Assembly: GCF_006542375.1 (NCBI RefSeq)
Contig: NZ_CP038143.1
Span: 124,001-188,000, forward strand
Source: Oecophyllibacter saccharovorans
GTDB taxonomy: Bacteria > Pseudomonadota > Alphaproteobacteria > Acetobacterales > Acetobacteraceae
Direction of reading: 5' to 3'
Length of the DNA stretch: 64,000 bases
Of this stretch, positions 1-64,000 are shown piece by piece (position 1 is the first letter of the stretch; each line of letters starts with the position of its first letter). A program made the position numbers and the translations under genes. The notes beneath the pieces were generated by a model, which worked only from the letters and a program-made list of their open reading frames with translations, ran no database searches and was not told the origin of the DNA.

Positions 1-2
1 TC

Positions 3-326
3 TCCCGCCTTTACCTGAATGGTCGTCTTGCAGCGACTTTCCGCCTTACCCTCAACCATACACTTGACGAGACCACGCTGCCCGTCCCGGTCGGCCGCAC
101 TGAAGTGCCTTATGCCCTGTGCGGCGAGATCACTCTGCTTCGCAATGGCCGACCGGTTACCCATACGGTCAGCAGCGAAGGCATGCTGCACCATCCGGAC
201 GGCCAGCACTACGAAGCGGTGGGGGACAACGATTTCAGGGACTTCTTCCTCGTCAGCTATGACGACCCCAGTGCTGCTGACCACAAGCCGGGTCAATCCA
301 GCCTGTGCGTGTCCCCTAACGCCTGA
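3..326 (+). CDS. C-terminal part of an unidentified protein (5'-truncated)
   Basis: An open frame runs in from the window edge and gives the last 107 residues of a protein ending in SLCVSPNA. It contains RLYLNGRLAATFRLTLN near the edge and an acidic, aromatic stretch (DNDFRDFFLVSYDDP) near the end. No motif I recognise is present, so no function is assigned. It converges on prfA with only 8 bases between the stop codons. The true start lies outside the window. The frame is preferred over an overlapping alternative because its composition is protein-like and runs unbroken to the window edge. Confidence 0.5.
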   Translation, partial: SRLYLNGRLAATFRLTLNHTLDETTLPVPVGRTEVPYALCGEITLLRNGRPVTHTVSSEGMLHHPDGQHYEAVGDNDFRDFFLVSYDDPSAADHKPGQSSLCVSPNA

Positions 327-334
327 CCTCTTCG

Positions 335-1402
335 CTATCCCAGGCCTTCAGCTGCAAGCCGCTCAGCCTGCTCATGCTGCGTCAGGGCTGTGATGATTTC
401 ATCAAACTCCCCTCCCATCACCTGGGCGACCCGGTAGAGGGTCAGGTTGAGGCGATGGTCCGTCACGCGGCCCTGGGGAAAATTATAAGTTCGAATCCGC
501 TCTGAACGGTCTCCCGTCCCCACCTGGGCCTTACGATCGGCTGCCCGCGTCTCATGGGCACGCCGGCGCTCGCGTTCGTAAAGACGGGCCCGCAGGATCT
601 GCAGAGCCTTGGCCTTGTTGCGATGCTGGCTTTTTTCATCCTGCATGGCCACCACCAGGCCGGTCGGCAGATGGGTGATGCGTACAGCGCTTTCCGTCTT
701 GTTGACATGTTGTCCCCCTGCCCCTGAGGCCCGGTACACGTCAATGCGCAGTTCCTGTTCATCAAGCTCGACGTCCACTTCTTCCGCCTCCGGCAGAACA
801 GCCACTGTCACCGTTGACGTATGGATGCGCCCCTGGTTTTCCGTAGCCGGTACGCGTTGCACCCGGTGCACCCCGGATTCGTGTTTCAACCGGGCAAAAA
901 CGTCCTTGCCCGTGATGGTAGCCATGCCTTCTTTCAGACCGGCCAGTTCGTTTTCCACCAGGCTGATGACCTCGAAACGCCATCCCTGTCTTTCGGCGTA
1001 ACGCCGATAAGCCTCGAAAAGCTCAGCGGCAAACAACCCGGCCTCATCACCACCGGCAGCGGGACGGATTTCCAGGATGGCACTGCGTTCATCCGCTTCG
1101 TCTCGGGGCAGCAGAGCAAGACGCATGGCTTGTTCCAACGCCGGAAGCCCCTGTTCCAACCCGACCAGTTCCTGCTGGGCCAGCTCCCGGAATTCCGGCT
1201 CTTCAAGCAGCTGCAGCGCTTCCTCGCGCCGCATCCGGGCTCGTTTCCAGGCCCGGATGGCCTGCACCGGTGCCTCCATGGCCGCATAGTCGCGTGCAAG
1301 ACGCGAGAGAGCTTCGCCACTTTCCTGCCCGGACGCCATCCGGGCTTCCAGCTCGTCAAAACGCGCCAGGATAAGCTCCAGTTTCTGCGCGATTTCTGTC
1401 AT
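335..1402 (-). CDS. prfA: Peptide chain release factor 1
   Basis: Class I release factor that reads UAA and UAG in the ribosomal A site and triggers peptidyl-tRNA hydrolysis. The 355-residue product has the usual length. The GGQ catalytic motif is at residues 229-231 within [15 protein letters not shown]. The RF1-specific codon-reading PAT tripeptide is at 185-187 ([10 protein letters not shown]), which separates it from RF2. It follows hisS by 10 bases in the order rodZ-ispG-hisS-prfA, so it is probably co-transcribed. The usual partner prmC (methylase of the GGQ glutamine) is not visible downstream; the plus-strand neighbour converges instead. Confidence 0.97.
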
Positions 1403-1412
1403 GACGGGCCCA

Positions 1413-2681
1413 TCATGCAGGGGAGGAAGAAAGACCAGTCTGCTCAGCCAGGGTGGTCAGAAGATCTGCACGATTCACTTCCCTTTGTTGGCGATCGCTC
1501 AAGGAGCGCAGCTGCACCACGCCGCGGGCTACGTCATCATCTCCCAGAAACAGGGCATGTGTGGCGCCTGATTTCACGACGCGATCCATACGCTTTTTCA
1601 TGCTGCCACGCGTTTCCAGAGCGACCTGCCAGCCTGCTGCGCGCAGCTCACAGGCCAGGGCAGCAGCTTTCAACTGGTTTTCCTCTCCCAAGGGCAGAAC
1701 AGCAATGCCGCCGCTTTCTTCCTCCTGCGGCCCGATCAGGGAAGCCAGGCGCTCAATACCGGCCGCCCAGCCGATGGCTGCAACAGGCGGACCACCCATT
1801 TCCTCGACCAGCCCTTCATAACGACCCCCTGCCAGAACGGTACCTTGCGCCCCCAATTGATCGGTTGTGAACTCAAAGGCGGTGTGGCTGTAATAATCCA
1901 TGCCCCGCACGATGCGCGGGTTTTCATGAAATTCCACTCCGAAGGCCGCCAGGCTTTCACGCAGCTCATCCCAGAAACGACGGGAGCCGTCGTTGAGATA
2001 GCTGTCAAAAGCAGGCGCATCGGCAAGGAGGGCCCGGTCACCGGCATCCTTGCTGTCGAGAATGCGCAGCGGGTTTTTAGCCAACCGCCTGCGGCTGTCT
2101 TCTGAAAGACTGTCTTCATGGCCGCTGAAATACGTGATCAGCGCCTCCCTCCAGGCGGCACGGCTTTCCATATCCCCAAGCGTGTTCAGCTCCAACCGGA
2201 CGGCTTCTCCCAACCCCAGGGCCTGGAGAAAATCCCGCCCCATGGCAATGGTTTCCGCATCACGCAGAGGGCTTTCAGCGCCGAAGAGCTCCGCGCCGAT
2301 CTGGTGGAACTGACGGTAACGGCCTTTCTGCGGGCGCTCGTAACGGAACATCGGCCCCTGATAGAAGACCTTCTGGGGCAGGCTCTGTGCAAGACCGTTC
2401 GTTACCAGGGCCCGGCAGACCGGGGCCGTGCCTTCAGGCCGCAAGGTCAGTTTTTCGCCACCCCGGTCTTCAAAAAGATACATTTCCTTGGATACGACAT
2501 CTGAAGTCTCGCCCAGAGAGCGGTTGAAGACAGCCGCTTCCTCAAAGATGGGCGTCTGCCATTCCCGGTAACCGTAACGACGGAAAATTTCCCGCCCTGT
2601 CTGAAGGACCTTCTGGACACGCAGCATTTCCCCGCCCAGCAGGTCATGGGTGCCGCGCGGGACCTGAAACCGGCCTGCCAT
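1413..2681 (-). CDS. hisS: Histidyl-tRNA synthetase
   Basis: Class II aminoacyl-tRNA synthetase that charges tRNA-His in the cytosol. The 422-residue protein starts with the typical PRGTHDLL segment. Class II motif 2 is at 78-90 ([13 protein letters not shown]) and the histidine-specific loop at 259-271 ([13 protein letters not shown]). A glycine-rich motif 3 region ([13 protein letters not shown], then GWAAGIERL) follows, with an anticodon-binding domain at the C-terminus. Its ATG shares one base with the ispG stop (TGATG), so translation is probably coupled. Confidence 0.97.
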
Positions 2682-3820
2682 CAGGAAGGAGCCGCTTCAG
2701 CCGCGGCCGTCTGGGCGGCCTTTTCCGCTTCCAGTTCGGAAACGCGCTGTTCGACCAGCTCCACGATCTGGTCGATCATGCCTTCAGCAGCCATGGGATG
2801 ATCCTGCTTGCCGGCCCGGTAAACCATGTGCCGTCCCTGCCCGCCCCCGGTAATGCCGATATCGGTCATCAGCGCTTCGCCAGGTCCGTTGACCACGCAG
2901 CCGATAATGGAAAGGGTAAGCGGCGTCTTGATGTGTTGCAGCCGGTCCTCAAGCGTCTGGACTGTTTCCACCACGTTGAAGCCCTGACGCGCGCAGGAAG
3001 GACAGGAAACGATCTTCACTCCCCGGTGCCGCAGACCAAGCGATTTCAGGATATCCCACCCGACCAGCACTTCCTCTTCGGGAGGGGCCGAGAGAGAGAC
3101 GCGCATCGTATCGCCCACCCCGCTCCAGAGCAGGTTACCCAGACCGATGGAGGATTTCACGGTGCCGGCCCGTTTGGACCCTGCCTCGGTAATGCCGATA
3201 TGCAACGGGTGGTCGGAGCAGTCGGCGAGTTGCTGATAAGCGGCGACAGCCATGAAAACATCAGAGGCTTTCACGCTGATCTTGAACTCGTGAAAATCAT
3301 GGTCCTGGAGAATCTTGGCGTGCTCGAGCGCGCTTTCCACCAGGGCCTCGGGCGTAGGCTCACCGTATTTTTCCAGCAGGTGCCGTTCCAGAGAGCCGGC
3401 ATTCACGCCGATCCGGATGGCGCAGCCATGCTCGCGCGCAGCATTCACCACTTCGCGCACGCGTTCAGCACTGCCGATATTGCCGGGATTGATGCGCAGG
3501 CAGGCCGCACCCGCCCGCGCCGCCTCAATCGCACGCTTATAGTGAAAATGAATATCGGCCACGATCGGCGTCTCGACCTGCTCAACAATGGCCTTCAGCG
3601 CCTGTGTGCTGGCTTCATCCGGGCAGGAAACGCGCACGATATCAACCCCGGCCTGCTCTGCCTTGCGGATCTGGGCCACCGTACCTTCAACATCGGTGGT
3701 CAGCGTATTGGTCATGGTCTGCACCGAAATCGGCGCATCTCCCCCCACCGGGACTTTGCCGACGTGAATCTGGCGCGACTTCCGACGTTCAATATGCTGA
3801 TAGGGACGATAACTGCTCAT
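2681..3820 (-). CDS. ispG: 4-hydroxy-3-methylbut-2-enyl diphosphate synthase (flavodoxin/ferredoxin)
   Basis: Iron-sulfur enzyme of the MEP isoprenoid pathway; it reductively opens MEcPP to HMBPP. The 379-residue product has the [4Fe-4S] ligands in place: Cys273 and Cys276 (CPSC), Cys308 ([11 protein letters not shown]) and Glu315. The N-terminal TIM barrel contains VQTMTNTLT and VSCPDE. The start at 3820 was chosen because GGAGAGG lies about six bases upstream and the protein then begins [13 protein letters not shown], as in homologues. An upstream in-frame ATG would add 59 residues of unlikely sequence. It sits between rodZ and hisS, a common alphaproteobacterial order. Confidence 0.96.
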
Positions 3821-4060
3821 GAAATTCCTCTCCGGGCTCTGTCCTGAAGGCAGCTGGCAGAGCCCATGGCTGTCTGACATGACGACATGACTGTATGGAC
3901 GGAGAACGTGCCATCTGCCATCCCTGTCGCACGGCACACCTTCTCCAGTCCCAGACGGCGGGAAAGCAGACGCGATCCCTCGCCCGCCTTTCTTCAAAGC
4001 CCGGCAGGTGCCAGTCTCAGGCTGCCTAAGCTGATACCCCGCAACCGTCTGGAAGCGCTT

Positions 4061-5233
4061 TTACTGCGCTTCGCCTTTCTGATCCAGCGTCGGTTTTTCA
4101 GATGTCAGCTCTGAATGCCCGAATTGCCCCGCCTGTACCGCCTGCGGAGTGACAGAAACATTGCGCCTGACCCGTCCCGAAGCCCCCAGGGGTGCGCTGG
4201 TTACCGGGCCGGACCGGAAAACAATTCCCCCAGCATTGCCTGCGGTAACCATGTAAGGGGCATTTTCAGGATCCCCGATCCAGTTGTCGCCCCCTTTGAG
4301 GGTCTGGGAGAACACCACTTTACCGGAATGATCCTTCACCTGCAGCCAGCTGTCTTTCAAGGCATGCACCATGAGCCCCTGCGCGCCTGTCTGCAGCTGC
4401 GCACTGGCTGCAGCTGTCTGAGTGCCTGAAGAACCTGCCAACTGATCCGGCATGGAAGGCGCATCATGCGCCCCTGTCGCATCCTCCGCCGAAAGATCAG
4501 GCACCGACTGACCGACTGTTTCACTGCCGGTCGGTGCGACCATAGCAGTTGCAGTAGACGCAGCGCTTTCAGGACTCGCGGCATTACTGCTGCCAGCTGG
4601 GGCGACTGGCGAACTAGGTGAAACAGTGCCCGGAGAACCAGGTTGCGAGACAGGATTGGAAGTGACAGGAGCTGGCGAAAGGGGCAATGGCGCCGCGCCT
4701 GAAGACGCGGTTTGCTGGGGCAGATCGGCTGAAGTAGTTGGCAGGCCTGAAGCGCCGCCAGGGGCTGCCTGCTGCAGAGGCGCGGACACGCTCATTTCGT
4801 GACCGGCATAATGATACCAGACCCCGTAAGCCCCGCCGATGACACCTGCCCCTAAAAGCAGGAGCACGCTCAGCGGAAAGCGCCGTTCATTGGCCACCTC
4901 GGGAAAGGAAAGTTGCGGCGTCTGGAGTGCGGCGCGCTTGGCCAGCGCATCACGGGAGAAAGAGACCGCCAGACCCCCGGCATCCAGCCCCAGCAGAGTG
5001 GCATAGGCCTTGAGGTATCCGACAGCATAAGCGCGTTCAGGCAGCTTTTCGTAAGCGTCCTCTTCGAGAGCCTGAAGATAGACCGGCCTGATTTTCAGAT
5101 GAGCCGCGATTTCGTCAATGTCCCAGTCCAGCTCTTCACGCCGCTTGCGCAAGAGAGTGCCGATCTGAGGCTGCCCCTCGGACTGGACGCGTGCATTGCC
5201 GGAAAACTGCGTCTCGTCCTGCTGCTCTGCCAC
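4061..5233 (-). CDS. rodZ: RodZ-family cytoskeletal protein (HTH-TM-DUF4115)
   Basis: Inner-membrane protein of the elongasome that links MreB to the peptidoglycan machinery. Domains in order: a RodZ/XRE-type helix-turn-helix at about 25-90 (GTLLRKRREELDWDIDEIA), one membrane segment at about 119-141 (LSVLLLLGAGVIGGAYGVW), a Pro/Ser/Ala-rich periplasmic linker at about 150-285, and a DUF4115-like beta domain at about 287-370 with SWLQVKDHSGKVVFS. The start is GTG with GGAGAAGG directly upstream. The gene is first in the rodZ-ispG-hisS-prfA run. The 240-base gap before ispG holds no gene that I can see. Confidence 0.9.
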   Translation of the reverse strand: MAEQQDETQFSGNARVQSEGQPQIGTLLRKRREELDWDIDEIAAHLKIRPVYLQALEEDAYEKLPERAYAVGYLKAYATLLGLDAGGLAVSFSRDALAKRAALQTPQLSFPEVANERRFPLSVLLLLGAGVIGGAYGVWYHYAGHEMSVSAPLQQAAPGGASGLPTTSADLPQQTASSGAAPLPLSPAPVTSNPVSQPGSPGTVSPSSPVAPAGSSNAASPESAASTATAMVAPTGSETVGQSVPDLSAEDATGAHDAPSMPDQLAGSSGTQTAAASAQLQTGAQGLMVHALKDSWLQVKDHSGKVVFSQTLKGGDNWIGDPENAPYMVTAGNAGGIVFRSGPVTSAPLGASGRVRRNVSVTPQAVQAGQFGHSELTSEKPTLDQKGEAQ

Positions 5234-5320
5234 GGCCTTCTCTCCTCTCTTTATCTTGTCTTCCCGAATGGCTGGCTGACAGCTGGTTGAATGCGCGCTG
5301 TTTCCGGCCAGGTCGATTCG

Positions 5321-6421
5321 TTAAACCGTCTGGGCCTGCTGCGGATGCAGACGGCTTTCGCGTTTCTCCAACGCACTTACGGCCTGGTCAACCAGCGTTT
5401 CAATAATATCGCTGACCGGACGTATTTCCCTGACCATACCTACGGACTGGCCGGCCATGAGCGAGCCGTTTTCCACATCCCCCTCGATCACCGCGCGTCG
5501 CAGAGCACCGGCCCAGAAGTGCTCGATGGCCAGCTGGGCTTCCTCACGCTCCAGTTCACCCGCCTGAAACCGCCGCAGGGTCTCCGCCTGATGCTTCATG
5601 AAATGACGGGTCGCCGCATTGGTGATGCCACGAACGGGGATGACCGGAAAACGTTCATCAAGCTGCACCGATACCGTCGCATCACGGGCATTGGCCCGCC
5701 GGAAAGCGTTCTTGAAGTTCTCATGGGCGATGCTTTCCTGTGAAGCAGCAAACAACGTGCCCAGCTGCGCACCTGCCGCCCCGCGTTCCAGGTAGGAAAG
5801 AATGGCATCGCCGCGGCCCAGGCCGCCTGCCACAAAAACAGGCACGTCGGTCATGGCTGGCAGAATCTCCTGAGCCAGCACATTGAGCGACACCGGCCCC
5901 ACATGTCCGCCCGCTTCGGAGCCTTCGATCACCAGCGCTTCCATACCGAGCCTGACCAGACGTTTCGCCAGCGGCAAAGCCGGGGCAAAGCCGATTGCGC
6001 GCGCACCGCCGTCACGCACGCGCTTGATGGTAGCGCCGCTCGGCACACCACCCGCCAGGACAACATGCGTCACCTGATGGGCCAGGCAGATATCGACCAG
6101 CCTGTCGAGCTCAGGGTGCATCGTGATGAGATTAACCCCGAAAGGTTGGCTGGTCAGCGCCTGGGTAGCGACGATTTCCTCTTCCAGGCGTTCCGGACTC
6201 ATGGCCCCGCAGGCGATCACCCCGAAACCACCTGCATTGGAAATCGCCGAAACAAGATTCCGTTCACTGACCCATGACATCGCGCCGCCCAGAAGGGCAT
6301 ACCGACTGCCCAGAAAATCGCATCCCGGCTTCGTAAGACGCACGAGTTCCGCCTGCGCCTGCTTCCAGGAAGGGGTAGTTCTGTCGATCTTCGCAATCGG
6401 CTCTTCGGTTATGCCGCTCAT
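5321..6421 (-). CDS. NAD(P)H-independent nitronate monooxygenase / FabK-like flavoprotein
   Basis: FMN-dependent TIM-barrel enzyme of the 2-nitropropane dioxygenase family, 366 residues. The signature GSEAGGHVG is at 167-175. The N-terminal substrate/FMN region LLGGAMSWVSERNLVSAISN and the phosphate-binding FVAGGLGRGDAILSYLERGA are both present. Members oxidise nitronates, but the family also includes FabK enoyl-ACP reductases, and the sequence does not settle which applies. The ATG overlaps the lysC stop by four bases (ATGA), so the two are probably translated together. Why an aspartokinase should be coupled to this enzyme is not clear. Confidence 0.8.
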   Translation of the reverse strand: MSGITEEPIAKIDRTTPSWKQAQAELVRLTKPGCDFLGSRYALLGGAMSWVSERNLVSAISNAGGFGVIACGAMSPERLEEEIVATQALTSQPFGVNLITMHPELDRLVDICLAHQVTHVVLAGGVPSGATIKRVRDGGARAIGFAPALPLAKRLVRLGMEALVIEGSEAGGHVGPVSLNVLAQEILPAMTDVPVFVAGGLGRGDAILSYLERGAAGAQLGTLFAASQESIAHENFKNAFRRANARDATVSVQLDERFPVIPVRGITNAATRHFMKHQAETLRRFQAGELEREEAQLAIEHFWAGALRRAVIEGDVENGSLMAGQSVGMVREIRPVSDIIETLVDQAVSALEKRESRLHPQQAQTV

Positions 6422-7764
6422 CCCTGCACTCCCACTTCTTGGTCGCCGTCCAGTCCGTAGGCGGTATGGAGGGCGCGCATCGCCAGCTCCGTGTAAGCAG
6501 CATCAATCAGGACTGAAATCTTGATCTCGCTGGTGGAGATCACCTGAATATTGATTCCCTTGTCAGCCAGGGTACGGAACATGGTTGCTGCCACTCCCGT
6601 ATTGGCGCGCATTCCCACTCCTACCACGCTGATTTTGGCAACATTATGGGAAGCTTCGATCCCGTCATAGCGAAGATGCGGATGAAGCTCCTCAAGCATG
6701 GCGCACGCGGCAGCCGCATCGGCCTTGGCCACCGTGAAGGTCAAGTTCGTCGTACCGTCCAGGCCGATACTCTGAACGATCATGTCGACATTCAGGCCCT
6801 GCTCGGCCAAGGCACTGAAGATGGCATAGGCGATGCCGGGCTCATCAGGCAGACGACGCAGGGTGATTTTCGCCTCGTCACGTGAATAAGCGATCCCGGC
6901 TACCAGCTTCTTTTCCACATTCTCATCCTCGTCAACAACGATCGTGCCCGTCGTGCCGCTGCCTTCATCTCCCGCCTCTTCCTCAAACGAGGAAAGTACG
7001 CGCACGCGCACCTTCTCACGCATGGCAAGCCCCACGCTGCGGGTCTGCAATACCTTGGCCCCGCCGGAAGCCAGCTCCAGCATTTCCTCATAAGTGATGG
7101 TAGCGAGTTTCCTGGCCTGTCGCACGATTCGGGGATCGGTCGTATAGACTCCATCCACATCTGTGTAGATGTCGCACTGATCTGCCTGGATAGCGGCAGC
7201 CAGCGCCACCGCAGAGGTGTCGGATCCCCCTCGGCCCAGGGTGGAAATCCGCCCGTCCGGCCCGATGCCCTGAAAGCCGGCCATGACAGGCACCAGACCC
7301 TGGTCCAGCGTTCTGAGAACTGCGTCGCCCTCGACACTCTCGATACAGGCGCACCCATGGGCCCCATCAGTCCGAAGAGGCACCTGCCAGCCCTGAAAAG
7401 AGCGTGCCGGAATGCCCAACGCATTGAGCGCTATGGCCAGAAGCCCGCTTGTCACCTGCTCTCCTGAGGCAACCACCGCATCGTATTCAGTTGCAGGCGC
7501 CTGGGGGTCAAGATCCTGGCAGTAGCCCACCATGGTATTGGTCACCCCAGCCATGGCCGAAACGACCACAGCCACGCGGTGACCGCGCTCCCGCTCCTTC
7601 TTGACGCGTTGGGCCACATGACGGATACGGTCCAGATCCCCCACTGATGTCCCACCGAATTTCATGACGATGGTCTTTTCTTCCCTTGCCGCCCCGCCGG
7701 TCTGGGAAGGAACATCGCCTGAACTGCACCCCTTCCCTGAGGCAGGGCAATCAAGCATGGACAT
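6418..7764 (-). CDS. lysC: Aspartate kinase
   Basis: Phosphorylates L-aspartate in the first step of lysine, threonine, methionine and diaminopimelate synthesis. The conserved KFGGTSVGD opens the kinase domain, followed by VVSAMAGVTN and the GRGGSDTSA loop. Two C-terminal ACT domains (DEPGIAYAIFSALAEQGLNVD and VGVGMRANTGVAATMFRTLADKG) imply feedback control by pathway end products. The start is uncertain. ATG 7764 (GGAG about 11 bases upstream) gives 448 residues with a short lead before KFGG. ATG 7839 would add 25 residues, and ATG 7665, directly at MKFGG, lacks a clear ribosome binding site. It is divergent from ubiG. Confidence 0.93.
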   Translation of the reverse strand: MSMLDCPASGKGCSSGDVPSQTGGAAREEKTIVMKFGGTSVGDLDRIRHVAQRVKKERERGHRVAVVVSAMAGVTNTMVGYCQDLDPQAPATEYDAVVASGEQVTSGLLAIALNALGIPARSFQGWQVPLRTDGAHGCACIESVEGDAVLRTLDQGLVPVMAGFQGIGPDGRISTLGRGGSDTSAVALAAAIQADQCDIYTDVDGVYTTDPRIVRQARKLATITYEEMLELASGGAKVLQTRSVGLAMREKVRVRVLSSFEEEAGDEGSGTTGTIVVDEDENVEKKLVAGIAYSRDEAKITLRRLPDEPGIAYAIFSALAEQGLNVDMIVQSIGLDGTTNLTFTVAKADAAAACAMLEELHPHLRYDGIEASHNVAKISVVGVGMRANTGVAATMFRTLADKGINIQVISTSEIKISVLIDAAYTELAMRALHTAYGLDGDQEVGVQG

Positions 7765-7958
7765 GTAAAGCTGGGCTCCGGTATCTGCAGGATGGGTGTT
7801 TTTGCGGTGAAAGAGATTCAATACCCACCTCTCCGGCATCCGTCCAGCGGATCAGCGCCGAAGCGGGGGTAAATCCGCCCTTTTGAAAACGCCTTCAGGC
7901 GTCCCGGCGTTTCAATGGCCTCCAGATGCCAGTCAGAAAGCACAGGTTTCTATCCGAT

Positions 7959-8747
7959 ATGTCCTCTTCAAGCGCCACGCCACTCTCTCCCCTGACAGCT
8001 ACCGGTTCCATGGACGCACCGCCCGACCAGGCCACGTCCTCAGTGGTGGATGAGGAAATCGCTCATTTCAATGCGCTTGCCGGGGAATGGTGGAATCCCA
8101 AGGGGCCCATGGCGCCCCTGCACGCCATGAATCCCCTACGGACGGACTGGGTGAAGCAGCATGCTGCGCCCCTGCCCGCCGGCCGCACCCCCACCTTGCT
8201 CGACATCGGTTGCGGGGCCGGGCTGGCAAGCGAACGTTATGCCAGGATCGGTTTCGAAACTCTGGGGGTAGATGCCAGCGCGGACGGTATCGCGGCCGCC
8301 CGTCACCATCTTGCCACCCATCCCCTTCAGCCCGGCAGCGCGCAACTCTCCTATCATAACGGCAATGCGGAAGACCTGGTAAAAGCAGGGGAAACCTTCG
8401 ATGTCGTCAGCGCGCTGGAGATCATCGAGCATGTCCGCGACCCGCAGGCGTTTCTGCAGCTTCTGGCTACGCTGACCAGGCCTGGGGGCTATGTGGCCGT
8501 TTCGACCCTTAACCGGACCCTGCGCTCTTTTCTGGTCGCAAAGCTCGGCGCTGAATATGTGATGCGTTTTCTGGAACCTGGAACACATGACTGGAAAAAA
8601 TTCATCCGCCCCCAGGAACTCGACCGCATGGCACGGCGTAGCGGATTGCGCCTGAAGACGCTGTCCGGTTTCAGCTTCCATCCACCCCACTGGGTAGAAA
8701 GCCGCGATACGAGCATCAATTACATCGCCATGTTCGTGCGTGACTGA
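7959..8747 (+). CDS. ubiG: Ubiquinone biosynthesis O-methyltransferase
   Basis: SAM-dependent O-methyltransferase for two steps of ubiquinone synthesis. The UbiG entry signature (EEIAHFNALAGEWWNPKG) is followed by the SAM motif LLDIGCGAGLAS. Further on are VVSALEIIEHV and the C-terminal GTHDWKKFIRPQEL and SFHPPHW...INYIAMF segments typical of UbiG. In-frame ATGs at 7926, 7959 and 8010 are all possible and none has a good ribosome binding site; 7959 gives 262 residues. It is transcribed alone, divergently from lysC and converging on the lactonase gene across a hairpin. Confidence 0.93.
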   Translation: MSSSSATPLSPLTATGSMDAPPDQATSSVVDEEIAHFNALAGEWWNPKGPMAPLHAMNPLRTDWVKQHAAPLPAGRTPTLLDIGCGAGLASERYARIGFETLGVDASADGIAAARHHLATHPLQPGSAQLSYHNGNAEDLVKAGETFDVVSALEIIEHVRDPQAFLQLLATLTRPGGYVAVSTLNRTLRSFLVAKLGAEYVMRFLEPGTHDWKKFIRPQELDRMARRSGLRLKTLSGFSFHPPHWVESRDTSINYIAMFVRD

Positions 8748-8768
8748 CTTTTCACTGCGCTGCAGCGC

Positions 8769-8812
8769 TTCTTTCCTGAAGGCTGGCAGGGCGTGCCAGC
8801 TCCAGGAAAGAA
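8769..8812. terminator. Strong hairpin between convergent ubiG and lactonase genes
   Basis: Arms TTCTTTCCTG (8769-8778) and CAGGAAAGAA (8803-8812) enclose a second paired block, GCTGGCA with TGCCAGC. It lies between two convergent genes, so it probably ends transcription in both directions. No long U-tract follows on either strand. Confidence 0.6.
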
Positions 8813-8823
8813 GGAGCTCAGAT

Positions 8824-8847
8824 CCGGATTAAAGGCCGGATTAAAGG
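8824..8847. repeat. 12-bp perfect tandem duplication at the lactonase stop codon
   Basis: CCGGATTAAAGG occurs twice in direct succession (8824-8835 and 8836-8847). On the minus strand each copy contains a TAA in the lactonase frame, so the gene has two in-frame stop codons twelve bases apart. This looks like a recent slippage duplication. Confidence 0.85.
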
Positions 8848-10139
8848 TTGGAGCCGCCCAGTGCCGGGGTCGTAAGAGCTGGCGTTGTGACGAGGAAGGC
8901 GAAAGTCGTCGGACTGCCGACCGGCGTATACTGCCTGGTGAATTTCACGTCACCAGTCACCTTGTTGACGCGGAACGAGGTCACGGCATCAGAACGCTGG
9001 TTGGCACAGAACAGGAAAGTGCCGGTCGGATCGAACATCATCGCGCGTCCGTAATCAGCATGCATCCAGACTTCATCCTGCAGGGTCAGTGTGCCGTCCT
9101 GGCCGACGGCAAAGATCGCCAGTGAATCGCCCAGACGGTTGGAAACATAGACATATTTTCCCGTATCATCGATCAGGATTTCAGCCGCCAGCGTTGAACC
9201 GCGGAAATAAGGCGGAACCGTACTGACGCTCTGAATAAGGGTGATGGCCCCCGTCGTGGGATTGAAATCGGAAACCAGGACCTTCGAGTCCTGCTCGCAC
9301 AGGTTATAGAGGATCGTTCCGGCCTGATTGAAAACGAAATGGCGCGGCGCGCAGCCTGGCGTCAGATTGTAATAAGGGACCGTGTCAGGAATCAGGGTTC
9401 CGTTTTTCATGTCCATGCGCCAGACATAGATCCGGTCCAGCCCGGCATCGTCAGCCAACACGAAACGCCCGTTCGGGTTGCTGGCAATCATATGCGGGTG
9501 AGAGCCGGAATGATCGGAAACGGCGAAATTACCCTGCGGGTTATCAGCGGCCCGTTCCGGCTGGCGCGGTCCGGTCAGATGAACGATATCCGACGCCTCC
9601 GCCAGCCCCCCATTCGGCTTGACAGGAAAAACCGCCACGCTGCCGCCCATGTAATTGGCGACAAACACGAACTTCCCGCTGGGATGCACACTGACATGCG
9701 CCGGAATAGCGCCACCTGAGCTGACCGTATTGATTTTGGTCAGGGTGCCGGTGTGCTGATTGACGGCAAAAGCCGTCACACAGCCATCGCCTTCTTTATT
9801 GTAATTGTCGATTTCGCTGATGGCGTAGAGATAACGATGATCAGGGCTGAAAGTGATGAAGGACGGGCTGGCAATATCCATGAAAGTGAAGATCTGGGTC
9901 AGCACGCCGGTTGTGCGGTCCATATCGAACACGACGATCCCATCGCCGTTGCCTTCAACGCCGGGAGGGGCATCTTTCGTATAGCCACCGACGTAGCAGA
10001 GGATCCGGGGTTTGGTGACATCCGTGGTTTCTATGCCTGAGGAATCCCCCGAAGCAGCACGTGCCAAAGGAGTCAGGGCACTGGCCCCCAGAGCGGTCAG
10101 GGCAAGCGTGAAATGCCGACGCGAAAGAGAGTGTGACAT
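8841..10139 (-). CDS. Tat-exported lactonase-family beta-propeller protein
   Basis: A 432-residue protein with a twin-arginine signal at the N-terminus (SRRHFTLALTALGASALTP, likely cleaved after ARA), so it is exported folded to the periplasm. The rest is a seven-bladed propeller of the lactonase family (6-phosphogluconolactonase-like), with repeated blade motifs such as HVSVHPSGKFVFVANYMGG, MIASNPNGRFVLADDAGLDRI and GKYVYVSNRLGDSLAIF. A true 6-phosphogluconolactonase is expected in the cytosol, so the exported form may act on other sugar lactones, for example those from periplasmic sugar oxidation. That role is inference. It is transcribed alone. Confidence 0.82.
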   Translation of the reverse strand: MSHSLSRRHFTLALTALGASALTPLARAASGDSSGIETTDVTKPRILCYVGGYTKDAPPGVEGNGDGIVVFDMDRTTGVLTQIFTFMDIASPSFITFSPDHRYLYAISEIDNYNKEGDGCVTAFAVNQHTGTLTKINTVSSGGAIPAHVSVHPSGKFVFVANYMGGSVAVFPVKPNGGLAEASDIVHLTGPRQPERAADNPQGNFAVSDHSGSHPHMIASNPNGRFVLADDAGLDRIYVWRMDMKNGTLIPDTVPYYNLTPGCAPRHFVFNQAGTILYNLCEQDSKVLVSDFNPTTGAITLIQSVSTVPPYFRGSTLAAEILIDDTGKYVYVSNRLGDSLAIFAVGQDGTLTLQDEVWMHADYGRAMMFDPTGTFLFCANQRSDAVTSFRVNKVTGDVKFTRQYTPVGSPTTFAFLVTTPALTTPALGGSNL

Positions 10140-10374
10140 GGCAGATCCTGTTCTCCTCGTATGCTGGACCCACCCCTCTGCCGGGCTGGCATCCTGAGCT
10201 CTGGCATCCGGGAAGGCCAGCTTTCAGAAGGACTAGTCTTCCCGATATGGCCGTCCGTGATCCGTTTATTGGCGCTCATAGCATGAAAGCTGAAGCCGTG
10301 CGAACGCCGGCTGAGGCGAAATCATTTTCAAACGCGATTCTCTTCTCTCCTGCATACAGGAAGCACGCCAGATT

Positions 10375-10980
10375 TCATTTCCCTGCGCTAGGGGCTCCTG
10401 CAACGCGCGGCACCCCGGTCGCACCATTGTGGGAACTGTCGGCTTCAAGGGGTTTCATGCGGCAGTTAGCCCCGGGCTGAGGCCCATGATAGCGCGTCCA
10501 GATCTCTGTCCGCCCGAACAGCGGAATACCAAGATAGCCACGCAGCTTCAGCCTGCCATCAGGCATAAGCCTGACCACAGCGTCATAAATACGCCCAGAA
10601 CGGGGGTCGAGAATGTCGCCGACCCATCTGGGCCCCGGCTCTTCCTTGAGGTGCAGCAGAAGGGCCAAGCCACATTCAGAGCGCTTCCAGTAATCAACGG
10701 GCGGCTTGGGTTCCTGGTAATCCAGCCCTGCAATCCAGCCGCAGAGCCGTTTTCCACCCAGCTCACAGGGACCGAGATAGAAAATTCCGTCCTTGTCCTG
10801 TGTCAGCCAGTTGCCTGAAATAGCGCGCATGGCAGCTGACGGGGTCGCCTGGGCAGGATGGCCAAAAATGACCAAAGCTCCGATTAGCCCTCCCACCACG
10901 GACAGGCTTTTTCGCCGCCAGCTGTGGCGGCGTCTGCCTGTCCAGGATCGGGGTCGCTCCTGACGCGCGCGTTCAAGCAC
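10375..10980 (-). CDS. DUF2147-family secreted protein
   Basis: A 201-residue protein with a basic N-terminus and one hydrophobic segment (SVVGGLIGALVIFGHPAQA) that reads as a signal peptide with a long n-region. The mature part matches the DUF2147 pattern: GNWLTQDKDGIFYLGPC, LCGWIAGL, WVGDILDPRSGRIYDA and GYLGIPLFGRTEIWTR. The molecular function of this family is not established. The start is GTG at 10980, overlapping the glutaredoxin stop by eight bases, so the two are probably coupled. The last 30 residues are low-complexity. Confidence 0.7.
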   Translation of the reverse strand: MLERARQERPRSWTGRRRHSWRRKSLSVVGGLIGALVIFGHPAQATPSAAMRAISGNWLTQDKDGIFYLGPCELGGKRLCGWIAGLDYQEPKPPVDYWKRSECGLALLLHLKEEPGPRWVGDILDPRSGRIYDAVVRLMPDGRLKLRGYLGIPLFGRTEIWTRYHGPQPGANCRMKPLEADSSHNGATGVPRVAGAPSAGK

Positions 10981-11242
10981 CTTTCAGCAGCTCATCCAGC
11001 TTGCCGTTGCGCTCGAGAGCCAGCAACTCATCGCAGCCGCCGATAGAAGTGCCATTGATAAAGATCTGCGGCACTGTGCGCTTACCGCCCGAGCGTTCAA
11101 TAGCCTCTTCCCGTGCTTTCGTGCCACGCGGCGCATCAACTTCCGTAAAGGGGATGTCTTTCTGTTTCAGAAGCCCCACGGCACGAATGCAATAGGGACA
11201 CCCCGGCTGAGTGAAAATCTCAACTTTTGCCATTTTCGCCAT
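10973..11242 (-). CDS. grxC: Glutaredoxin 3 (GrxC type)
   Basis: Small dithiol glutaredoxin of 89 residues that uses glutathione to reduce protein disulfides. The CPYC active site is at 15-18 (FTQPGCPYCIRAV). The cis-proline loop is TVPQIFING, followed by the glutathione-binding GGCDELLAL. The start at 11242 was chosen because AGGAAGG lies ten bases upstream and the protein then begins MAKMAKVEIF; upstream in-frame codons give unlikely sequence. It lies six bases after comF and overlaps the DUF2147 gene. comF followed by grxC is a familiar alphaproteobacterial pairing. Confidence 0.95.
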   Translation of the reverse strand: MAKMAKVEIFTQPGCPYCIRAVGLLKQKDIPFTEVDAPRGTKAREEAIERSGGKRTVPQIFINGTSIGGCDELLALERNGKLDELLKGA

Positions 11243-11247
11243 GAGCT

Positions 11248-12138
11248 TCAGCCTTCCTGAAAAAATGGGTAGTGCCCGGCGGAGTCTTCCACGCCTACAG
11301 CGCGGGCCGCTACCAGAATGTCCACTTCCCTGCATCCAATCGCATGAAGGGCCTGAACGCAAGCCTCCGCCGTGGCGCCGGTCGTCAGTACATCATCCAC
11401 CAGCACAACCCTTTGCCCTGCAAGCGAAGCTACCCAGCGCTTGCGCACGCCGATCACCCCTTGCATTTCCCTGTGCCGCTCAGAGCGGGAAAGGCGGGCC
11501 AGCGGGCGGGTTTGGCGGTGGCGTTGCAGAGCATCAACAGCCAATACCGCCCTACCCTTCCTGCCTGTTTCACTGCGTGTCAGCTCTCTGGCGAGAAGAG
11601 CCGCCTGGTTGTAGCCGCGCTGACGCAGTTTGCGGGCATGAAGAGGAACCGGGATGAGAACCGGTTCCTCCTCAAGCAGATCAGCGCCTGCTTGACCCAT
11701 AGCGTGGGCCAGTGGGTACCTGTTTTCCAGCCGAGTTGAATATTTAAAGGGCAGAATCAACTGACGCGCTGCCTGATCATACACGAAAGCCGCCCGCGCA
11801 CGGTTCCAGAGCGGTGGCTGACGCTGGCACAGACTGCAGAGAAAGCCATCATCCTTTTCCGGGACTTTTCTGAAGTCTGATCTGAAGTCTGACGTCTCGG
11901 CAGAAGCTGACCGAGCTTCCCCCAAAGCCGCAAAGGCCAGAGGCTCACCACAACGCTGACAGAAGGGGTCGACGATGCGGTGCAGCTTTCCAAAGCACGC
12001 GGCACAGAAAGCCCTTGCCGGCCCCTGCGTTTCAACCCCGCAGCCTAAGCAGACGGGCGGCCAGAGAAGATCCGCCAGGCTTTCCCGCCAACGCAGCACA
12101 GCCTGAACAACAGCTCTGAAGCTTTTCCCGGCGTGCAT
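11248..12138 (-). CDS. comF: ComF-family phosphoribosyltransferase-like protein
   Basis: Double-zinc-ribbon plus PRTase-fold protein. It has four CxxC pairs in the N-terminal half (CLGC, CAAC, CQRC, CSLC). Mid-protein are the IPVPLHARKLRQRGYNQA and TRPLARLSRSERH blocks of ComF, and the PRPP-binding motif VVLVDDVLTTGATAEAC follows. Family members act in DNA uptake in naturally competent bacteria, but the gene is widespread in non-competent species and its role here is unknown. ATG 12138 (AGGAG upstream) is preferred over a GTG at 12168 that has no ribosome binding site. It follows the phosphohexomutase gene region and precedes grxC. Confidence 0.87.
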   Translation of the reverse strand: MHAGKSFRAVVQAVLRWRESLADLLWPPVCLGCGVETQGPARAFCAACFGKLHRIVDPFCQRCGEPLAFAALGEARSASAETSDFRSDFRKVPEKDDGFLCSLCQRQPPLWNRARAAFVYDQAARQLILPFKYSTRLENRYPLAHAMGQAGADLLEEEPVLIPVPLHARKLRQRGYNQAALLARELTRSETGRKGRAVLAVDALQRHRQTRPLARLSRSERHREMQGVIGVRKRWVASLAGQRVVLVDDVLTTGATAEACVQALHAIGCREVDILVAARAVGVEDSAGHYPFFQEG

Positions 12139-12195
12139 GACCTGCTGGCTCTCCTGACTGGCAACCACTGGACAGCTGCCGGTCCAGGCTTGGGT

Positions 12196-13602
12196 TCAGT
12201 GCCCGGCAGCACCGGAGAAATCGGGGGCTTCCATCCCGGAGGCTTCCAGCTGCCGCACCAGTTCGCCCTTCAGCCGTTCCAGACCAGCTGGCGAAGAGGC
12301 TTCAATACGGGCAACGAGGACAGCCTGCGTATTGGAAGCACGAAGCAACCACCAGCCATCCGGCGTATTGACACGCACTCCGTCAATTTCAGTGACATCA
12401 GCGCCATCTTTTTTCAGGCGCTCAGCCACTTCACGGATGACCTCGAATTTCCGTGTATCGGCACAGGGAAAACGCAGTTCAGGGGTGGAAACCATGCTGG
12501 GCAAAGCTTCGCGCATGTCGGAAACCGTTCCGGGCAGCCGGCTCACCACCCCCAGGGCGCGAACGGCGGCATAAAGCGCATCATCAAAACCAAACCATTT
12601 ATCGGCAAAAAAGATATGTCCCGACATCTCACCTGCAAGGGGGGAGCCCGTCTCAGCCATCTTGCTCTTGATCAGGGAATGGCCAGTCTTCCACATCAGC
12701 GGTTCCCCGCCAGCCCGGTCGACTTCATCAAACAGAACCTGGCTGGCCTTGACATCGGCAATGATGGTGGCGCCCGGATTGTCGCGCAGCACATCGCGCG
12801 CCAGCATGGCCAGAATCTGGTCACCCCAGAGAATTTCACCCTTATTGTCGACAATGCCGATCCGGTCAGCATCTCCGTCGAAGGCTACCCCGAAATCAGC
12901 GCCCTGCTTGCGTACTTCGGCAATTAGGTCCTGCAGGTTGGCTTCAACTGTGGGATCAGGGTGATGATTGGGGAAAGTGCCGTCAATTTCCGGATAGAGA
13001 ACAGTATGCTCACCCGGCAGTTCAGCAACGAGTCGCTGCAATACATCGCCGGCAGCTGAATTGCCATTATCCCAAACGACCTTGAGCGGGCGCTCGCTGT
13101 CATAATCCTGCAGAATGCGCTTGAGGTAATTCTCCGACAGATCAACCGTTTCAACGCTTCCGTGCGCGCCTTCCTCGACCACATCACCGGCGGCTGCCAG
13201 CTTGCCGAGATTGCTGATCTGTTTGCCGAAGAAGGGCTTACCCTTCATCACCATCTTGAAACCGTTGTGATCAGGCGGATTATGGCTACCGGTCACCATG
13301 ATGGCCCCATCCGCCTCATGGGCGACCGAGCCGAAATAGAGCAGCGGCGTCGGGCCGCGGCCCACGCGTTTGACATGCACGCCCGAAGCCCGCAAACCGC
13401 GCACCAACTGTTCCTCCAGCGCCGGAGAGGACAGACGCCCGTCATATCCCACGACGACCAGGTCTCCTCCGTCACGTTTGACGAGGCTTCCGAAAGTACG
13501 CCCGATCGCAAAAGCGTCTTCCGGGTGGAGGGTCTGACCGACGATACCGCGGATATCATATTCACGCAGGCTGGTCGGCTCGAAATCATGTTTGAAGCTC
13601 AT
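12196..13602 (-). CDS. Phosphomannomutase / phosphoglucomutase
   Basis: Alpha-D-phosphohexomutase of 468 residues that interconverts hexose-6- and hexose-1-phosphates. The phosphoserine loop TGSHNPP (Ser106) is intact. The metal loop FDGDADRIG is at 241-249, the sugar-specificity loop GEMSGHIFFAD follows, and the C-terminal phosphate-binding loop is RASNTQ. This matches the AlgC/ManB subgroup that accepts both mannose and glucose phosphates. The next gene upstream is galU, so together they can turn glucose-6-phosphate into UDP-glucose for exopolysaccharide or LPS. A specific symbol (pgm, manB or algC) is not justified from sequence alone. Confidence 0.93.
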   Translation of the reverse strand: MSFKHDFEPTSLREYDIRGIVGQTLHPEDAFAIGRTFGSLVKRDGGDLVVVGYDGRLSSPALEEQLVRGLRASGVHVKRVGRGPTPLLYFGSVAHEADGAIMVTGSHNPPDHNGFKMVMKGKPFFGKQISNLGKLAAAGDVVEEGAHGSVETVDLSENYLKRILQDYDSERPLKVVWDNGNSAAGDVLQRLVAELPGEHTVLYPEIDGTFPNHHPDPTVEANLQDLIAEVRKQGADFGVAFDGDADRIGIVDNKGEILWGDQILAMLARDVLRDNPGATIIADVKASQVLFDEVDRAGGEPLMWKTGHSLIKSKMAETGSPLAGEMSGHIFFADKWFGFDDALYAAVRALGVVSRLPGTVSDMREALPSMVSTPELRFPCADTRKFEVIREVAERLKKDGADVTEIDGVRVNTPDGWWLLRASNTQAVLVARIEASSPAGLERLKGELVRQLEASGMEAPDFSGAAGH

Positions 13603-13657
13603 GGGGAGACCTCTTTAATTTCCGGGTGTCTTGGCTTCGCGGCGGCGCGCCAGAGCC

Positions 13658-14542
13658 TCAAGCATATCGGGGCAGGAACTCGCGAACCGCTTCCTGCAGG
13701 TCCGGCCGATCAAGCGCCATCGCGATCTGGGCCTCCAGGAAGCCCACCTTGTTGCCGCAATCGTAACGGGTGCCTTCATAGCGCAGGCCATGGAAAGGCT
13801 GGCGCCCGATCAGTTTGGCCATGGCATCCGTCAGCTGCACTTCCCCGCCGACACCGCGACGCAGATGGGAAAGCGGCTCCAGGATGTCAGCTGTCAGTAC
13901 GTAACGACCGATGATGGACAGGTTTGAGGGGGCCTCTTCCGGCAGGGGTTTTTCGACAAGCCCCTTCACCTTCACCAGCCGGTCATCACCAGCGCCCTCA
14001 CCGTCAGTATCCACGTCCAGGATGCCGTAGCGATGTGTCTGTTCCGGCGGCACTTCATCAACGGCCACCACATTGCCGCCCGTCTGGTGATAGACATCGG
14101 CGAGCTGGGCCAGGCAGCTTTTCTCGCTGCGGACCAGATCGTCAGGCAGCAGAATGGCAAACGGGTCATCGCCGATGAAATTGCGCGCACACCAGATCGC
14201 ATGACCGAGCCCCAGAGGGTTCTGCTGGCGCACGGCCACCAGGGAGCCCGCGGCCACACTGCTGCTTTCCAGCGCCTTCAGAGCCTCGGTCTTGCCACGC
14301 TGGCGCAGGGTGTCTTCCAGCTCATACGCCACGTCGAAGTAATCAATAAGATTGTCCTTACCACGCGCGGTAACCAGACAGAATTCCTCAATCCCCGCTG
14401 CCCGCGCCTCATCAATGGCATACTGGATCAGAGGCTTGTCCACGATCGGAAGCATTTCCTTGGGCATCGCTTTCGTGGCCGGCAGGAAGCGTGTTCCCAT
14501 TCCTGCAACCGGAAGGACTGCTTTGCGCAACGGCTTGATCAT
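13658..14542 (-). CDS. galU: UTP--glucose-1-phosphate uridylyltransferase
   Basis: Makes UDP-glucose from UTP and glucose-1-phosphate. The nucleotidyltransferase signature AVLPVAGMGTRFLPATKAMP and the following KEMLPIVDKPLIQYAIDEA are typical of bacterial GalU. NPLGLGHAIWCAR, FAILLPDDLV and the C-terminal YDCGNKVGFLEA are also present. ATG 14542 (AAGGAAG just upstream, protein MIKPLRKAVLP, 294 residues) is preferred over ATG 14566, which would add eight residues. It is followed 55 bases on by the phosphohexomutase gene, consistent with a small sugar-nucleotide operon. Confidence 0.95.
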   Translation of the reverse strand: MIKPLRKAVLPVAGMGTRFLPATKAMPKEMLPIVDKPLIQYAIDEARAAGIEEFCLVTARGKDNLIDYFDVAYELEDTLRQRGKTEALKALESSSVAAGSLVAVRQQNPLGLGHAIWCARNFIGDDPFAILLPDDLVRSEKSCLAQLADVYHQTGGNVVAVDEVPPEQTHRYGILDVDTDGEGAGDDRLVKVKGLVEKPLPEEAPSNLSIIGRYVLTADILEPLSHLRRGVGGEVQLTDAMAKLIGRQPFHGLRYEGTRYDCGNKVGFLEAQIAMALDRPDLQEAVREFLPRYA

Positions 14543-14821
14543 GAATCTTCCTTTACCATCTTTCATTCACCCCCGTGTCGCCGGAGGACCACCATTCCGG
14601 CAGCATTCAAAAGGAATGAGACGAAAACAAGGCTTTAAAGCGGAAACATCCCGGAAAATCCCCCACTGCCCCCATTTCACCTCTTGTTGATCATTCCAGG
14701 TTTGGTAGTGGGCAAGGTTTACCGATGGGAACTTGTGCTTAGCCTGAACATTGTTGAAGCGACCGGCACGGTAAAATACGTAAAATACACAGTGAAAATA
14801 TCATAGAAGCTCTAAGTAAAC

Positions 14822-14856
14822 AAAAACCGCTTCGCCCAGGCGGGGAAACGGTTTTT
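14822..14856 (-). terminator. Rho-independent terminator after tRNA-Leu(GAG)
   Basis: Arms AAAAACCG (14822-14829) and CGGTTTTT (14849-14856) form a GC-flanked hairpin. On the minus strand it ends in a T-rich run. It sits about 90 bases downstream of the tRNA. The rest of the 14543-14943 gap holds the galU leader and no gene that I can see. Confidence 0.7.
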
Positions 14857-14943
14857 CCGGAAATATTCTTTTTGAAGATCAAAAGCGTTTCGCTTTTCCC
14901 ACCAACCAGAAAGCCCAGAACACGTGGAGCTTTGCCGATAAAG

Positions 14944-15029
14944 TGGTGCGACCGAGAAGACTCGAACTTCCACGGGGTTGCCCCCACAAGCACCTCAAGC
15001 TTGCGCGTCTACCATTCCGCCACGGTCGC
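14944..15029 (-). tRNA. tRNA-Leu (anticodon GAG)
   Basis: Class II tRNA. Acceptor GCGACCG (15023-15029) pairs with CGGTCGC (14948-14954). The anticodon arm is CAAGC-TTGAGGT-GCTTG with anticodon GAG. A long variable arm and a T-loop TTCGAGT follow. The discriminator A is at 14947 and CCA is encoded at 14944-14946. It reads CUC and CUU codons. Confidence 0.97.
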
Positions 15030-15101
15030 ATTTCAACGCTCTTCTGCGCATATCGGCAGAACAGGTAAATTTCCATTTCCTGCTGAGCTGAAGGTGAGAA
15101 A

Positions 15102-15130
15102 TCTATAGACCACTCCCCCTGAACACGCAA
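15102..15130 (-). promoter_or_regulatory. Candidate sigma70 promoter for tRNA-Leu(GAG)
   Basis: On the minus strand TTGCGT (15125-15130) and TATAGA (15102-15107) are separated by 17 bases. This would start transcription about 65 bases before the tRNA. It is a pattern match only. Confidence 0.45.
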
Positions 15131-15140
15131 CAAATTATTT

Positions 15141-15881
15141 ATGCACTCTCCTGCCTCCTCAGCCCTCCCCCAGCCCTTTCCCTCTTCCTGCTCCCCCCTC
15201 TTGTGGGAGCGCTCAGACGGGGTTGTTTCCTATCCCGATGCGCTGAGCCATATGGAGGAACGGGTCGCTGCCATCCGCTGCCAGGCCGCACCCGAACTGG
15301 TGTGGCTGACTGCCCATGCCCCACTCTACACGGCCGGAACTTCCGCCCGTCCTGAGGATCTCTTCAACCCGTATGGCTATCCGACCTACAGGGCCGGGCG
15401 CGGAGGGCAGTGGACTTATCACGGCCCCGGACAGCGCGTGGGTTATGTCATGCTTGATCTCACCAAACCCCACGGGGTGGTGCCGGCACGTGATGTCCGG
15501 GGCTTCGTGAAAGGACTGGAAAACTGGATCATCCGCACGCTTGCCCGACTGGAGGTCAAAGCCTTTCTGCGTGAGGGGCGGGTCGGCGTCTGGTGCTACG
15601 ATCCCCGCACGGGTCAGGAGGCCAAGATCGCCGCACTCGGCGTCCGCCTGAGCCGCTGGGTCAGCTGGCACGGCATTGCCCTGAACATCAGCCCTGACCT
15701 GCAGGATTTTTCAGGTATCGTTCCCTGCGGCCTCAGGGATTACGGCGTGACTTCCCTAGAGCGTTTTCATCCCGGTATTTCCATGGCAGAGGCTGACACC
15801 GCTCTGCAGGCCAGCTGGCCCGAAATCTTCGGCTGTGCCCCGGCACCTGAGCCGACAGGTCTTCAGCCTTCCAAGGACTGA
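15141..15881 (+). CDS. lipB: Octanoyltransferase (lipoyl-ACP transferase)
   Basis: Transfers octanoyl from acyl carrier protein to lipoyl domains of 2-oxoacid dehydrogenases, the first step of lipoate assembly. [16 protein letters not shown] lies at 87-102, the lysine of the active site is Lys162 ([10 protein letters not shown]) and the acyl-accepting cysteine is Cys196 ([16 protein letters not shown]). The WHGIALNI block is also conserved. The 246-residue length is normal, although the first 20 residues are Ser/Pro-rich and may be an over-extension. It is transcribed alone, divergently from tRNA-Leu. Confidence 0.95.
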
Positions 15882-15932
15882 CCCCTTCCAACCGGACGGC
15901 TCAGAACAGGAAGGAGCGGAACGAAAAATCTT

Positions 15933-16604
15933 TCAGGGGAAAGTAAAGGTCTGCGGTGGCAGCGCGACGCCTGTCCTGACATCATACAGCGCCACCCCGA
16001 AGCGATGGCCGCGCCCGTCCACACCCTGAACGCCTCTCAGCTCAAGCCGACCCTGCTCATCGGAAAACTGCAGGGTCAGCAGGCCCTGCGAAGGGTTGCT
16101 CGCCTGTGCCAGCGATACCTGCAGGGAAGATGGCCCCCGCTGGACATCGGTCACCTGAATGCCGTCATCGAAGCGCAAGGGCGTACGCAGCAGCATGCCA
16201 AGCGGCGTGCGCGACAGAGCCAGCTGGGTTACAGCGCCGCTCTGGTTGTCTTTCAGCACCAGCTTCCCGTCACGTGCGACCAGAATGCGTTCATGGGGCG
16301 GGGCATAATTCATGCGCAGAGCCCCCGGGCGATAGAGAAACACCCCGTCGCCCTGCAGCGCGGCCGGCCCGCCTGTCTGCACAAACCCGGCTTCAATGGA
16401 TTTCACGCCCTCCAGCCACGCTTCCACCTGCCGTGCCTCTGTCTGTTGCACAGGCGGCAGATGGGAATAACCGCTGACAGCACAGCCCGAAAGAAGGCAC
16501 GCGCTTCCCAAAGCCAGTCCTTGAACCAGCCGGTACCCTGACCGGCGAAACAGAGCGCTAATGCCGCCAGCGACCGGAAGACAGGAACTCACAACAGAAA
16601 TCAT
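15933..16604 (-). CDS. LolA-like outer-membrane lipoprotein carrier homologue, itself a predicted lipoprotein
   Basis: A 223-residue protein resembling the LolA/LolB fold: AWLEGVKSIEAGFVQTG, GDGVFLYRPGALRMNYAPP and DGKLVLKDNQSGAVTQL, then TPLGMLLR and the strand pattern FSDEQGRLEL. LolA-type proteins ferry lipoproteins across the periplasm. The odd feature is a clear lipobox, LLSGC with Cys41, after a hydrophobic segment, which would anchor this protein to a membrane. Classical LolA is soluble and LolB is the lipoprotein. Its ATG overlaps the bolA stop by four bases, so the two are translated as a pair. The n-region before the lipobox is unusually long, so the true start could be internal. 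Confidence 0.7.
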   Translation of the reverse strand: MISVVSSCLPVAGGISALFRRSGYRLVQGLALGSACLLSGCAVSGYSHLPPVQQTEARQVEAWLEGVKSIEAGFVQTGGPAALQGDGVFLYRPGALRMNYAPPHERILVARDGKLVLKDNQSGAVTQLALSRTPLGMLLRTPLRFDDGIQVTDVQRGPSSLQVSLAQASNPSQGLLTLQFSDEQGRLELRGVQGVDGRGHRFGVALYDVRTGVALPPQTFTFP

Positions 16605-16960
16605 GACGTTTTCTCACCTCGCAGATGAAGTTGCAGGGCGTGAAGGCCGGTCGCGAATTCTTCAGCCAGCAGCTCCTGGACGAATCGGTGTCGTGCCAGG
16701 AGAGGCATGCCATCGAACTTTTCGGCGATGATCGTCACTTCATAATGTGTCTGCCCCTTCTGGTGCGGCCCACGTGCCTGGGTCTGCTCCTGGCGCATTT
16801 CAACATGTTTGCTGTGGCGCGCGCTCGTATCACGGATTTCCAGGCGCGCAGGGTTCAGAGCTGCCTGCAGAAGGGCGTGCATGCGGTCTTTACGGGTAGA
16901 GTTGTTCAACGGTTCTGCGGAGGATGCCCCCTGACCGGGTGCTGACGGAGGTAAGGACAT
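16601..16960 (-). CDS. bolA: BolA-family protein
   Basis: A 119-residue protein with the BolA pattern: LEIRDTSARHSKH, then THYEVTIIAEKFDGMPLLAR and the HRFVQELLAEEF helix ending in HALQLHLRGE. BolA proteins work with monothiol glutaredoxins in iron-sulfur trafficking and can bind DNA. The residues before about 25 are low-complexity. It is divergent from the J-domain gene and overlaps the LolA-like gene by four bases. The bolA/J-domain/cobS/cobT neighbourhood is recurrent in alphaproteobacteria. Confidence 0.88.
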   Translation of the reverse strand: MSLPPSAPGQGASSAEPLNNSTRKDRMHALLQAALNPARLEIRDTSARHSKHVEMRQEQTQARGPHQKGQTHYEVTIIAEKFDGMPLLARHRFVQELLAEEFATGLHALQLHLRGEKTS

Positions 16961-17103
16961 GGAAACGCCTTTCTTCTTTTCAATCTTCAGTAAGAGCCTG
17001 CTTCAGCAAGATCCGGCTTCAGCCAAACCTAGCCGCAGGCAATTGCCGGCACCTGCAGGAAGCGCCTTGCGCGCAGGGCGGAAAATTCCCCATATCATTT
17101 CTC

Positions 17104-17685
17104 ATGCAACGTCCGACGTCCAAATCCAGAGCACGTGCCTTTGCACCCGATCCTGACGCGCCCAGTCAGACCTGCGATCATCCCGGCTGCGAAGAAGCGG
17201 CTGGTTACCGGGCACCACGTGCCCGCTCGGCGCTGCGCAGCTATTACTGGTTCTGCCTGGACCACGTCCGTCAGTACAATGCACGCTGGGATTATTACAA
17301 GGGGATGACCCCAGGACAGATCGAGGCCCAGATGCGCGCCGATACCTCATGGCAGCGCCCTTCGTGGAAACTGGGTAACATGGGTGGCCATGTCTCGTTG
17401 GATGATCTGACCGACCCGCTGGAGATCCTGCGCCAGCATGGCAGGCGCACGGCCGAAACCCGGGCCGCGAAGCTCGCGCCCGCGCATCTGCGGGACGCGC
17501 TGGCGCGCCTCGACCTGAGCTGGCCGGCCACCTTTGAAGAGGTCAAAGCACGTTACCGCCTTCTGGCCCGCAAGCACCATCCCGACACCAATGCCGGCAA
17601 TGCCAAGGCAGCAGAACGCTTCAAAGCCATCGGCGCGGCCTACAGGACTCTGCGCGATCACTTCACCACCAACGGCCCGACCTGA
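17104..17685 (+). CDS. J-domain protein associated with cobST
   Basis: A 193-residue protein with an N-terminal Cys-containing region (CDHPGCEEAAGYRAP, then YYWFCLDHVRQYNARWDYYKG) and a C-terminal J domain at about 136-190. The HPD tripeptide (ARKHHPDTNAG, His near residue 159) that stimulates DnaK ATPase is intact. The start at 17104 is chosen because the family begins shortly before the Cys region; upstream codons give implausible sequence and overlap the bolA promoter. It lies 59 bases before cobS. This DnaJ-like gene is a regular neighbour of cobS, which suggests help in assembling the cobaltochelatase AAA subunits, but that is inference. Confidence 0.85.
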   Translation: MQRPTSKSRARAFAPDPDAPSQTCDHPGCEEAAGYRAPRARSALRSYYWFCLDHVRQYNARWDYYKGMTPGQIEAQMRADTSWQRPSWKLGNMGGHVSLDDLTDPLEILRQHGRRTAETRAAKLAPAHLRDALARLDLSWPATFEEVKARYRLLARKHHPDTNAGNAKAAERFKAIGAAYRTLRDHFTTNGPT

Positions 17686-17744
17686 ATATCACCGCCTGGC
17701 AGCAAGCCTGCGCCTCTTTCCACTTTAACGACCGGATCCTCTCC

Positions 17745-18731
17745 ATGTCCTCCTCCCTCGCTGATCTGCTTCCCGCACGCCCTGATGCCCTGCGTTCCGC
17801 ACGGGAGCTGTTCGGCCTTGATCTCGATCTGGAAGTGCCTGTCTGGTCGAAACGCACTGAGCAGGTCCCCGCCCTTGATCCGGATTACCGGTTTGATCCC
17901 GACACGACACGCGCCATTCTTGCAGGCTTCACTCACAACCGGCGCGTCATGGTGCAGGGTTTTCACGGCACGGGAAAATCCTCCCACATCGACCAGATCG
18001 CCGCCCGGCTGAACTGGCCCTGTGTGCGCATCAACCTCGACAGCCATGTTTCACGTATCGACCTCATCGGGCGTGACGTCATCACCCTGCGTGACGGCCA
18101 GCAGGTGACTGAGTTCCGGGAAGGCCTGCTCCCCTGGTGCCTGCAGAACCCGGTAGCGCTCATTTTCGATGAGTATGACGCCGGGCGGCCTGACGTGATG
18201 TTTGTTCTCCAGCGCATTCTCGAAAGTGACGGTGCGCTGACCCTGCTGGACCAGAACCGCGTTATCCAGCCCCACCCTTCCTTCAGGCTTTTTGCCACTG
18301 CCAACACTATCGGCCTGGGCGATACAAGCGGCCTCTACCATGGTACCCAGCAACTCAATCAGGGCCAGCTGGACCGCTGGAATATCGTCACAGCCCTGAA
18401 CTATCTTCCAGCCCCTCAGGAAGAATCCATCCTCCATGCCCGCATGAAGCCCCAGATCGAGGCAGGCCAGTTCGACCCGGCACTGATCCCGCCCATGGTG
18501 GCGCTGGCTGACCTCACCCGCACCGGCTTCATGAACGGCGATATTTCCACTGTCATGTCACCGCGAACTGTCTTGTCGTGGGCAGACAACATCACGATCT
18601 TCCAGGATCCGGCTTTAGCTTTTCGCCTCAGCTTTCTCAACCGATGTGATGAGACCGAACGCGAAGTGATCTCTGAATATTATCAACGCTGCTTCAACGC
18701 CTTTCCCCAGACGTCACTTCACGATTCCTGA
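17745..18731 (+). CDS. cobS: Aerobic cobaltochelatase subunit CobS (AAA+ ATPase)
   Basis: ATPase subunit of the CobNST cobaltochelatase that inserts cobalt into hydrogenobyrinate a,c-diamide in aerobic B12 synthesis. The 328-residue length is typical. Walker A is [10 protein letters not shown] at about 72-81 and Walker B is [14 protein letters not shown] around 137-150, followed by the sensor segment FRLFATANT and the [13 protein letters not shown] block specific to CobS. cobT follows 17 bases later. The large chelating subunit CobN is not in this window, so activity depends on a cobN elsewhere. Confidence 0.94.
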
Positions 18732-18748
18732 TTTCCGGCAGCTTGAAT

Positions 18749-20764
18749 ATGTCTTCCTCTCCTCTTTCCACCTCTCTGGATGACACCCAGCGCCTGAAGA
18801 CAGTTCTCGCAACAGTCGCACGCACCCTCAGTGGGGATGAGAACACTGCTGCAGACAAGGCCGTGGTTACTGGCGCCTCTATTATCCAAGACCCGAGCGA
18901 CCGGAAACAGACCCGTCAGCTCATGCGGGGTGAAAGTGACAGCCGCGCGCTCTATCAGCGCCACCATGATTTCAATGCGGCCTCGGAAGCGTTTCTTCCC
19001 GGTGCCCCGCCCCCTCTTCCCGGCAGCAGAACGCACGCGGTCCTGGAACAGATGGAGCGTTATCGCTGCGAAGCTCATGGCAGCCGGGATTTCCCGGGAA
19101 TACAGGCCAATCTCTACAGCGTTCTGGAAGCACGGCTGGGCAGGTTGGGCACCGGCAACATGAACGAGAAATCAGCCATGCCTTCTGGCCTGGCTCTCGA
19201 ACTGCTCACCTGGGAGGCCCTGAACGAGCGTCCTCTTCCCGCCTCTCTGACAGGCGAGAGCTTCAAGCACTGGCGAAGCAACCTTTCTCCAACCGCCCGC
19301 AATCTCCTTGCCAGGATGCGGGCTGCAGAGGGCGATCAGCGCCAGTTCCAGGCACTGTCCCGGCAGTTTCTGGAAGCTGGTCTCAACGCCGCTCAAGAAC
19401 CGTCAGCCCGGCCTGATTCTGAGCCGAGCGACACGCCGCAATCCACCGCTGCCGACCAGGATTCTGAACGCTCTTCCCCTGCACAGACCCCTGAAGCCCC
19501 CGAGAAACGTGGGGAAAGCGTAACAGAAATTCAGCCTGTCCCCTCCGAACCAGCCCTGCATTCCGGATCACACGGGCCAACAGAAGAAGGATCTTTGGAT
19601 AAGCCAGGGGCCACGGGAACGCTCGATACCCTTTCCACCCCGCTTTCTTCCGAGGAACTGGAGACCCTGCTTGCCTGGGGCGGAGAGCAGGAAGACACCG
19701 AAGCTGCAGAAGCGAAAACCGCTTCAGAAGAAAGCCCTCTTCAGGGAGAGGGGCAGACGGGCAGCAAAGAGCGTTCTGCAGGTTATCACGTCTACACCAC
19801 CTGTTATGATGAAGAGGTGGAAGCCGCTGCCCTGTGTGACGCGGAAGAGCTGCAGGAACTCCAGGAAGAGCTTGAAGCGCTTTCAGTGCAGACCCAGAAC
19901 GTCGTCAACCGACTTGGCCATCGTCTGCAGCACAGGCTTCAGGCGCAGCAACAGCGGCACTGGTCATTCGATCAGGAAGAAGGCCTGCTGGATGCTGCCC
20001 GTCTGCCCCGCCTCATCACGACACCGGGGCTCGGGCTCACCTACAAGCGTGAAAGTGAAAGTTCCTTCCGTGACACGGTGGTCACCCTGCTTCTGGACAA
20101 TTCCGGCTCCATGCGCGGCCGCCCCATTGCCACGGCAGCACTTTGCGCCGGCATTCTGAGCCGCACGCTGGAACGGTGCAACGTCAAGGTGGAGATTCTC
20201 GGTTTTACTACGCGTGCCTGGAAAGGCGGCCAAAGCCGCAAACAATGGCTGAGCGAGGATCGCCCATCCCATCCCGGACGGCTCAACGATCTCCGGCACA
20301 TTATCTACAAAAGCGCTGATCAGCCCTGGCGACGCGCACGCCATAACCTCGGTGTCATGCTCAAGGAAGGGCTGCTCAAGGAGAACATCGATGGCGAAGC
20401 CCTGCTCTGGGCAGCGGGTCGCCTGAAACAACGGCCCGAAAAACGTCGCATTCTGCTGGTTGTCTCAGACGGCGCGCCGGTTGATGACAGCACTTCATCG
20501 GCCAACGGACCTGATTTCCTTGACGCCCATCTCCGCGAAGTCGTCACGCAGCTTGAAGCGGATCCGGCTCTTGAACTCCGCGCCATCGGTATCGGCCATG
20601 ATGTCACCCGCACCTATGCGCACAGCGTCACGATTCGACATGCCGAGGACCTTGGAGACACCCTGATCCGCCAGCTGGACAGCCTTTTTGTCTCTCCTGC
20701 CGGGCTCCGGCGCAAGACCGGGAACCGACGCTCCCGCCCGGCAGGCAGACAGGTAGGCAGATAG
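18749..20764 (+). CDS. cobT: Cobaltochelatase subunit CobT (VWA domain)
   Basis: Partner of CobS in the hexameric AAA/VWA motor of cobaltochelatase. The 671-residue protein has a helical N-terminal region (about 1-215), a long acidic Ser/Glu/Pro-rich spacer (about 215-350), and a C-terminal von Willebrand A domain whose [15 protein letters not shown] starts near residue 449. [10 protein letters not shown] and [12 protein letters not shown] complete the metal-site loops. ATG 18749 is used; an in-frame TTG six bases upstream is possible. The acidic spacer is a feature of CobT but looks long here. It is co-transcribed with cobS. Confidence 0.93.
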
Positions 20765-20835
20765 GTCTGGGCGCCACAGGCCAACAATCCATTGCAACCC
20801 GCCCCCTTCTCCGTCACTCTGTAAGGATGAACCAG

Positions 20836-21720
20836 ATGTCTTTTTTCCGTCGTTCAGCAGGCGCTGCGAGCCTGGTAGCAGCCCTTGCAGCGCTGACAGC
20901 CCTCTCACCGGCCCATGCCGATACCCTTCCCGGCCTTACGGGCAGCTGCTTCACCTATCAACCCGGCCGGGTCCAGGGAAGCGGTCACCGCATCAGCGCC
21001 ACAGGTTTCCAGGCCTCATTGCCCGGAACAGGGTATTCCGTTCAGGTGAACCAGCTTTCCCTGACCGATCAGAGCAACCATCTCGACCCTGCCGCCCTGA
21101 CCCGGCTGAACGCAGCGGCTGCCTATGCGGTGCTTGTCTCCTACAATCACGGACTCCCTGCAGCCTGCCACAATCAGCCTCTGCCGGAAGTGAAGACCCT
21201 CACTTCCAGCCTGCCGTCTCTGGAATGGTCCGGCATCACCCTCAAACGGCCCGGTCATAACCTGACTGCAAGCACTGCCAGCCTGCACCTGCTGAGCACC
21301 ACCCCGCAGGCCCACCTGCGCTTCGCCGCCAATGGCCTGCATGAGACGGATCACCCCATGGTGCCGCAATCGGCCTCAGGCACACTTTCCTTCACGCCTG
21401 CCCCCAACCCGCCCTATCACGTGACCTTCGAGAACGTGCAGGCCGTTCTTGACCACAGCACCTTCAGTGCGCAGGGCACCCTTGATGCCGGAGCCTCGTT
21501 GCCGCAATCCAATGGTCAGCTTCACGTGACCATCACCGATATCGGCCCGCTCATCGACAAGCTCAATGAGATCGTGTCTCCGAAGACCATGGCCGCGCTG
21601 CTCATCGCCCGGCTCATGGGTCATAGCGACGGGCCCCACAAAACAAGCTGGGATGTCGGGCTGGAGAACGGCAAGGTCCGTATCAACGGCATCAAGATCC
21701 CGCTTTCCATCGCGCAGTAA
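20836..21720 (+). CDS. Secreted protein of unknown function (possible DUF2125/AsmA-like beta protein)
   Basis: A 294-residue protein with a Sec signal peptide (FFRRSAGAASLVAALAALTAL, cleaved near AHA). The mature part is beta-strand-rich, with repeated patterns of the kind seen in AsmA/DUF945/DUF2125 periplasmic proteins: LPSLEWSGITLKRPG, SGTLSFTPAPNPPYHVTF, and the terminal DVGLENGKVRINGIKIPL. Two cysteines (GSCFTY, PAACHNQ) may pair. I would not assign a function. ATG 20836 has AAGG nine bases upstream; ATG 20827 overlaps that site. It follows cobT by 71 bases and converges on dnaE. Confidence 0.6.
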   Translation: MSFFRRSAGAASLVAALAALTALSPAHADTLPGLTGSCFTYQPGRVQGSGHRISATGFQASLPGTGYSVQVNQLSLTDQSNHLDPAALTRLNAAAAYAVLVSYNHGLPAACHNQPLPEVKTLTSSLPSLEWSGITLKRPGHNLTASTASLHLLSTTPQAHLRFAANGLHETDHPMVPQSASGTLSFTPAPNPPYHVTFENVQAVLDHSTFSAQGTLDAGASLPQSNGQLHVTITDIGPLIDKLNEIVSPKTMAALLIARLMGHSDGPHKTSWDVGLENGKVRINGIKIPLSIAQ

Positions 21721-21770
21721 GCCGGGCTCCGGGGACTGGCCTTCTGAACTGAAAGGCAATTGGTCTCCGG

Positions 21771-24700
21771 TCAGCTCTCCTCCAGGCGCAGACCTTCCAG
21801 AACCTGCAAGGTTTCAGAAAGGCGCGGCGTCACGCGGTAACGCGCTGGCAGCATGATTTCCACAGCCCGTTCTTCCTCCACCGCCGGCAGGAGATAAATC
21901 CGGCCCCTGCCCCCTTCGACCTGCTCCAGCACAGCCTTGAGCTGGGGCAGGACTTCCTCGCGCTCAACCCACAGACGGATCTCCCCGCCATCTTCAGCCG
22001 CGGCGCGCTCCAGATCGATCATGCCCTGAACGGTGATCCTGAGCGCGTCCCCTTCCAGCTTGAGCTCTGCTGTCACCACGACTGCCTGACCCGTCACCAG
22101 GAGATCGCGGCAGACCCCCAGGGTTTCGGCAAAAAGCGTCACTTCACAATTGCCGCTCGGGTCACTCAGTCCGACCCAGGCCATCTTCTTGCCGGTACGG
22201 GTAGGGCGTTCTTTCTTGTCGACCACGCAACCCGCAATCTTGACTTTACTCACCCCCTGCCGGGCAAGTTCTTCCAGCCGGGCCGCCGGTTTCACGCCCA
22301 GCCGCTGCAGCACCTTGCGGTAGGCATCAAGCGGATGGGCACTCATGTGGAAGCCGATAACATTTGCTTCCTGCGAAAGGCGCTCAAAATCAGGCCAGGG
22401 CTGCACTTTCTTCAAACGCAGCACTTCGCGCATCGGCGCCCCAGCGCTTCCTCCAAACAGCCCGGCCTGTCCGACTTCCTTTTCCTGCGCCCGCGTCTGG
22501 GCACGGCGCAGCACCAGCTCAGCATTGGCAAACACCGTATGGCGATCCAGGCCCAGGCTGTCGAAAGCCCCTGCCTTGGCCAGACTTTCAAGCTGAATCT
22601 TGTTGATGTGTTTCGCGTCAACGCGTTCGGCAAAATCTGTCAGATCAATAAACGCCTTTCCAGCCCGGTCAGCCACCAGGCCTTCCATGGCTGCTGTACC
22701 GACCCTCTTGACAGCTGAAAGGGCATAACGGATGGCCTTGCGCCCGTCAGGAAGGGTCTCAATCGAGAAATCCGCCTGCGATCTGTTGATGTCCACCGGC
22801 AGCACTTCAATACCCATCCGGTCCGCTTCCTGGCAGAGGGCTGCCAGTTTGTCGGTTTTTTCACGCGCCAGGGACATGCAGCCTGCCAGGAAAGCTTCCG
22901 GATGATTCGCTTTCAGCCAGGCCGTCTGGTACGAAACCAGCGCATAAGCAGCCGCATGGGACTTGTTGAAACCATAATCGGCAAACTTGGCCATGAGGTC
23001 GAAGACCTCTTCAGCCTTCTCAGCCGTGATCCCCCGTTTCATGGCGCCTTCCCGGAAGATGGCGCGCTGTTTTTCCATCTCCGAGGCGATCTTCTTGCCC
23101 ATCGCACGGCGCAGGAGATCAGCGGCACCCAGGCTGTAGCCCGCCATTTTCTGAGCGATCTGCATCACCTGTTCCTGATAGACCATGATGCCGTAGGTCT
23201 CTTCAAGGATCGGTCGGATCTCCTCATGAGGTGCTTCCCAATGCGCCCCGTGCTTGCGCCGGCAATATTCGGGAATGTGCGCCATCGGGCCGGGCCGATA
23301 CAGCGACACGCCGGCAATCAGGTCTTCCAGGCGGCTCGCTTCCATCTGCCTGAGCATGTCACGCATGCCTGCCCCTTCAAACTGGAACACGCCTGCCGTA
23401 TCGCCACGGGCGAGCATGGCAAAGGTGGCCGGATCATCGAGCGGGATACGCGAAAGATTGATCCTGATACCCATTTCCTCGAGGAAATCGACGCCGCGCT
23501 TGAGAATTGTCAGGGTCGTCAGGCCGAGGAAATCGAACTTCACCAGCCCGGCCTGTTCGACAAATTTCATGTTGAACTGAGTTACCAGCATGTCACTGCG
23601 CGGGTCCCGGTAGAGCGGGACGAGCTCGACCAGCTTCCGGTCCCCGATCACCACGCCGGCCGCATGGGTAGAGGCGTGGCGGAAAAGTCCTTCCAGCTTG
23701 AGCGCGATGCCCAGAAGATCGCGCACGGCTTCGTCCGTATCGCGCATCTCCTGCAGGCGAGGTTCGCTGGCAATCGCCACTGCAAGCGGCGTGGGCTTGG
23801 CCGGATTGTTGGGAATAAGTTCGGCAACCTTATTCACCAGGCCGTAAGGCAGACCCATCACGCGCCCGACATCGCGCACGGCCGCCTTGGCCTGGAGCTT
23901 ACCGAAAGTGATGATCTGCGCCACACGGTCCTGGCCATATTCGTTGCGAACGTAACGGATGACCTCGTCACGCCGGTCCTGGCAGAAATCGATATCGAAA
24001 TCCGGCATTGAGACGCGTTCGGGATTCAGGAAACGCTCAAACAGCAGCCCGAAGGGAATGGGATCAATATCGGTAATGGTCAGGGCATAGGCCACCAGGG
24101 AGCCTGCGCCCGATCCCCGCCCCGGCCCGACCGGAATGTCATGGGCCTTGGTCCACTGAATGAAGTCGGCAACGATCAGAAAGTAGCCCGGGAACCCCAT
24201 GCCTTCGATGATATCGAGCTCATGCGTCAGACGCTGCTCGTATTGGGTACGTTTCTGCTCTCCGTCCGGCATTACCGCCAGCCGCTTTTCCAGCCCTTCG
24301 CGGGCCATGGCGCGCAGGGTTTCAGCTTCTGTACTGCCTTCCCGCACCTTGGAACACACGGGCAGAAGCGGCTTGCGGGTATCGGTGGCCACCGCGCACA
24401 TGCGGGCAATTGTCAGGGTGTTGTCGCAGGCTTCAGGCAGATCCCCGAACAGGCTGCGCATCTGTACTGCTGGCTTGAACCAGGCTTCAGGAGAAACGCG
24501 CCACCGGTCTTCCTCGGCCATGGTCCGGCCCTGGGCGATGCACAGCAGGGCGTCATGAGCCTCGTGCATGTCCGGCACCGCGAAGAAGCATTCATTCGTG
24601 GCCACCAGGGGAAGGGCCAACTTATCAGCCAGGGCGATAAGGCGCTCTTCCGTCACGGCTTCACCCGCTTCGCCCAACCGGTTCAGCTCAACAGCCAGAT

Positions 24701-25196
24701 TATCGCCGAAAGCTTCCTTCAGCTGCTCGAGAAAATATTGCGCCTGCTCCTCCTGATCGGTCAGCAGAAGATGGTTCAGGCGACTGCGGTTGCCGCCGGT
24801 CAGCAGAAACAGACCGGCCGATTTTTCACACAGAACGTCCAGGGACACGCGCGGATCAGCAGGATCATCGCCGAGATAGCCCTGCGTTGTCAGAAAACGC
24901 AGATTCTGCAATCCCTCTTCATTGCGGGCCAGAACAACAAGCGGATCAGCAGGGGCACCGACCTTCTTGCTCAACGAAGGCAGGGCCAGCTGGCACCCGA
25001 TGATGGGCTGCACGCCCGATTTGCGGCAGGTCTGGGAGAATTCCAGCGCGCCGAACAGATTGCCGCTGTCTGCCAGTGCAACAGCCGGCATGGCGTTCTC
25101 AACTGCAAGGCGGACAAGGTCAGGGACGCGCATGGCTCCCTGGCTCAGGGAATAGGCCGAATGATTGCGTAAGTGGACGAAATCTGCATGCGACAT
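21771..25196 (-). CDS. dnaE: DNA polymerase III subunit alpha
   Basis: Catalytic subunit of the replicative polymerase, 1141 residues, normal for DnaE1. The N-terminal PHP domain (HLRNHSAYSLSQGAMRVPDLV) appears degraded: the usual HxH and DHGN metal ligands read HSAYSL and DSGN, so it probably lacks nuclease activity. The palm aspartates are in MPDFDIDFCQDRRDEV near residues 393-408, preceded by GPGRGSGAGSLVAYAL. YGFNKSHAAAYALVSYQTAW and a C-terminal OB-fold (KVKIAGCVVDKKERPTRTG) follow. It is the last gene of the birA-coaX-rnj-proS-lolCD-dnaE run, 70 bases after lolD. Confidence 0.97.
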   Translation of the reverse strand: MSHADFVHLRNHSAYSLSQGAMRVPDLVRLAVENAMPAVALADSGNLFGALEFSQTCRKSGVQPIIGCQLALPSLSKKVGAPADPLVVLARNEEGLQNLRFLTTQGYLGDDPADPRVSLDVLCEKSAGLFLLTGGNRSRLNHLLLTDQEEQAQYFLEQLKEAFGDNLAVELNRLGEAGEAVTEERLIALADKLALPLVATNECFFAVPDMHEAHDALLCIAQGRTMAEEDRWRVSPEAWFKPAVQMRSLFGDLPEACDNTLTIARMCAVATDTRKPLLPVCSKVREGSTEAETLRAMAREGLEKRLAVMPDGEQKRTQYEQRLTHELDIIEGMGFPGYFLIVADFIQWTKAHDIPVGPGRGSGAGSLVAYALTITDIDPIPFGLLFERFLNPERVSMPDFDIDFCQDRRDEVIRYVRNEYGQDRVAQIITFGKLQAKAAVRDVGRVMGLPYGLVNKVAELIPNNPAKPTPLAVAIASEPRLQEMRDTDEAVRDLLGIALKLEGLFRHASTHAAGVVIGDRKLVELVPLYRDPRSDMLVTQFNMKFVEQAGLVKFDFLGLTTLTILKRGVDFLEEMGIRINLSRIPLDDPATFAMLARGDTAGVFQFEGAGMRDMLRQMEASRLEDLIAGVSLYRPGPMAHIPEYCRRKHGAHWEAPHEEIRPILEETYGIMVYQEQVMQIAQKMAGYSLGAADLLRRAMGKKIASEMEKQRAIFREGAMKRGITAEKAEEVFDLMAKFADYGFNKSHAAAYALVSYQTAWLKANHPEAFLAGCMSLAREKTDKLAALCQEADRMGIEVLPVDINRSQADFSIETLPDGRKAIRYALSAVKRVGTAAMEGLVADRAGKAFIDLTDFAERVDAKHINKIQLESLAKAGAFDSLGLDRHTVFANAELVLRRAQTRAQEKEVGQAGLFGGSAGAPMREVLRLKKVQPWPDFERLSQEANVIGFHMSAHPLDAYRKVLQRLGVKPAARLEELARQGVSKVKIAGCVVDKKERPTRTGKKMAWVGLSDPSGNCEVTLFAETLGVCRDLLVTGQAVVVTAELKLEGDALRITVQGMIDLERAAAEDGGEIRLWVEREEVLPQLKAVLEQVEGGRGRIYLLPAVEEERAVEIMLPARYRVTPRLSETLQVLEGLRLEES

Positions 25197-25266
25197 GGCT
25201 GCAGCTTATCACGCCAGCCGAGTCTCACCCGCATTTTTTCCGGCTGTCCCCTCAGTGAAAGAAAGG

Positions 25267-25980
25267 CTAGGTTTCCGGGCTGAAAGGGACCAGCTGACCG
25301 TCCCGCAGCGTGACTGTCCGGTCCATGGCAGCCGCCAAAGCCGAATTATGCGTGGCTATCAGGGCGGCCACGTCTTCCTGACGCACCATCTGCAACAGTT
25401 CTGAAAAAACCTTTTCAGCCGTTCCCTCATCAAGGTTGCCGGTCGGCTCATCAGCCAGCAACAGGCGCGGCCGGTTGGCCAGCGCGCGCGCAATGGCCGT
25501 GCGCTGCTGCTCCCCGCCTGAAAGACGGCCTGGCAGGGAATCAATCCTGTGTCCCAGCCCGAAACGGGTCAGCAGGTCCACGGCCCGCTCGCGCGCCTGG
25601 GCGGACGGCACCCCTGCTGCCAGCTGGGGCAGCATGACATTTTCACAGGCTGTGAATTCCCCCAAAAGATGGTGAAACTGATAAACGAAGCCGATTTCGT
25701 CCCGCCGCAGCGCCGTACGGCCCTTTTCCCCCAGCCTGTCAGTCGACTGGCCGCCTATCAGCACTTCCCCGCTGCTGGGTGCTTCCAGAAGCCCGGCCAG
25801 ATGCAGAAGGGTTGATTTGCCCGTGCCACTCGGGGCCACCAGGGCCACGATCTCTCCAGGCGGCAGCTGAAAGTCCACGCCACGCAGGATGTTCAGCGTC
25901 TCATCGCCGGAGCGGAACCGGCGTGAAACCTTCCTGAGTTCCAGCGCATTTGAGGTCGTTCCCACATCACCCTTACTCAT
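25267..25980 (-). CDS. lolD: Lipoprotein-releasing ABC transporter ATP-binding subunit
   Basis: ATPase of the LolCDE complex, which extracts outer-membrane lipoproteins from the inner membrane and passes them to LolA. The 237-residue product has Walker [10 protein letters not shown], signature [15 protein letters not shown] and Walker [13 protein letters not shown]. The start at 25980 overlaps the permease stop by eight bases (translational coupling) and gives a protein of family length; an upstream extension of 32 residues is out of character. Confidence 0.95.
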
Positions 25981-27220
25981 GGCGCAAGGCCTCGATCGGA
26001 TCGGTCCGGGCAGCCCGCCATGAGGGATAGAGCGTTGCCAGCAGCGACAGGAGCAATGCCAGGGAGACGACCTCAATCACCTGCGACCAGATCAGTTTGG
26101 CTGGCAGATGAGACAGGAAGTAGACTTCGGAATTAAAAAGATTGGTTCCGGTCAGGCCTTCGAGCACATGCCGGATCCGCTCGATATTAAGCGCGAAACT
26201 GATACCCAGCCCTGTTCCCAGGCACGTCCCCAGCACTCCGACCGAGGCGCCGCACATCAGAAAAATGCGCATGACACTTCCCCTGCTGGCACCGAAAGTA
26301 CGCAATACGGCAATGTCGCGGCTCTTGTCCTTGACCATCATGATCAGGGAGGAAATGACATTGAAGGCCGCTACCAGAATGATCAGCGTCAGGATCAGGA
26401 ACATGACATTCTGCTCGACATTCACGGCATCCAGAAAACCATTGGCACTCTGGGTCCAGTCCAGCACACGCAACCGGGGGTCATTCAGGCGGTCGGCAAT
26501 CGCCTGGCGCACCTGGCCTACATCCATCGGGTCCTGCGTGCTGACCTGAATGAGGGATATCCCGTTGCCCAGCAGCAGAAAATGCTGGGCGCCATTCAGC
26601 GGCATCAGAACGACGTTACTGTTGTAGTCGTTCCAGTTGGCATCAAAAATGGCGACGACATGCACCTGCCGCACCCGCGGCATGGTCCCGAAAGGCGTTG
26701 CCTGGCCGTTGGGAGAAAGCAAGGTCAGCGAAGAGCCGATCGCCAGACCGGCCCGGCTGGCCAGCGTCACCCCAATGGCTACGCTGTCATCAGCACTGAA
26801 AGCTCCCAGGCTGCCGGCAATGACACCCTGGCTGAGAGCGGTCCAGGCTTTGAGATCCTGCGGAAGCACGCCTTCAAGCAGGGCGCCGCTGGAATAATGC
26901 GGCGCTTCCAGCAGGACCGTTCCCTGCGCCATGGGCAGCACCTGGGTCACGCCGGGTACCTGCGAGATAAGCTGAACGTCTTCCTGCCAGTTCTCGATCG
27001 GCTGACCGGAACCATAAACGCTCATCTCCCCGTGCAGGCCGAGAATGCGCCCCATGAGGTCGGCCTTGAACCCGTTCATGACCGACATGACGATGATCAG
27101 CGTTGCCACGCCCAGCGCGATGCCGATCAGGGAAAAAAGAGCGATGAGCGAAGCGAAACGCTCTCCCTTGCGGGCACGGAGATACCGCCATGCCACCACG
27201 CGCTCGAAACGGCCAAACAT
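25973..27220 (-). CDS. LolC/LolE-family lipoprotein-releasing permease
   Basis: Inner-membrane subunit of the lipoprotein-release transporter, 415 residues. The N-terminal signature ([19 protein letters not shown]), a first membrane helix ([20 protein letters not shown]) and MNGF are characteristic. A large periplasmic domain separates it from three C-terminal helices, and the block [15 protein letters not shown] is the conserved cytosolic coupling region. Only one permease gene is present, as in species where a single LolF-like protein replaces LolC plus LolE, so the symbol is left open. It is coupled to lolD by overlap. Confidence 0.93.
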
Positions 27221-27252
27221 CCCCTAGACCCTCTCAGCCTGCACCCGGCCGT

Positions 27253-28581
27253 TCACGTTTGCAGGCCTGTCAGGCCCAACTGGCGCGCTGCCTCTGCCAA
27301 TGGCAGTTCAGTCCGCTCGCCAGTGGCGCGGTTTTTGAGCTCCACCAGACCATTCTTGGCGCTGCGCGGCCCCACAATCACCTGCCATGGCAGGCCCAGC
27401 AGGTCGGCATCATTGAATTTCACACCGGCCCGCTCCGAACGGTCATCATACAGGATATTATCCGGATCAGCTCCGTACAGAGCGCCACAGACCCTATCGC
27501 AGGCCTCATCGCCGGGACGCAGATTCAGAAGCGAAAAGCGATAGGGAGCCACTTCTGTCGGCCAGATGATGCCGTTTTCGTCATGGGAGGCTTCGATGAT
27601 GGCCCCTACCAGGCGTGAGACGCCAATGCCGTAGGAACCCATCTGAGGGGCAAAAGGCTGACCGTCGGGACCGCTGACCTCGATACCCATCGCCTCGGTA
27701 TATTTGGTGCCGAAATAGAAGATATGACCGACCTCAATTCCGCGCCCTTCCCGTCGTTTCTCCGGCGGCAGTTTTTCCCAGGCCTGGACATCATGCTTCT
27801 CGTCAGTCGCCGAATAGGTTGTGGCCACGAGATGCTGCAGCTTTTCCAGATCCTGGGGGTTTTCAGGATCAAGAGGGGTCTGGGGCCAGTCAATCGCATC
27901 CCAGTCACTGTCATAAAACACGCCGCTTTCCCCCGTGGGCGCCATCACGAGGAATTCATGGCTCAGCTCTCCGCCGATCGGCCCGGTATCGGCCGCCATG
28001 GGCACCGCCACCACCCCCAGACGCCGGAAAATGCGCAGGTAAGACAGCATCATGCGGTAATAGCTCCGTACGGCGCCTTCATAGTCCGCATCGAAGCTGT
28101 AAGCGTCCTTCATGTAGAATTCCCGCCCCCGCATGACCCCGAAACGCGGGCGGATCTCATCGCGGAATTTCCACTGAATCTGGTAGAGAAGCTGCGGAAG
28201 CTCCTTGTAGGACCGCACTGCTGAGCCGAAGAGATCGGTGATCATCTCCTCATTGGTGGGACCATAGAGGAGCTCACGTCCGTGCCGGTCCTCGATCCGC
28301 AGCATTTCCGGCCCATAAGCCTCATAACGGCCGGAGCGCCGCCACAGATCCGCCGATTGCAGGGTCGGCATCAGCACTTCCTGAGCACCGATCGCATCCT
28401 GCTCCTCGCGCACGATCTGCGCGATGTTGCGCAGAACGCGCAGACCTGCCGGCAGCCAGGCATAAATGCCGGCTGACGTCTGGCGTACCAGTCCCGCACG
28501 CAGCATGAGCCTGTGAGAGGCGATCTGTGCCTCGGCAGGCACCTCCTTAAGAGTGGGCTGAAAAGCCTGGCTCAAGCGCAT
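27253..28581 (-). CDS. proS: Prolyl-tRNA synthetase (short alphaproteobacterial form)
   Basis: Class II synthetase charging tRNA-Pro, 442 residues. Motifs include [20 protein letters not shown] near the N-terminus, the ATP site [31 protein letters not shown] (motif 2), and [16 protein letters not shown] (motif 3). The length and gene order indicate the form without the large editing insertion, as in other alphaproteobacteria, so editing of mischarged alanine would need a separate factor. ATG 28581 begins [18 protein letters not shown] as expected; upstream codons in frame overlap rnj. It starts 25 bases after the rnj stop. Confidence 0.95.
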
Positions 28582-28606
28582 GGAACGGGCACTCCAGATT
28601 TTAGGG

Positions 28607-30430
28607 TCAGACGCGGAGCAGCTGCACGTCCACCAGCGGACGTTTCTGCAGCTTGCGGCCCAGAGCCCGGCGCAGGGCGGTCCGGGCGGCATCGCGAAAA
28701 GCCGTTTCGTCCATGCGCAGCTCATCAGGCACTTCATCCAGCGCACGGGAGAAATCTTCCTGGATCCGCTTCACTTCCGGGTCTTCCGGCTCCAGCAGGC
28801 CCGGCGCGCTGATGCGCGGCTCACCGATCACATAGCCTTCATCATCAACCGCGAAGCTGGCCAGAACCGCCCCGTTATAGAGCATGCGGCGGCGGGCCGA
28901 GAGAACGCCGCCCGTCATCGGCAACAGACGGCCGGCATCAAGCGCCAGACGACCGGTCGGAGCGGTATCAACCACTTCCACCCCGTCTTCAGACAGGTCA
29001 ACGATGTCACCGTCTTCCAGCAGAACCACCTCGGAGCCCGCTTCATGGGCGAGCGCCGCATGGGCGGTCAGGTGGCGCCATTCGCCGTGCGTGGGAATGC
29101 TGAACTTCGGGCGCACCAGGCTGTAGAGATGACGGATATCTTCGCTGGTTGCATGACCGGAGGCATGGACCAGGGCTTCACGGTCGGTAATCACTTCCAC
29201 GCCATTGCGGGTCAGGCTGTCCTGCACTTCTGCAACCGCCTTCTCATTTCCGGGGATGGCACGCGAGCTGTAGATCACCGTGTCACCTTCACCGAAATTG
29301 ATGGTGGCGTGGGCATCATTGGCAATGCGCGAGAGAGCCGAACGCGGCTCGCCCTGGCTGCCTGTCACGATCATCAGCAGTTTGTCATCGTCAATCTTGC
29401 CTGCTTCCTGCTCAGTGAGGAACTGGGGCACGTCTGCCAGATAGCCGCATTCACGAGCCGCATTCTCAAGATTGCGCAGAGAGCGGCCGACGATCATGAC
29501 CTGACGGCCGGCCGCCTTGGCTGCCCTGGCAATGCTGTCGATACGCGCCACGTTGCTGGCAAAGCAGGTTACCGCGATGCGGCCCTTCTTCTGGCCGGCG
29601 ATCAGCTTGGCCAGCGAATCCCGCACGGCCGCTTCAGAGATGGAACCGCCTTCCTTCAGCGCATTCGTGCTGTCGCCGACCATGGCCAGCACGCCTTCAT
29701 CACCAAGCTGCTTGAACTTTTCCAGATGGCTGCGCGGCCCCACGAGCGGTTCTGGGTCGATTTTCCAGTCCCCCGTATGCACGATGACGCCATGAGGCGT
29801 GCGGATGGACAGAGCCTGCGCCTCCACGACGGAATGCGTCACGGGAATGAATTCCAGCTCGAACGGACCGACCTCGAATTCAGATCCTGGCTGTATGACG
29901 TGAATGGGCACATCTTTCAGCAGACCGGCTTCCTCAAGCTTGCGGCGCAGCACGGCCGCCGCGAAGGGCGTTGCATAAACCGGGCAACGCAGTTTCGGCC
30001 ACAGATGCGCCACAGCCCCCAGATGATCTTCATGGGCATGGGTGATGACCAGGCCGCACAGATCCTTGGCATGGCTTTCCAGATAAGCCGGGTCAGGCAT
30101 GAGGATTTCGGCTTCCGGCGTGTCATTGCCGGAAAAGCCGATGCCGCAATCAACAGCCAGCCAGTAGTTTTTCCCATCCTTACGCAGGCGGTAGAGATTG
30201 AGGTTCATCCCGATCTCGCCGGTGCCCCCCAACGGCAGGAAGGAGAGACCGTCCTTTTCTCCAGCCTTCTCCTTGGCGCTGTCCGAACCTGCTTTGTCCG
30301 TCATGTTTTTTGCAGGCGCGCCATGACCGACCTCAGTGGTCTTCACACGCGCAACAGCCCCTTTTGAACCTGTCTCGACGCCAGTCGCGTATGCGGGCTT
30401 GGCTGCTGTCTTCGTTCTGGTTTCTGCCAT
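28607..30430 (-). CDS. rnj: Ribonuclease J
   Basis: Metallo-beta-lactamase / beta-CASP ribonuclease with 5'-exonuclease and endonuclease activity in RNA processing and decay. After a 60-residue Lys/Ala-rich N-terminal extension comes [12 protein letters not shown], then the zinc motif [17 protein letters not shown] and the beta-CASP segment. The late motifs [12 protein letters not shown] and PTHGEWRHL (third His motif) are intact. ATG 30430 has AGGA upstream and gives 607 residues. It lies between coaX and proS, as in most alphaproteobacteria. Confidence 0.94.
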
Positions 30431-30514
30431 GAATATTTCCTGTTCTTTCAAATAAAATGGGGAGTATGGATAAAGTCAGGGACGGCCTGGCCCCTTATGT
30501 ACAATCTGGATGTT

Positions 30515-31360
30515 TCAAGAATTGGCCTGAAGCGTGCGGGATGGAAGGGGGGCTGGAAACCTGTTTTCATTCCGACGCGCCAGGAGCTGGAGCCCTTCAA
30601 GCGTCAGAGCCGGGGCAATGATGTCGAACAACTGCGTGCCTTCTCCAAACAATGGCGCCAGACCACCGGTCGCTATCACCTTGAAAGGTCGCCCTGACTG
30701 ACCTGATGAGTTTTCATCCTCCAGGCTCAGCTCCTGACCGATCTGACGTATCAGGCCTTCGACGAGGCCCAGATATCCCCAGTACAGACCGGCACGCATC
30801 GCAGTTGTCGTGTTCCGTCCGATAGCTGCTGCAGGCCGGCCGATACTGACACGCGGCAGGCGGGCTGCGGCCTGATGCAGGGCATCCATCGACAGATTTA
30901 CCCCAGGGGCAATGGCCCCACCAAGATAACGGCCTGCGCTGTCAACCACATCGAACGTCGTGGCAGTACCGAAATCCACCACGATCAGCGGACCCCCGTA
31001 AAGATGGTGCGCAGCAAGACCGTTGAGACGGCGGTCTGCGCCCAGCTCATCAGGACTCTCCACACAGACTTCAACCCCCCAATCCAGCGTCCCGTTGGCA
31101 ATCAGGGGATCAAGATGCAACCATTGCCGGCAGAAACGGCGCAGCTCATAAAGCGCTACCGGAACGACAGTGCCGATGATGGCCTGCTGCACACTTTCCA
31201 CACCGAAACCCGCTCTTTCCATGAGATCAAGCAACCAGGCCGCATATTCGTCAGCCGTGCGGTGATCATCGGTGGAGATACGCCAGCGACCGACCCATTT
31301 CTTTCCATCATGCAGCGCAAAGACGATATTGGTGTTCCCTGCGTCGATGACTAGAAGCAT
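30515..31360 (-). CDS. coaX: Type III pantothenate kinase
   Basis: First enzyme of coenzyme A synthesis from pantothenate, ASKHA fold. The 281-residue product begins [16 protein letters not shown], carrying the phosphate-binding DAGNTN at 6-11. [12 protein letters not shown] and the [14 protein letters not shown] block are family-specific. The start at 31360 has GGGGAG six bases upstream; longer in-frame extensions overlap birA. It lies ten bases after birA and before rnj, the usual alphaproteobacterial order. Confidence 0.94.
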
Positions 31361-31370
31361 GCTCTCCCCT

Positions 31371-32150
31371 TCACAAGCACAGCACTTCTCCCGTAACGAC
31401 AGAGCGAAGCGTGCCGTCATCGCCTTCATGCAACAGGCGTCCCTGCGCGTCCAAACCCGAAAACCTGCCGGAGATATACGTGTCCTGGCTTTTAACTGCA
31501 AGCCGCGTCCCCACCGGATGCGCCCGCGCCAGCCAGGCCTGCAGCAGAAATTGCGACCCTTCACACCGCCATCGACTGCACCAGATATCCACCTGAGCCA
31601 GAATCAGGGACGCACATTCCTCAGGTCCCACCTCCAGCCCGATTTCTGCCGCGCATCCCAGCACACGTCCAGGCACTTCAGGCGCCTGCGCCAGATTGGC
31701 GCCTATACCGATGCAGGCCCAATGTTCACCAGAACCTGCGTGCTGCTCGGAAGAAGGCAAACGCTGACCGGTTTCAATCAGGATTCCGGCCATTTTACGC
31801 CCCTGCAGCAGCAGATCATTGGGCCATTTCAGCTGAAACAGCTCTTGCGCGCCGATATTTTTCCGCAAGGCCAGCAGAGTGAATGTCTCGTGCAGAGCCA
31901 CGGCCACAAGATAAGGCAAACATTGCAGGAACGATCGGCCGTCCTGCTCCATAGGAGAAGGCATGCCCAGCAGAAAGGAAAAAGCGAGGTTTCCTGCGCC
32001 TCCAGACCAGCTTCGACCCCGACTGCCCCGCCCGGCGCTCTGCTGGCGGGCCAGGATTGCCAGACCGGCACCCTCGCCTGCTTCAGCACGTTGCCGACAA
32101 AGCGTTGAAGTGGAAGGAAGACTTTCAAAGATCTCTAGTCGCCAGGTCAT
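31371..32150 (-). CDS. birA: Biotin--[acetyl-CoA-carboxylase] ligase
   Basis: Attaches biotin to the biotin carboxyl carrier protein. The 259-residue protein lacks an N-terminal helix-turn-helix, so it is the short, non-regulatory form. [13 protein letters not shown] opens the catalytic domain. The nucleotide-binding loop reads [14 protein letters not shown], a variant of GRGRxGRxW, and [20 protein letters not shown] holds the catalytic lysine region. It heads the coaX-rnj-proS-lolCD-dnaE run. The nuo genes often found before birA in alphaproteobacteria are absent; a tRNA-Val gene follows instead. Confidence 0.92.
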
Positions 32151-32205
32151 GCAACGTCCGGCACGGGCCGGAATTCACCCAAGACCCTAAGGCTGATCAG
32201 GAAAC

Positions 32206-32280
32206 TGGTGGGCAATGACGGGATCGAACCGCCGACCCTCTCGGTGTAAACGAGACGCTCTACCGCTGAGCTAATTGCCC
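32206..32280 (-). tRNA. tRNA-Val (anticodon UAC)
   Basis: Acceptor GGGCAAT (32274-32280) pairs with ATTGCCC (32210-32216). The anticodon arm is TCTCG-TTTACAC-CGAGA with anticodon TAC. The T-loop is TTCGATC. The discriminator A is at 32209 and CCA is encoded at 32206-32208. It reads GUA and probably other GUN codons. Confidence 0.97.
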
Positions 32281-32370
32281 GCTGCAGGTTATGCCCCAAA
32301 CCTCAGGGAGACACAAGGCACCCGGTCAGAAAGCCTTGCAACCGCCTGTTCCTGGAAGCAGACCGGAATC

Positions 32371-32403
32371 AAAACAGGCCGTATCGATAAGGACACGGCC
32401 TGT
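32371..32403 (-). terminator. Rho-independent terminator of the HU gene
   Basis: Arms ACAGGCCGT (32374-32382) and ACGGCCTGT (32395-32403) form a nine-base-pair hairpin with a 12-base loop. On the minus strand it is followed by TTTT. It lies about 50 bases downstream of the HU stop. Confidence 0.8.
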
Positions 32404-32451
32404 AGAGCAGGTTCTACAGCTGAAAACAAGCCCTGCTGTGCTGGCAGCGGA

Positions 32452-32742
32452 TTATTTCTTGCTGACGGCGTCCTTCAGGCCTTTGCCAGGCTTGAAACGA
32501 ACGGAAGTAGAAGCCGGAATATCAATTTCCTCGCCGGTACGGGGGTTGCGTCCCTTAGCCGCTTTACGCGTAGCTGTAACGAAGCTCCCAAAGCCAACGA
32601 GACGAACCTCCTGGCCATTGGCAAGGGTCTGCTCAATGGTGCCGAAAACCGCGTCAATCACATCGCCTGTCTTGGCTTTGGGAAGATCGACCGCCTCGGC
32701 AACCGCGGCAATAAGCTCCTGCTTGTTCAGAGGTTTCTCCAT
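32452..32742 (-). CDS. hup: DNA-binding protein HU
   Basis: Histone-like nucleoid protein of 96 residues that bends DNA as a dimer. NKQELIAAVAEAVDLPKAKTG is the helical dimerisation part. VRLVGFGSFVTATRKAAKGRNPRTGEEI contains the GFGSF turn and the RNPRTG arm tip whose proline intercalates into DNA, and ARM end VRFKPGKGLKD matches. It lies next to lon, as in many proteobacteria, but has its own terminator and a structured leader, so it is probably expressed on its own. Confidence 0.96.
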   Translation of the reverse strand: MEKPLNKQELIAAVAEAVDLPKAKTGDVIDAVFGTIEQTLANGQEVRLVGFGSFVTATRKAAKGRNPRTGEEIDIPASTSVRFKPGKGLKDAVSKK

Positions 32743-32764
32743 GATAGGCCTTTCCGGTGATAGG

Positions 32765-32804
32765 AGTCTCCGCAGGCGGGAAGCGTTCGCCGCCCACGGA
32801 GACT
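32765..32804 (-). promoter_or_regulatory. Stem-loop in the HU 5' leader
   Basis: AGTCTCCG (32765-32772) pairs with CGGAGACT (32797-32804), and inside it GGCGG (32775-32779) pairs with CCGCC (32790-32794) around a ten-base loop. It lies between the candidate promoter and the HU start codon, about 22 bases from the ATG. There is no T-run after it, so it is a leader structure rather than a terminator. Confidence 0.6.
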
Positions 32805-32823
32805 GCGTGGAGGTATAGGCTGC

Positions 32824-32851
32824 ACTATGAAGGGGTTTTCAGGCGCGTCAA
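32824..32851 (-). promoter_or_regulatory. Candidate sigma70 promoter of the HU gene
   Basis: On the minus strand TTGACG (32846-32851) and CATAGT (32824-32829) are separated by 16 bases, about 80 bases upstream of the HU start codon. It is a pattern match without other support. Confidence 0.45.
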
Positions 32852-32878
32852 CAGGGATAATGACACTGAGCGATCAAG

Positions 32879-35470
32879 TTAGTGTGGAAGCGACTGGGAA
32901 GCCACACCTCGGGCTTTAGCCGGAGCTGTTTCCAACAGAGCCCCCGGCAGCGCCGGCTCCAGAGGGCGGGTCAGAGCCAGGCTGAGCACTTCATCGACAT
33001 GGCTGACAGGCACGATGGTCAGTCCCTGCTTCACGTTATCGGGAATTTCCACCAGATCCTTTTCATTGGCCTTGGGAATGAGAACCGTCGTGATGCCGGC
33101 ACGCAGAGCTGCAAGCAGCTTCTCCTTGAGACCGCCGATTTCCAGAACCCGCCCGCGCAACGTGACCTCACCGGTCATGGCGACGTCATGACGGACGGGA
33201 ATCTGCGTCAGCAGACTGACCAGCGCCGTCGTCAGACCGATCCCGGCCGATGGCCCATCCTTGGGCACTGCTCCTTCCGGGAGATGCAGGTGAATGTCGT
33301 GCTTCTCCAGCAGCTCGGCTGCTATGCCGAGCTGGCTGGCATGCGCCCGCACATAGGAAAAAGCCGCAGCAGCGCTCTCCTTCATCACGTCACCGAGCTT
33401 GCCGGTCTGGTGAATCTGGCCCTTACCTGGGACCAGGGCCGTCTCGATAGTGAGGATTTCCCCCCCGACCTGGGTCCAGGCCAGACCGGTTACCGTGCCG
33501 ATCTGATCTTCCTGATCGGCCATTCCGTGTTTGAAACGCGGAATACCGGCATATTTCTCCAGATTTTCCGGCGTAACGATCACCTTCTTGGTCTGGCCTG
33601 AAACGATTTCACGCACCGCCTTGCGGGCAAGACGGGCGATCATACGCTCCAGGTTACGCACGCCTGCCTCACGCGTGTAGGAGCGGACCAGCTCCAGCAG
33701 AGCCTCGTCAGTCACCTTCCATTCCCCGTTTCTCAGGTTGTGGTTGGCAGCCTGTTTGGCCACGAGGTGCCTGCGCGCGATCTGCACCTTCTCCTCTTCA
33801 GTGTAGCCGGAGAGCTGAATGATCTCCATGCGGTCGAGCAAAGGCTGGGGCATATCGAGGGAATTGGCCGTCGTGATGAACATGACATCGGACAGGTCAT
33901 AATCCACCTCGAGATAATGGTCCGAAAACGTCCCGTTCTGTTCGGGGTCCAGCACCTCCAGCAGGGCTGATGAAGGATCACCGCGCCAGTCGGAACCTAC
34001 CTTTTCGATCTCATCCAGCAGGAAGAGCGGGTTGCTCACCTCTGCCTTCTTCATCCCCTGAATGATCTTGCCCGGCATGGCGCCGACATAAGTGCGGCGA
34101 TGACCACGTACTTCGGATTCGTCGCGCATGCCCCCAAGCGACATCCGGACGTAATGCCGACCGGTCGCCCGCGCGATGGATCGGGCCAATGAGGTCTTGC
34201 CCACCCCCGGCGGGCCGACGAGACACAGAATGGGGCCTTTCAGTTTCCGCGAGCGTGACTGAACCGCCAGATATTCGAGAATGCGTTCCTTGACCTTCTC
34301 AAGGCCGTAATGATCCGCATTGAGGACGGCTTCGGCCTTTTCCAGGGAGCGCTGAATGCGCGAACGCTTGTTCCACGGCACGCCAACGAGCCAGTCGAGG
34401 TAATTCCGCACCACGGTGCTCTCAGCTGACATCGGGCTCATACCCTTCAGCTTGCGCAGCTCCGTGCGGGCTTTGTCACGGGCTTCTTTCGGCATTTTGA
34501 GAGTTTCAATCTTCTCGCCGAGTTCAACCAGATCGTCCGCACCGTCCTCACCGTCACCGAGCTCTTTCTGAATCGCCTTCATCTGCTCGTTGAGATAATA
34601 TTCGCGCTGCGTCTTCTCCATCTGTTTCTTGACGTTGCCGCGAATGCGCTTTTCAACCTGCAGAACCTCGATTTCGCCTTCCATATAGCCGAAAACACTT
34701 TCCAGCCGGGCTGTCACGGAAGTCGTTTCCAGCAGGGCCTGCTTTTCGGGAATGCGCAGCGATAGATGGCTGGCAATCGTGTCGGCAAGGCGGCTTGGGT
34801 CATCAGCAAGATGCCCGATGGAGGTCAGAATCTCCGGGGCGATCTTCTTGTTGAGGCGCGCATAATCCTCAAAGCGCCCGAGCACTGAACGGGCCAGCGC
34901 TTCACGGCTGGCAAGCGTCCCCTCAGAAGTATCCGCAAGCTCTTCCACCGTGGTGGTAAAACAGGTGCCGTTATCTCGGAGATCGGTCAGGCGCACGCGC
35001 CGGATACCCTCCACCAGGACCTTGACCGTTCCGTCGGGCAGTTTCAGAAGCTGCAGAACATTGGCAACCGTGCCGGTACGGTAGATGTCGTCAACACCTG
35101 GCTCATCCTGGGCAATGTCCTTCTGAGCCACAAGAACGATTTCCCGGTTTTCCGGCGTCATGTTCTCGAGCGCATGAACGGATTTCTCACGTCCCACAAA
35201 CAACGGCACGATCATGTGAGGGAATACGACGATGTTGCGCAACGGCAGGACCGGCAAAGCGGCCTGATCTCCCGTCTCCTCCACGGAGGCGCCAACTGGG
35301 ATGCCACGTAGCTCGGGAGTGGTTTTCATGGTTTTTTCAGTGTCAGCGGAAGCCTGAGTTCCAGGGGAAGATGTAACTATTTTCTGCTCCGTCATGGCCA
35401 TGTCTTTTGCCACATCTTTCGCCGTTTTCGTTTTGCGGCGCGTGCGGGCTGGCTTGATGTCTTTGGTCAT
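32879..35470 (-). CDS. lon: ATP-dependent protease Lon
   Basis: Homo-oligomeric AAA+ serine protease that degrades misfolded and regulatory proteins. The 863-residue product has a roughly 65-residue Lys/Thr-rich N-terminal extension, then [23 protein letters not shown] of the Lon N domain. The AAA module has Walker [10 protein letters not shown] near 418 and Walker [11 protein letters not shown]. The catalytic dyad is Ser741 ([10 protein letters not shown]) and the lysine of [10 protein letters not shown] about 43 residues on. GGGAG precedes the ATG by nine bases. The order clpP-clpX-lon-hup is the standard proteobacterial one. Confidence 0.96.
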
Positions 35471-35643
35471 TTCAACGATCTCCCGTTAAAGGACGATCTC
35501 TCCCTTTCGGAGCTTTCAGCAGCTCACGAAATGAATAAAACTGATACGTGTTTCATAGATGGCGATGGAGGGGCGGCAGAACAATCCCCGCCCTTCCTTA
35601 AAGATCAGGCATTACCCCGAAAGCTGCGGGGCGGCACGGCTGT

Positions 35644-36909
35644 TCAGGCGGATTGCTCCGTAGGCTCACAGGCGTCAGGACCATAGACATAGACGGGGGA
35701 CGTCCTGCCTTCCGCAACCTCACGGTTGACGACCACCTTCTCGATGCCAGTCTGGCCGGGCAGTTCGAACATGGTCTCCATGAGAATCTTCTCCATGATG
35801 GAACGCAGGCCACGAGCGCCGGTCTTGCGCTCGATCGCCCGATGCGCAATGGCCTGCAGGGCGTCCTCAGTGAAGACCAGCTCCACCCCTTCCATCTGGA
35901 ACAGGCGCCCATACTGCTTGATGAGCGCATTGCGCGGCTCGGAAAGGATGCGCACCAACGCCTCTTCGTCCAGGTCCTCAAGCGTCGCCACGACCGGCAG
36001 ACGACCGATGAATTCCGGAATCAGGCCGAATTTCATCAGATCTTCAGGTTCGATGTCTTTCAGGACGCTGCCGAGCCGACGTTCTTCCTCACCTCGCACA
36101 TCGGCTCCGAAGCCGATGGCGCTCCCCTTGCCGCGGGCATTGATGATCTTGTCCAGCCCCGCGAAGGCGCCTCCGCAGATAAACAGCATATTCGTGGTAT
36201 CAACCTGCAGGAACTCCTGCTGGGGATGCTTGCGGCCACCCTGAGGCGGCACGGAAGCGACAGTTCCTTCCATCAGCTTGAGAAGCGCCTGCTGCACGCC
36301 CTCGCCCGAGACATCACGCGTAATCGAAGGATTTTCCGCTTTGCGGGTGATCTTGTCGATCTCATCAATATACACGATCCCCCGCTGCGCCCGCTCGACA
36401 TTATAGTCTGCAGCCTGCAGGAGCTTCAGGATGATGTTCTCCACATCCTCCCCGACATAACCAGCTTCAGTCAGGGTAGTGGCATCCGCCATCGTGAAGG
36501 GCACGTCAAGAATACGCGCAAGCGTCTGGGCCAGCAGGGTTTTTCCCGTCCCCGTCGGACCGATCATCAGAATGTTGGACTTGCCGATTTCGACATCGTC
36601 ATTTTTCTCACTCTGACTCAGGCGCTTGTAGTGATTGTGAACGGCAACAGCCAGGACCTTCTTGGCCTCCGCCTGTCCGATCACGTAATCATCGAGCACC
36701 TTGCGGATCTCGCGTGGCGTGGGAACACCTTCGCGGCTTTTGAGGGGGTTGGAGCCATGTTCCTCACGGATGATATCCGTGCATAGCTCCACACATTCAT
36801 CACAGATGAAAACCGTGGGACCCGCAATCAGCTTTCTGACCTCGTGCTGCGACTTGCCGCAGAACGAACAATAAAGCGTATTTTTCGAGTCGCTGCTGTT
36901 TTCGCTCAT
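35644..36909 (-). CDS. clpX: ATP-dependent Clp protease ATP-binding subunit ClpX
   Basis: AAA+ unfoldase that feeds substrates to ClpP. The 421-residue protein has an N-terminal zinc-binding domain with Cys14, Cys17, Cys36 and Cys39 ([19 protein letters not shown]). The AAA motifs are [16 protein letters not shown] and [10 protein letters not shown]. The ClpP-docking region includes IGFGADVRG, close to the IGF loop. ATG 36909 has AAGGA at normal distance; an upstream ATG at 36963 would add 18 residues not typical of ClpX. It follows clpP by 137 bases. Confidence 0.97.
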
Positions 36910-37046
36910 TACCGTTCCTTTTGCGTCGCGTCTTGCAACCGGTCTGCTCGGTATAGACAGCAAACGCTTTCACAATTCCGCTCAGAATAACTCTCCTGCC
37001 CGCAAAGCACAAAAGTCATTCTTCACTCCCCGACCTCAGGGGTGGT

Positions 37047-37691
37047 TCAGGCAGCCGCCTGCTGGACCGGATGGCGGGTGACCACCTCATCGATCAGACC
37101 GAAGGTTTTGGCTTCTTCGGCCGACAGATACCGGTCCCGCTCCAGCGCCTCTTCGATTTCCTTGAGACTGCGGCCGGTATGTTCACGGTAGATCTCATTG
37201 AGGCGATGGCGGATCTGCAGGATTTCGCGAGCCTGGATCTCGATATCGGAAGCCTGACCCTGCGCCCCACCGGAAGGTTGATGCACCATCACGCGTGAGT
37301 TGGGTAACGCAAAACGCCGCCCGGGCTCACCACCGGCCAGCAACAGCGACCCCATGGAAGCAGCCTGGCCGATACATACAGTGCTCACGGGGCAGCGGAT
37401 GTACTGCATGGTGTCATACATGGCTAAACCAGCCGAGACCACACCACCGGGACTGTTGATGTAAAACGAGATTTCCTTCGTCGGATTGACGCTTTCAAGA
37501 TAAAGCAGCTGCGCGCAGATCAGCGAGGACACCTGGTCATAAACCGGACCCGTCAGGAAAATGATGCGTTCCTGCAGAAGACGTGAATAGATATCAAACG
37601 CCCGTTCACCACGGGAGGTCTGCTCAACCACCATGGGAACAAGCGCGTTGTTGAGAACTTCAAGCGGATTACGATCCCCAATGGTCATCAT
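37047..37691 (-). CDS. clpP: ATP-dependent Clp protease proteolytic subunit
   Basis: Tetradecameric serine protease working with ClpX. The 214-residue product has catalytic Ser112 ([14 protein letters not shown]), His137 ([10 protein letters not shown]) and Asp186 ([14 protein letters not shown]). AAGGAACTGA lies directly before the first ATG. An N-terminal propeptide of a dozen or so residues is likely removed, as in other ClpPs. It is followed by clpX and lon. Confidence 0.97.
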
Positions 37692-37725
37692 TCAGTTCCT
37701 TCAAGCCCTTCCCAGCTGGAAGCGG

Positions 37726-37752
37726 CGATAGTCACGATAGTCACGATAGTCA
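37726..37752. repeat. Three tandem copies of CGATAGTCA upstream of clpP
   Basis: The nonamer CGATAGTCA is repeated exactly three times (37726-37734, 37735-37743, 37744-37752), starting 35 bases upstream of the clpP start codon. The remaining 37692-38013 gap holds a terminator-like hairpin and no gene that I can see. Confidence 0.85.
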
Positions 37753-37910
37753 TGTCACAAGTCATGTTCATCAGAAATGGGGTAGGACTGCGCCAGTTTT
37801 AAAGGGGCAGCTTTAGAAAAGCTGTGCTTTTTGTCTTTTCCCGCACCTTTTGCCTGAACCCTGCTTCCCCTGCAGATAACACAAGCACCTCATGTAACAC
37901 GGGATGCAAT

Positions 37911-37939
37911 ACGGGGCGCCCGTCATCCGGGCGCCCCGT
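37911..37939 (-). terminator. Terminator-like hairpin downstream of tig
   Basis: ACGGGGCGCCCG (37911-37922) pairs perfectly with CGGGCGCCCCGT (37928-37939), a 12-bp GC-rich stem with a five-base loop, 75 bases after the tig stop. There is no U-tract on the minus strand, so termination here may need Rho or the hairpin may protect the 3' end. Confidence 0.6.
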
Positions 37940-38013
37940 AAGGAGGCTCATCAGATCAGACCCTGAAGACCAGGACCCGAACCGGTCACGCAACACCGAT
38001 TACATAACGTGAA

Positions 38014-39456
38014 TCAGTCAGCCTTGGGCGCCTCAGCCTCCTTGGCCTTTTCTGTAGCTTTAGCCTCCTTGTCTTTAGAGGTCTTGCTTTTTGCCTTGGA
38101 AGCCTTCGGTGCTTTGGCCTTGGAAGACTCCTGGCCCTTTTCAAGATCAGCCAGTTCCTCGGCGGCCACTTCCTTTTCGGTCACATCAGCCTGCTCAAGC
38201 AGCCAGTCCACGACCTTGTCTTCCAGAAGCGGTCCGCGCAGCCCCTCGATCGCCTGAGGATTTTTGGTGAAGAATTCGAACACCATCTTTTCCTGACCGG
38301 GATAACGCCGCGCTTCCTGCTGCATAGCACCCAGCAGTTCCTCACGGCTTACCTCGATATTTTCCTTGCGGGCGATTTCCGCCAGGAGCAGGCCCAGTTT
38401 CACCCGGCGCTCAGCAATATCGTGGTATTCCTTCTTGAGCGTTTCTTCGTCTTTGGCGGCTTCTTCGGGATCCAGACGGCCGGCCTTGCGCTCTTCCTCG
38501 ATCCGCGCCCAGATCTGGTTGAACTCAGCTTCCACCAGGCCCTGCGGGGCTTCGAAATCAGTCTGCTTGGCAAGCTCGTCCAGCAGGTCACGCTTGATGC
38601 GCATGCGTGACAGCTGCTTGTACTCGCCTTCCGCCTGTTCAGAGATCAGCTTGCGCATCTGGGCAAGGTCTTCAAGGCCCAGCGATTTGGCAAGCTCGTC
38701 ATCCACCTTGGCTTCCACGGCTTTCTTGAGCGCATTGGCCTTGACGTCAAAGGCCGCTTCCTTGCCTGCCAGTTCCGTGGCGGGATAATCAGCCGGGAAG
38801 GTTACTGTGATGGTACGTTCCTCGCCTGGCTTCAGCCCTTCCATCTGCTCGGCAAAACCGGGGATGAATCCCTGTCCCCCCAGCTCGACATTGACGTCTT
38901 TGGCAGTGCCCCCCTCAAAAGGCGTGCCATCCACCTTGCCCACGAAATCGACGTTCAGGATATCACCCTTGCCGGCCGGGCGCACATCTTCGACAGTTTC
39001 GAAACGCTTATTACGGCCTGCGATATCTTCGAGTGCCCTGTTAACGACCTCATCAGCCACCTTGCTGGTCAGGCGGGTAAGCTTGACGCCCTTCAGGTCA
39101 GGAACGGGGATCTCGGGCATCACCTCGAATTCGATCTTGAATTCCAGATCCTTACCGTCATCACCCTTGGAGACCAGCTCGACCTTGGGCTGAGTGGCAG
39201 GGCGGAGATCATTTTCCTCCAGAAGCTTGGCCACGCTTTCCTGAAGTTTCTTTTCCATCACTTCGGCATTCACCGAATCACCGAAACGCTGCTTGAGAAC
39301 GCTTGCCGGCACCTTGCCCGGACGGAAACCGGGCAGATTGGCATTCTTGCCGACTTCCTTCAGGCGCTCCTCACGGGCGGCCTGCAGGTCAGCGGAAGGG
39401 ACAGCGACGGTGAAGGCACGCTTGAGGCCTTCATTAAGCGTGGGCGTAACCTGCAT
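38014..39456 (-). CDS. tig: Trigger factor
   Basis: Ribosome-associated chaperone with prolyl isomerase activity. In the 480-residue protein the ribosome-binding signature lies near residue 44 (NLPGFRPGKVPASVLKQRFG). The FKBP-like domain follows (GDILNVDFVGKVDGTPFEGG, FIPGFAEQMEGLKPGEERTI), then the helical chaperone arms. The last 50 residues are a Lys/Ala/Glu-rich low-complexity tail, longer than in E. coli Tig. It lies upstream of clpP-clpX-lon. Confidence 0.96.
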   Translation of the reverse strand: MQVTPTLNEGLKRAFTVAVPSADLQAAREERLKEVGKNANLPGFRPGKVPASVLKQRFGDSVNAEVMEKKLQESVAKLLEENDLRPATQPKVELVSKGDDGKDLEFKIEFEVMPEIPVPDLKGVKLTRLTSKVADEVVNRALEDIAGRNKRFETVEDVRPAGKGDILNVDFVGKVDGTPFEGGTAKDVNVELGGQGFIPGFAEQMEGLKPGEERTITVTFPADYPATELAGKEAAFDVKANALKKAVEAKVDDELAKSLGLEDLAQMRKLISEQAEGEYKQLSRMRIKRDLLDELAKQTDFEAPQGLVEAEFNQIWARIEEERKAGRLDPEEAAKDEETLKKEYHDIAERRVKLGLLLAEIARKENIEVSREELLGAMQQEARRYPGQEKMVFEFFTKNPQAIEGLRGPLLEDKVVDWLLEQADVTEKEVAAEELADLEKGQESSKAKAPKASKAKSKTSKDKEAKATEKAKEAEAPKAD

Positions 39457-39646
39457 GAGCCAGGCGATCCTCTCGGTCAGTTGAATCTGTTAAATCTGAA
39501 TATGTCTAAATCTGTCGAATGAAGCATCAGTCGAATCCGCCCCTGAACAACAGAATCAGGTCATAAGGTCGCTGAAAGAAACGCAAAAGAAAAGACCCGC
39601 AGATTGATCCGCCAAACGGATCAGTTGGCCGGAGAGAGGCTGAAAA

Positions 39647-39731
<85 letters not shown>

Positions 39732-39999
39732 ATTGTCTCAGTCTTATTTAGTATCTTTGTCTTTCTTAGCTTCCGTTCAGCCTAGCGTCCTTCATCTCCC
39801 TCCCAATCCACATCTTCTATCTCCCGACAGACGGGGCAGACAGGAAGAAATGTGGGGAGGCATCTGCAAAACGCTCACACCCCTGGCAAGTTTAACCTCG
39901 ACCCGGGGGTCGGACAACCAGAGAGATGAAAACGACTGGAACGGATTTCAACCCCCTGGCCGGCTTTCCTATTCCCGGCTTTCCCATTCAAGGCCCGGC

Positions 40000-41544
40000 T
40001 TATCCTGGATCGTCCGTCCCCTTTTCCGCTGTTCCCCGGGCGTGGCCCAGCTGGGCAACGAGATCTTCGGCGATCGGCCAGCCCCCTTCAGACCAGGCAG
40101 CACGCCGGCCCGCCTCCCCGTGCAGCCAGACGGCCGCACAAGCCGCTTCCCAGGGGGGTAGACCTGCCGCCAGACAGGTGCCGACTGTACCGCTCAGCAC
40201 ATCACCTGACCCCGCTGTCGCCAGAGCCGGCGTAGCATGCACATTGAGTGCCACCCTGCCGTCAGGGGCGGCAATGACCGTCGTGTAGCCTTTAAGCACC
40301 ACCACACTTCCTATCAGGGAAGCAGCCTTGCGGGCACTCTCGACCCGGTCAGGCCCGACCGGGCCGAAAACCCGGGCGAATTCTCCGTCATGGGGCGTGA
40401 GAACAGCCGCCCCCCGCAGTTTCTGAGGATCCTCCCGGGCCCAGTCGAGTGTGCCCGCATCCGCCACCACGCAGCATTGGGCCTCGAGCAGAACCGGAAA
40501 GAGTGTACCGGCTTCCTGAGGCAGCAATCCGGGCCCGCAGACCCAGTATTTCCGGTGCGGTTGTGTCAACAGCTCGGCAAGCGGCGCGGTATCGACAATG
40601 ATGCCTGGCGGGCCATTCCTGAACACCCCAACGTGCGCCGGATCACTGGCTATCCGCGCCATACCGCAGCCGCTGCGACGCGCGCCTTCAGTGGCCAGAA
40701 GAGCCGCCCCCGGCATGACCGTACCGCCACAGACATTCACCACGCCGCGCGTATATTTGTTATCCAGGGGATGCTGCCGGGGCAGGCGCCACAATCCAGG
40801 TTCATTACGCCAGCAACGAACTGGAAAACCCGTTGTAATCCGAGCAGGCATCCCGATTTCAGCCGCACGCGTAAAACCGCATTTTTCCGCCCCCGGCAGC
40901 AGAAAATGCCCCGGACGCCGGCGCACAAATGCAACCGTGCGCTCGCAACGGGCCACCTCGCCCATCAGTTGCCCTGTATCACCATTGACGCCGGTAGGCA
41001 GATCCAGGGCAACAATCCGGTCAGCAGCTGCAAAAAATGCCGCGATTTCCGGCGAAACCGGTCTGGAAAGACCTGCCCCGAAAACGGCATCCACCACCAG
41101 CTCCGCTTCAGCCGCTGCCTGGGGCGAAAAAGGCACTACCGCTCCCTTCCAACGGGCCGCCATGGCCCGGGCCAGCGGGGTTTGGGGCGGCAGAGCCGGG
41201 GTAATTTCCACACGCCATCCCTGCGCTCTTAGAATCCGCGCCAGAACATAGCCGTCACCGCCATTGTTTCCGGGTCCGCAGGCAACCAGCACGCGGCAGG
41301 GCGCATAATGACGCATGATCTCATGGGCTCCTGCCGAACCGGCATGCTGCATGAGCTCTTCAGGAAGGGCAGAAGAAAGACGTTCCGCCTGCGCATCCAT
41401 CACACGGCTATCTGCAACACTCAGCAGCGCCAGAGGGGACAGGCACTGCCCTTCCGGTCGGCCAGCCTCTCCGTTGCCTGCTGCCAGGGGCTGCGTTGGC
41501 CGGCTTTCCCCCGCTTTGGGGGCTTTTTGTTGCCCAAGAGACAT
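40000..41544 (-). CDS. nnr: Bifunctional NAD(P)H-hydrate epimerase / ADP-dependent dehydratase
   Basis: Repairs damaged NAD(P)H hydrates. The N-terminal YjeF_N epimerase part shows CGPGNNGGDGYVLARIL, VVDAVFGAGLSRPV and ALDLPTGVNGDTG. The C-terminal ribokinase-like dehydratase part has RGVVNVCGGTVMPGAALLA, VLTPHDGEFARVFG, VVLKGYTTVIAAPDG and the catalytic ATAGSGDVLSGTVG. The 514-residue length fits a fused enzyme. The first 40 residues are low-complexity and may be over-extended. It is transcribed alone. Confidence 0.93.
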   Translation of the reverse strand: MSLGQQKAPKAGESRPTQPLAAGNGEAGRPEGQCLSPLALLSVADSRVMDAQAERLSSALPEELMQHAGSAGAHEIMRHYAPCRVLVACGPGNNGGDGYVLARILRAQGWRVEITPALPPQTPLARAMAARWKGAVVPFSPQAAAEAELVVDAVFGAGLSRPVSPEIAAFFAAADRIVALDLPTGVNGDTGQLMGEVARCERTVAFVRRRPGHFLLPGAEKCGFTRAAEIGMPARITTGFPVRCWRNEPGLWRLPRQHPLDNKYTRGVVNVCGGTVMPGAALLATEGARRSGCGMARIASDPAHVGVFRNGPPGIIVDTAPLAELLTQPHRKYWVCGPGLLPQEAGTLFPVLLEAQCCVVADAGTLDWAREDPQKLRGAAVLTPHDGEFARVFGPVGPDRVESARKAASLIGSVVVLKGYTTVIAAPDGRVALNVHATPALATAGSGDVLSGTVGTCLAAGLPPWEAACAAVWLHGEAGRRAAWSEGGWPIAEDLVAQLGHARGTAEKGTDDPG

Positions 41545-41885
41545 AGCTCCAACCCTTTCTTGGTCCGGGATACTGGCTTCTGAATGCCGGAAGGTTCCGG
41601 AACTTGGAATAATCAGAGAAATAATCAGGGAAAGACGCGCCAGAAACCCTTGACCCTCTTAGACAAAGAGACGCTTGACCAAAAACGGTGTGCACCAATT
41701 TCTGCTTTTGGATTTCCTCTGTTAAATTCCCTCTTCGTAATCATTGCAAGGAAAAGGGCCAGGATAATCCAGCTCAGGACCTAAGGACACTTTACTTCTG
41801 GTCTGCATGCCTACTAGCCAGCTTTTCCAGCACTTTTCCCATATCCGCCCCCAACTCAAAAAGACCTCAAAAAGACGGAGACAAC

Positions 41886-42332
41886 ATGTTCAACACCCTT
41901 CTCTGGACTGCCGTGCTCACGGTGCATCTGGTCTGCGTTGCCTACTGGTACGGTGGCGCGGTCTACTGCCTCCAGATTCCCCGTCTCACCCGGGCCCTGG
42001 ATACCGCAGCGGCCTTTTCTGTGCGGACACAGGCTTGCGGGCGGTATCTGCGTGGTTTGTGGCATGTCATTCCGCTGGCCATTCTCAGCGGTTGCGCCCT
42101 GATCTGGCGTATGCTGCCCCAGATTCCCTGGCCTTATCATGTCATGGGCCTGCTGGGCGTCCTCATGGCAGGCGTCTTTGGTCTGATGGTCTTCGGGCCC
42201 TACAGGCGTATCCTCCGTGCCGTGCGGCCACAGCCTGAAATGTTCGCGAAACTTCAGAAGCTCCTGTGGCTCACTGTCTTGCTGGGCTCGCTTGCCATGG
42301 CCGCGGGGGCTGCCGGCACAATTGGCCTCTAA
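41886..42332 (+). CDS. Small four-helix integral membrane protein (CopD-like)
   Basis: A 148-residue hydrophobic protein with about four membrane helices (LLWTAVLTVHLVCVAYWYG, VIPLAILSGCALIW, MGLLGVLMAGVFGLMVFG, LLWLTVLLGSLAMAAGAAG). Its length, His20 (TVHLV) and arrangement recall small CopD/DUF-type membrane proteins, but the match is loose and I give no function. GGAG lies nine bases before ATG 41886. The 341 bases upstream, back to the NAD(P)HX gene, hold no convincing gene; a near-direct repeat of GAATAATCAG/AAATAATCAG lies near 41610-41630. Confidence 0.6.
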   Translation: MFNTLLWTAVLTVHLVCVAYWYGGAVYCLQIPRLTRALDTAAAFSVRTQACGRYLRGLWHVIPLAILSGCALIWRMLPQIPWPYHVMGLLGVLMAGVFGLMVFGPYRRILRAVRPQPEMFAKLQKLLWLTVLLGSLAMAAGAAGTIGL

Positions 42333-42669
42333 GGGCCACTTCTCCGGCCTGCACCTGTCTATTGAGACCTTGCCATGGGGACAGGAAAACGATAACGGAA
42401 AAAGCCTCAAGACCCGCGGCAATCCACTTCAGGTCCGTCCGGGTTAGTCTGGTGGTTTTCCTTCCTGCCATGCCCGCATTTCATCGGTGCTGCGTGCTTC
42501 CTGAAAACGGTGTCTGCAGCCAGCAATCCATCCCGGTGGGGCCGGGCAGGAATGTCTTCAGCGCCCAAGTTGGTCAGCAAGTCCTTCCGCCTCCGCCCTC
42601 CAGCCCCTCAGCAGTGCAACCGCGCCCGAACCAGTGAATACCAAGCAAGGAATACAGGGAGACGCCAAC

Positions 42670-44949
42670 TTGTCAGATACGCCTGAAACTATTTCCACCC
42701 CTCCGTCGGCCTACACGACCGCGCTTGCGGAAGGTGAGCAACTCGCTCCGAAGAAGGGAAGCCGTCGTCCGTCGCGCCGCAAAGCCGCTGCTGGCGAAGA
42801 AGGACAGGCAGGGGAGGAAAAGGCTGACAAGACTGCAAGACAGGGTGCCCCCCGCGCCCGCCCGAAAGCGACCAGAACCCGCAAAACGCCGGTAAAAACT
42901 CCTGAGAATAAAGCTGTCTCTTCCAGCACGACGGAGGAAGCGGAACAGCCAGCCACCCCTTCCCAGCGCCGGCGCAAAACAGCCTCAAAGCAAGATCAGC
43001 CCCTGAAATCCGCATCTGACGAAGGGCGCTTGGAAGAGCAGGGAGAAAAAGCCGACAGGGCTTCCGCTGCCCGCAAAGCGGAGCCAGCCACCGGCAAACG
43101 CACGCGCACCAGGAGGGCCGGCACGAAACCTGCTGAACCCAGAACTGGAAAAGACAGCGGGACTTCCCAAGCCCATCCTGCCAGCGAACTAGCAGAAACG
43201 TCCCCTACCAGCAGCACGGTTTCAGCAGGTCATACAGCAGAAGATGCGCCCCTCCAGCCGCGGCCGCGTTTTTCCCTACGCAAGCAGATGAAGAAAGCTT
43301 CTCCCGGACCGTCCGCGCCCCCGGCTCCCGGGACTTCTGAGAAAACACTTCCGGATGAAAAGCCCGGACCGGCTTTCAGCTCCCTGGGATTGTCTGCCCC
43401 TCTGCTGAAGGCCGTGGAGGAGATGGGTTATACAACACCGACGCCCATTCAGGCACAGGCCATTCCGGAAGTGCTGGCAGGGCGCGACGTTCTGGGCGTT
43501 GCGCAGACGGGAACCGGCAAAACGGCCTCCTTCACGCTTCCCATGCTGGAAAAGCTGTCTCATGGACGGGCACGGGCACGGATGCCACGCGCGCTCATTC
43601 TGGAGCCAACGCGTGAACTGGCGTTACAGGTAGCAGAAAATTTCGAAAAATACGGCAAGCACCTCAATCTCAGCCATGCCTTGCTGATCGGCGGAAGCAG
43701 CATGAATGAACAGCGCGAGCTGCTCAATCGCGGGGTGGACGTCCTCATTGCCACGCCCGGACGACTGCTGGACCTCTTTGAACGTGGCGGCCTGCTGCTG
43801 ATGCAGACCGACATGCTGGTGATTGACGAAGCCGACCGCATGCTGGATATGGGCTTCATTCCAGACATCGAGAAAATTGTCCGTCTGCTGCCGCCCAGAC
43901 ATCAGACCCTCTTCTTTTCTGCCACCATGGCCCCGGAAATCCGCAAGCTTGCAGATGCTTTCCTGTCCGCACCGCAGGAAATCGAAGTGGCTCGCCCTTC
44001 ATCCGTGGCAACAACCATTACCGAGCAGGTCTACTGTGTTGCGCGGCGCGACAAAACACGCGCCTTGCGCAAGCTGCTCAGTGCCCCTGAAGTTCAGAAT
44101 GCCATCGTGTTCTGCAATCGCAAACGCGATGTGGATACGCTGCAGGCTGACCTTTCACGCAAGGGGCTGAGCGTCGGTCATCTTCACGGCGATCTGAGCC
44201 AGCCACTGCGTTTTTCCACCCTTGAGAAATTCCGCAATGGCGAGCTCAAGATCCTTGTCTGCTCCGATGTCGCAGCACGTGGCATTGATATCGGCGGATT
44301 GTCGCACGTCATGAATTACGACCTGCCCTTCAATGCGGAGGATTACGTGCACCGCATTGGCCGTACAGGCCGTGCCGGCAAGGAAGGGCATGCCTTCACG
44401 CTCATGACCCCTGAAGATCGCCCTCTTCTTGAAGCCGTCGAGACCCTGACAGGCAAAGCCATTGAGCAAGCGCAGCTGCCGGGAATTCCCTCCGCCTTTT
44501 CCGAAGTGGAAGAGGAAGTGGTGATTCCGGCCAATACGCCGGCTCAGCCTGAAAAGAGGTCGAAGCCTGCTAAAGCCACTGGGCGCACAGGACGTCGTCA
44601 GGAAGAGCGTCCTTCCCCGGAAGCAGCGCCTCGACATCCTTCTGGCCCCTCTGACAGAACCGAGCCAGCCACGCCACAGGGAACTGCCACTGCTGAGGAA
44701 ACGTATAAGGAGCTTCCGGAAAGGACGCAGGAGAACCTTTCCGCACCGTCCTCTGAACACGCTCAGGAAACCCTCCATCAGCGCGTCTGGACGGAGAGCC
44801 CGGCCGAAAACACCCTTCCCCTTCTGAAAAACGGTTTTCTGCCTCCGGTTCCGGAGAAAGATGCGGATCTGCCGGGGTTCGGCATGGAAGAACCTGACTT
44901 CATGCGGATCGTCTATGTTCCCGCAGCGCATGGTTTCATCGAAGAGTGA
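42670..44949 (+). CDS. DEAD-box RNA helicase with long disordered flanks
   Basis: ATP-dependent RNA helicase, 759 residues from this start. Residues to about 235 are a Lys/Arg/Glu/Ser/Pro-rich disordered region. The helicase core then shows the Q motif (FSSLGLSAPLLKAV, TPIQAQAI), motif I AQTGTGKT near 278, VIDEADRMLDMGF near 384, the SAT motif, and HRIGRTGRAG near 560. The roughly 150-residue tail is again low-complexity but ends in the hydrophobic FGMEEPDFMRIVYVP. The start is probably TTG 42670 (GGGAG about eight bases upstream); GTG 42634 has no visible site. The 337 bases upstream hold no feature that I can defend. Role: ribosome or RNA remodelling, like RhlE. Confidence 0.88.
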   Translation: MSDTPETISTPPSAYTTALAEGEQLAPKKGSRRPSRRKAAAGEEGQAGEEKADKTARQGAPRARPKATRTRKTPVKTPENKAVSSSTTEEAEQPATPSQRRRKTASKQDQPLKSASDEGRLEEQGEKADRASAARKAEPATGKRTRTRRAGTKPAEPRTGKDSGTSQAHPASELAETSPTSSTVSAGHTAEDAPLQPRPRFSLRKQMKKASPGPSAPPAPGTSEKTLPDEKPGPAFSSLGLSAPLLKAVEEMGYTTPTPIQAQAIPEVLAGRDVLGVAQTGTGKTASFTLPMLEKLSHGRARARMPRALILEPTRELALQVAENFEKYGKHLNLSHALLIGGSSMNEQRELLNRGVDVLIATPGRLLDLFERGGLLLMQTDMLVIDEADRMLDMGFIPDIEKIVRLLPPRHQTLFFSATMAPEIRKLADAFLSAPQEIEVARPSSVATTITEQVYCVARRDKTRALRKLLSAPEVQNAIVFCNRKRDVDTLQADLSRKGLSVGHLHGDLSQPLRFSTLEKFRNGELKILVCSDVAARGIDIGGLSHVMNYDLPFNAEDYVHRIGRTGRAGKEGHAFTLMTPEDRPLLEAVETLTGKAIEQAQLPGIPSAFSEVEEEVVIPANTPAQPEKRSKPAKATGRTGRRQEERPSPEAAPRHPSGPSDRTEPATPQGTATAEETYKELPERTQENLSAPSSEHAQETLHQRVWTESPAENTLPLLKNGFLPPVPEKDADLPGFGMEEPDFMRIVYVPAAHGFIEE

Positions 44950-44960
44950 AGCCTTCCGCG

Positions 44961-46268
44961 ATGGTCACCTCTCCTCCCTCTCCTGCGCATCAGAAAGTGA
45001 CGATCCGCGATATCGGTCGGGAAGGAGATGGGATTGGCCAGCTTGAAAACGGCCAGGTTGTTTTCGTTCCCGGCACCCTGCCGGGCGAAGAGGTGAAACT
45101 GCGCCTGAACGACCAGGAAACCGAACTTCTGGAACGTTTGAACGATTCCCCCGTTCGCGTGGAAGCAGGCTGCAGCCTGGCTGGAATCTGCGGTGGCTGC
45201 GTCCTGCAACACATGCAGGACAGCGCCCTGCTGGACTGGAAAGTGGCACGCGTTGAAAAAGCGCTTGGCCAGGCAGGCTTTCAGGAACTTCCGCCACCCC
45301 AGCGCTTCCAGGCCGCTCCCCACACGCGGCGGCGCATGGATTTTGCCCTGCAGCGCGTCGAAGGCGGGATCACGCTGGGACTGCATGCGCGCAAAGGCGC
45401 CCCGGTTGACATGACGGCGTGTCTTCTCCTCCATCCCAGACTGGCCGCTCTCCTCCCACCCCTGCGTGAGGTGCTGGGGTCACTCGGGGCCCTGACAGGG
45501 CGCGGTGGACTGAATGTCAATCTGCTTGACAGCGGTCCCGATCTCACCCTGGAAACCCCCGCCCCGCTTTCCAGCAGTGATCAGGCCAAGCTGGCCGCTT
45601 TCGCCAAAGAATGGGACATTCCTCGCATTTCCTGGCGTGCAGGGCCCGGCAAGCCCCTGGAAACGGTGGCGCAGTGGCAACCGGTTCATCATCAGTTCAG
45701 CCAGACGAAAGTCTCTCCTCCTGCCGGGGCTTTCATGCAGGCAACGCAGGAAATGGAAGCCATGATTGCGGCTGCCGTAATCGCCGGATTGCCAGCTCTG
45801 AACCGCAAGGACCGGATTTTCGAGCTTTACGCTGGCTGTGGCACGCTCACCTTTCCCCTGGCCCAACATGGCCATGTCCAGGCTTATGAGGGGCATGCAG
45901 GTGCAATAGCGGCTCTCCAGGCAGCCACACATGGCACACGCGTTACAGGTTTCAGCCGTGATCTCAATCGCCAGCCCCTGCTGCCACAGGACCTGAAAGC
46001 AGCGCGCGTCGTGGTGCTGGATCCGCCTCATGCCGGGGCAGGAGCGCAGATTGCCCCGCTCGTCCGTTCCGAGGTCAGGGATGTGGTTTACGTCAGCTGC
46101 AATCCCCAGGCGTTGGAAACCGATCTTGCCTCTCTCGCTCAGGCAGGCTTTGAAGTCCTTGCCTGGACGGTCATCGACCAGTTCCTGTGGTCAGCGGAAG
46201 TTGAATCGGTCATCGTGCTGTCACGCGACCCCAAGAGAATCAGGAAAGCCCGCAAAGCTGCAGCTTGA
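44961..46268 (+). CDS. TRAM-domain class I RNA m5U methyltransferase (RlmD/TrmA-like)
   Basis: SAM-dependent methyltransferase that makes 5-methyluridine in rRNA or tRNA. An N-terminal TRAM domain (VTIRDIGREGDGIGQ, VPGTLPGEEV) precedes a Cys cluster for [4Fe-4S] binding: GCSLAGICGGC plus a cysteine in MTACLLLH. The methyltransferase core has FELYAGCGTLTFPLA, VVLDPPHAGAG and the catalytic VSCNPQALETDLASL. A GTG at 44946 that overlaps the helicase stop is an alternative start; in either case the two genes are nearly contiguous and probably co-expressed. It is shorter than E. coli RlmD or RlmC, and the exact target uridine is unknown. Confidence 0.87.
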   Translation: MVTSPPSPAHQKVTIRDIGREGDGIGQLENGQVVFVPGTLPGEEVKLRLNDQETELLERLNDSPVRVEAGCSLAGICGGCVLQHMQDSALLDWKVARVEKALGQAGFQELPPPQRFQAAPHTRRRMDFALQRVEGGITLGLHARKGAPVDMTACLLLHPRLAALLPPLREVLGSLGALTGRGGLNVNLLDSGPDLTLETPAPLSSSDQAKLAAFAKEWDIPRISWRAGPGKPLETVAQWQPVHHQFSQTKVSPPAGAFMQATQEMEAMIAAAVIAGLPALNRKDRIFELYAGCGTLTFPLAQHGHVQAYEGHAGAIAALQAATHGTRVTGFSRDLNRQPLLPQDLKAARVVVLDPPHAGAGAQIAPLVRSEVRDVVYVSCNPQALETDLASLAQAGFEVLAWTVIDQFLWSAEVESVIVLSRDPKRIRKARKAAA

Positions 46269-46294
46269 TTTCAGGCACCCAAGCGCCTCAGAAC

Positions 46295-46660
46295 TCAGAC
46301 GTGAAAGCTTTCTCCGCACCCGCAACGCCCTTTTTCATTCGGGTTCGTAAAGGTGAAACCGGATTCGAGCTCCTTCGTCTCGTAATCCATTTCCGTTCCG
46401 ATGAGAAAGAGCGTTGCCTTGGCGTCCACCAGCAACGTCAGGTCTCCCTGTTCCACCCGTTCATCTCCGGGCTGCGGGCTCTCAACAAAGGCCATTTCAT
46501 AGGAATGCCCTGAGCAGCCACGCGTTCCTACGCTGATGCGCAGAAGTTTCCCACGCTCAGCCCCTTCATAAAGCTGGCGCAGGCGCTTCTGGGCGCGTTC
46601 GGTCAATGTCATCAAGGGCGGCAGGGCACGCGCCGTTCTCTTGGCAGTGTTTCCGCTCAT
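46295..46660 (-). CDS. sufA: A-type iron-sulfur carrier (SufA/IscA-like)
   Basis: Small Fe-S carrier of 121 residues with the three conserved cysteines: Cys49 (GTRGCSGHSYEM), Cys113 and Cys115 (GRCGCGESF). The HesB fold is clear in LTERAQKRLRQLY and the central beta strands. It ends the suf gene run 62 bases after the SufT-like gene, as in other alphaproteobacterial SUF clusters. Assignment as SufA rather than ErpA or IscA rests on context. It converges on the methyltransferase gene. Confidence 0.9.
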   Translation of the reverse strand: MSGNTAKRTARALPPLMTLTERAQKRLRQLYEGAERGKLLRISVGTRGCSGHSYEMAFVESPQPGDERVEQGDLTLLVDAKATLFLIGTEMDYETKELESGFTFTNPNEKGRCGCGESFHV

Positions 46661-46722
46661 CGGGGATTTCCTTCGTCAACGTTGTTGCCCGCTTCCCAGT
46701 CGGCAGCGCAAGGGGGGATTTT

Positions 46723-47286
46723 TCAGAACATGTTGAGCGCCAGGCGCGCCGTGTCGCTCATCCGGCTCATCTCCCATGGCGGCTCCCACACCACCTTGAC
46801 GACAGCCTTACTGACACTCGGCACGTTCAGCACGGCATGCCGGATCATCTGGGGCAGTTCCTGAGCACTCGGACAATTCGGCGCTGTCAGAGACATCTCG
46901 ATCTCCACCAGGCCGTCATCATGCAGATCGATAGCATAGATTAGACCAAGTTCATAAACATTGACCGGTATCTCTGGGTCGTAAACTGTGGAAATTGCTT
47001 CGACGACTTCTTCAAGCGTCGGTGCCCCTGGGGCCTGTACTATTTCTGCAGCCTCTTTATCCTGGGACCTTTTCTCGGCCACTTCGCTATCTTCCTGGCC
47101 GGACACATTCCCAACCTGATCCTCCAATAAGTTATCTTCCGAAATATTGAATGCTTCTGAAAGAGGAGGCACCAGATCCTCATACGCCTCGTTCTCTCCA
47201 CTCTTTGCCAATGAGTCAGAGGTTGAAATCTGAGCGTGCTCCAGCTCTTTCGGAACCGCTGTTTCTTTCGGGGTGGAAATGCTCAT
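46723..47286 (-). CDS. sufT: SufT-like (DUF59/MIP18) Fe-S assembly protein with acidic N-terminal extension
   Basis: Conserved part: LEEVVEAISTVYDPEIPVNVYELGLIY with the DPEIPVN motif, and the reactive cysteine in LTAPNCPSAQELP, as in SUF-associated DUF59 proteins that help mature Fe-S enzymes. The start is ambiguous. ATG 47286 has an excellent AGGAGGG site and gives 187 residues; ATG 47385, overlapping the sufS stop (ATGA), gives 220. Either way 85-120 residues of Glu/Ser-rich low-complexity sequence precede the domain, far more than the family's usual short lead. It sits between sufS and sufA. Confidence 0.85.
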   Translation of the reverse strand: MSISTPKETAVPKELEHAQISTSDSLAKSGENEAYEDLVPPLSEAFNISEDNLLEDQVGNVSGQEDSEVAEKRSQDKEAAEIVQAPGAPTLEEVVEAISTVYDPEIPVNVYELGLIYAIDLHDDGLVEIEMSLTAPNCPSAQELPQMIRHAVLNVPSVSKAVVKVVWEPPWEMSRMSDTARLALNMF

Positions 47287-47381
47287 GCCGCCCTCCTGCT
47301 GGCGCTCTTCTGCTGCCGGGAAATCTTTCATAATCTGTCTGCCTGTAACAGCCGGGCCTTCGGGCAGGTCCGAATCCCCGC

Positions 47382-48671
47382 TCATGTCAGCAGGCTGCGG
47401 GCACGCTCCAGTCCCGCTGCAAGGGCATCGATCTCCTGTGGGGTCGTATAGGCGCCAAAACTCGCCCGGGCCGTTGCCTGCACCCCCAATCGGTGCATCA
47501 GGGGTTCAGCGCAATGCTGACCGGCACGGATGGCGATCCCCTGCTGATCGAGCAGCACTGCAAGATCATGCGGGTGCGTCCCTTCAAGCGTGAAGGACAA
47601 CACCCCGCCACGTTCCGCCGGGCTTCCCAGAATGCTGAGACCCTTGATGTCACCCAGCACCTGCTCAGCATGACCCAGCAGAGCCTGTTCATGACCTTGC
47701 AGATAGGCAGGGCCCATCTCTTCCATGAAGCGGATGGCAGCTCCCAGGCCGATCACTTCCAGAATGGGCGGTGTGCCTGCTTCAAAGCGGTGGGGCGCAT
47801 CCGCCCAGGTTGCCCGTTCAAACGAAACGGATCGGATCATTTCCCCGCCGCCCATAAAGGGTGGCAGTTCCTGCAGAAGCTCATGGCGGCCCCAGAGCAC
47901 GCCCACCCCCGTGGGTCCATAGATCTTATGGCCGGTAAAAACGTAAAAATCCGCTTCAAGCGCCTGCACATCCACCTTGCGATGAACGAGGGCCTGTGAG
48001 CCGTCAAACAGGATCCTGGCCCCATGAGCGTGGGCAAGCCGGGCCAGCTTCCTGGCGGGCGTGATGGTGCCCAGAACGTTCGACATGTGTGTCAGCGATA
48101 CCAGCGCCACTTTTCCGTCAGCCAGCAAGCGCTCATAGGCTTCCAGATCAAGATCCCCTTGCGCGTTCATCGGCACGACACGCAGCTCGATGCCCAGCCT
48201 CTCGCGCAGCATCAGCCAGGGCACGATATTGGCGTGATGCTCCAGCTCCGAAATCAGCACAGCCTGCCCCGGCCTGAGCTGGCTGCCCAGAGTATGAGCG
48301 ATGAGATTAATGGCAGCCGTACTGTTTGAGGTGAACACCACCCCACGTGCATCCGGCGCATTGATAAAACGCGCCACATCATGGCGCACAGCTTCATAAG
48401 ACTGCGTTGTACGCTCACTCATGCTGTGCAGCCCGCGGTGGATATTGGCGTAGCATTCGCGGGCGGCTTCACTGAGCGTGTTGATAACGCAATCCGGCTT
48501 CTGGGCGGAAGCGGCACTGTCGAGAAAAACCAGGGGTTTGCCGTTGACTTTCTGACTCAAAATCGGGAACTGAGCACGCACTTTCTCAGTCCTGCGTTCC
48601 AGCTCGGGCCCTGTCATGGGTGCTGGCACTTCAGAAACTCGATGAGAGTCTGGCTGGCTGGAGATGGTCAT
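47382..48671 (-). CDS. sufS: Cysteine desulfurase SufS
   Basis: PLP enzyme that supplies sulfur for the SUF machine, 429 residues. The PLP lysine is Lys249 (VFTGHKIYGPTGVG), with SELEHHANIVPW around 141-152 for cofactor stacking and the catalytic Cys387 in RAGQHCAEP. It is of the SufS (class II) type by these motifs. A GGAGGG site lies in the end of sufD and supports the start at 48671. No sufE or sufU sulfur acceptor is in the cluster, so it must be elsewhere. Confidence 0.96.
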   Translation of the reverse strand: MTISSQPDSHRVSEVPAPMTGPELERRTEKVRAQFPILSQKVNGKPLVFLDSAASAQKPDCVINTLSEAARECYANIHRGLHSMSERTTQSYEAVRHDVARFINAPDARGVVFTSNSTAAINLIAHTLGSQLRPGQAVLISELEHHANIVPWLMLRERLGIELRVVPMNAQGDLDLEAYERLLADGKVALVSLTHMSNVLGTITPARKLARLAHAHGARILFDGSQALVHRKVDVQALEADFYVFTGHKIYGPTGVGVLWGRHELLQELPPFMGGGEMIRSVSFERATWADAPHRFEAGTPPILEVIGLGAAIRFMEEMGPAYLQGHEQALLGHAEQVLGDIKGLSILGSPAERGGVLSFTLEGTHPHDLAVLLDQQGIAIRAGQHCAEPLMHRLGVQATARASFGAYTTPQEIDALAAGLERARSLLT

Positions 48672-48675
48672 TTAA

Positions 48676-49965
48676 TCAGCCCTCCTCTTCCAACCGGCAT
48701 GCCGGCGCGCCGGCTCCAGGCAGGGAAGCTCGCAGGCACCGCGTCAGGTAAGCACGCAATTCTGTCTCTTTCACCAAAGCCAGGCTTTCCTCCAGGAAGG
48801 CCTCCACCAGCATGGCGCGCGCCTGGGGTTCGGCAATGCCACGTGCGCGCAGAAAAAAGAGCTGATCCTCGTCAAGCGCTCCGACCGTCGCACCGTGGCT
48901 GCATTTGACGTCGTCAGCAAAGATACGGAGCTCAGGCTTACTGTTGATCTGGGCTTCTTCCGAAAGCAGCAGCGCCTGGTTCAACTGCTCGCCATCCGTC
49001 TTCTGAGCTGCGCGTTCCACCAGAATCTGCCCCTGAAACACGCCAATCCCTTTTTCGTCCAGAACGCTGCGCACTGTCTGGCGTGAAGTACAGTCCGGTG
49101 CCTGGTGGCGGATACGGGAGGTCAGATCGTTAAGCCTGTCTCCGCCCACCACCTGCAGGGCATTGACCTGGGTATGCGCATGCGCACCCGCCAGCACCCC
49201 CCTGACCTCATGCCGCCCAAGCTCGCTGCCCTGATTGAGGGTGAAACCATCGTAAACGGCTCCTTCTTCAACCACACTGCCAAGCAGGGCCAGATGCACG
49301 GCTTGCGGGCTTTCATTCTGCTGTTTGACGTGCAGGCACCGTGCCCCTGCGCTGCAGGTCACGCGCGTCACGGGATTGGCCAGGTAATGACCGACCCCTG
49401 TCGCAATTTCCAGCACCTGCAGCGCCGCGTCCTTCTCCAGGAGGAATTCATGGCGCAGATGCGTCGACATGTCAGCGCCGTCATGCAGGCTGACCATGAT
49501 TATCAGTCCCGCATCCTGATTTTCTGGCACCTGCAGACGCAGCCCTTCCTGACACAGCGCGGCATTCAGCTGCTCGGAAAAACAGTTCTGCATATCAACC
49601 GGCAGAGAAGAATCAGACCGAGAGGATGTGGAAGACAGTCGTCTGACGCCTTGTGGCAGCCAGGTCAGCTCCGGCACCTCGAAGCCATTGCCGAACACGA
49701 TCAAACCCTGGGCTTCAGGCAGTTCAAGACGGTCCAGAAAGGCACGCGCCTTCTGCAGCGCCATGGGGCACGGCTCTTTCCAGGCTGTTCTGCCCAGCAT
49801 CTGCAGGGAGGTGTAATGCCAGGCCTCATCCTTGCGGGTTGGGAAATGTGCGCCTGGCAGCAGGGCGCCGTCATGCGCCCGCTCGGAAAAGGAAAGCCAC
49901 CCCGCGCTGGTGGCTGCCTGGCTGGCTGTTTCCTGCGAGACCGGAAGAGTGGCCTTTTCGCTCAT
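48676..49965 (-). CDS. sufD: Fe-S cluster assembly protein SufD
   Basis: Scaffold partner in SufBC2D, 429 residues. The C-terminal beta-helix region has the SufBD pattern: LNDLTSRIRHQAPDCTSRQTV, GIGVFQGQILVERAAQKTDG, and KPELRIFADDVKCSHGATVG followed by DEDQLFFLRARGI. The N-terminal part is divergent, as is usual for SufD. Its ATG overlaps the sufC stop by four bases. Confidence 0.93.
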   Translation of the reverse strand: MSEKATLPVSQETASQAATSAGWLSFSERAHDGALLPGAHFPTRKDEAWHYTSLQMLGRTAWKEPCPMALQKARAFLDRLELPEAQGLIVFGNGFEVPELTWLPQGVRRLSSTSSRSDSSLPVDMQNCFSEQLNAALCQEGLRLQVPENQDAGLIIMVSLHDGADMSTHLRHEFLLEKDAALQVLEIATGVGHYLANPVTRVTCSAGARCLHVKQQNESPQAVHLALLGSVVEEGAVYDGFTLNQGSELGRHEVRGVLAGAHAHTQVNALQVVGGDRLNDLTSRIRHQAPDCTSRQTVRSVLDEKGIGVFQGQILVERAAQKTDGEQLNQALLLSEEAQINSKPELRIFADDVKCSHGATVGALDEDQLFFLRARGIAEPQARAMLVEAFLEESLALVKETELRAYLTRCLRASLPGAGAPACRLEEEG

Positions 49966-50744
49966 GCAGCCTGCTCCAGATATTTGCGGTATCCGTTCTT
50001 TTCCAGCTCGTGCGCAACCTCCAGACCACCACTGTGGATAATACGGCCTTTCGCCATGACATGAATGCGATCGGGAACAATATAATCCAGCAGGCGCTGA
50101 TGATGGGTGATGACCAGAGCCGAAAAATCCGGATTGCGAAGGGAATTCACCCCTTCAGCCACAATCCGCAACGCATCAATGTCGAGCCCGCTGTCGGTTT
50201 CATCGAGAATGGCGAAAGAAGGCTGCAGCAGACGCATCTGCAGAACTTCGTTGCGTTTCTTCTCCCCGCCTGAAAAGCCGACATTCACGGCGCGCTTGAG
50301 CATTTCTTCAGGAATGGAAAGCTGTTTCATCTCCGCCCGGACGAGCTTGAGAAAACTGACCGCATCCAGCTCCGGCTCGCCGCGCGCACGCCTTACCGCA
50401 TTGAGCGATGTTCTCAGGAAATTGGCGTTGTTGACCCCGGGCAGCTCGACCGGCCCCTGAAAAGCCAGGAACAGGCCCAGCGCCACCCGTTCTTCAGGGG
50501 ACAGGGCCAGCAGGTCCTGATCCTTGAAAGTCACCTGTCCCCCGGTGACTTCATAATCCTTGCGGCCTGCCAGCGTGTAGGACAGCGTGGACTTGCCCGA
50601 GCCGTTGGGGCCCATGATGGCATGCACCTCTCCCTTGGGCACGACCAGGTCAACGCCCTTGAGAATGTCCTTGGGCACCCCGTCAGGCGTGCCGTCAGCA
50701 TCAACGCGCGCTTTCAGTCCCTGAATGTCGAGAAATCCGCTCAT
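49962..50744 (-). CDS. sufC: Fe-S cluster assembly ATPase SufC
   Basis: ABC-type ATPase of the SufBC2D scaffold, 260 residues. Walker A is GPNGSGKST at 45-53, the signature is FSGGEKKRNEVLQM and Walker B is AILDETDSGLDIDAL, typical of SufC rather than of a transporter. There is no membrane segment. It is tightly packed between sufB (six bases) and sufD (overlap). Confidence 0.97.
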   Translation of the reverse strand: MSGFLDIQGLKARVDADGTPDGVPKDILKGVDLVVPKGEVHAIMGPNGSGKSTLSYTLAGRKDYEVTGGQVTFKDQDLLALSPEERVALGLFLAFQGPVELPGVNNANFLRTSLNAVRRARGEPELDAVSFLKLVRAEMKQLSIPEEMLKRAVNVGFSGGEKKRNEVLQMRLLQPSFAILDETDSGLDIDALRIVAEGVNSLRNPDFSALVITHHQRLLDYIVPDRIHVMAKGRIIHSGGLEVAHELEKNGYRKYLEQAA

Positions 50745-50750
50745 GTCCTG

Positions 50751-52244
50751 TTACCCCACACTTCCCTCAAGGCTGACCTGCAGCAGCTTCTGTGCCTCCA
50801 CAGCAAACTCCATCGGCAGTTCCTGCAGCACTTCCCGGCAGAAACCATTGACGATCAGACCGATCGCCTCTTCTTCTGAAAATCCGCGCGCCTGACAGTA
50901 AAAAAGCTGATCATCGGAAATTTTCGATGTGGTCGCTTCATGCTCTATCCGCGCTGTCATGTTGCGGCTTTCAATATACGGCACCGTATGGGCACCACAC
51001 TGATCGCCGATCAGCAGGCTGTCACATTGCGTGAAATTACGCCCGTTCCGGGCACGGGGCTGCATGCGGACCAGACCGCGATAGGTGCTGTCGGATCTGC
51101 CGGCCGAAATGGTTTTGGCAATGATGGTCGATCGCGTGTCCGGCGCCAGATGGATCATTTTGGTGCCTGTATCGGCCTGCTGGCGCCGGTTGGTGACAGC
51201 CACGGAATAGAACTCTCCCACCGAGCCCGCACCGGCCAGGATACAGGAGGGATATTTCCAGGTGATGGCTGAACCTGTTTCCACCTGGGTCCAGGAAATC
51301 CGGGCCCGTTCCCCTTTGCAGATGCCCCGTTTGGTAACGAAGTTGTAGATTCCGCCTTTGCCTTCCTCATCACCTGGATACCAGTTCTGCACGGTCGAAT
51401 ATTTGATCGTGGCATCCTTCATCGCGATCAGTTCGACAACAGCGGCATGAAGCTGGTTTTCATCGCGTTGCGGGGCAGTGCATCCCTCGAGATAGGAAAC
51501 GTAGGAACCTTCTTCAGCAATGATCAGGGTGCGCTCGAACTGACCGGTATTGCGGGCATTGATGCGGAAATACGTGGAAAGCTCCATCGGGCAACGCACC
51601 CCCTTGGGCACGTAGACAAAAGAGCCATCCGTGAACACAGCCGAATTCAGGGCTGAAAAGTAATTATCTCCGACCGGCACCACACTGCCGAGATACTTCC
51701 TGACCAGTTCCGGGTATTTCTGAATGGCTTCAGAGATCGGGCAGAAGATCACTCCGGCCTCGGCCAGCGTTTTCTTGAAGGTGGTCGCCACCGAAACACT
51801 GTCGAAAACCGCGTCCACAGCTACCGGCATCCGTTCGTCCCGGTTTTCACCTGCCCCTTCAACCCCCGCCAGGATTTCCCGCTCATGCAGGGGAATACCG
51901 AGCTTTTCGTAGGTCCTCAGCAGTTCCGGATCAACTTCATCAAGGGATTTGGGACCAGGCTTCTTCTTGGGTTGCGCGAAGTAATGCAGATCCTGATAAT
52001 CTATCGGCGGATAATGCAGATCCGCCCAATGCGGCTCTTTTTTGGCCTTCCATGTCTCGAAAGCCTTAAGGCGCCAGTCGAGCATCCATTGCGGCTCTCC
52101 CTTGCGGGTTGAGATCAGACGGACGATCTCCTCATTCAGCCCCTTGGGGGCTAGCTCCATCTCGATATCTGTCTCAAAGCCCCACTCGTAATTCGAGTTG
52201 GCGAGCTTTTCGACCGTTTCACGGGTTTCCGACCCTGCGGGCAT
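50751..52244 (-). CDS. sufB: Fe-S cluster assembly protein SufB
   Basis: Main scaffold subunit on which the cluster is built, 497 residues. [61 protein letters not shown] and the C-terminal [22 protein letters not shown] are all diagnostic. ATG 52244 (GGAGAAGGAAAG upstream) is used; an in-frame start at 52298 would run toward the regulator stop with no site. It is the first structural gene after the Rrf2 regulator. Confidence 0.97.
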
Positions 52245-52341
52245 CTGCTTTCCTTCTCCTACAATCCCGTTCAGCGCCCGTATCCAAGCCGGCTTCAAAT
52301 TGATTTGACCATTGCCCTGAAGAATGCCAGGCCAACCGGCC

Positions 52342-52863
52342 TCATGAGCGGCTTATGTCCTCTGCCTCAACTGTTTCCCGGCCTGTCGAACGCCGGACAC
52401 CTGCCTGCCCCACTGGCAGATCAGTCAGCATACTGGCCGAAGGGCAGATCCCTCCTGGCGACTGCGGCTTACCGGCGCCCATATCGGCCAGGGTCATGCT
52501 TTCCAGCACGGTCCGCAACGCCTGGTTGACCTTGTCCCACTGACCGGACAGGCCGCATTTCGCGCCATGGGCACATTCATAACCATCACAACAGGCTGTA
52601 ATGGAGATCGGCCCGTCGATGGCCGTGATCACACGCGCAATGGAGATCTGCTCAAGCGGTTCGCCCAACCGGTAACCGCCACGCGCGCCCCGGAAGGAAA
52701 CCACCAGCCCGTTGGCAGCCAGCGCCTTGAGGAGCTTGGCGACAGTCGGCTCAGGCATGCCGGTTTCCTGGGCGAGAGCCACGGCCGTTGTCAGTTCACC
52801 GAGCTTGCCAAGACGCACCAGCAGTACTGCGGCATAATCGGCAAGCTTGGAAAGTCTCAACAT
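52342..52863 (-). CDS. Rrf2-family regulator of the suf operon
   Basis: Winged-helix repressor or activator that senses Fe-S status, 173 residues. [19 protein letters not shown] is the Rrf2 N-terminal helix; the wing is [12 protein letters not shown] Cys cluster at 91, 92, 97 and 103 ([16 protein letters not shown]) resembles the [2Fe-2S] ligands of IscR. After about 130 the C-terminus is a low-complexity extension. It heads the sufBCDS-sufT-sufA run, so autoregulation of the whole operon is likely. Confidence 0.9.
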
Positions 52864-52933
52864 AGAGGGGTTCCTGAATTCATCACGTGGTTTTCAAGCC
52901 CGGCTTTCAAGAATCATGGCAAAAATCATAATT

Positions 52934-52986
52934 GACCTGTCCATCATATTCCTACAGGACAGGTCCATTCAAGACCTGATAAGTCC
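52934..52986 (-). promoter_or_regulatory. suf operon promoter with overlapping inverted-repeat operator
   Basis: On the minus strand TTGAAT (52967-52972) and TATGAT (52943-52948) are spaced by 18 bases. A perfect inverted repeat, GACCTGTCC (52934-52942) and GGACAGGTC (52957-52965), brackets the -10 box. A related imperfect site, GACCTGATAAGTCC (52973-52986), lies next to it. The pattern fits an Rrf2-type operator. The remainder of the 52864-53181 gap holds no gene that I can see. Confidence 0.6.
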
Positions 52987-53181
52987 TTATTTGTCCTGAT
53001 GACCCATTCACGCCTGCCGGGTCAAGCTTTATTCCGGCCGGGACCGATCTGTGAAGATCAGTTTCCGCAGCCGCGGCTCTGGCAGACGGGGCCTGAAAGA
53101 AGAAAAGTTCCAACAAGCCGAAGAACACCGGACATTGCAGGCAGTTTACTCCTTCTAGGCGCCGGGCGCCACCGGCACTTC

Positions 53182-54549
53182 TCAGCTGCGCAACAGCCCG
53201 CCGAGCAGCCCTTCAAGCGCTGCGCCGATCAGAAAACCGACAACCGTGCCGTTGACCCGGATATAAGCGAGGTCCCGGCCCAGACCGGCTTCCAGCCGGC
53301 GCGACAGGCCTTCGCCATCCCACCCCTGAACGACCCGCGGAATCAGCACGGCTATCTCTTTACGGATTCCGGGCATAAGCCGCAGAATGCCCTGAACAAG
53401 GGTCTGATTGATCTTCCGGGCCAGAGGACCCTGCTGCTCCAGCGCACTGATAAACTGCTGCAGCAGGATGTCACAGGCCTGCGCACACCAGCCATCAGTG
53501 CGCGCGCTGTCTTCCAGAGCCATGGTACGCAATCTCTGCCACAGCCCCCCACCCCACTCACGCAGGCTGTCATGGCTCAGAAAACGCCCCAGATCCTGCA
53601 TCAGTTCGCGTGAACGGTCAGGCTCATCGGCCAGCAGGTTGATCTTGTCGCGCACCCATCCCGTAAAGCCGTGACGCAGTTCCGAATCCATGGGATCAAC
53701 CCGGTCCAGCTCCATCTTGAGGGCGCCCAGCACCTGATTGGCCACCGTTCCGCCCAGCGCCCAGCCCACAAAGCGCCCGCCCTGTTCACGCACACGGGCT
53801 GCCACGAAGTCCCGTACGTCGCCCTCGCGGGTCAGAACGAGTTCCTTGAACTGGGCCAGAAAGAAGGAGAACACTTCCTGGTGCACATCCTCATCCACCA
53901 TGGCACGCATACCGCGCATGAGCAGCGGATTGAGGTCCACCCCCGCAAGCAGCTGAGGGAAAATCTCCTTGAAGGCTGCAGCACTGCGGCCGTCCTCTAG
54001 ACGTTCGCACAGGCCGGGAATGACGCTGCGCAAAGCGGTACTCACGCTGGCAAAAGTTTCTGGCCGTGCCAGGGCCTGCGCGATCATCCGGGAAAAATCA
54101 CGTCCCTGCAGCAGACGTCCGACATCCTCATCTGTAAAAAAATGCCGCACGATAAAATTACCGAGCGCTTCACCCAGCTCTGCCTTACGGCGCGGTAGAA
54201 TGGCCGTATGTGGGATGGGCAGTCCCAGCGGATGCCGGAACAGAGCTGTGACGGCAAACCAGTCAGCCAGCCCTCCCACCACGCCAGCCTGAGTGCCGCT
54301 GCGCAGCATGTCGAGCCAGAGCGGATTACCGTACAGGCGCTGCCACAAAGGCAGACTCGCTCCCACCGCCAACCCTCCCATGGCAGCCAGAAGCAGGGTC
54401 GCCATTTTCCCGGGCGCGATCTTCCGCGCAACCGTTTCCACGGAGCCCCCGTTCACAGCTTGCGTCTTCCCGGCACCGGTCTTTTCCCCGGCCTGAAAGC
54501 TCTCCTGCCTGCCAGCTTCTTCACCCGCTCCTGTGTCCAGCATGTTCAT
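53182..54549 (-). CDS. DUF445 inner-membrane protein
   Basis: A 455-residue protein of the DUF445 (YjiN-like) family. The first 45 residues are low-complexity. One N-terminal membrane segment (MATLLLAAMGGLAVGASLPLW) is followed by the signature GVVGGLADWFAVTALFRHPLGLPIPHT. A long helical periplasmic or cytosolic region follows, and a C-terminal hydrophobic segment is GTVVGFLIGAALEGLLGGLL. The function of the family is not established. It is divergent from the PEPC-like gene. Confidence 0.85.
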   Translation of the reverse strand: MNMLDTGAGEEAGRQESFQAGEKTGAGKTQAVNGGSVETVARKIAPGKMATLLLAAMGGLAVGASLPLWQRLYGNPLWLDMLRSGTQAGVVGGLADWFAVTALFRHPLGLPIPHTAILPRRKAELGEALGNFIVRHFFTDEDVGRLLQGRDFSRMIAQALARPETFASVSTALRSVIPGLCERLEDGRSAAAFKEIFPQLLAGVDLNPLLMRGMRAMVDEDVHQEVFSFFLAQFKELVLTREGDVRDFVAARVREQGGRFVGWALGGTVANQVLGALKMELDRVDPMDSELRHGFTGWVRDKINLLADEPDRSRELMQDLGRFLSHDSLREWGGGLWQRLRTMALEDSARTDGWCAQACDILLQQFISALEQQGPLARKINQTLVQGILRLMPGIRKEIAVLIPRVVQGWDGEGLSRRLEAGLGRDLAYIRVNGTVVGFLIGAALEGLLGGLLRS

Positions 54550-54640
54550 GCAGATCTTCTAGCATTTTCTGCACTGAAACGACATCTGCAGCCCCCTCTT
54601 TCCAGGCCTGAAGTGCACGATTCCCTTCCCGGCAACACAG

Positions 54641-54680
54641 TTGTGGCTTATCCCGCTAAAGAGTACTGATAAAGTACTGA
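54641..54680 (+). promoter_or_regulatory. Candidate ppc promoter with paired AGTACTGA repeats
   Basis: TTGTGG (54641-54646) and TACTGA (54664-54669) are 17 bases apart. The octamer AGTACTGA occurs at 54662-54669 and 54673-54680, one helical turn apart, the first covering the -10 box. It lies 25-65 bases before the ppc start codon. Confidence 0.4.
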
Positions 54681-54705
54681 ATGCGGTTGCGTCGATGGAG
54701 GGAAC

Positions 54706-57609
54706 ATGGGACATTTCCCCGCCCACGATTGCCCCCTTATTCCTGGAAATGGTTCTTCGGAACAGAAGCGAGCCTTGACACCCATGACCCACCGTGCGTC
54801 TTCCCGTGCGACCTCTTCCCTGCCTTCTCTGACCGCTCTGACCCAACAGCTGGTCACCGACCCGGCCCATTCCCATACGACCCTGTCAGAGCTCATCACC
54901 AGTCTGGCAGCGCATGGCGAAAGCGGGAAAGGCATGGAGGAGCTGGAAAATCTCGTACGGGAACTGCGGGACCGCAACTTCGAAGGCCGCGCCCAGGCCC
55001 TGCGCCGCTATGTTGACCTGGATGGCACGCCTCCTGCGCAACGGCTCAAGGACGTCGCAGCGCAGCTTGTGGAGCAGGCAGACGAGCCACAAGCACTGAA
55101 TCAGGCCCGTATTGCCGCCGTTTTCACTGCGCATCCCACCTTTGCGCTGGCAGACGACGTCTATGCCCTTCTGGGCCGCAAAGCAGCTGATCCGCAAACC
55201 GTCATTCCCCAGCTTCCTACCCATCGTCGTCCCGGCCCGCCTACCCTCCCCGAGGAGCTGGGCCTGGCCTTGCAGGCCATAACACGGGGGCGCGATGCGC
55301 TGGACGTTCTCAACCGGGAAATCCTGCTCGCCGGCCACAAACGCTGGCCTGAAGCGACGCTGACGCCTGCGCCTGTGCTCCTGGCCAGTTGGGTAGGGTT
55401 TGATACGGACGGTCGTAACGACATCGGCTGGTGGGATACGATCCGCATTCGCCTGGAACTGAAATGCGCTCAGCTTGAGCGCCTGGCCGACCAGCTCGAA
55501 GCCTGCGGTGTGACAGACAGTGCGCTGGGCCAGCGGGTTCTGACCGCGCTTGAAGCCTCCCGCCAGCAACATGCGGCCTGTCCGCGTTCTTCCGCCGGCA
55601 GTCAGGTTGATCCCGAGGCGATTGCCGGATTTGCCCGCCAGCTGATCGCGCTGGAAAAAACGGCTCTTCTGGACGCGCGTGAACTGGCCCCGCTCTTCAC
55701 GCAGACCCGCCAGGCGCTTTCCGAGGAACGCAAGTTGCAGCTTGATACCGCACGGGCCGGATTCATGGCCCATGGGCTGGGTCTGTCCCACATGCATACG
55801 CGCCTCAATGCTGCACAGATCTACAACGTGGCGCGGACCCGGCTGGGTCTGACGGATGATCCGACCCTACCTTCACAGCGGCGCGTTCTGCTCAGCCGCA
55901 TTGACGAGGCCATGACTGACCTTAAGCCTGTACCGGTCGATTTCGGCGGTCTTCTGGTCGAGCCCAGTGCAGCAGCGCGTCTGATGATGACCATGGCGCA
56001 AATTCTCAAGCACATTGATGCCGGCTCCCCGATCCGTTTCCTGATTGCCGAGACCGAGAGCGGCTACACCCTGCTGGCCACCCTCTGGCTTGCCCGGCTG
56101 TTCGGCATTCAGGACCACCAGATCGACATCTCCCCTCTCTTTGAGACCGAGAGTGCGCTTGAAAACGGCGAGACCATTCTCGAGGAAGCCTTTCGCTCCC
56201 GACACTGGCGTGATTACCTGCAGGCCAATGGCAAGCTCTCCCTGCAGTTCGGCTACTCCGATTCCGGACGCTACGTAGGCCAGCTGGCAGCCGGCACTCT
56301 CGTCGAGCGCCTGCGCCTGCGTGCCCTGGCCCTGCTTCGGGAACACGGGATGGAAGACGTCTCGCTGCTCATGTTCGACACGCATGGCGAAAGCATCGGG
56401 CGCGGCGCCCATCCCTTCAGCCTGCGCGAACGGCTGGGCTATTTCTCACCTCCCCACACCCGCAGCGCGCTCAGAAAAGCCGGTATTCCCTGCCGCATCG
56501 AAAGCGCCTTTCAGGGGGGTGACGGTTACACACTTTTCGGCAATGAAGCCCTGGCGCAGGCCACCATCGCCACCCTGGCGGAATTCGCCTGTGATTTCTC
56601 CAGTGATGAAGACGACATTTCCAAAACCATGGCCCTGGAGAGCAAGGTCCTGCCGGCGTCAGAAGACCCGCTCTATGAACGACCGGACTTTGCTGTGGAT
56701 TTCTTCTCCACGATCGCTCTCAAGATGGGGGATCTTATCGATGATCCGGGCTATACCGCTCTGCTGAGTGCTTTCGGCCCGGCCCTGATCGATAAGACCG
56801 GCTCACGTCCTTCCGCACGACAGTCCGACACGGCGACCGTGACCCGCATCACTCATCCGGGCCAGATCCGCGCTATCCCCAACAATGCCATCCTGCAGCA
56901 GCTCGGCTGGTGGGCCAATGTCGTCCACGGCATGGGGGAAGCGGCCCAGCGCCACCCTGAAAGCTTTGCACAGCTGCGTGCCAATTCGCAGCGCTTCCGC
57001 CAGCAGATGGACTTCGCCCGCCAGGCCCTCGCTCATTCCGATCTCGACGTTCTGCGCAGCACCGTGCAGCATCTCGACCCCGGCACCTGGCTCGACCGGG
57101 CAGCCAACTGCGAGAACGAGGAACAGCGCGCGCATTACCTGGCCATCGCTCAGGGGCTGGAGGACCTGAAATTCTGGCAGCACTTGCCCGCCATGTTCCG
57201 CAGCATTCAGCGCGATCATATCGCCCTGCGCAGTGCCTGGCCGGAGGCGCCACGCATGGCGGCGGAAGAGAAACTGCTGCATGCGGTCCGATTTGCGCTG
57301 ATGGAACGGATCTGGCGCCTTTCCACCCGCATTCCCTATTTCGGCCCGCGCGGTACCATCACGCGCGAAGCGATTGCCACGCTCGTTCTCTGCCTCGACA
57401 TTCCCCGCGCCCTCAGCCTCCTGGAAGATCTTTTTCCCATCACTGCCCCCAGTATCGTCGATCTCGACTTCGGCGAACCGGGCGGTGCTGCCATGGCCCA
57501 GGGATTTGTACGCGAGCATGAGGAAATCTTCCGCCCCCTACAGCGTGCTTTCGATCTGTTGCGCGAAGTCGGCGTTGCAGTGATGCACGCAAATCATTCC
57601 TTCGGCTGA
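54706..57609 (+). CDS. ppc: Divergent phosphoenolpyruvate carboxylase
   Basis: A 967-residue protein aligning by motif order to PEPC, which carboxylates PEP to oxaloacetate to refill the TCA cycle. Seen: FTAHPTFALADD near 140 (catalytic His), WVGFDTDGRNDIGWW for WIGGDRDGNP, FGYSDSGRYVG near 516 for the GYSDSxKD metal site, and IRAIPNNAILQQLGWWANVVHG near 722 for LRAIPWIF. The usual glycine loop HGRGGSxGRG is replaced by THGESIGRGAHP near 558, so the arginine of that loop is missing. GGAGGG lies five bases before ATG 54706. Similar divergent forms occur in alphaproteobacteria; activity should not be assumed. Confidence 0.8.
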   Translation: MGHFPAHDCPLIPGNGSSEQKRALTPMTHRASSRATSSLPSLTALTQQLVTDPAHSHTTLSELITSLAAHGESGKGMEELENLVRELRDRNFEGRAQALRRYVDLDGTPPAQRLKDVAAQLVEQADEPQALNQARIAAVFTAHPTFALADDVYALLGRKAADPQTVIPQLPTHRRPGPPTLPEELGLALQAITRGRDALDVLNREILLAGHKRWPEATLTPAPVLLASWVGFDTDGRNDIGWWDTIRIRLELKCAQLERLADQLEACGVTDSALGQRVLTALEASRQQHAACPRSSAGSQVDPEAIAGFARQLIALEKTALLDARELAPLFTQTRQALSEERKLQLDTARAGFMAHGLGLSHMHTRLNAAQIYNVARTRLGLTDDPTLPSQRRVLLSRIDEAMTDLKPVPVDFGGLLVEPSAAARLMMTMAQILKHIDAGSPIRFLIAETESGYTLLATLWLARLFGIQDHQIDISPLFETESALENGETILEEAFRSRHWRDYLQANGKLSLQFGYSDSGRYVGQLAAGTLVERLRLRALALLREHGMEDVSLLMFDTHGESIGRGAHPFSLRERLGYFSPPHTRSALRKAGIPCRIESAFQGGDGYTLFGNEALAQATIATLAEFACDFSSDEDDISKTMALESKVLPASEDPLYERPDFAVDFFSTIALKMGDLIDDPGYTALLSAFGPALIDKTGSRPSARQSDTATVTRITHPGQIRAIPNNAILQQLGWWANVVHGMGEAAQRHPESFAQLRANSQRFRQQMDFARQALAHSDLDVLRSTVQHLDPGTWLDRAANCENEEQRAHYLAIAQGLEDLKFWQHLPAMFRSIQRDHIALRSAWPEAPRMAAEEKLLHAVRFALMERIWRLSTRIPYFGPRGTITREAIATLVLCLDIPRALSLLEDLFPITAPSIVDLDFGEPGGAAMAQGFVREHEEIFRPLQRAFDLLREVGVAVMHANHSFG

Positions 57610-57671
57610 CAGTTCCCTGCTGGCTACCCTGCTCAGCGCAATCGTCATAACATTACGGAACCAAAATATTC

Positions 57672-57708
57672 CTTCTCCCCTGAACTCATTCAGGGCACAA
57701 GGGAGAAG
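57672..57708. other. Hairpin between ppc and the S10 peptidase gene
   Basis: CTTCTCCC (57672-57679) pairs with GGGAGAAG (57701-57708), and an inner CCTGAA pairs with TTCAGG around a short loop. It lies about 60 bases after the ppc stop and 52 bases before the peptidase start. It may terminate ppc or form the peptidase leader. Confidence 0.5.
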
Positions 57709-57759
57709 CGACCCGCTTTCTGAGCACTGCTCATCATCTGTCTGCCCTTAGGAGTTCCG

Positions 57760-59403
57760 ATGCGTCCCCTGTCTCGCCTTCTCTTCTCCAGTGCCCTCAC
57801 TCTTTGCGCTGTTCCGGCTTTTGCAATGCCGGTAGCCAACAACTCAGGCGAAACAGCGCGTCCGCAACCGGATAGCGTAACAACCACCGGCACCCTGAAG
57901 GTCAACGGCAAGGCTATCGCCTATCATGCTGTTGCAGGAACCCTGTTGGTGCATGGGCGCAAATATGATGATTCCCGTGTCGTCCTGAAACAACGCGGGG
58001 ATCTCAGCGCCACGAGCGGTCCACAACAGAACGCGCCCGGAAAAGCTTCAAAAGACGGCAAGGAAAACGGGCCAATCGCTTCCATGTTCTACACCGCTTA
58101 TTTCCGTGACAACGCCAACACCAGAACACGCCCGCTTGTCTTTCTCTACAACGGCGGTCCCGGTTCTGCCTCTGTATGGCTGCAGATGGGCTCCTTCGGC
58201 CCATGGCGGGTTTCCACCCCGGGTGTGGAGCACCAGCCGCCGCCACCTTATGCACTCATAGCCAATCCCCAGTCCCTCCTGGACGTGGCTGACCTGGTCT
58301 TCATTGATGCACCCGGAACAGGGTATTCCCGCATCGGTGGCAAGAAAGCGGAAAAAGAGTTCTACGGCATTGACGGCGATGCGGCCGCCTTCACCCATTT
58401 CATCATGGCTTTTCTGGCCAAATATCACCGCTTTGAATCGCCCCGTTATCTGTTCGGCGAAAGTTACGGCACATTGCGCTCAGCCCTGGTGGCCAACGAG
58501 CTTGAACAGGAGGAAGGGATCGACCTCAACGGCGTGATCCTGCTCTCGCAGATTCTCAGCTACGACAACAATGCGGACACCCCGCAATTCAATCCCGGCA
58601 ATGACGAGCCTTATGTGCTGTCACTTCCGACCTATGCAGCCACCGCCTGGTACCACCATCGCCTGCCCCAACACCCTGACCAGCTCGCCCCTTTCCTGCG
58701 GGAAGTGGAGCAGTTCGCCAGCACGGACTATCTGCTTGCGCTGCAGGAAGGAAGCCTGCTGCCGGAGGCGCGCAAACGTGCCATCGCCGAGCGCCTGCAC
58801 CGCTATACAGGCCTTCCTGCCGCGTACCTGCTGCGCGCCAATCTGCGCGTCAATGGCGGCATGTTCACTCATCAGCTTGAAGCGGCTGAAGACACGACCA
58901 CAGGCCGGCTGGATACCCGCTTTGCCGGCCCCAGTCTGGATCCGATGTCCAAGGAAGCGGAATATGACCCCCAGTCAAGTGCTCTAAGCTCCGCTTACCT
59001 GTCCAGCTTCAATGCCTACGTGCGCAATACCCTGCATTATGGAGGGGAAGTGCCTTACCGGGTCTTCGCACCAGGCGCCAATGAACACTGGGACACCCAC
59101 CACTCCGTTCCCCTTCCCGGAGGGGAGGACGCCAGCATCACCCCCAATGTGATGCCTGATCTTGCGATGGCGATGAAAACCAATCCCACTCTCAAGATCA
59201 TGCTCAACAGCGGCCTTTTCGATCTGGCCACGCCCTATTATCAGGCGCAGCATGAACTGCACCATCTGCCCATTCCTGACAGGCTGCAGGCCAATATCAG
59301 CACCTACCAGTATCCGACAGGTCACATGGTGTATGTGGATGCCAAATCCCTGCAGGCCCTCCATGACAACGTTGCCGCCTTTATTGCCGCCACTACGCAC
59401 TGA
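57760..59403 (+). CDS. Secreted serine carboxypeptidase (peptidase S10)
   Basis: A 547-residue alpha/beta-hydrolase protease that removes C-terminal residues at acidic pH. A Sec signal peptide (LLFSSALTLCAVPAFA) is present. YNGGPGSASVWLQMGSFGP forms the oxyanion region. The nucleophile is Ser235 (FGESYGT), and the acid and histidine are in GLFDLATP and PTGHMVYVD near the C-terminus. FIDAPGTGYSRI is also typical. TAGGAG lies directly upstream of the start. S10 enzymes are mainly eukaryotic but occur in acid-tolerant bacteria, including acetic acid bacteria, where a periplasmic acid-active peptidase fits the habitat. Confidence 0.9.
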   Translation: MRPLSRLLFSSALTLCAVPAFAMPVANNSGETARPQPDSVTTTGTLKVNGKAIAYHAVAGTLLVHGRKYDDSRVVLKQRGDLSATSGPQQNAPGKASKDGKENGPIASMFYTAYFRDNANTRTRPLVFLYNGGPGSASVWLQMGSFGPWRVSTPGVEHQPPPPYALIANPQSLLDVADLVFIDAPGTGYSRIGGKKAEKEFYGIDGDAAAFTHFIMAFLAKYHRFESPRYLFGESYGTLRSALVANELEQEEGIDLNGVILLSQILSYDNNADTPQFNPGNDEPYVLSLPTYAATAWYHHRLPQHPDQLAPFLREVEQFASTDYLLALQEGSLLPEARKRAIAERLHRYTGLPAAYLLRANLRVNGGMFTHQLEAAEDTTTGRLDTRFAGPSLDPMSKEAEYDPQSSALSSAYLSSFNAYVRNTLHYGGEVPYRVFAPGANEHWDTHHSVPLPGGEDASITPNVMPDLAMAMKTNPTLKIMLNSGLFDLATPYYQAQHELHHLPIPDRLQANISTYQYPTGHMVYVDAKSLQALHDNVAAFIAATTH

Positions 59404-59440
59404 ACGGGCTTCTGGGGCCTCTTAAGAGGGCAGCACCTTC

Positions 59441-60790
59441 TCAAAGCCGGTCGATTTCCTGCAATCCCTGACGCAGGGTCCGCCCGGGCAGAAAGGAGGC
59501 CAGCCAGATTTTCGGCGTTTCGACACGTTGGGAAAGGTAAATACCGGTTGGCCCGGAAACGAGATAGGCGATGAAGCAGCCCGTTGCATAATAAACCAGA
59601 TTGGCCCCCCCGAAGAGTTCGACCGCCATGATCGTACAGGCCAGGGGCGTATTGGCCGCACCGGCAAAAACGGCGACAAAGCCAATGCCGGCCAGCAGAT
59701 CGACCGGCACCCCAAGCCAGGGCGCCAACGCATTCCCCAACCCGGACCCGATGAAGAAAAGCGGCGTCACTTCACCGCCCTTGAAGCCGGTCGTCAGGGC
59801 CACCAGCGTGAAGACCAGCTTCAGAAACCAGCTCCATGGATAATGCTGGGGGCCGAAAAAATCGACAATGGAAGCGCCGCCAGGATTAGGGGATATAACG
59901 CCGAGCCCCAGATAATCCGGCGAGCCGACCAACCAGACGAGCGCAATAGTGGCTGTGCCCCCCAGGGCCGGCCTCAGCCAGGGTACAGGGCACACCCTGC
60001 TTACCAATACCGTCCCGTGACGCAGCCCTTCTGAAAACGCCCAGCTTGCCAATCCAAAAGCAACGGAAGCCAGGGCAATCTTGGCCAGCAGCCAGAGATC
60101 TGCCTGGAAGAGGGCATTGCCGGCCAGCATGGCTGCGCCATAACCCATGTGATAGGCGGTATGATGAACATGCAGCCAGCTCTCCCACTGACGACAGGTC
60201 CAGTCGGCGAGGATGGATGCGAAAGCGCCCGGCAGGAGGGCTGTATAAGTCAGCCGTCCTAGGGTCAGCACTTCCAGACCGAATACTGCGCCTGCCACAG
60301 GTGTGCCGAACACCGCGCCGAAGCCAGCCGATATACCGGAAATCAGCATGATACGGGTCTGGCGATTATCGAGCCGGAACAGGCGCGCAAAGCCGCTGGC
60401 CAGACTGCCCCCCATCTGGATGGCCGTCCCTTCCCGCCCTACGGAAGCGCCGAACAGATGACTGACGACTGTAGCCAGAAATACCATGGGCGCCATACGC
60501 AGAGGCACACCGACCGTGGGAGATTCGATCTCTTCAAGAATGAGGTTGTTGCCGCTCGCGGCACGCCCGCCCCACCAGAAGTAGAGCAAGGCCATCGCCA
60601 CCCCTGCCAGGGGCAGACCGTAAAGCAGCCAGGGATGGGCAAATCGCGTCAGCGTCGCCACTTTAAGCGCCCATAGAAACAGGGCACACACCGTCCCCAC
60701 CACCAGTGCGAGCGGCGTCAGCAATATACCCCAGCGGATGAGCGATTTCAGGAAAGGCAGGGGATGGGGGGTAATAAGGGTTTTAAGCAC
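59441..60790 (-). CDS. CLC-family anion transporter, probable fluoride/proton antiporter (CLC-F)
   Basis: Polytopic membrane protein of 449 residues from the GTG at 60790, which has GGAAGGA six bases upstream; a TTG at 60835 would add 15 residues. CLC hallmarks are SVGREGTAIQMGGSLASG with the gating glutamate and GFKGGEVTPLFFIGSGLG. The usual chloride motif GSGIP is replaced by GNNLI, and the gating motif is GREGT rather than GREGP. From memory these changes mark the CLC-F fluoride exporters. The upstream fluoride riboswitch strongly supports this. It converges on the S10 gene. Confidence 0.85.
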   Translation of the reverse strand: MLKTLITPHPLPFLKSLIRWGILLTPLALVVGTVCALFLWALKVATLTRFAHPWLLYGLPLAGVAMALLYFWWGGRAASGNNLILEEIESPTVGVPLRMAPMVFLATVVSHLFGASVGREGTAIQMGGSLASGFARLFRLDNRQTRIMLISGISAGFGAVFGTPVAGAVFGLEVLTLGRLTYTALLPGAFASILADWTCRQWESWLHVHHTAYHMGYGAAMLAGNALFQADLWLLAKIALASVAFGLASWAFSEGLRHGTVLVSRVCPVPWLRPALGGTATIALVWLVGSPDYLGLGVISPNPGGASIVDFFGPQHYPWSWFLKLVFTLVALTTGFKGGEVTPLFFIGSGLGNALAPWLGVPVDLLAGIGFVAVFAGAANTPLACTIMAVELFGGANLVYYATGCFIAYLVSGPTGIYLSQRVETPKIWLASFLPGRTLRQGLQEIDRL

Positions 60791-60836
60791 GCAGATTCCT
60801 TCCAACGACCTGAGCGAATAGACGCACCGGAACAAA

Positions 60837-60940
60837 GGCAGGAATCATCAGCCATCACTCTCGTTTTCTTCCTCTCCACTGGGGAGATTAAAACGAAAGG
60901 GGCAGTTCAGCCCGAAGGCTCGGCGGAAATCCATCGCCGT
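60837..60940 (-). promoter_or_regulatory. Fluoride riboswitch (crcB motif) controlling the CLC gene
   Basis: On the minus strand the conserved aptamer blocks appear in order: GGCGATGG (60938-60931), its partner CGCC (60925-60922), a TTCG-capped hairpin (60920-60909), AACTGCC (60907-60901), a long variable stem with CGTTTT pairing AAAACG, then GGCTGATGATTCCTGC (60853-60838). The GGATT loop can form the pseudoknot with ATTCC, with one U-U mismatch. GATTCCT (60846-60840) is also perfectly complementary to AGGAATC (60800-60794), which overlaps the CLC ribosome binding site. The remaining gap to fusA holds only the hairpin at 61073-61106. Confidence 0.85.
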
Positions 60941-61072
60941 CGGATAAATTATCTACTGCCGTGCCGCCGCAGGATCAAGAGCGATCTGCAAGGAACTGAA
61001 AATACCGTCGAACAGGCCCCAACAGAGGCGCTGCAATCCGACACTGACCGGCTTTCCCGAAAACCGCAGGAA

Positions 61073-61106
61073 GGGACGCGCGTTTCCTGCATGAAACGCG
61101 CGTCCC
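61073..61106 (-). terminator. 14-bp perfect hairpin downstream of fusA
   Basis: GGGACGCGCGTTTC (61073-61086) pairs with GAAACGCGCGTCCC (61093-61106) around a six-base loop, about 43 bases after the fusA stop. A smaller hairpin, GTGCCC with GGGCAC (61109-61128), lies just before it. There is no continuous U-tract, only scattered T residues. It separates fusA from the riboswitch. Confidence 0.6.
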
Positions 61107-61148
61107 AAGTGCCCTTGCCTTCGGGCACGGTGCCCCGAGTCTGCCTGC

Positions 61149-63239
61149 TCAGGCCCGGCGTTCGGCCATGATCTCTTCAGCCACATTGCGCGGCACCGGC
61201 TCATAGTGATGGAACTGCATCGTGAACGAGGCACGTCCCTTGGTGGCTGAGCGCAGATGGGAAATGTAGCCGAACATCTCCTTCAGCGGCACCTGAGCCC
61301 GGATCAGAACCGTAGAGCCGGCTGTTTCCTGATTCTGGATGATGCCACGACGGCGGTTGAGGTCACCCACCACGTCACCGACGTGATCGTTCGGCGTGGT
61401 GATTTCAACATCCATGATCGGCTCGAGAATAACAGGGCCGGCCTGTTTCATACCCTCGCGGAAACAGGCCTTGGCAGCGATTTCAAAGGCCAGCGCCGAG
61501 GAGTCGACATCATGGTATTTGCCGTCCAGCAGCGTGAACTTGAAGTCCACGGTTTCGAAGCCGGCCAGCACGCCCGTGGTCGCCTGGTTACGGATGCCCT
61601 TCTCAACAGCCGGAATATATTCTTTCGGCACCGCGCCGCCGACAACGCTGTTTTCGAAGATGATCTCGTCCTTCTTTTCCGAAGGTTCGAACTTGATCTT
61701 CACCTCAGCGAACTGACCGGAACCACCCGACTGTTTCTTGTGGGTATAGGTCTCGATATGCGGCTTAGTAATGGTCTCACGATACGCCACCTGTGGTGCG
61801 CCGATATTGGCTTCCACCCCGTATTCACGACGCAGGCGGTCGACAATGATGTCGAGATGAAGCTCACCCATGCCGGAAAGAATGGTCTGACCGGTTTCCT
61901 GATCAGTGCGCAGCTGCAGGGAAGGATCTTCCGCAGTCAGCTTCTGCAGAGCCAGGGTCATTTTCTCAACCGCTTCCTTGGTCTTCGGCTCAACGGAGAT
62001 GTCGATCACCGGCACCGGAAACTGCATGCGTTCCAGAACGACAGGATCGCTGGGATCAGCCAGGGTATCGCCTGTGCCTGTATCTTTCAGACCCACGAAA
62101 GCAGCGATATCGCCGGCATAAACCGTTTTGACTTCCTGGCGCTTGTCAGCATGCATCTGGAACATACGCCCGACGCGTTCCTTGATGCCCTTGGTGGTGT
62201 TCAGAACGGTGTCGCCCGTGCTGAGCTGGCCGCGATAGACACGCACGAAGGTCAGGGTGCCGTATTTGTCGGAAATGATCTTGAAAGCCAGACCGGCAAA
62301 CTTGCCTTCCGGATCCACCGGCACGATCGGCAGGAAGCTCTCATCCACTTCCTCGTCTTCCGGCGGGGCAATGCGGATGCCTTCGACCTCGTCAGGGGCC
62401 GGCAGGTAGTCGATCACCGCATCGAGAAGCGGCTGGACACCCTTGTTCTTGAAGGCCGTGCCACACAGCACCGGACGGAACTCACCGGAAATGGTGCCCT
62501 TCTTGATGCAGCGCTTCAGCGTCTCTTTGCTGACGTCACCCTTCTCGAAATACTCTTCCATCGCTGCTTCATCAACGGCCAGAGCGGTATCAAGCAGCTC
62601 CTGGCGTGCTTCAGCAGCTTTTTCCTTCAGATCGTCAGGGATGTCCTCGTAGTGGAACTTAGCCCCGAGCTCACCGCCTTCCCAGACGATAGCGCGCATT
62701 TCGATCAGATCGACAACGCCGATGAAGTTTTCTTCAGCACCGATCGGCAGCTGCAGGGGCAGGGCCACGATGTCCAGCTTTTCCTTCAGCGTTCCGAAAG
62801 CATGCCAGAAGTCAGCGCCTGTACGGTCGAGCTTGTTGATGAAGATGATACGCGGAACGTTGTAGCGATCGGCCAGACGCCAGTTCGTTTCCGACTGGGG
62901 CTGAACACCGGCCACCCCTTCAATCACGAAGATCGCGCCATCGAGCACACGCAGCGAACGGTTGACCTCGATGTTGAAGTCGATATGGCCCGGCGTGTCG
63001 ATGATGTTGATCCGGTTGCCTTCCCACTCGCATGTCACGGCAGCTGAGGTGATGGTGATGCCGCGTTCACGCTCCTGAGCCATGTAATCTGTCGTGGTAT
63101 TGCCTTCATGCACTTCACCGATCCGGTGGGACATGCCGGTATAGTACAGAATGCGCTCGGTGGTGGTGGTCTTGCCGGCATCAATGTGGGCGGTAATGCC
63201 GATATTGCGGATTTTAGAAAGTTCTGCGTGCTCGGACAC
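61149..63239 (-). CDS. fusA: Elongation factor G
   Basis: Translocation GTPase of 696 residues. G1 is [17 protein letters not shown], the switch II region is [14 protein letters not shown] and G4 is [10 protein letters not shown]. Domain IV contains [15 protein letters not shown] and the C-terminal [19 protein letters not shown] segment. The start is GTG with GGAG seven bases upstream. It is not next to rpsL, rpsG or tuf, so it stands outside the usual str operon. That is common in some alphaproteobacteria or may mean a second EF-G; it cannot be settled here. Confidence 0.97.
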
Positions 63240-63400
63240 GTAATATCTCCAAAGGGGCGAAGTGCGGAAAACTCATGGCAGCTGCTGCGCTTAAAGACCT
63301 TAAAGACAAGGTGTTACCTGCAGTGCAACAGCAGAGCCGGAAGGGCTTATCAGTTTTCCGACCGTTTCTTTCAGACTGCCTGAGCCTGAAGGCCTGAAAA

Positions 63401-63434
63401 TGAAAGAAAGGGGTTCCGGTCTCACCGGAACACC
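63401..63434 (-). terminator. Rho-independent terminator of rpmB
   Basis: GTTCCGGT (63413-63420) pairs with ACCGGAAC (63424-63431) around a three-base loop, with flanking G/C residues extending the stem. On the minus strand it is followed by a T-rich run (TTTCTTTCATTTT). It lies 30 bases after the rpmB stop. Confidence 0.75.
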
Positions 63435-63463
63435 CTCCCCTGACCTGCCTGTTCTACAATCTC

Positions 63464-63772
63464 TCAGGCAGCCTGACGAGCTGCAGCCTTGCGTTCCTGC
63501 GCACGCAGGATACGACGCTTAATGATCAGGGCTTCCGGGGTCAGCTTGCGGTTGGGCGTGCCAAGCAGAAAGCTGTCCAGGCCGCCATTATGCTCAATGG
63601 TGCGCAGCCCCTGGGTCGATACACGCATGTGCACGCAAGCGCCCAGAATGTCGGACAGCAAGGTGGCATCCTGGAGATTGGGCAGAAAACGGCGACGGGA
63701 CTTGTTGTTGGCGTGGCTGACGTTGTTGCCCGTCAACACCCCTTTGCCCGTGACTTGGCAACGGCGAGACAT
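63464..63772 (-). CDS. rpmB: 50S ribosomal protein L28
   Basis: Large-subunit ribosomal protein of 102 residues: [20 protein letters not shown], then [14 protein letters not shown] and [15 protein letters not shown]. It has the alphaproteobacterial long form of L28 (about 100 residues rather than 78). GAGGAAG lies just before the ATG. A TTGACG/GATAAG promoter lies about 75 bases upstream. It is monocistronic with its own terminator. Confidence 0.97.
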
Positions 63773-63838
63773 AGATCTTCCTCGGTGTTATGAGACGCGC
63801 GGCCTGTTCCGCCCTGCGCGTTACGTAAATAAGGCGGC

Positions 63839-63867
63839 CTTATCCCGCAGCTTGCACCTTTCGTCAA
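63839..63867 (-). promoter_or_regulatory. Candidate sigma70 promoter of rpmB
   Basis: TTGACG (63862-63867) and GATAAG (63839-63844) on the minus strand with a 17-base spacer. This fits a strong ribosomal-protein promoter placed about 70 bases before the start codon. Confidence 0.5.
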
Positions 63868-63881
63868 GCCCCGACGGTATT

Positions 63882-64000
63882 TTACCCTTCACCCGCCTGC
63901 TGAGCTGCCCACATCTCGGCATACACCCCTCCGCGTGCCAGCAGAGCCGCATGATCTCCCTCCTCGACAATGCGCCCCTGATCAAGGACAAGAATGCGGT
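63882..64000 (-). CDS. C-terminal end of an ABC transporter (exporter type), cut by the window edge
   Basis: The last 39 codons of a gene reading in from the right edge: [20 protein letters not shown], then [14 protein letters not shown] and the stop. This is the H-loop-distal tail of an ABC exporter ATPase domain. The ending GGVYAEMW resembles Atm1/MsbA-like half-transporters, but the membrane part is outside the window, so substrate and exact family cannot be given. The start is not present. Confidence 0.75.

Follow-up and report, generated by a model that had tools for sequence, protein, structure and literature searches.

Fluoride riboswitches of the crcB motif (Rfam family RF01734) have been linked to the control of both transcription and translation, and a translational fluoride riboswitch is, as a mechanism class, already known or presumed. 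In the text cited here, Weinberg et al. 2010 (PMC2864571) predicted that the ligand keeps overlapping terminators from forming, so that expression rises. In the portions of PMC11077080 drawn on here, a six-pair pseudoknot exchanges strands with the terminator and forms even without fluoride; switching can weaken or fail when the pseudoknot is made stronger, and the authors cite pseudoknot mutations able to break function. According to the cited part of PMC13273304, 1901 leaders were characterised for termination, with members from Burkholderia pseudomallei and Pseudomonas syringae serving as translational controls, and translation control is presumed for some fluoride riboswitches in PMC8814607. 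The excerpts of PMC9495176 and PMC7266159 hold general statements only.

Two described systems involve the same motif in Zymomonas and Gluconobacter. In Zymomonas mobilis the 5' UTR of ZMO0547, which like the locus reported here precedes a CLC gene, holds a crcB motif predicted with Rfam; the cited section of PMC5770649 lists it as 'Conserved with Gluconobacter' and contains no analysis of its expression platform or pseudoknot. RNA-seq of Gluconobacter oxydans, as given in the cited section of PMC5756330, shows similar coverage of the predicted crcB fluoride riboswitch and of its gene, unlike the four riboswitches that are read there as terminating. We count this even coverage over riboswitch and crcB in favor of a translational reading.

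We identified a fluoride riboswitch aptamer before a CLC gene in the window, by which we mean the whole 64,000-nucleotide stretch of Oecophyllibacter saccharovorans DNA that was analysed. The features, in the order in which they are read on the minus strand, are as follows.

60832-60947, minus strand: fluoride riboswitch aptamer (RF01734), from cmscan.
60922-60938, minus strand: P1 hairpin, GGCG (60938-60935) with CGCC (60925-60922), from the Rfam alignment.
60938-60931, minus strand: conserved crcB-motif block GGCGATGG.
60934-60926, minus strand: P1 loop of 9 nt, ATGGATTTC, from the Rfam alignment.
60927-60932, minus strand: pseudoknot 5' strand GGATTT in the P1 loop, whose position-4 U faces a U of the 3' strand.
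60925-60922, minus strand: conserved crcB-motif block CGCC.
60909-60920, minus strand: P2 hairpin AGCC-UUCG-GGCU, between P1 and the conserved AACTGCC, from the pattern test.
60907-60901, minus strand: conserved crcB-motif block AACTGCC.
60851-60903, minus strand: P3 with a long extension hairpin (CTTTCGTTTT ... AAAACGAGAG), from the Rfam alignment (46 positions unshown) and the fold.
60853-60838, minus strand: conserved crcB-motif block GGCTGATGATTCCTGC.
60840-60846, minus strand: pseudoknot 3' strand GATTCC plus the next T (GATTCCT), also the anti-Shine-Dalgarno strand; it pairs with the Shine-Dalgarno (SD) site in the minimum-energy fold.
60794-60803, minus strand: ribosome binding region GGAAGGAATC, in which AGGAATC (60800-60794) pairs with GATTCCT.
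60803-60797, minus strand: SD site GGAAGGA, overlapped by AGGAATC.
59441-60790, minus strand: CLC gene of 449 amino acids, a probable fluoride/proton antiporter (PF00654 and phmmer), with the start placed by SD spacing.

The covariance model of RF01734 matches positions 60947-60832 of the minus strand over the full model, 1-64, with 37.2 bits and an E value of 1.1e-6 (cmscan). The score lies above the curated gathering score of 34 bits, and the match is the only one at E<=0.001 across the 1.94-Mb genome. The fluoride aptamer proposed by an earlier, sequence-only reading of this DNA is thus confirmed, and the crcB-motif blocks named in that reading were all located, in order, on the minus strand before the CLC gene. 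The window leader shares with RF01734 the P1 and P3 helices, the conserved AAC and UGAUG blocks, the pseudoknot strand and a probable fluoride exporter gene that follows. We predict that the window aptamer binds fluoride.

The CLC gene begins with a GTG at 60790, 41 nt from the aptamer match and in the same orientation. Its product belongs to PF00654 (E 2.3e-62), and the PDB holds no relatives of it at E<=0.001 other than 6d0j (E 4.7e-54), 6d0k and 6d0n, which represent a CLC-type fluoride/proton antiporter (phmmer, E 4.7e-54 to 4.5e-53). The window protein probably transports fluoride. A CLC protein from an uncultured Acetobacteraceae MAG (L032) is 66% identical to it. The upstream gene on the same strand (63239-61149) is by eye that of elongation factor G, and a 14-bp perfect inverted repeat (61106-61073, minus strand) between this gene and the aptamer perhaps ends the upstream transcript. 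A convergent serine carboxypeptidase-like gene (57760-59403, plus strand; PF00450) lies downstream of the CLC gene. No sigma-70-type promoter directly before the aptamer reached the scan threshold, and the only site found was inside the CLC gene. The early CLC coding sequence contains CCATC (60767-60763, minus strand), which complements GATGG at the P1 loop, and this pairing appears in the predicted centroid and minimum-energy folds.

The segment GATTCCT (60846-60840) is a perfect 7-base complement of AGGAATC (60800-60794), which overlaps GGAAGGA. AGGAATC is present in five copies on both strands of the 64 kb (8.47 expected). This frequency implies that a same-strand copy within about 60 nt downstream would arise by chance in about 0.4% of cases, a figure that ignores the purine-richness of SD sequences. 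The best duplex between the 12-nt strand GATTCCTGCCTT and the downstream 80 nt has an energy of -12.6 kcal/mol, which was equalled by 59 of 6000 dinucleotide shuffles (0.0098); smaller runs gave 0.030 (200 shuffles) and 0.004 (500 shuffles). The whole window leader was not found to be exceptionally stable (z -1.33; 20/200 shuffles fold as well).

The sequence-only reading also proposed that the strand switches between the pseudoknot and the SD in a mutually exclusive manner, and suggested folding with and without the pseudoknot as a check. The complementarity stands, its conservation in relatives is described below, and the GATTCCT:AGGAATC helix is present in the unconstrained fold of the 191-nt window leader. 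The other part of the proposal fares less well for the window, where the SD core already has an unpaired fraction of 0.32 and reaches no more than 0.45 once the pseudoknot strands are blocked. By nearest-neighbor energies, a proxy that leaves pseudoknots and fluoride outside the model, the pseudoknot hexamers of the window pair at -1.9 kcal/mol and the hexamer pairs to the SD at -7.4 kcal/mol.

Related leaders were collected from family, class and phylum samples, which overlap and each include the window genome; the genus-level sample is one genome. Fluoride matches were found in 67/200 family genomes, 27/385 class genomes and 67/398 phylum genomes, and CLC proteins in 53/397 family genomes (E<=1e-60) and 4/385 class genomes (1e-70). 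Of the places with matches, 72/129 (family), 22/30 (class) and 55/76 (phylum) were parsed; eight class-sample places below the cut-off (L155-L162) were left out, and L121 and L128 were removed as duplicates. The loci read gave 173 distinct leaders, of which 171 were used in the pseudoknot tables. The two left out are L215 (30.3 bits, unparseable) and L149 (G644, from a different family of the class), which seems to have an irregular pseudoknot, as GGCUAU and GAUACC fit only with a bulged base.

The pseudoknot of the window had been taken as normal, which proved incorrect. GGAUUU and GAUUCC face each other with a U.U mismatch at position 4, leaving four Watson-Crick pairs and one wobble out of six. 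We defined a variant set by this mismatch, which comprises 56 leaders from 54 genomes and 17 genera, the window included. All 56 follow the pattern GGAYUN x GAYUCC and carry a pyrimidine mismatch at position 4 (U.U in 40, C.U in 11, C.C in 5). Position 4 is paired in 115/115 of the other leaders (G-C in 95, A-U in 20) versus 0/56 of the variant leaders, the latter by construction. The variant also differs from typical RF01734 members in a P2-like hairpin that sits after P1 and before the conserved AAC block; the pattern test found it in 56/56 variant leaders versus 12/115 others. By the nearest-neighbor proxy, the hexamer pseudoknot averages -2.25 kcal/mol in the variant and -7.05 kcal/mol in the others, and in 49/56 variant leaders the pairing of the strand to the SD is stronger than that to its pseudoknot partner.

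Most variant leaders (52/56) are linked to a CLC gene. An independent set of CLC leaders, obtained by protein search, contained 52 that are mismatched, one that is paired (G013) and four with no fluoride match in the stretch of upstream sequence that was read (the second copy in G066, G029 twice, and G115). This set of 57 leaders derives from 58 places, as two G135 rows are one broken gene. The riboswitch of G135 (L056) persists upstream of a CLC gene that is broken up by stop codons, with a single TAG in the first piece and a TAG plus two TAA in the second. G066 has tandem CLC genes (contig C1, 187077-189947), and the DNA before the second copy (L130) is without a fluoride match. The remaining 4/56 variant leaders have no CLC gene within 700 nt. 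L060 precedes CrcB, and L064-L066 precede a frame containing MRILAILDRPE; the L064 protein, the only one of these three tested, matches the universal stress protein family, and a CrcB-like frame follows it by eye.

The mismatch is not general to CLC-linked fluoride riboswitches. This idea was rejected on the basis of 11 CLC-linked leaders with a paired position 4: L033 (Planctomyces MAG), L036 (Burkholderiales MAG), G013 (L020, within the family, where the start of the CLC match lies 243 nt past the aptamer) and eight from other classes of the phylum (L180, L187, L189, L195, L199, L205, L207 and L214). L147 and L148, from other families of the class, have both the mismatch and a CLC gene. L033-L048 are 16 CLC relatives that belong to other phyla and classes; 15 of them were scanned, and two, L033 and L036, had a fluoride match. 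We read these leaders as a putative, mostly CLC-linked fluoride riboswitch variant with a weakened pseudoknot. The variant looks undescribed in the literature searched: screening by title and the start of the abstract gave no paper describing direct SD pairing or a mismatched pseudoknot of a fluoride riboswitch, which is a weak negative.

The SD complementarity, which was expected to be kept in orthologues, is conserved in most relatives. At least six of seven core pairs, with G-U allowed, form in 53/56 variant leaders versus 36/56 single shuffles, and all seven form in 32/56 versus 4/56. The pairing of the strand with the downstream region beats 95% of shuffles in 47/56 leaders; the nine that are not above shuffles at 0.05 are L054, L055, L056, L058, L060, L066, L097, L131 and L147. 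In 35/52 CLC leaders an in-frame start lies 2-16 nt downstream of the end of the paired site. In the other 17/52 the nearest in-frame start lies outside this range, including five with an ATG exactly at the site end and 12 without. Blocking the pseudoknot strands raises the median unpaired fraction of the SD from 0.01 to 0.35 across the 56 variant leaders, with an opening of more than 0.05 in 41/56 and not in 15/56.

Covariation between strand and SD, which the sequence-only reading asked to be looked for, was found in an extended 12-nt helix and not in the 7-nt core. In a genus-level swap across 17 genera, in which the tree is not modeled, the 12-nt duplex reached -12.74 with own leaders versus -11.63 with swapped leaders (z about -3), and the permutation p had a median of 0.002 and a largest value of 0.028 (200 draws, one leader per genus). 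For the 7-nt core no covariation between genera was found (own -7.69 versus cross -7.61), because both sides are nearly invariant. Taken together, the core result and the swap effect place the covariation in the helix extension, where CC or CCUC pairs with GG or GAGG, UGUC with GACA, and UACC with GGUA. In the ungapped register, picked for best pairing so that pair counts lean towards pairing, two-sided changes occur at positions 3 (U-A, U-G or C-G), 9 (C-G, U-A or U-G) and 11 (U-A or C-G), and position 8 is unpaired in 43/56, a recurrent 1x1 mismatch in the helix. As several leaders take odd ungapped registers (for example, L051, L052, L060, L095, L099, L102, L114, L127, L131 and L148), the RNAduplex result was used for significance.

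In the wider sample, the 7-nt strands of all 171 leaders gave -7.49 on their own downstream region versus -7.00 when permuted (z -5.3), and the 115 leaders outside the variant gave -7.40 versus -7.07 (z -3.0), both uncorrected for relatedness. In five CLC leaders (L109, L111, L114, L119 and L127) the masked SD precedes an upstream ORF of 20 to 34 codons, the stop of which overlaps the in-frame CLC ATG as ATGA; control may here act through translational coupling. Seven leaders of one genus (L067, L109, L110, L111, L113, L117 and L118) have a GTG and an immediate stop 1 nt past the paired site.

We propose that the window leader is a translational ON fluoride riboswitch, with the SD masked without fluoride and freed with fluoride and with a pseudoknot that lacks its fourth pair, and we assign this reading a probability of about 0.78. 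When fluoride is absent, GAUUCCU and the following CC would pair with the CLC messenger's SD, keeping the ribosome off. When fluoride is present, the aptamer would close, the P1 loop would hold GAUUCC, and the freed SD would allow the fluoride exporter to be made. A variant pseudoknot without the fourth pair would leave the strand preferring the SD unless fluoride holds the aptamer, and the mismatch may thereby set the fluoride threshold. We infer the direction of control, ON with fluoride, which would be that of the translational riboswitches of B. pseudomallei and P. syringae, where fluoride raises expression and, as in the window leader, a terminator is absent. Several leaders from other classes of the phylum appear by eye to work differently: they carry GAUGCC, and a GCCUAC that re-pairs with GUAGGC and not directly with the SD (for example, L180, L195, L205, L207 and similar leaders).

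Control by transcription termination, intrinsic or Rho-dependent, instead of action on the ribosome binding site is improbable. According to the cited part of PMC11077080, the type studied best is a terminator platform in which these six pseudoknot bases change partners, and the riboswitches of Bacillus cereus and Thermotoga petrophila resemble the variant in that the six 3' pseudoknot bases are shared by aptamer and platform. They differ in that the partner is a terminator and the six-bp pseudoknot forms during transcription regardless of fluoride. A terminator in the window leader was rejected, as no U-run follows the helix and a scan of 60650-61250 found a single site, 61025-61005, upstream of the aptamer (0.8 expected from shuffles). 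TTTT occurs within 10 nt after the helix in only 1/56 variant leaders (L054), which makes control most likely translational, and the SD lies under the helix. If Rho ended transcription within an untranslated leader, the sequence would not show it. It is quite improbable, too, that the SD complementarity is incidental, with a strand that resembles an anti-SD for aptamer reasons and regulation that works otherwise. The common strand ACUCCU is anti-SD-like in itself, the core heptamer pairs equally well with leaders of other genera, and strands of other classes do as well or better on GATTCC-class leaders (-7.95 versus -7.60 for the leaders' own strands). The largest strand class, GACTCC (78 leaders), gains no advantage from its own leaders (-7.46 versus -7.44). 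However, the helix reaches past the core with changes on both sides, the 12-nt swap favors own leaders, and GATTCC strands do worse on other-class leaders (-5.53).

A further alternative competes with the mismatch part of our proposal and not with the switch as a whole. We give an even chance to the possibility that the pyrimidine mismatch is one inherited, functionless change, or a contact missed by the six-pair drawing, instead of a tuned weakness. The carriers are Acetobacteraceae leaders and L147 and L148 only, which makes a single origin likely; the U/C changes are transitions; and the P2-like hairpin of all 56 variant leaders could compensate for the mismatch. Against this, three combinations, all avoiding pairing, occur across 17 genera, and every other parsed leader keeps the position-4 pair. 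For our own proposal, the published pseudoknot mutations that can break the switch (cited part of PMC11077080) weigh against a mismatched pseudoknot being fully functional. Returning to the translational switch, we offer a more specific version with considerable doubt: in an alphaproteobacterial, mostly CLC-linked variant with a P2 and a pseudoknot crippled by one pair, the pseudoknot would need bound fluoride to form, in contrast to that of B. cereus, the freed strand would default to the ribosome binding site, and the conserved mismatch, not the ligand pocket, would set affinity and threshold.

The leaders described here provide comparative evidence for the wiring of a fluoride aptamer to translation, in which one strand serves both the aptamer and the anti-SD helix. 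They also form a natural experiment on the tuning of a riboswitch by the strength of its pseudoknot, which was studied earlier, in the portion of PMC11077080 cited, on the terminator-type members of B. cereus and T. petrophila. The variant is easily tested and might serve as a compact fluoride sensor that acts on translation.
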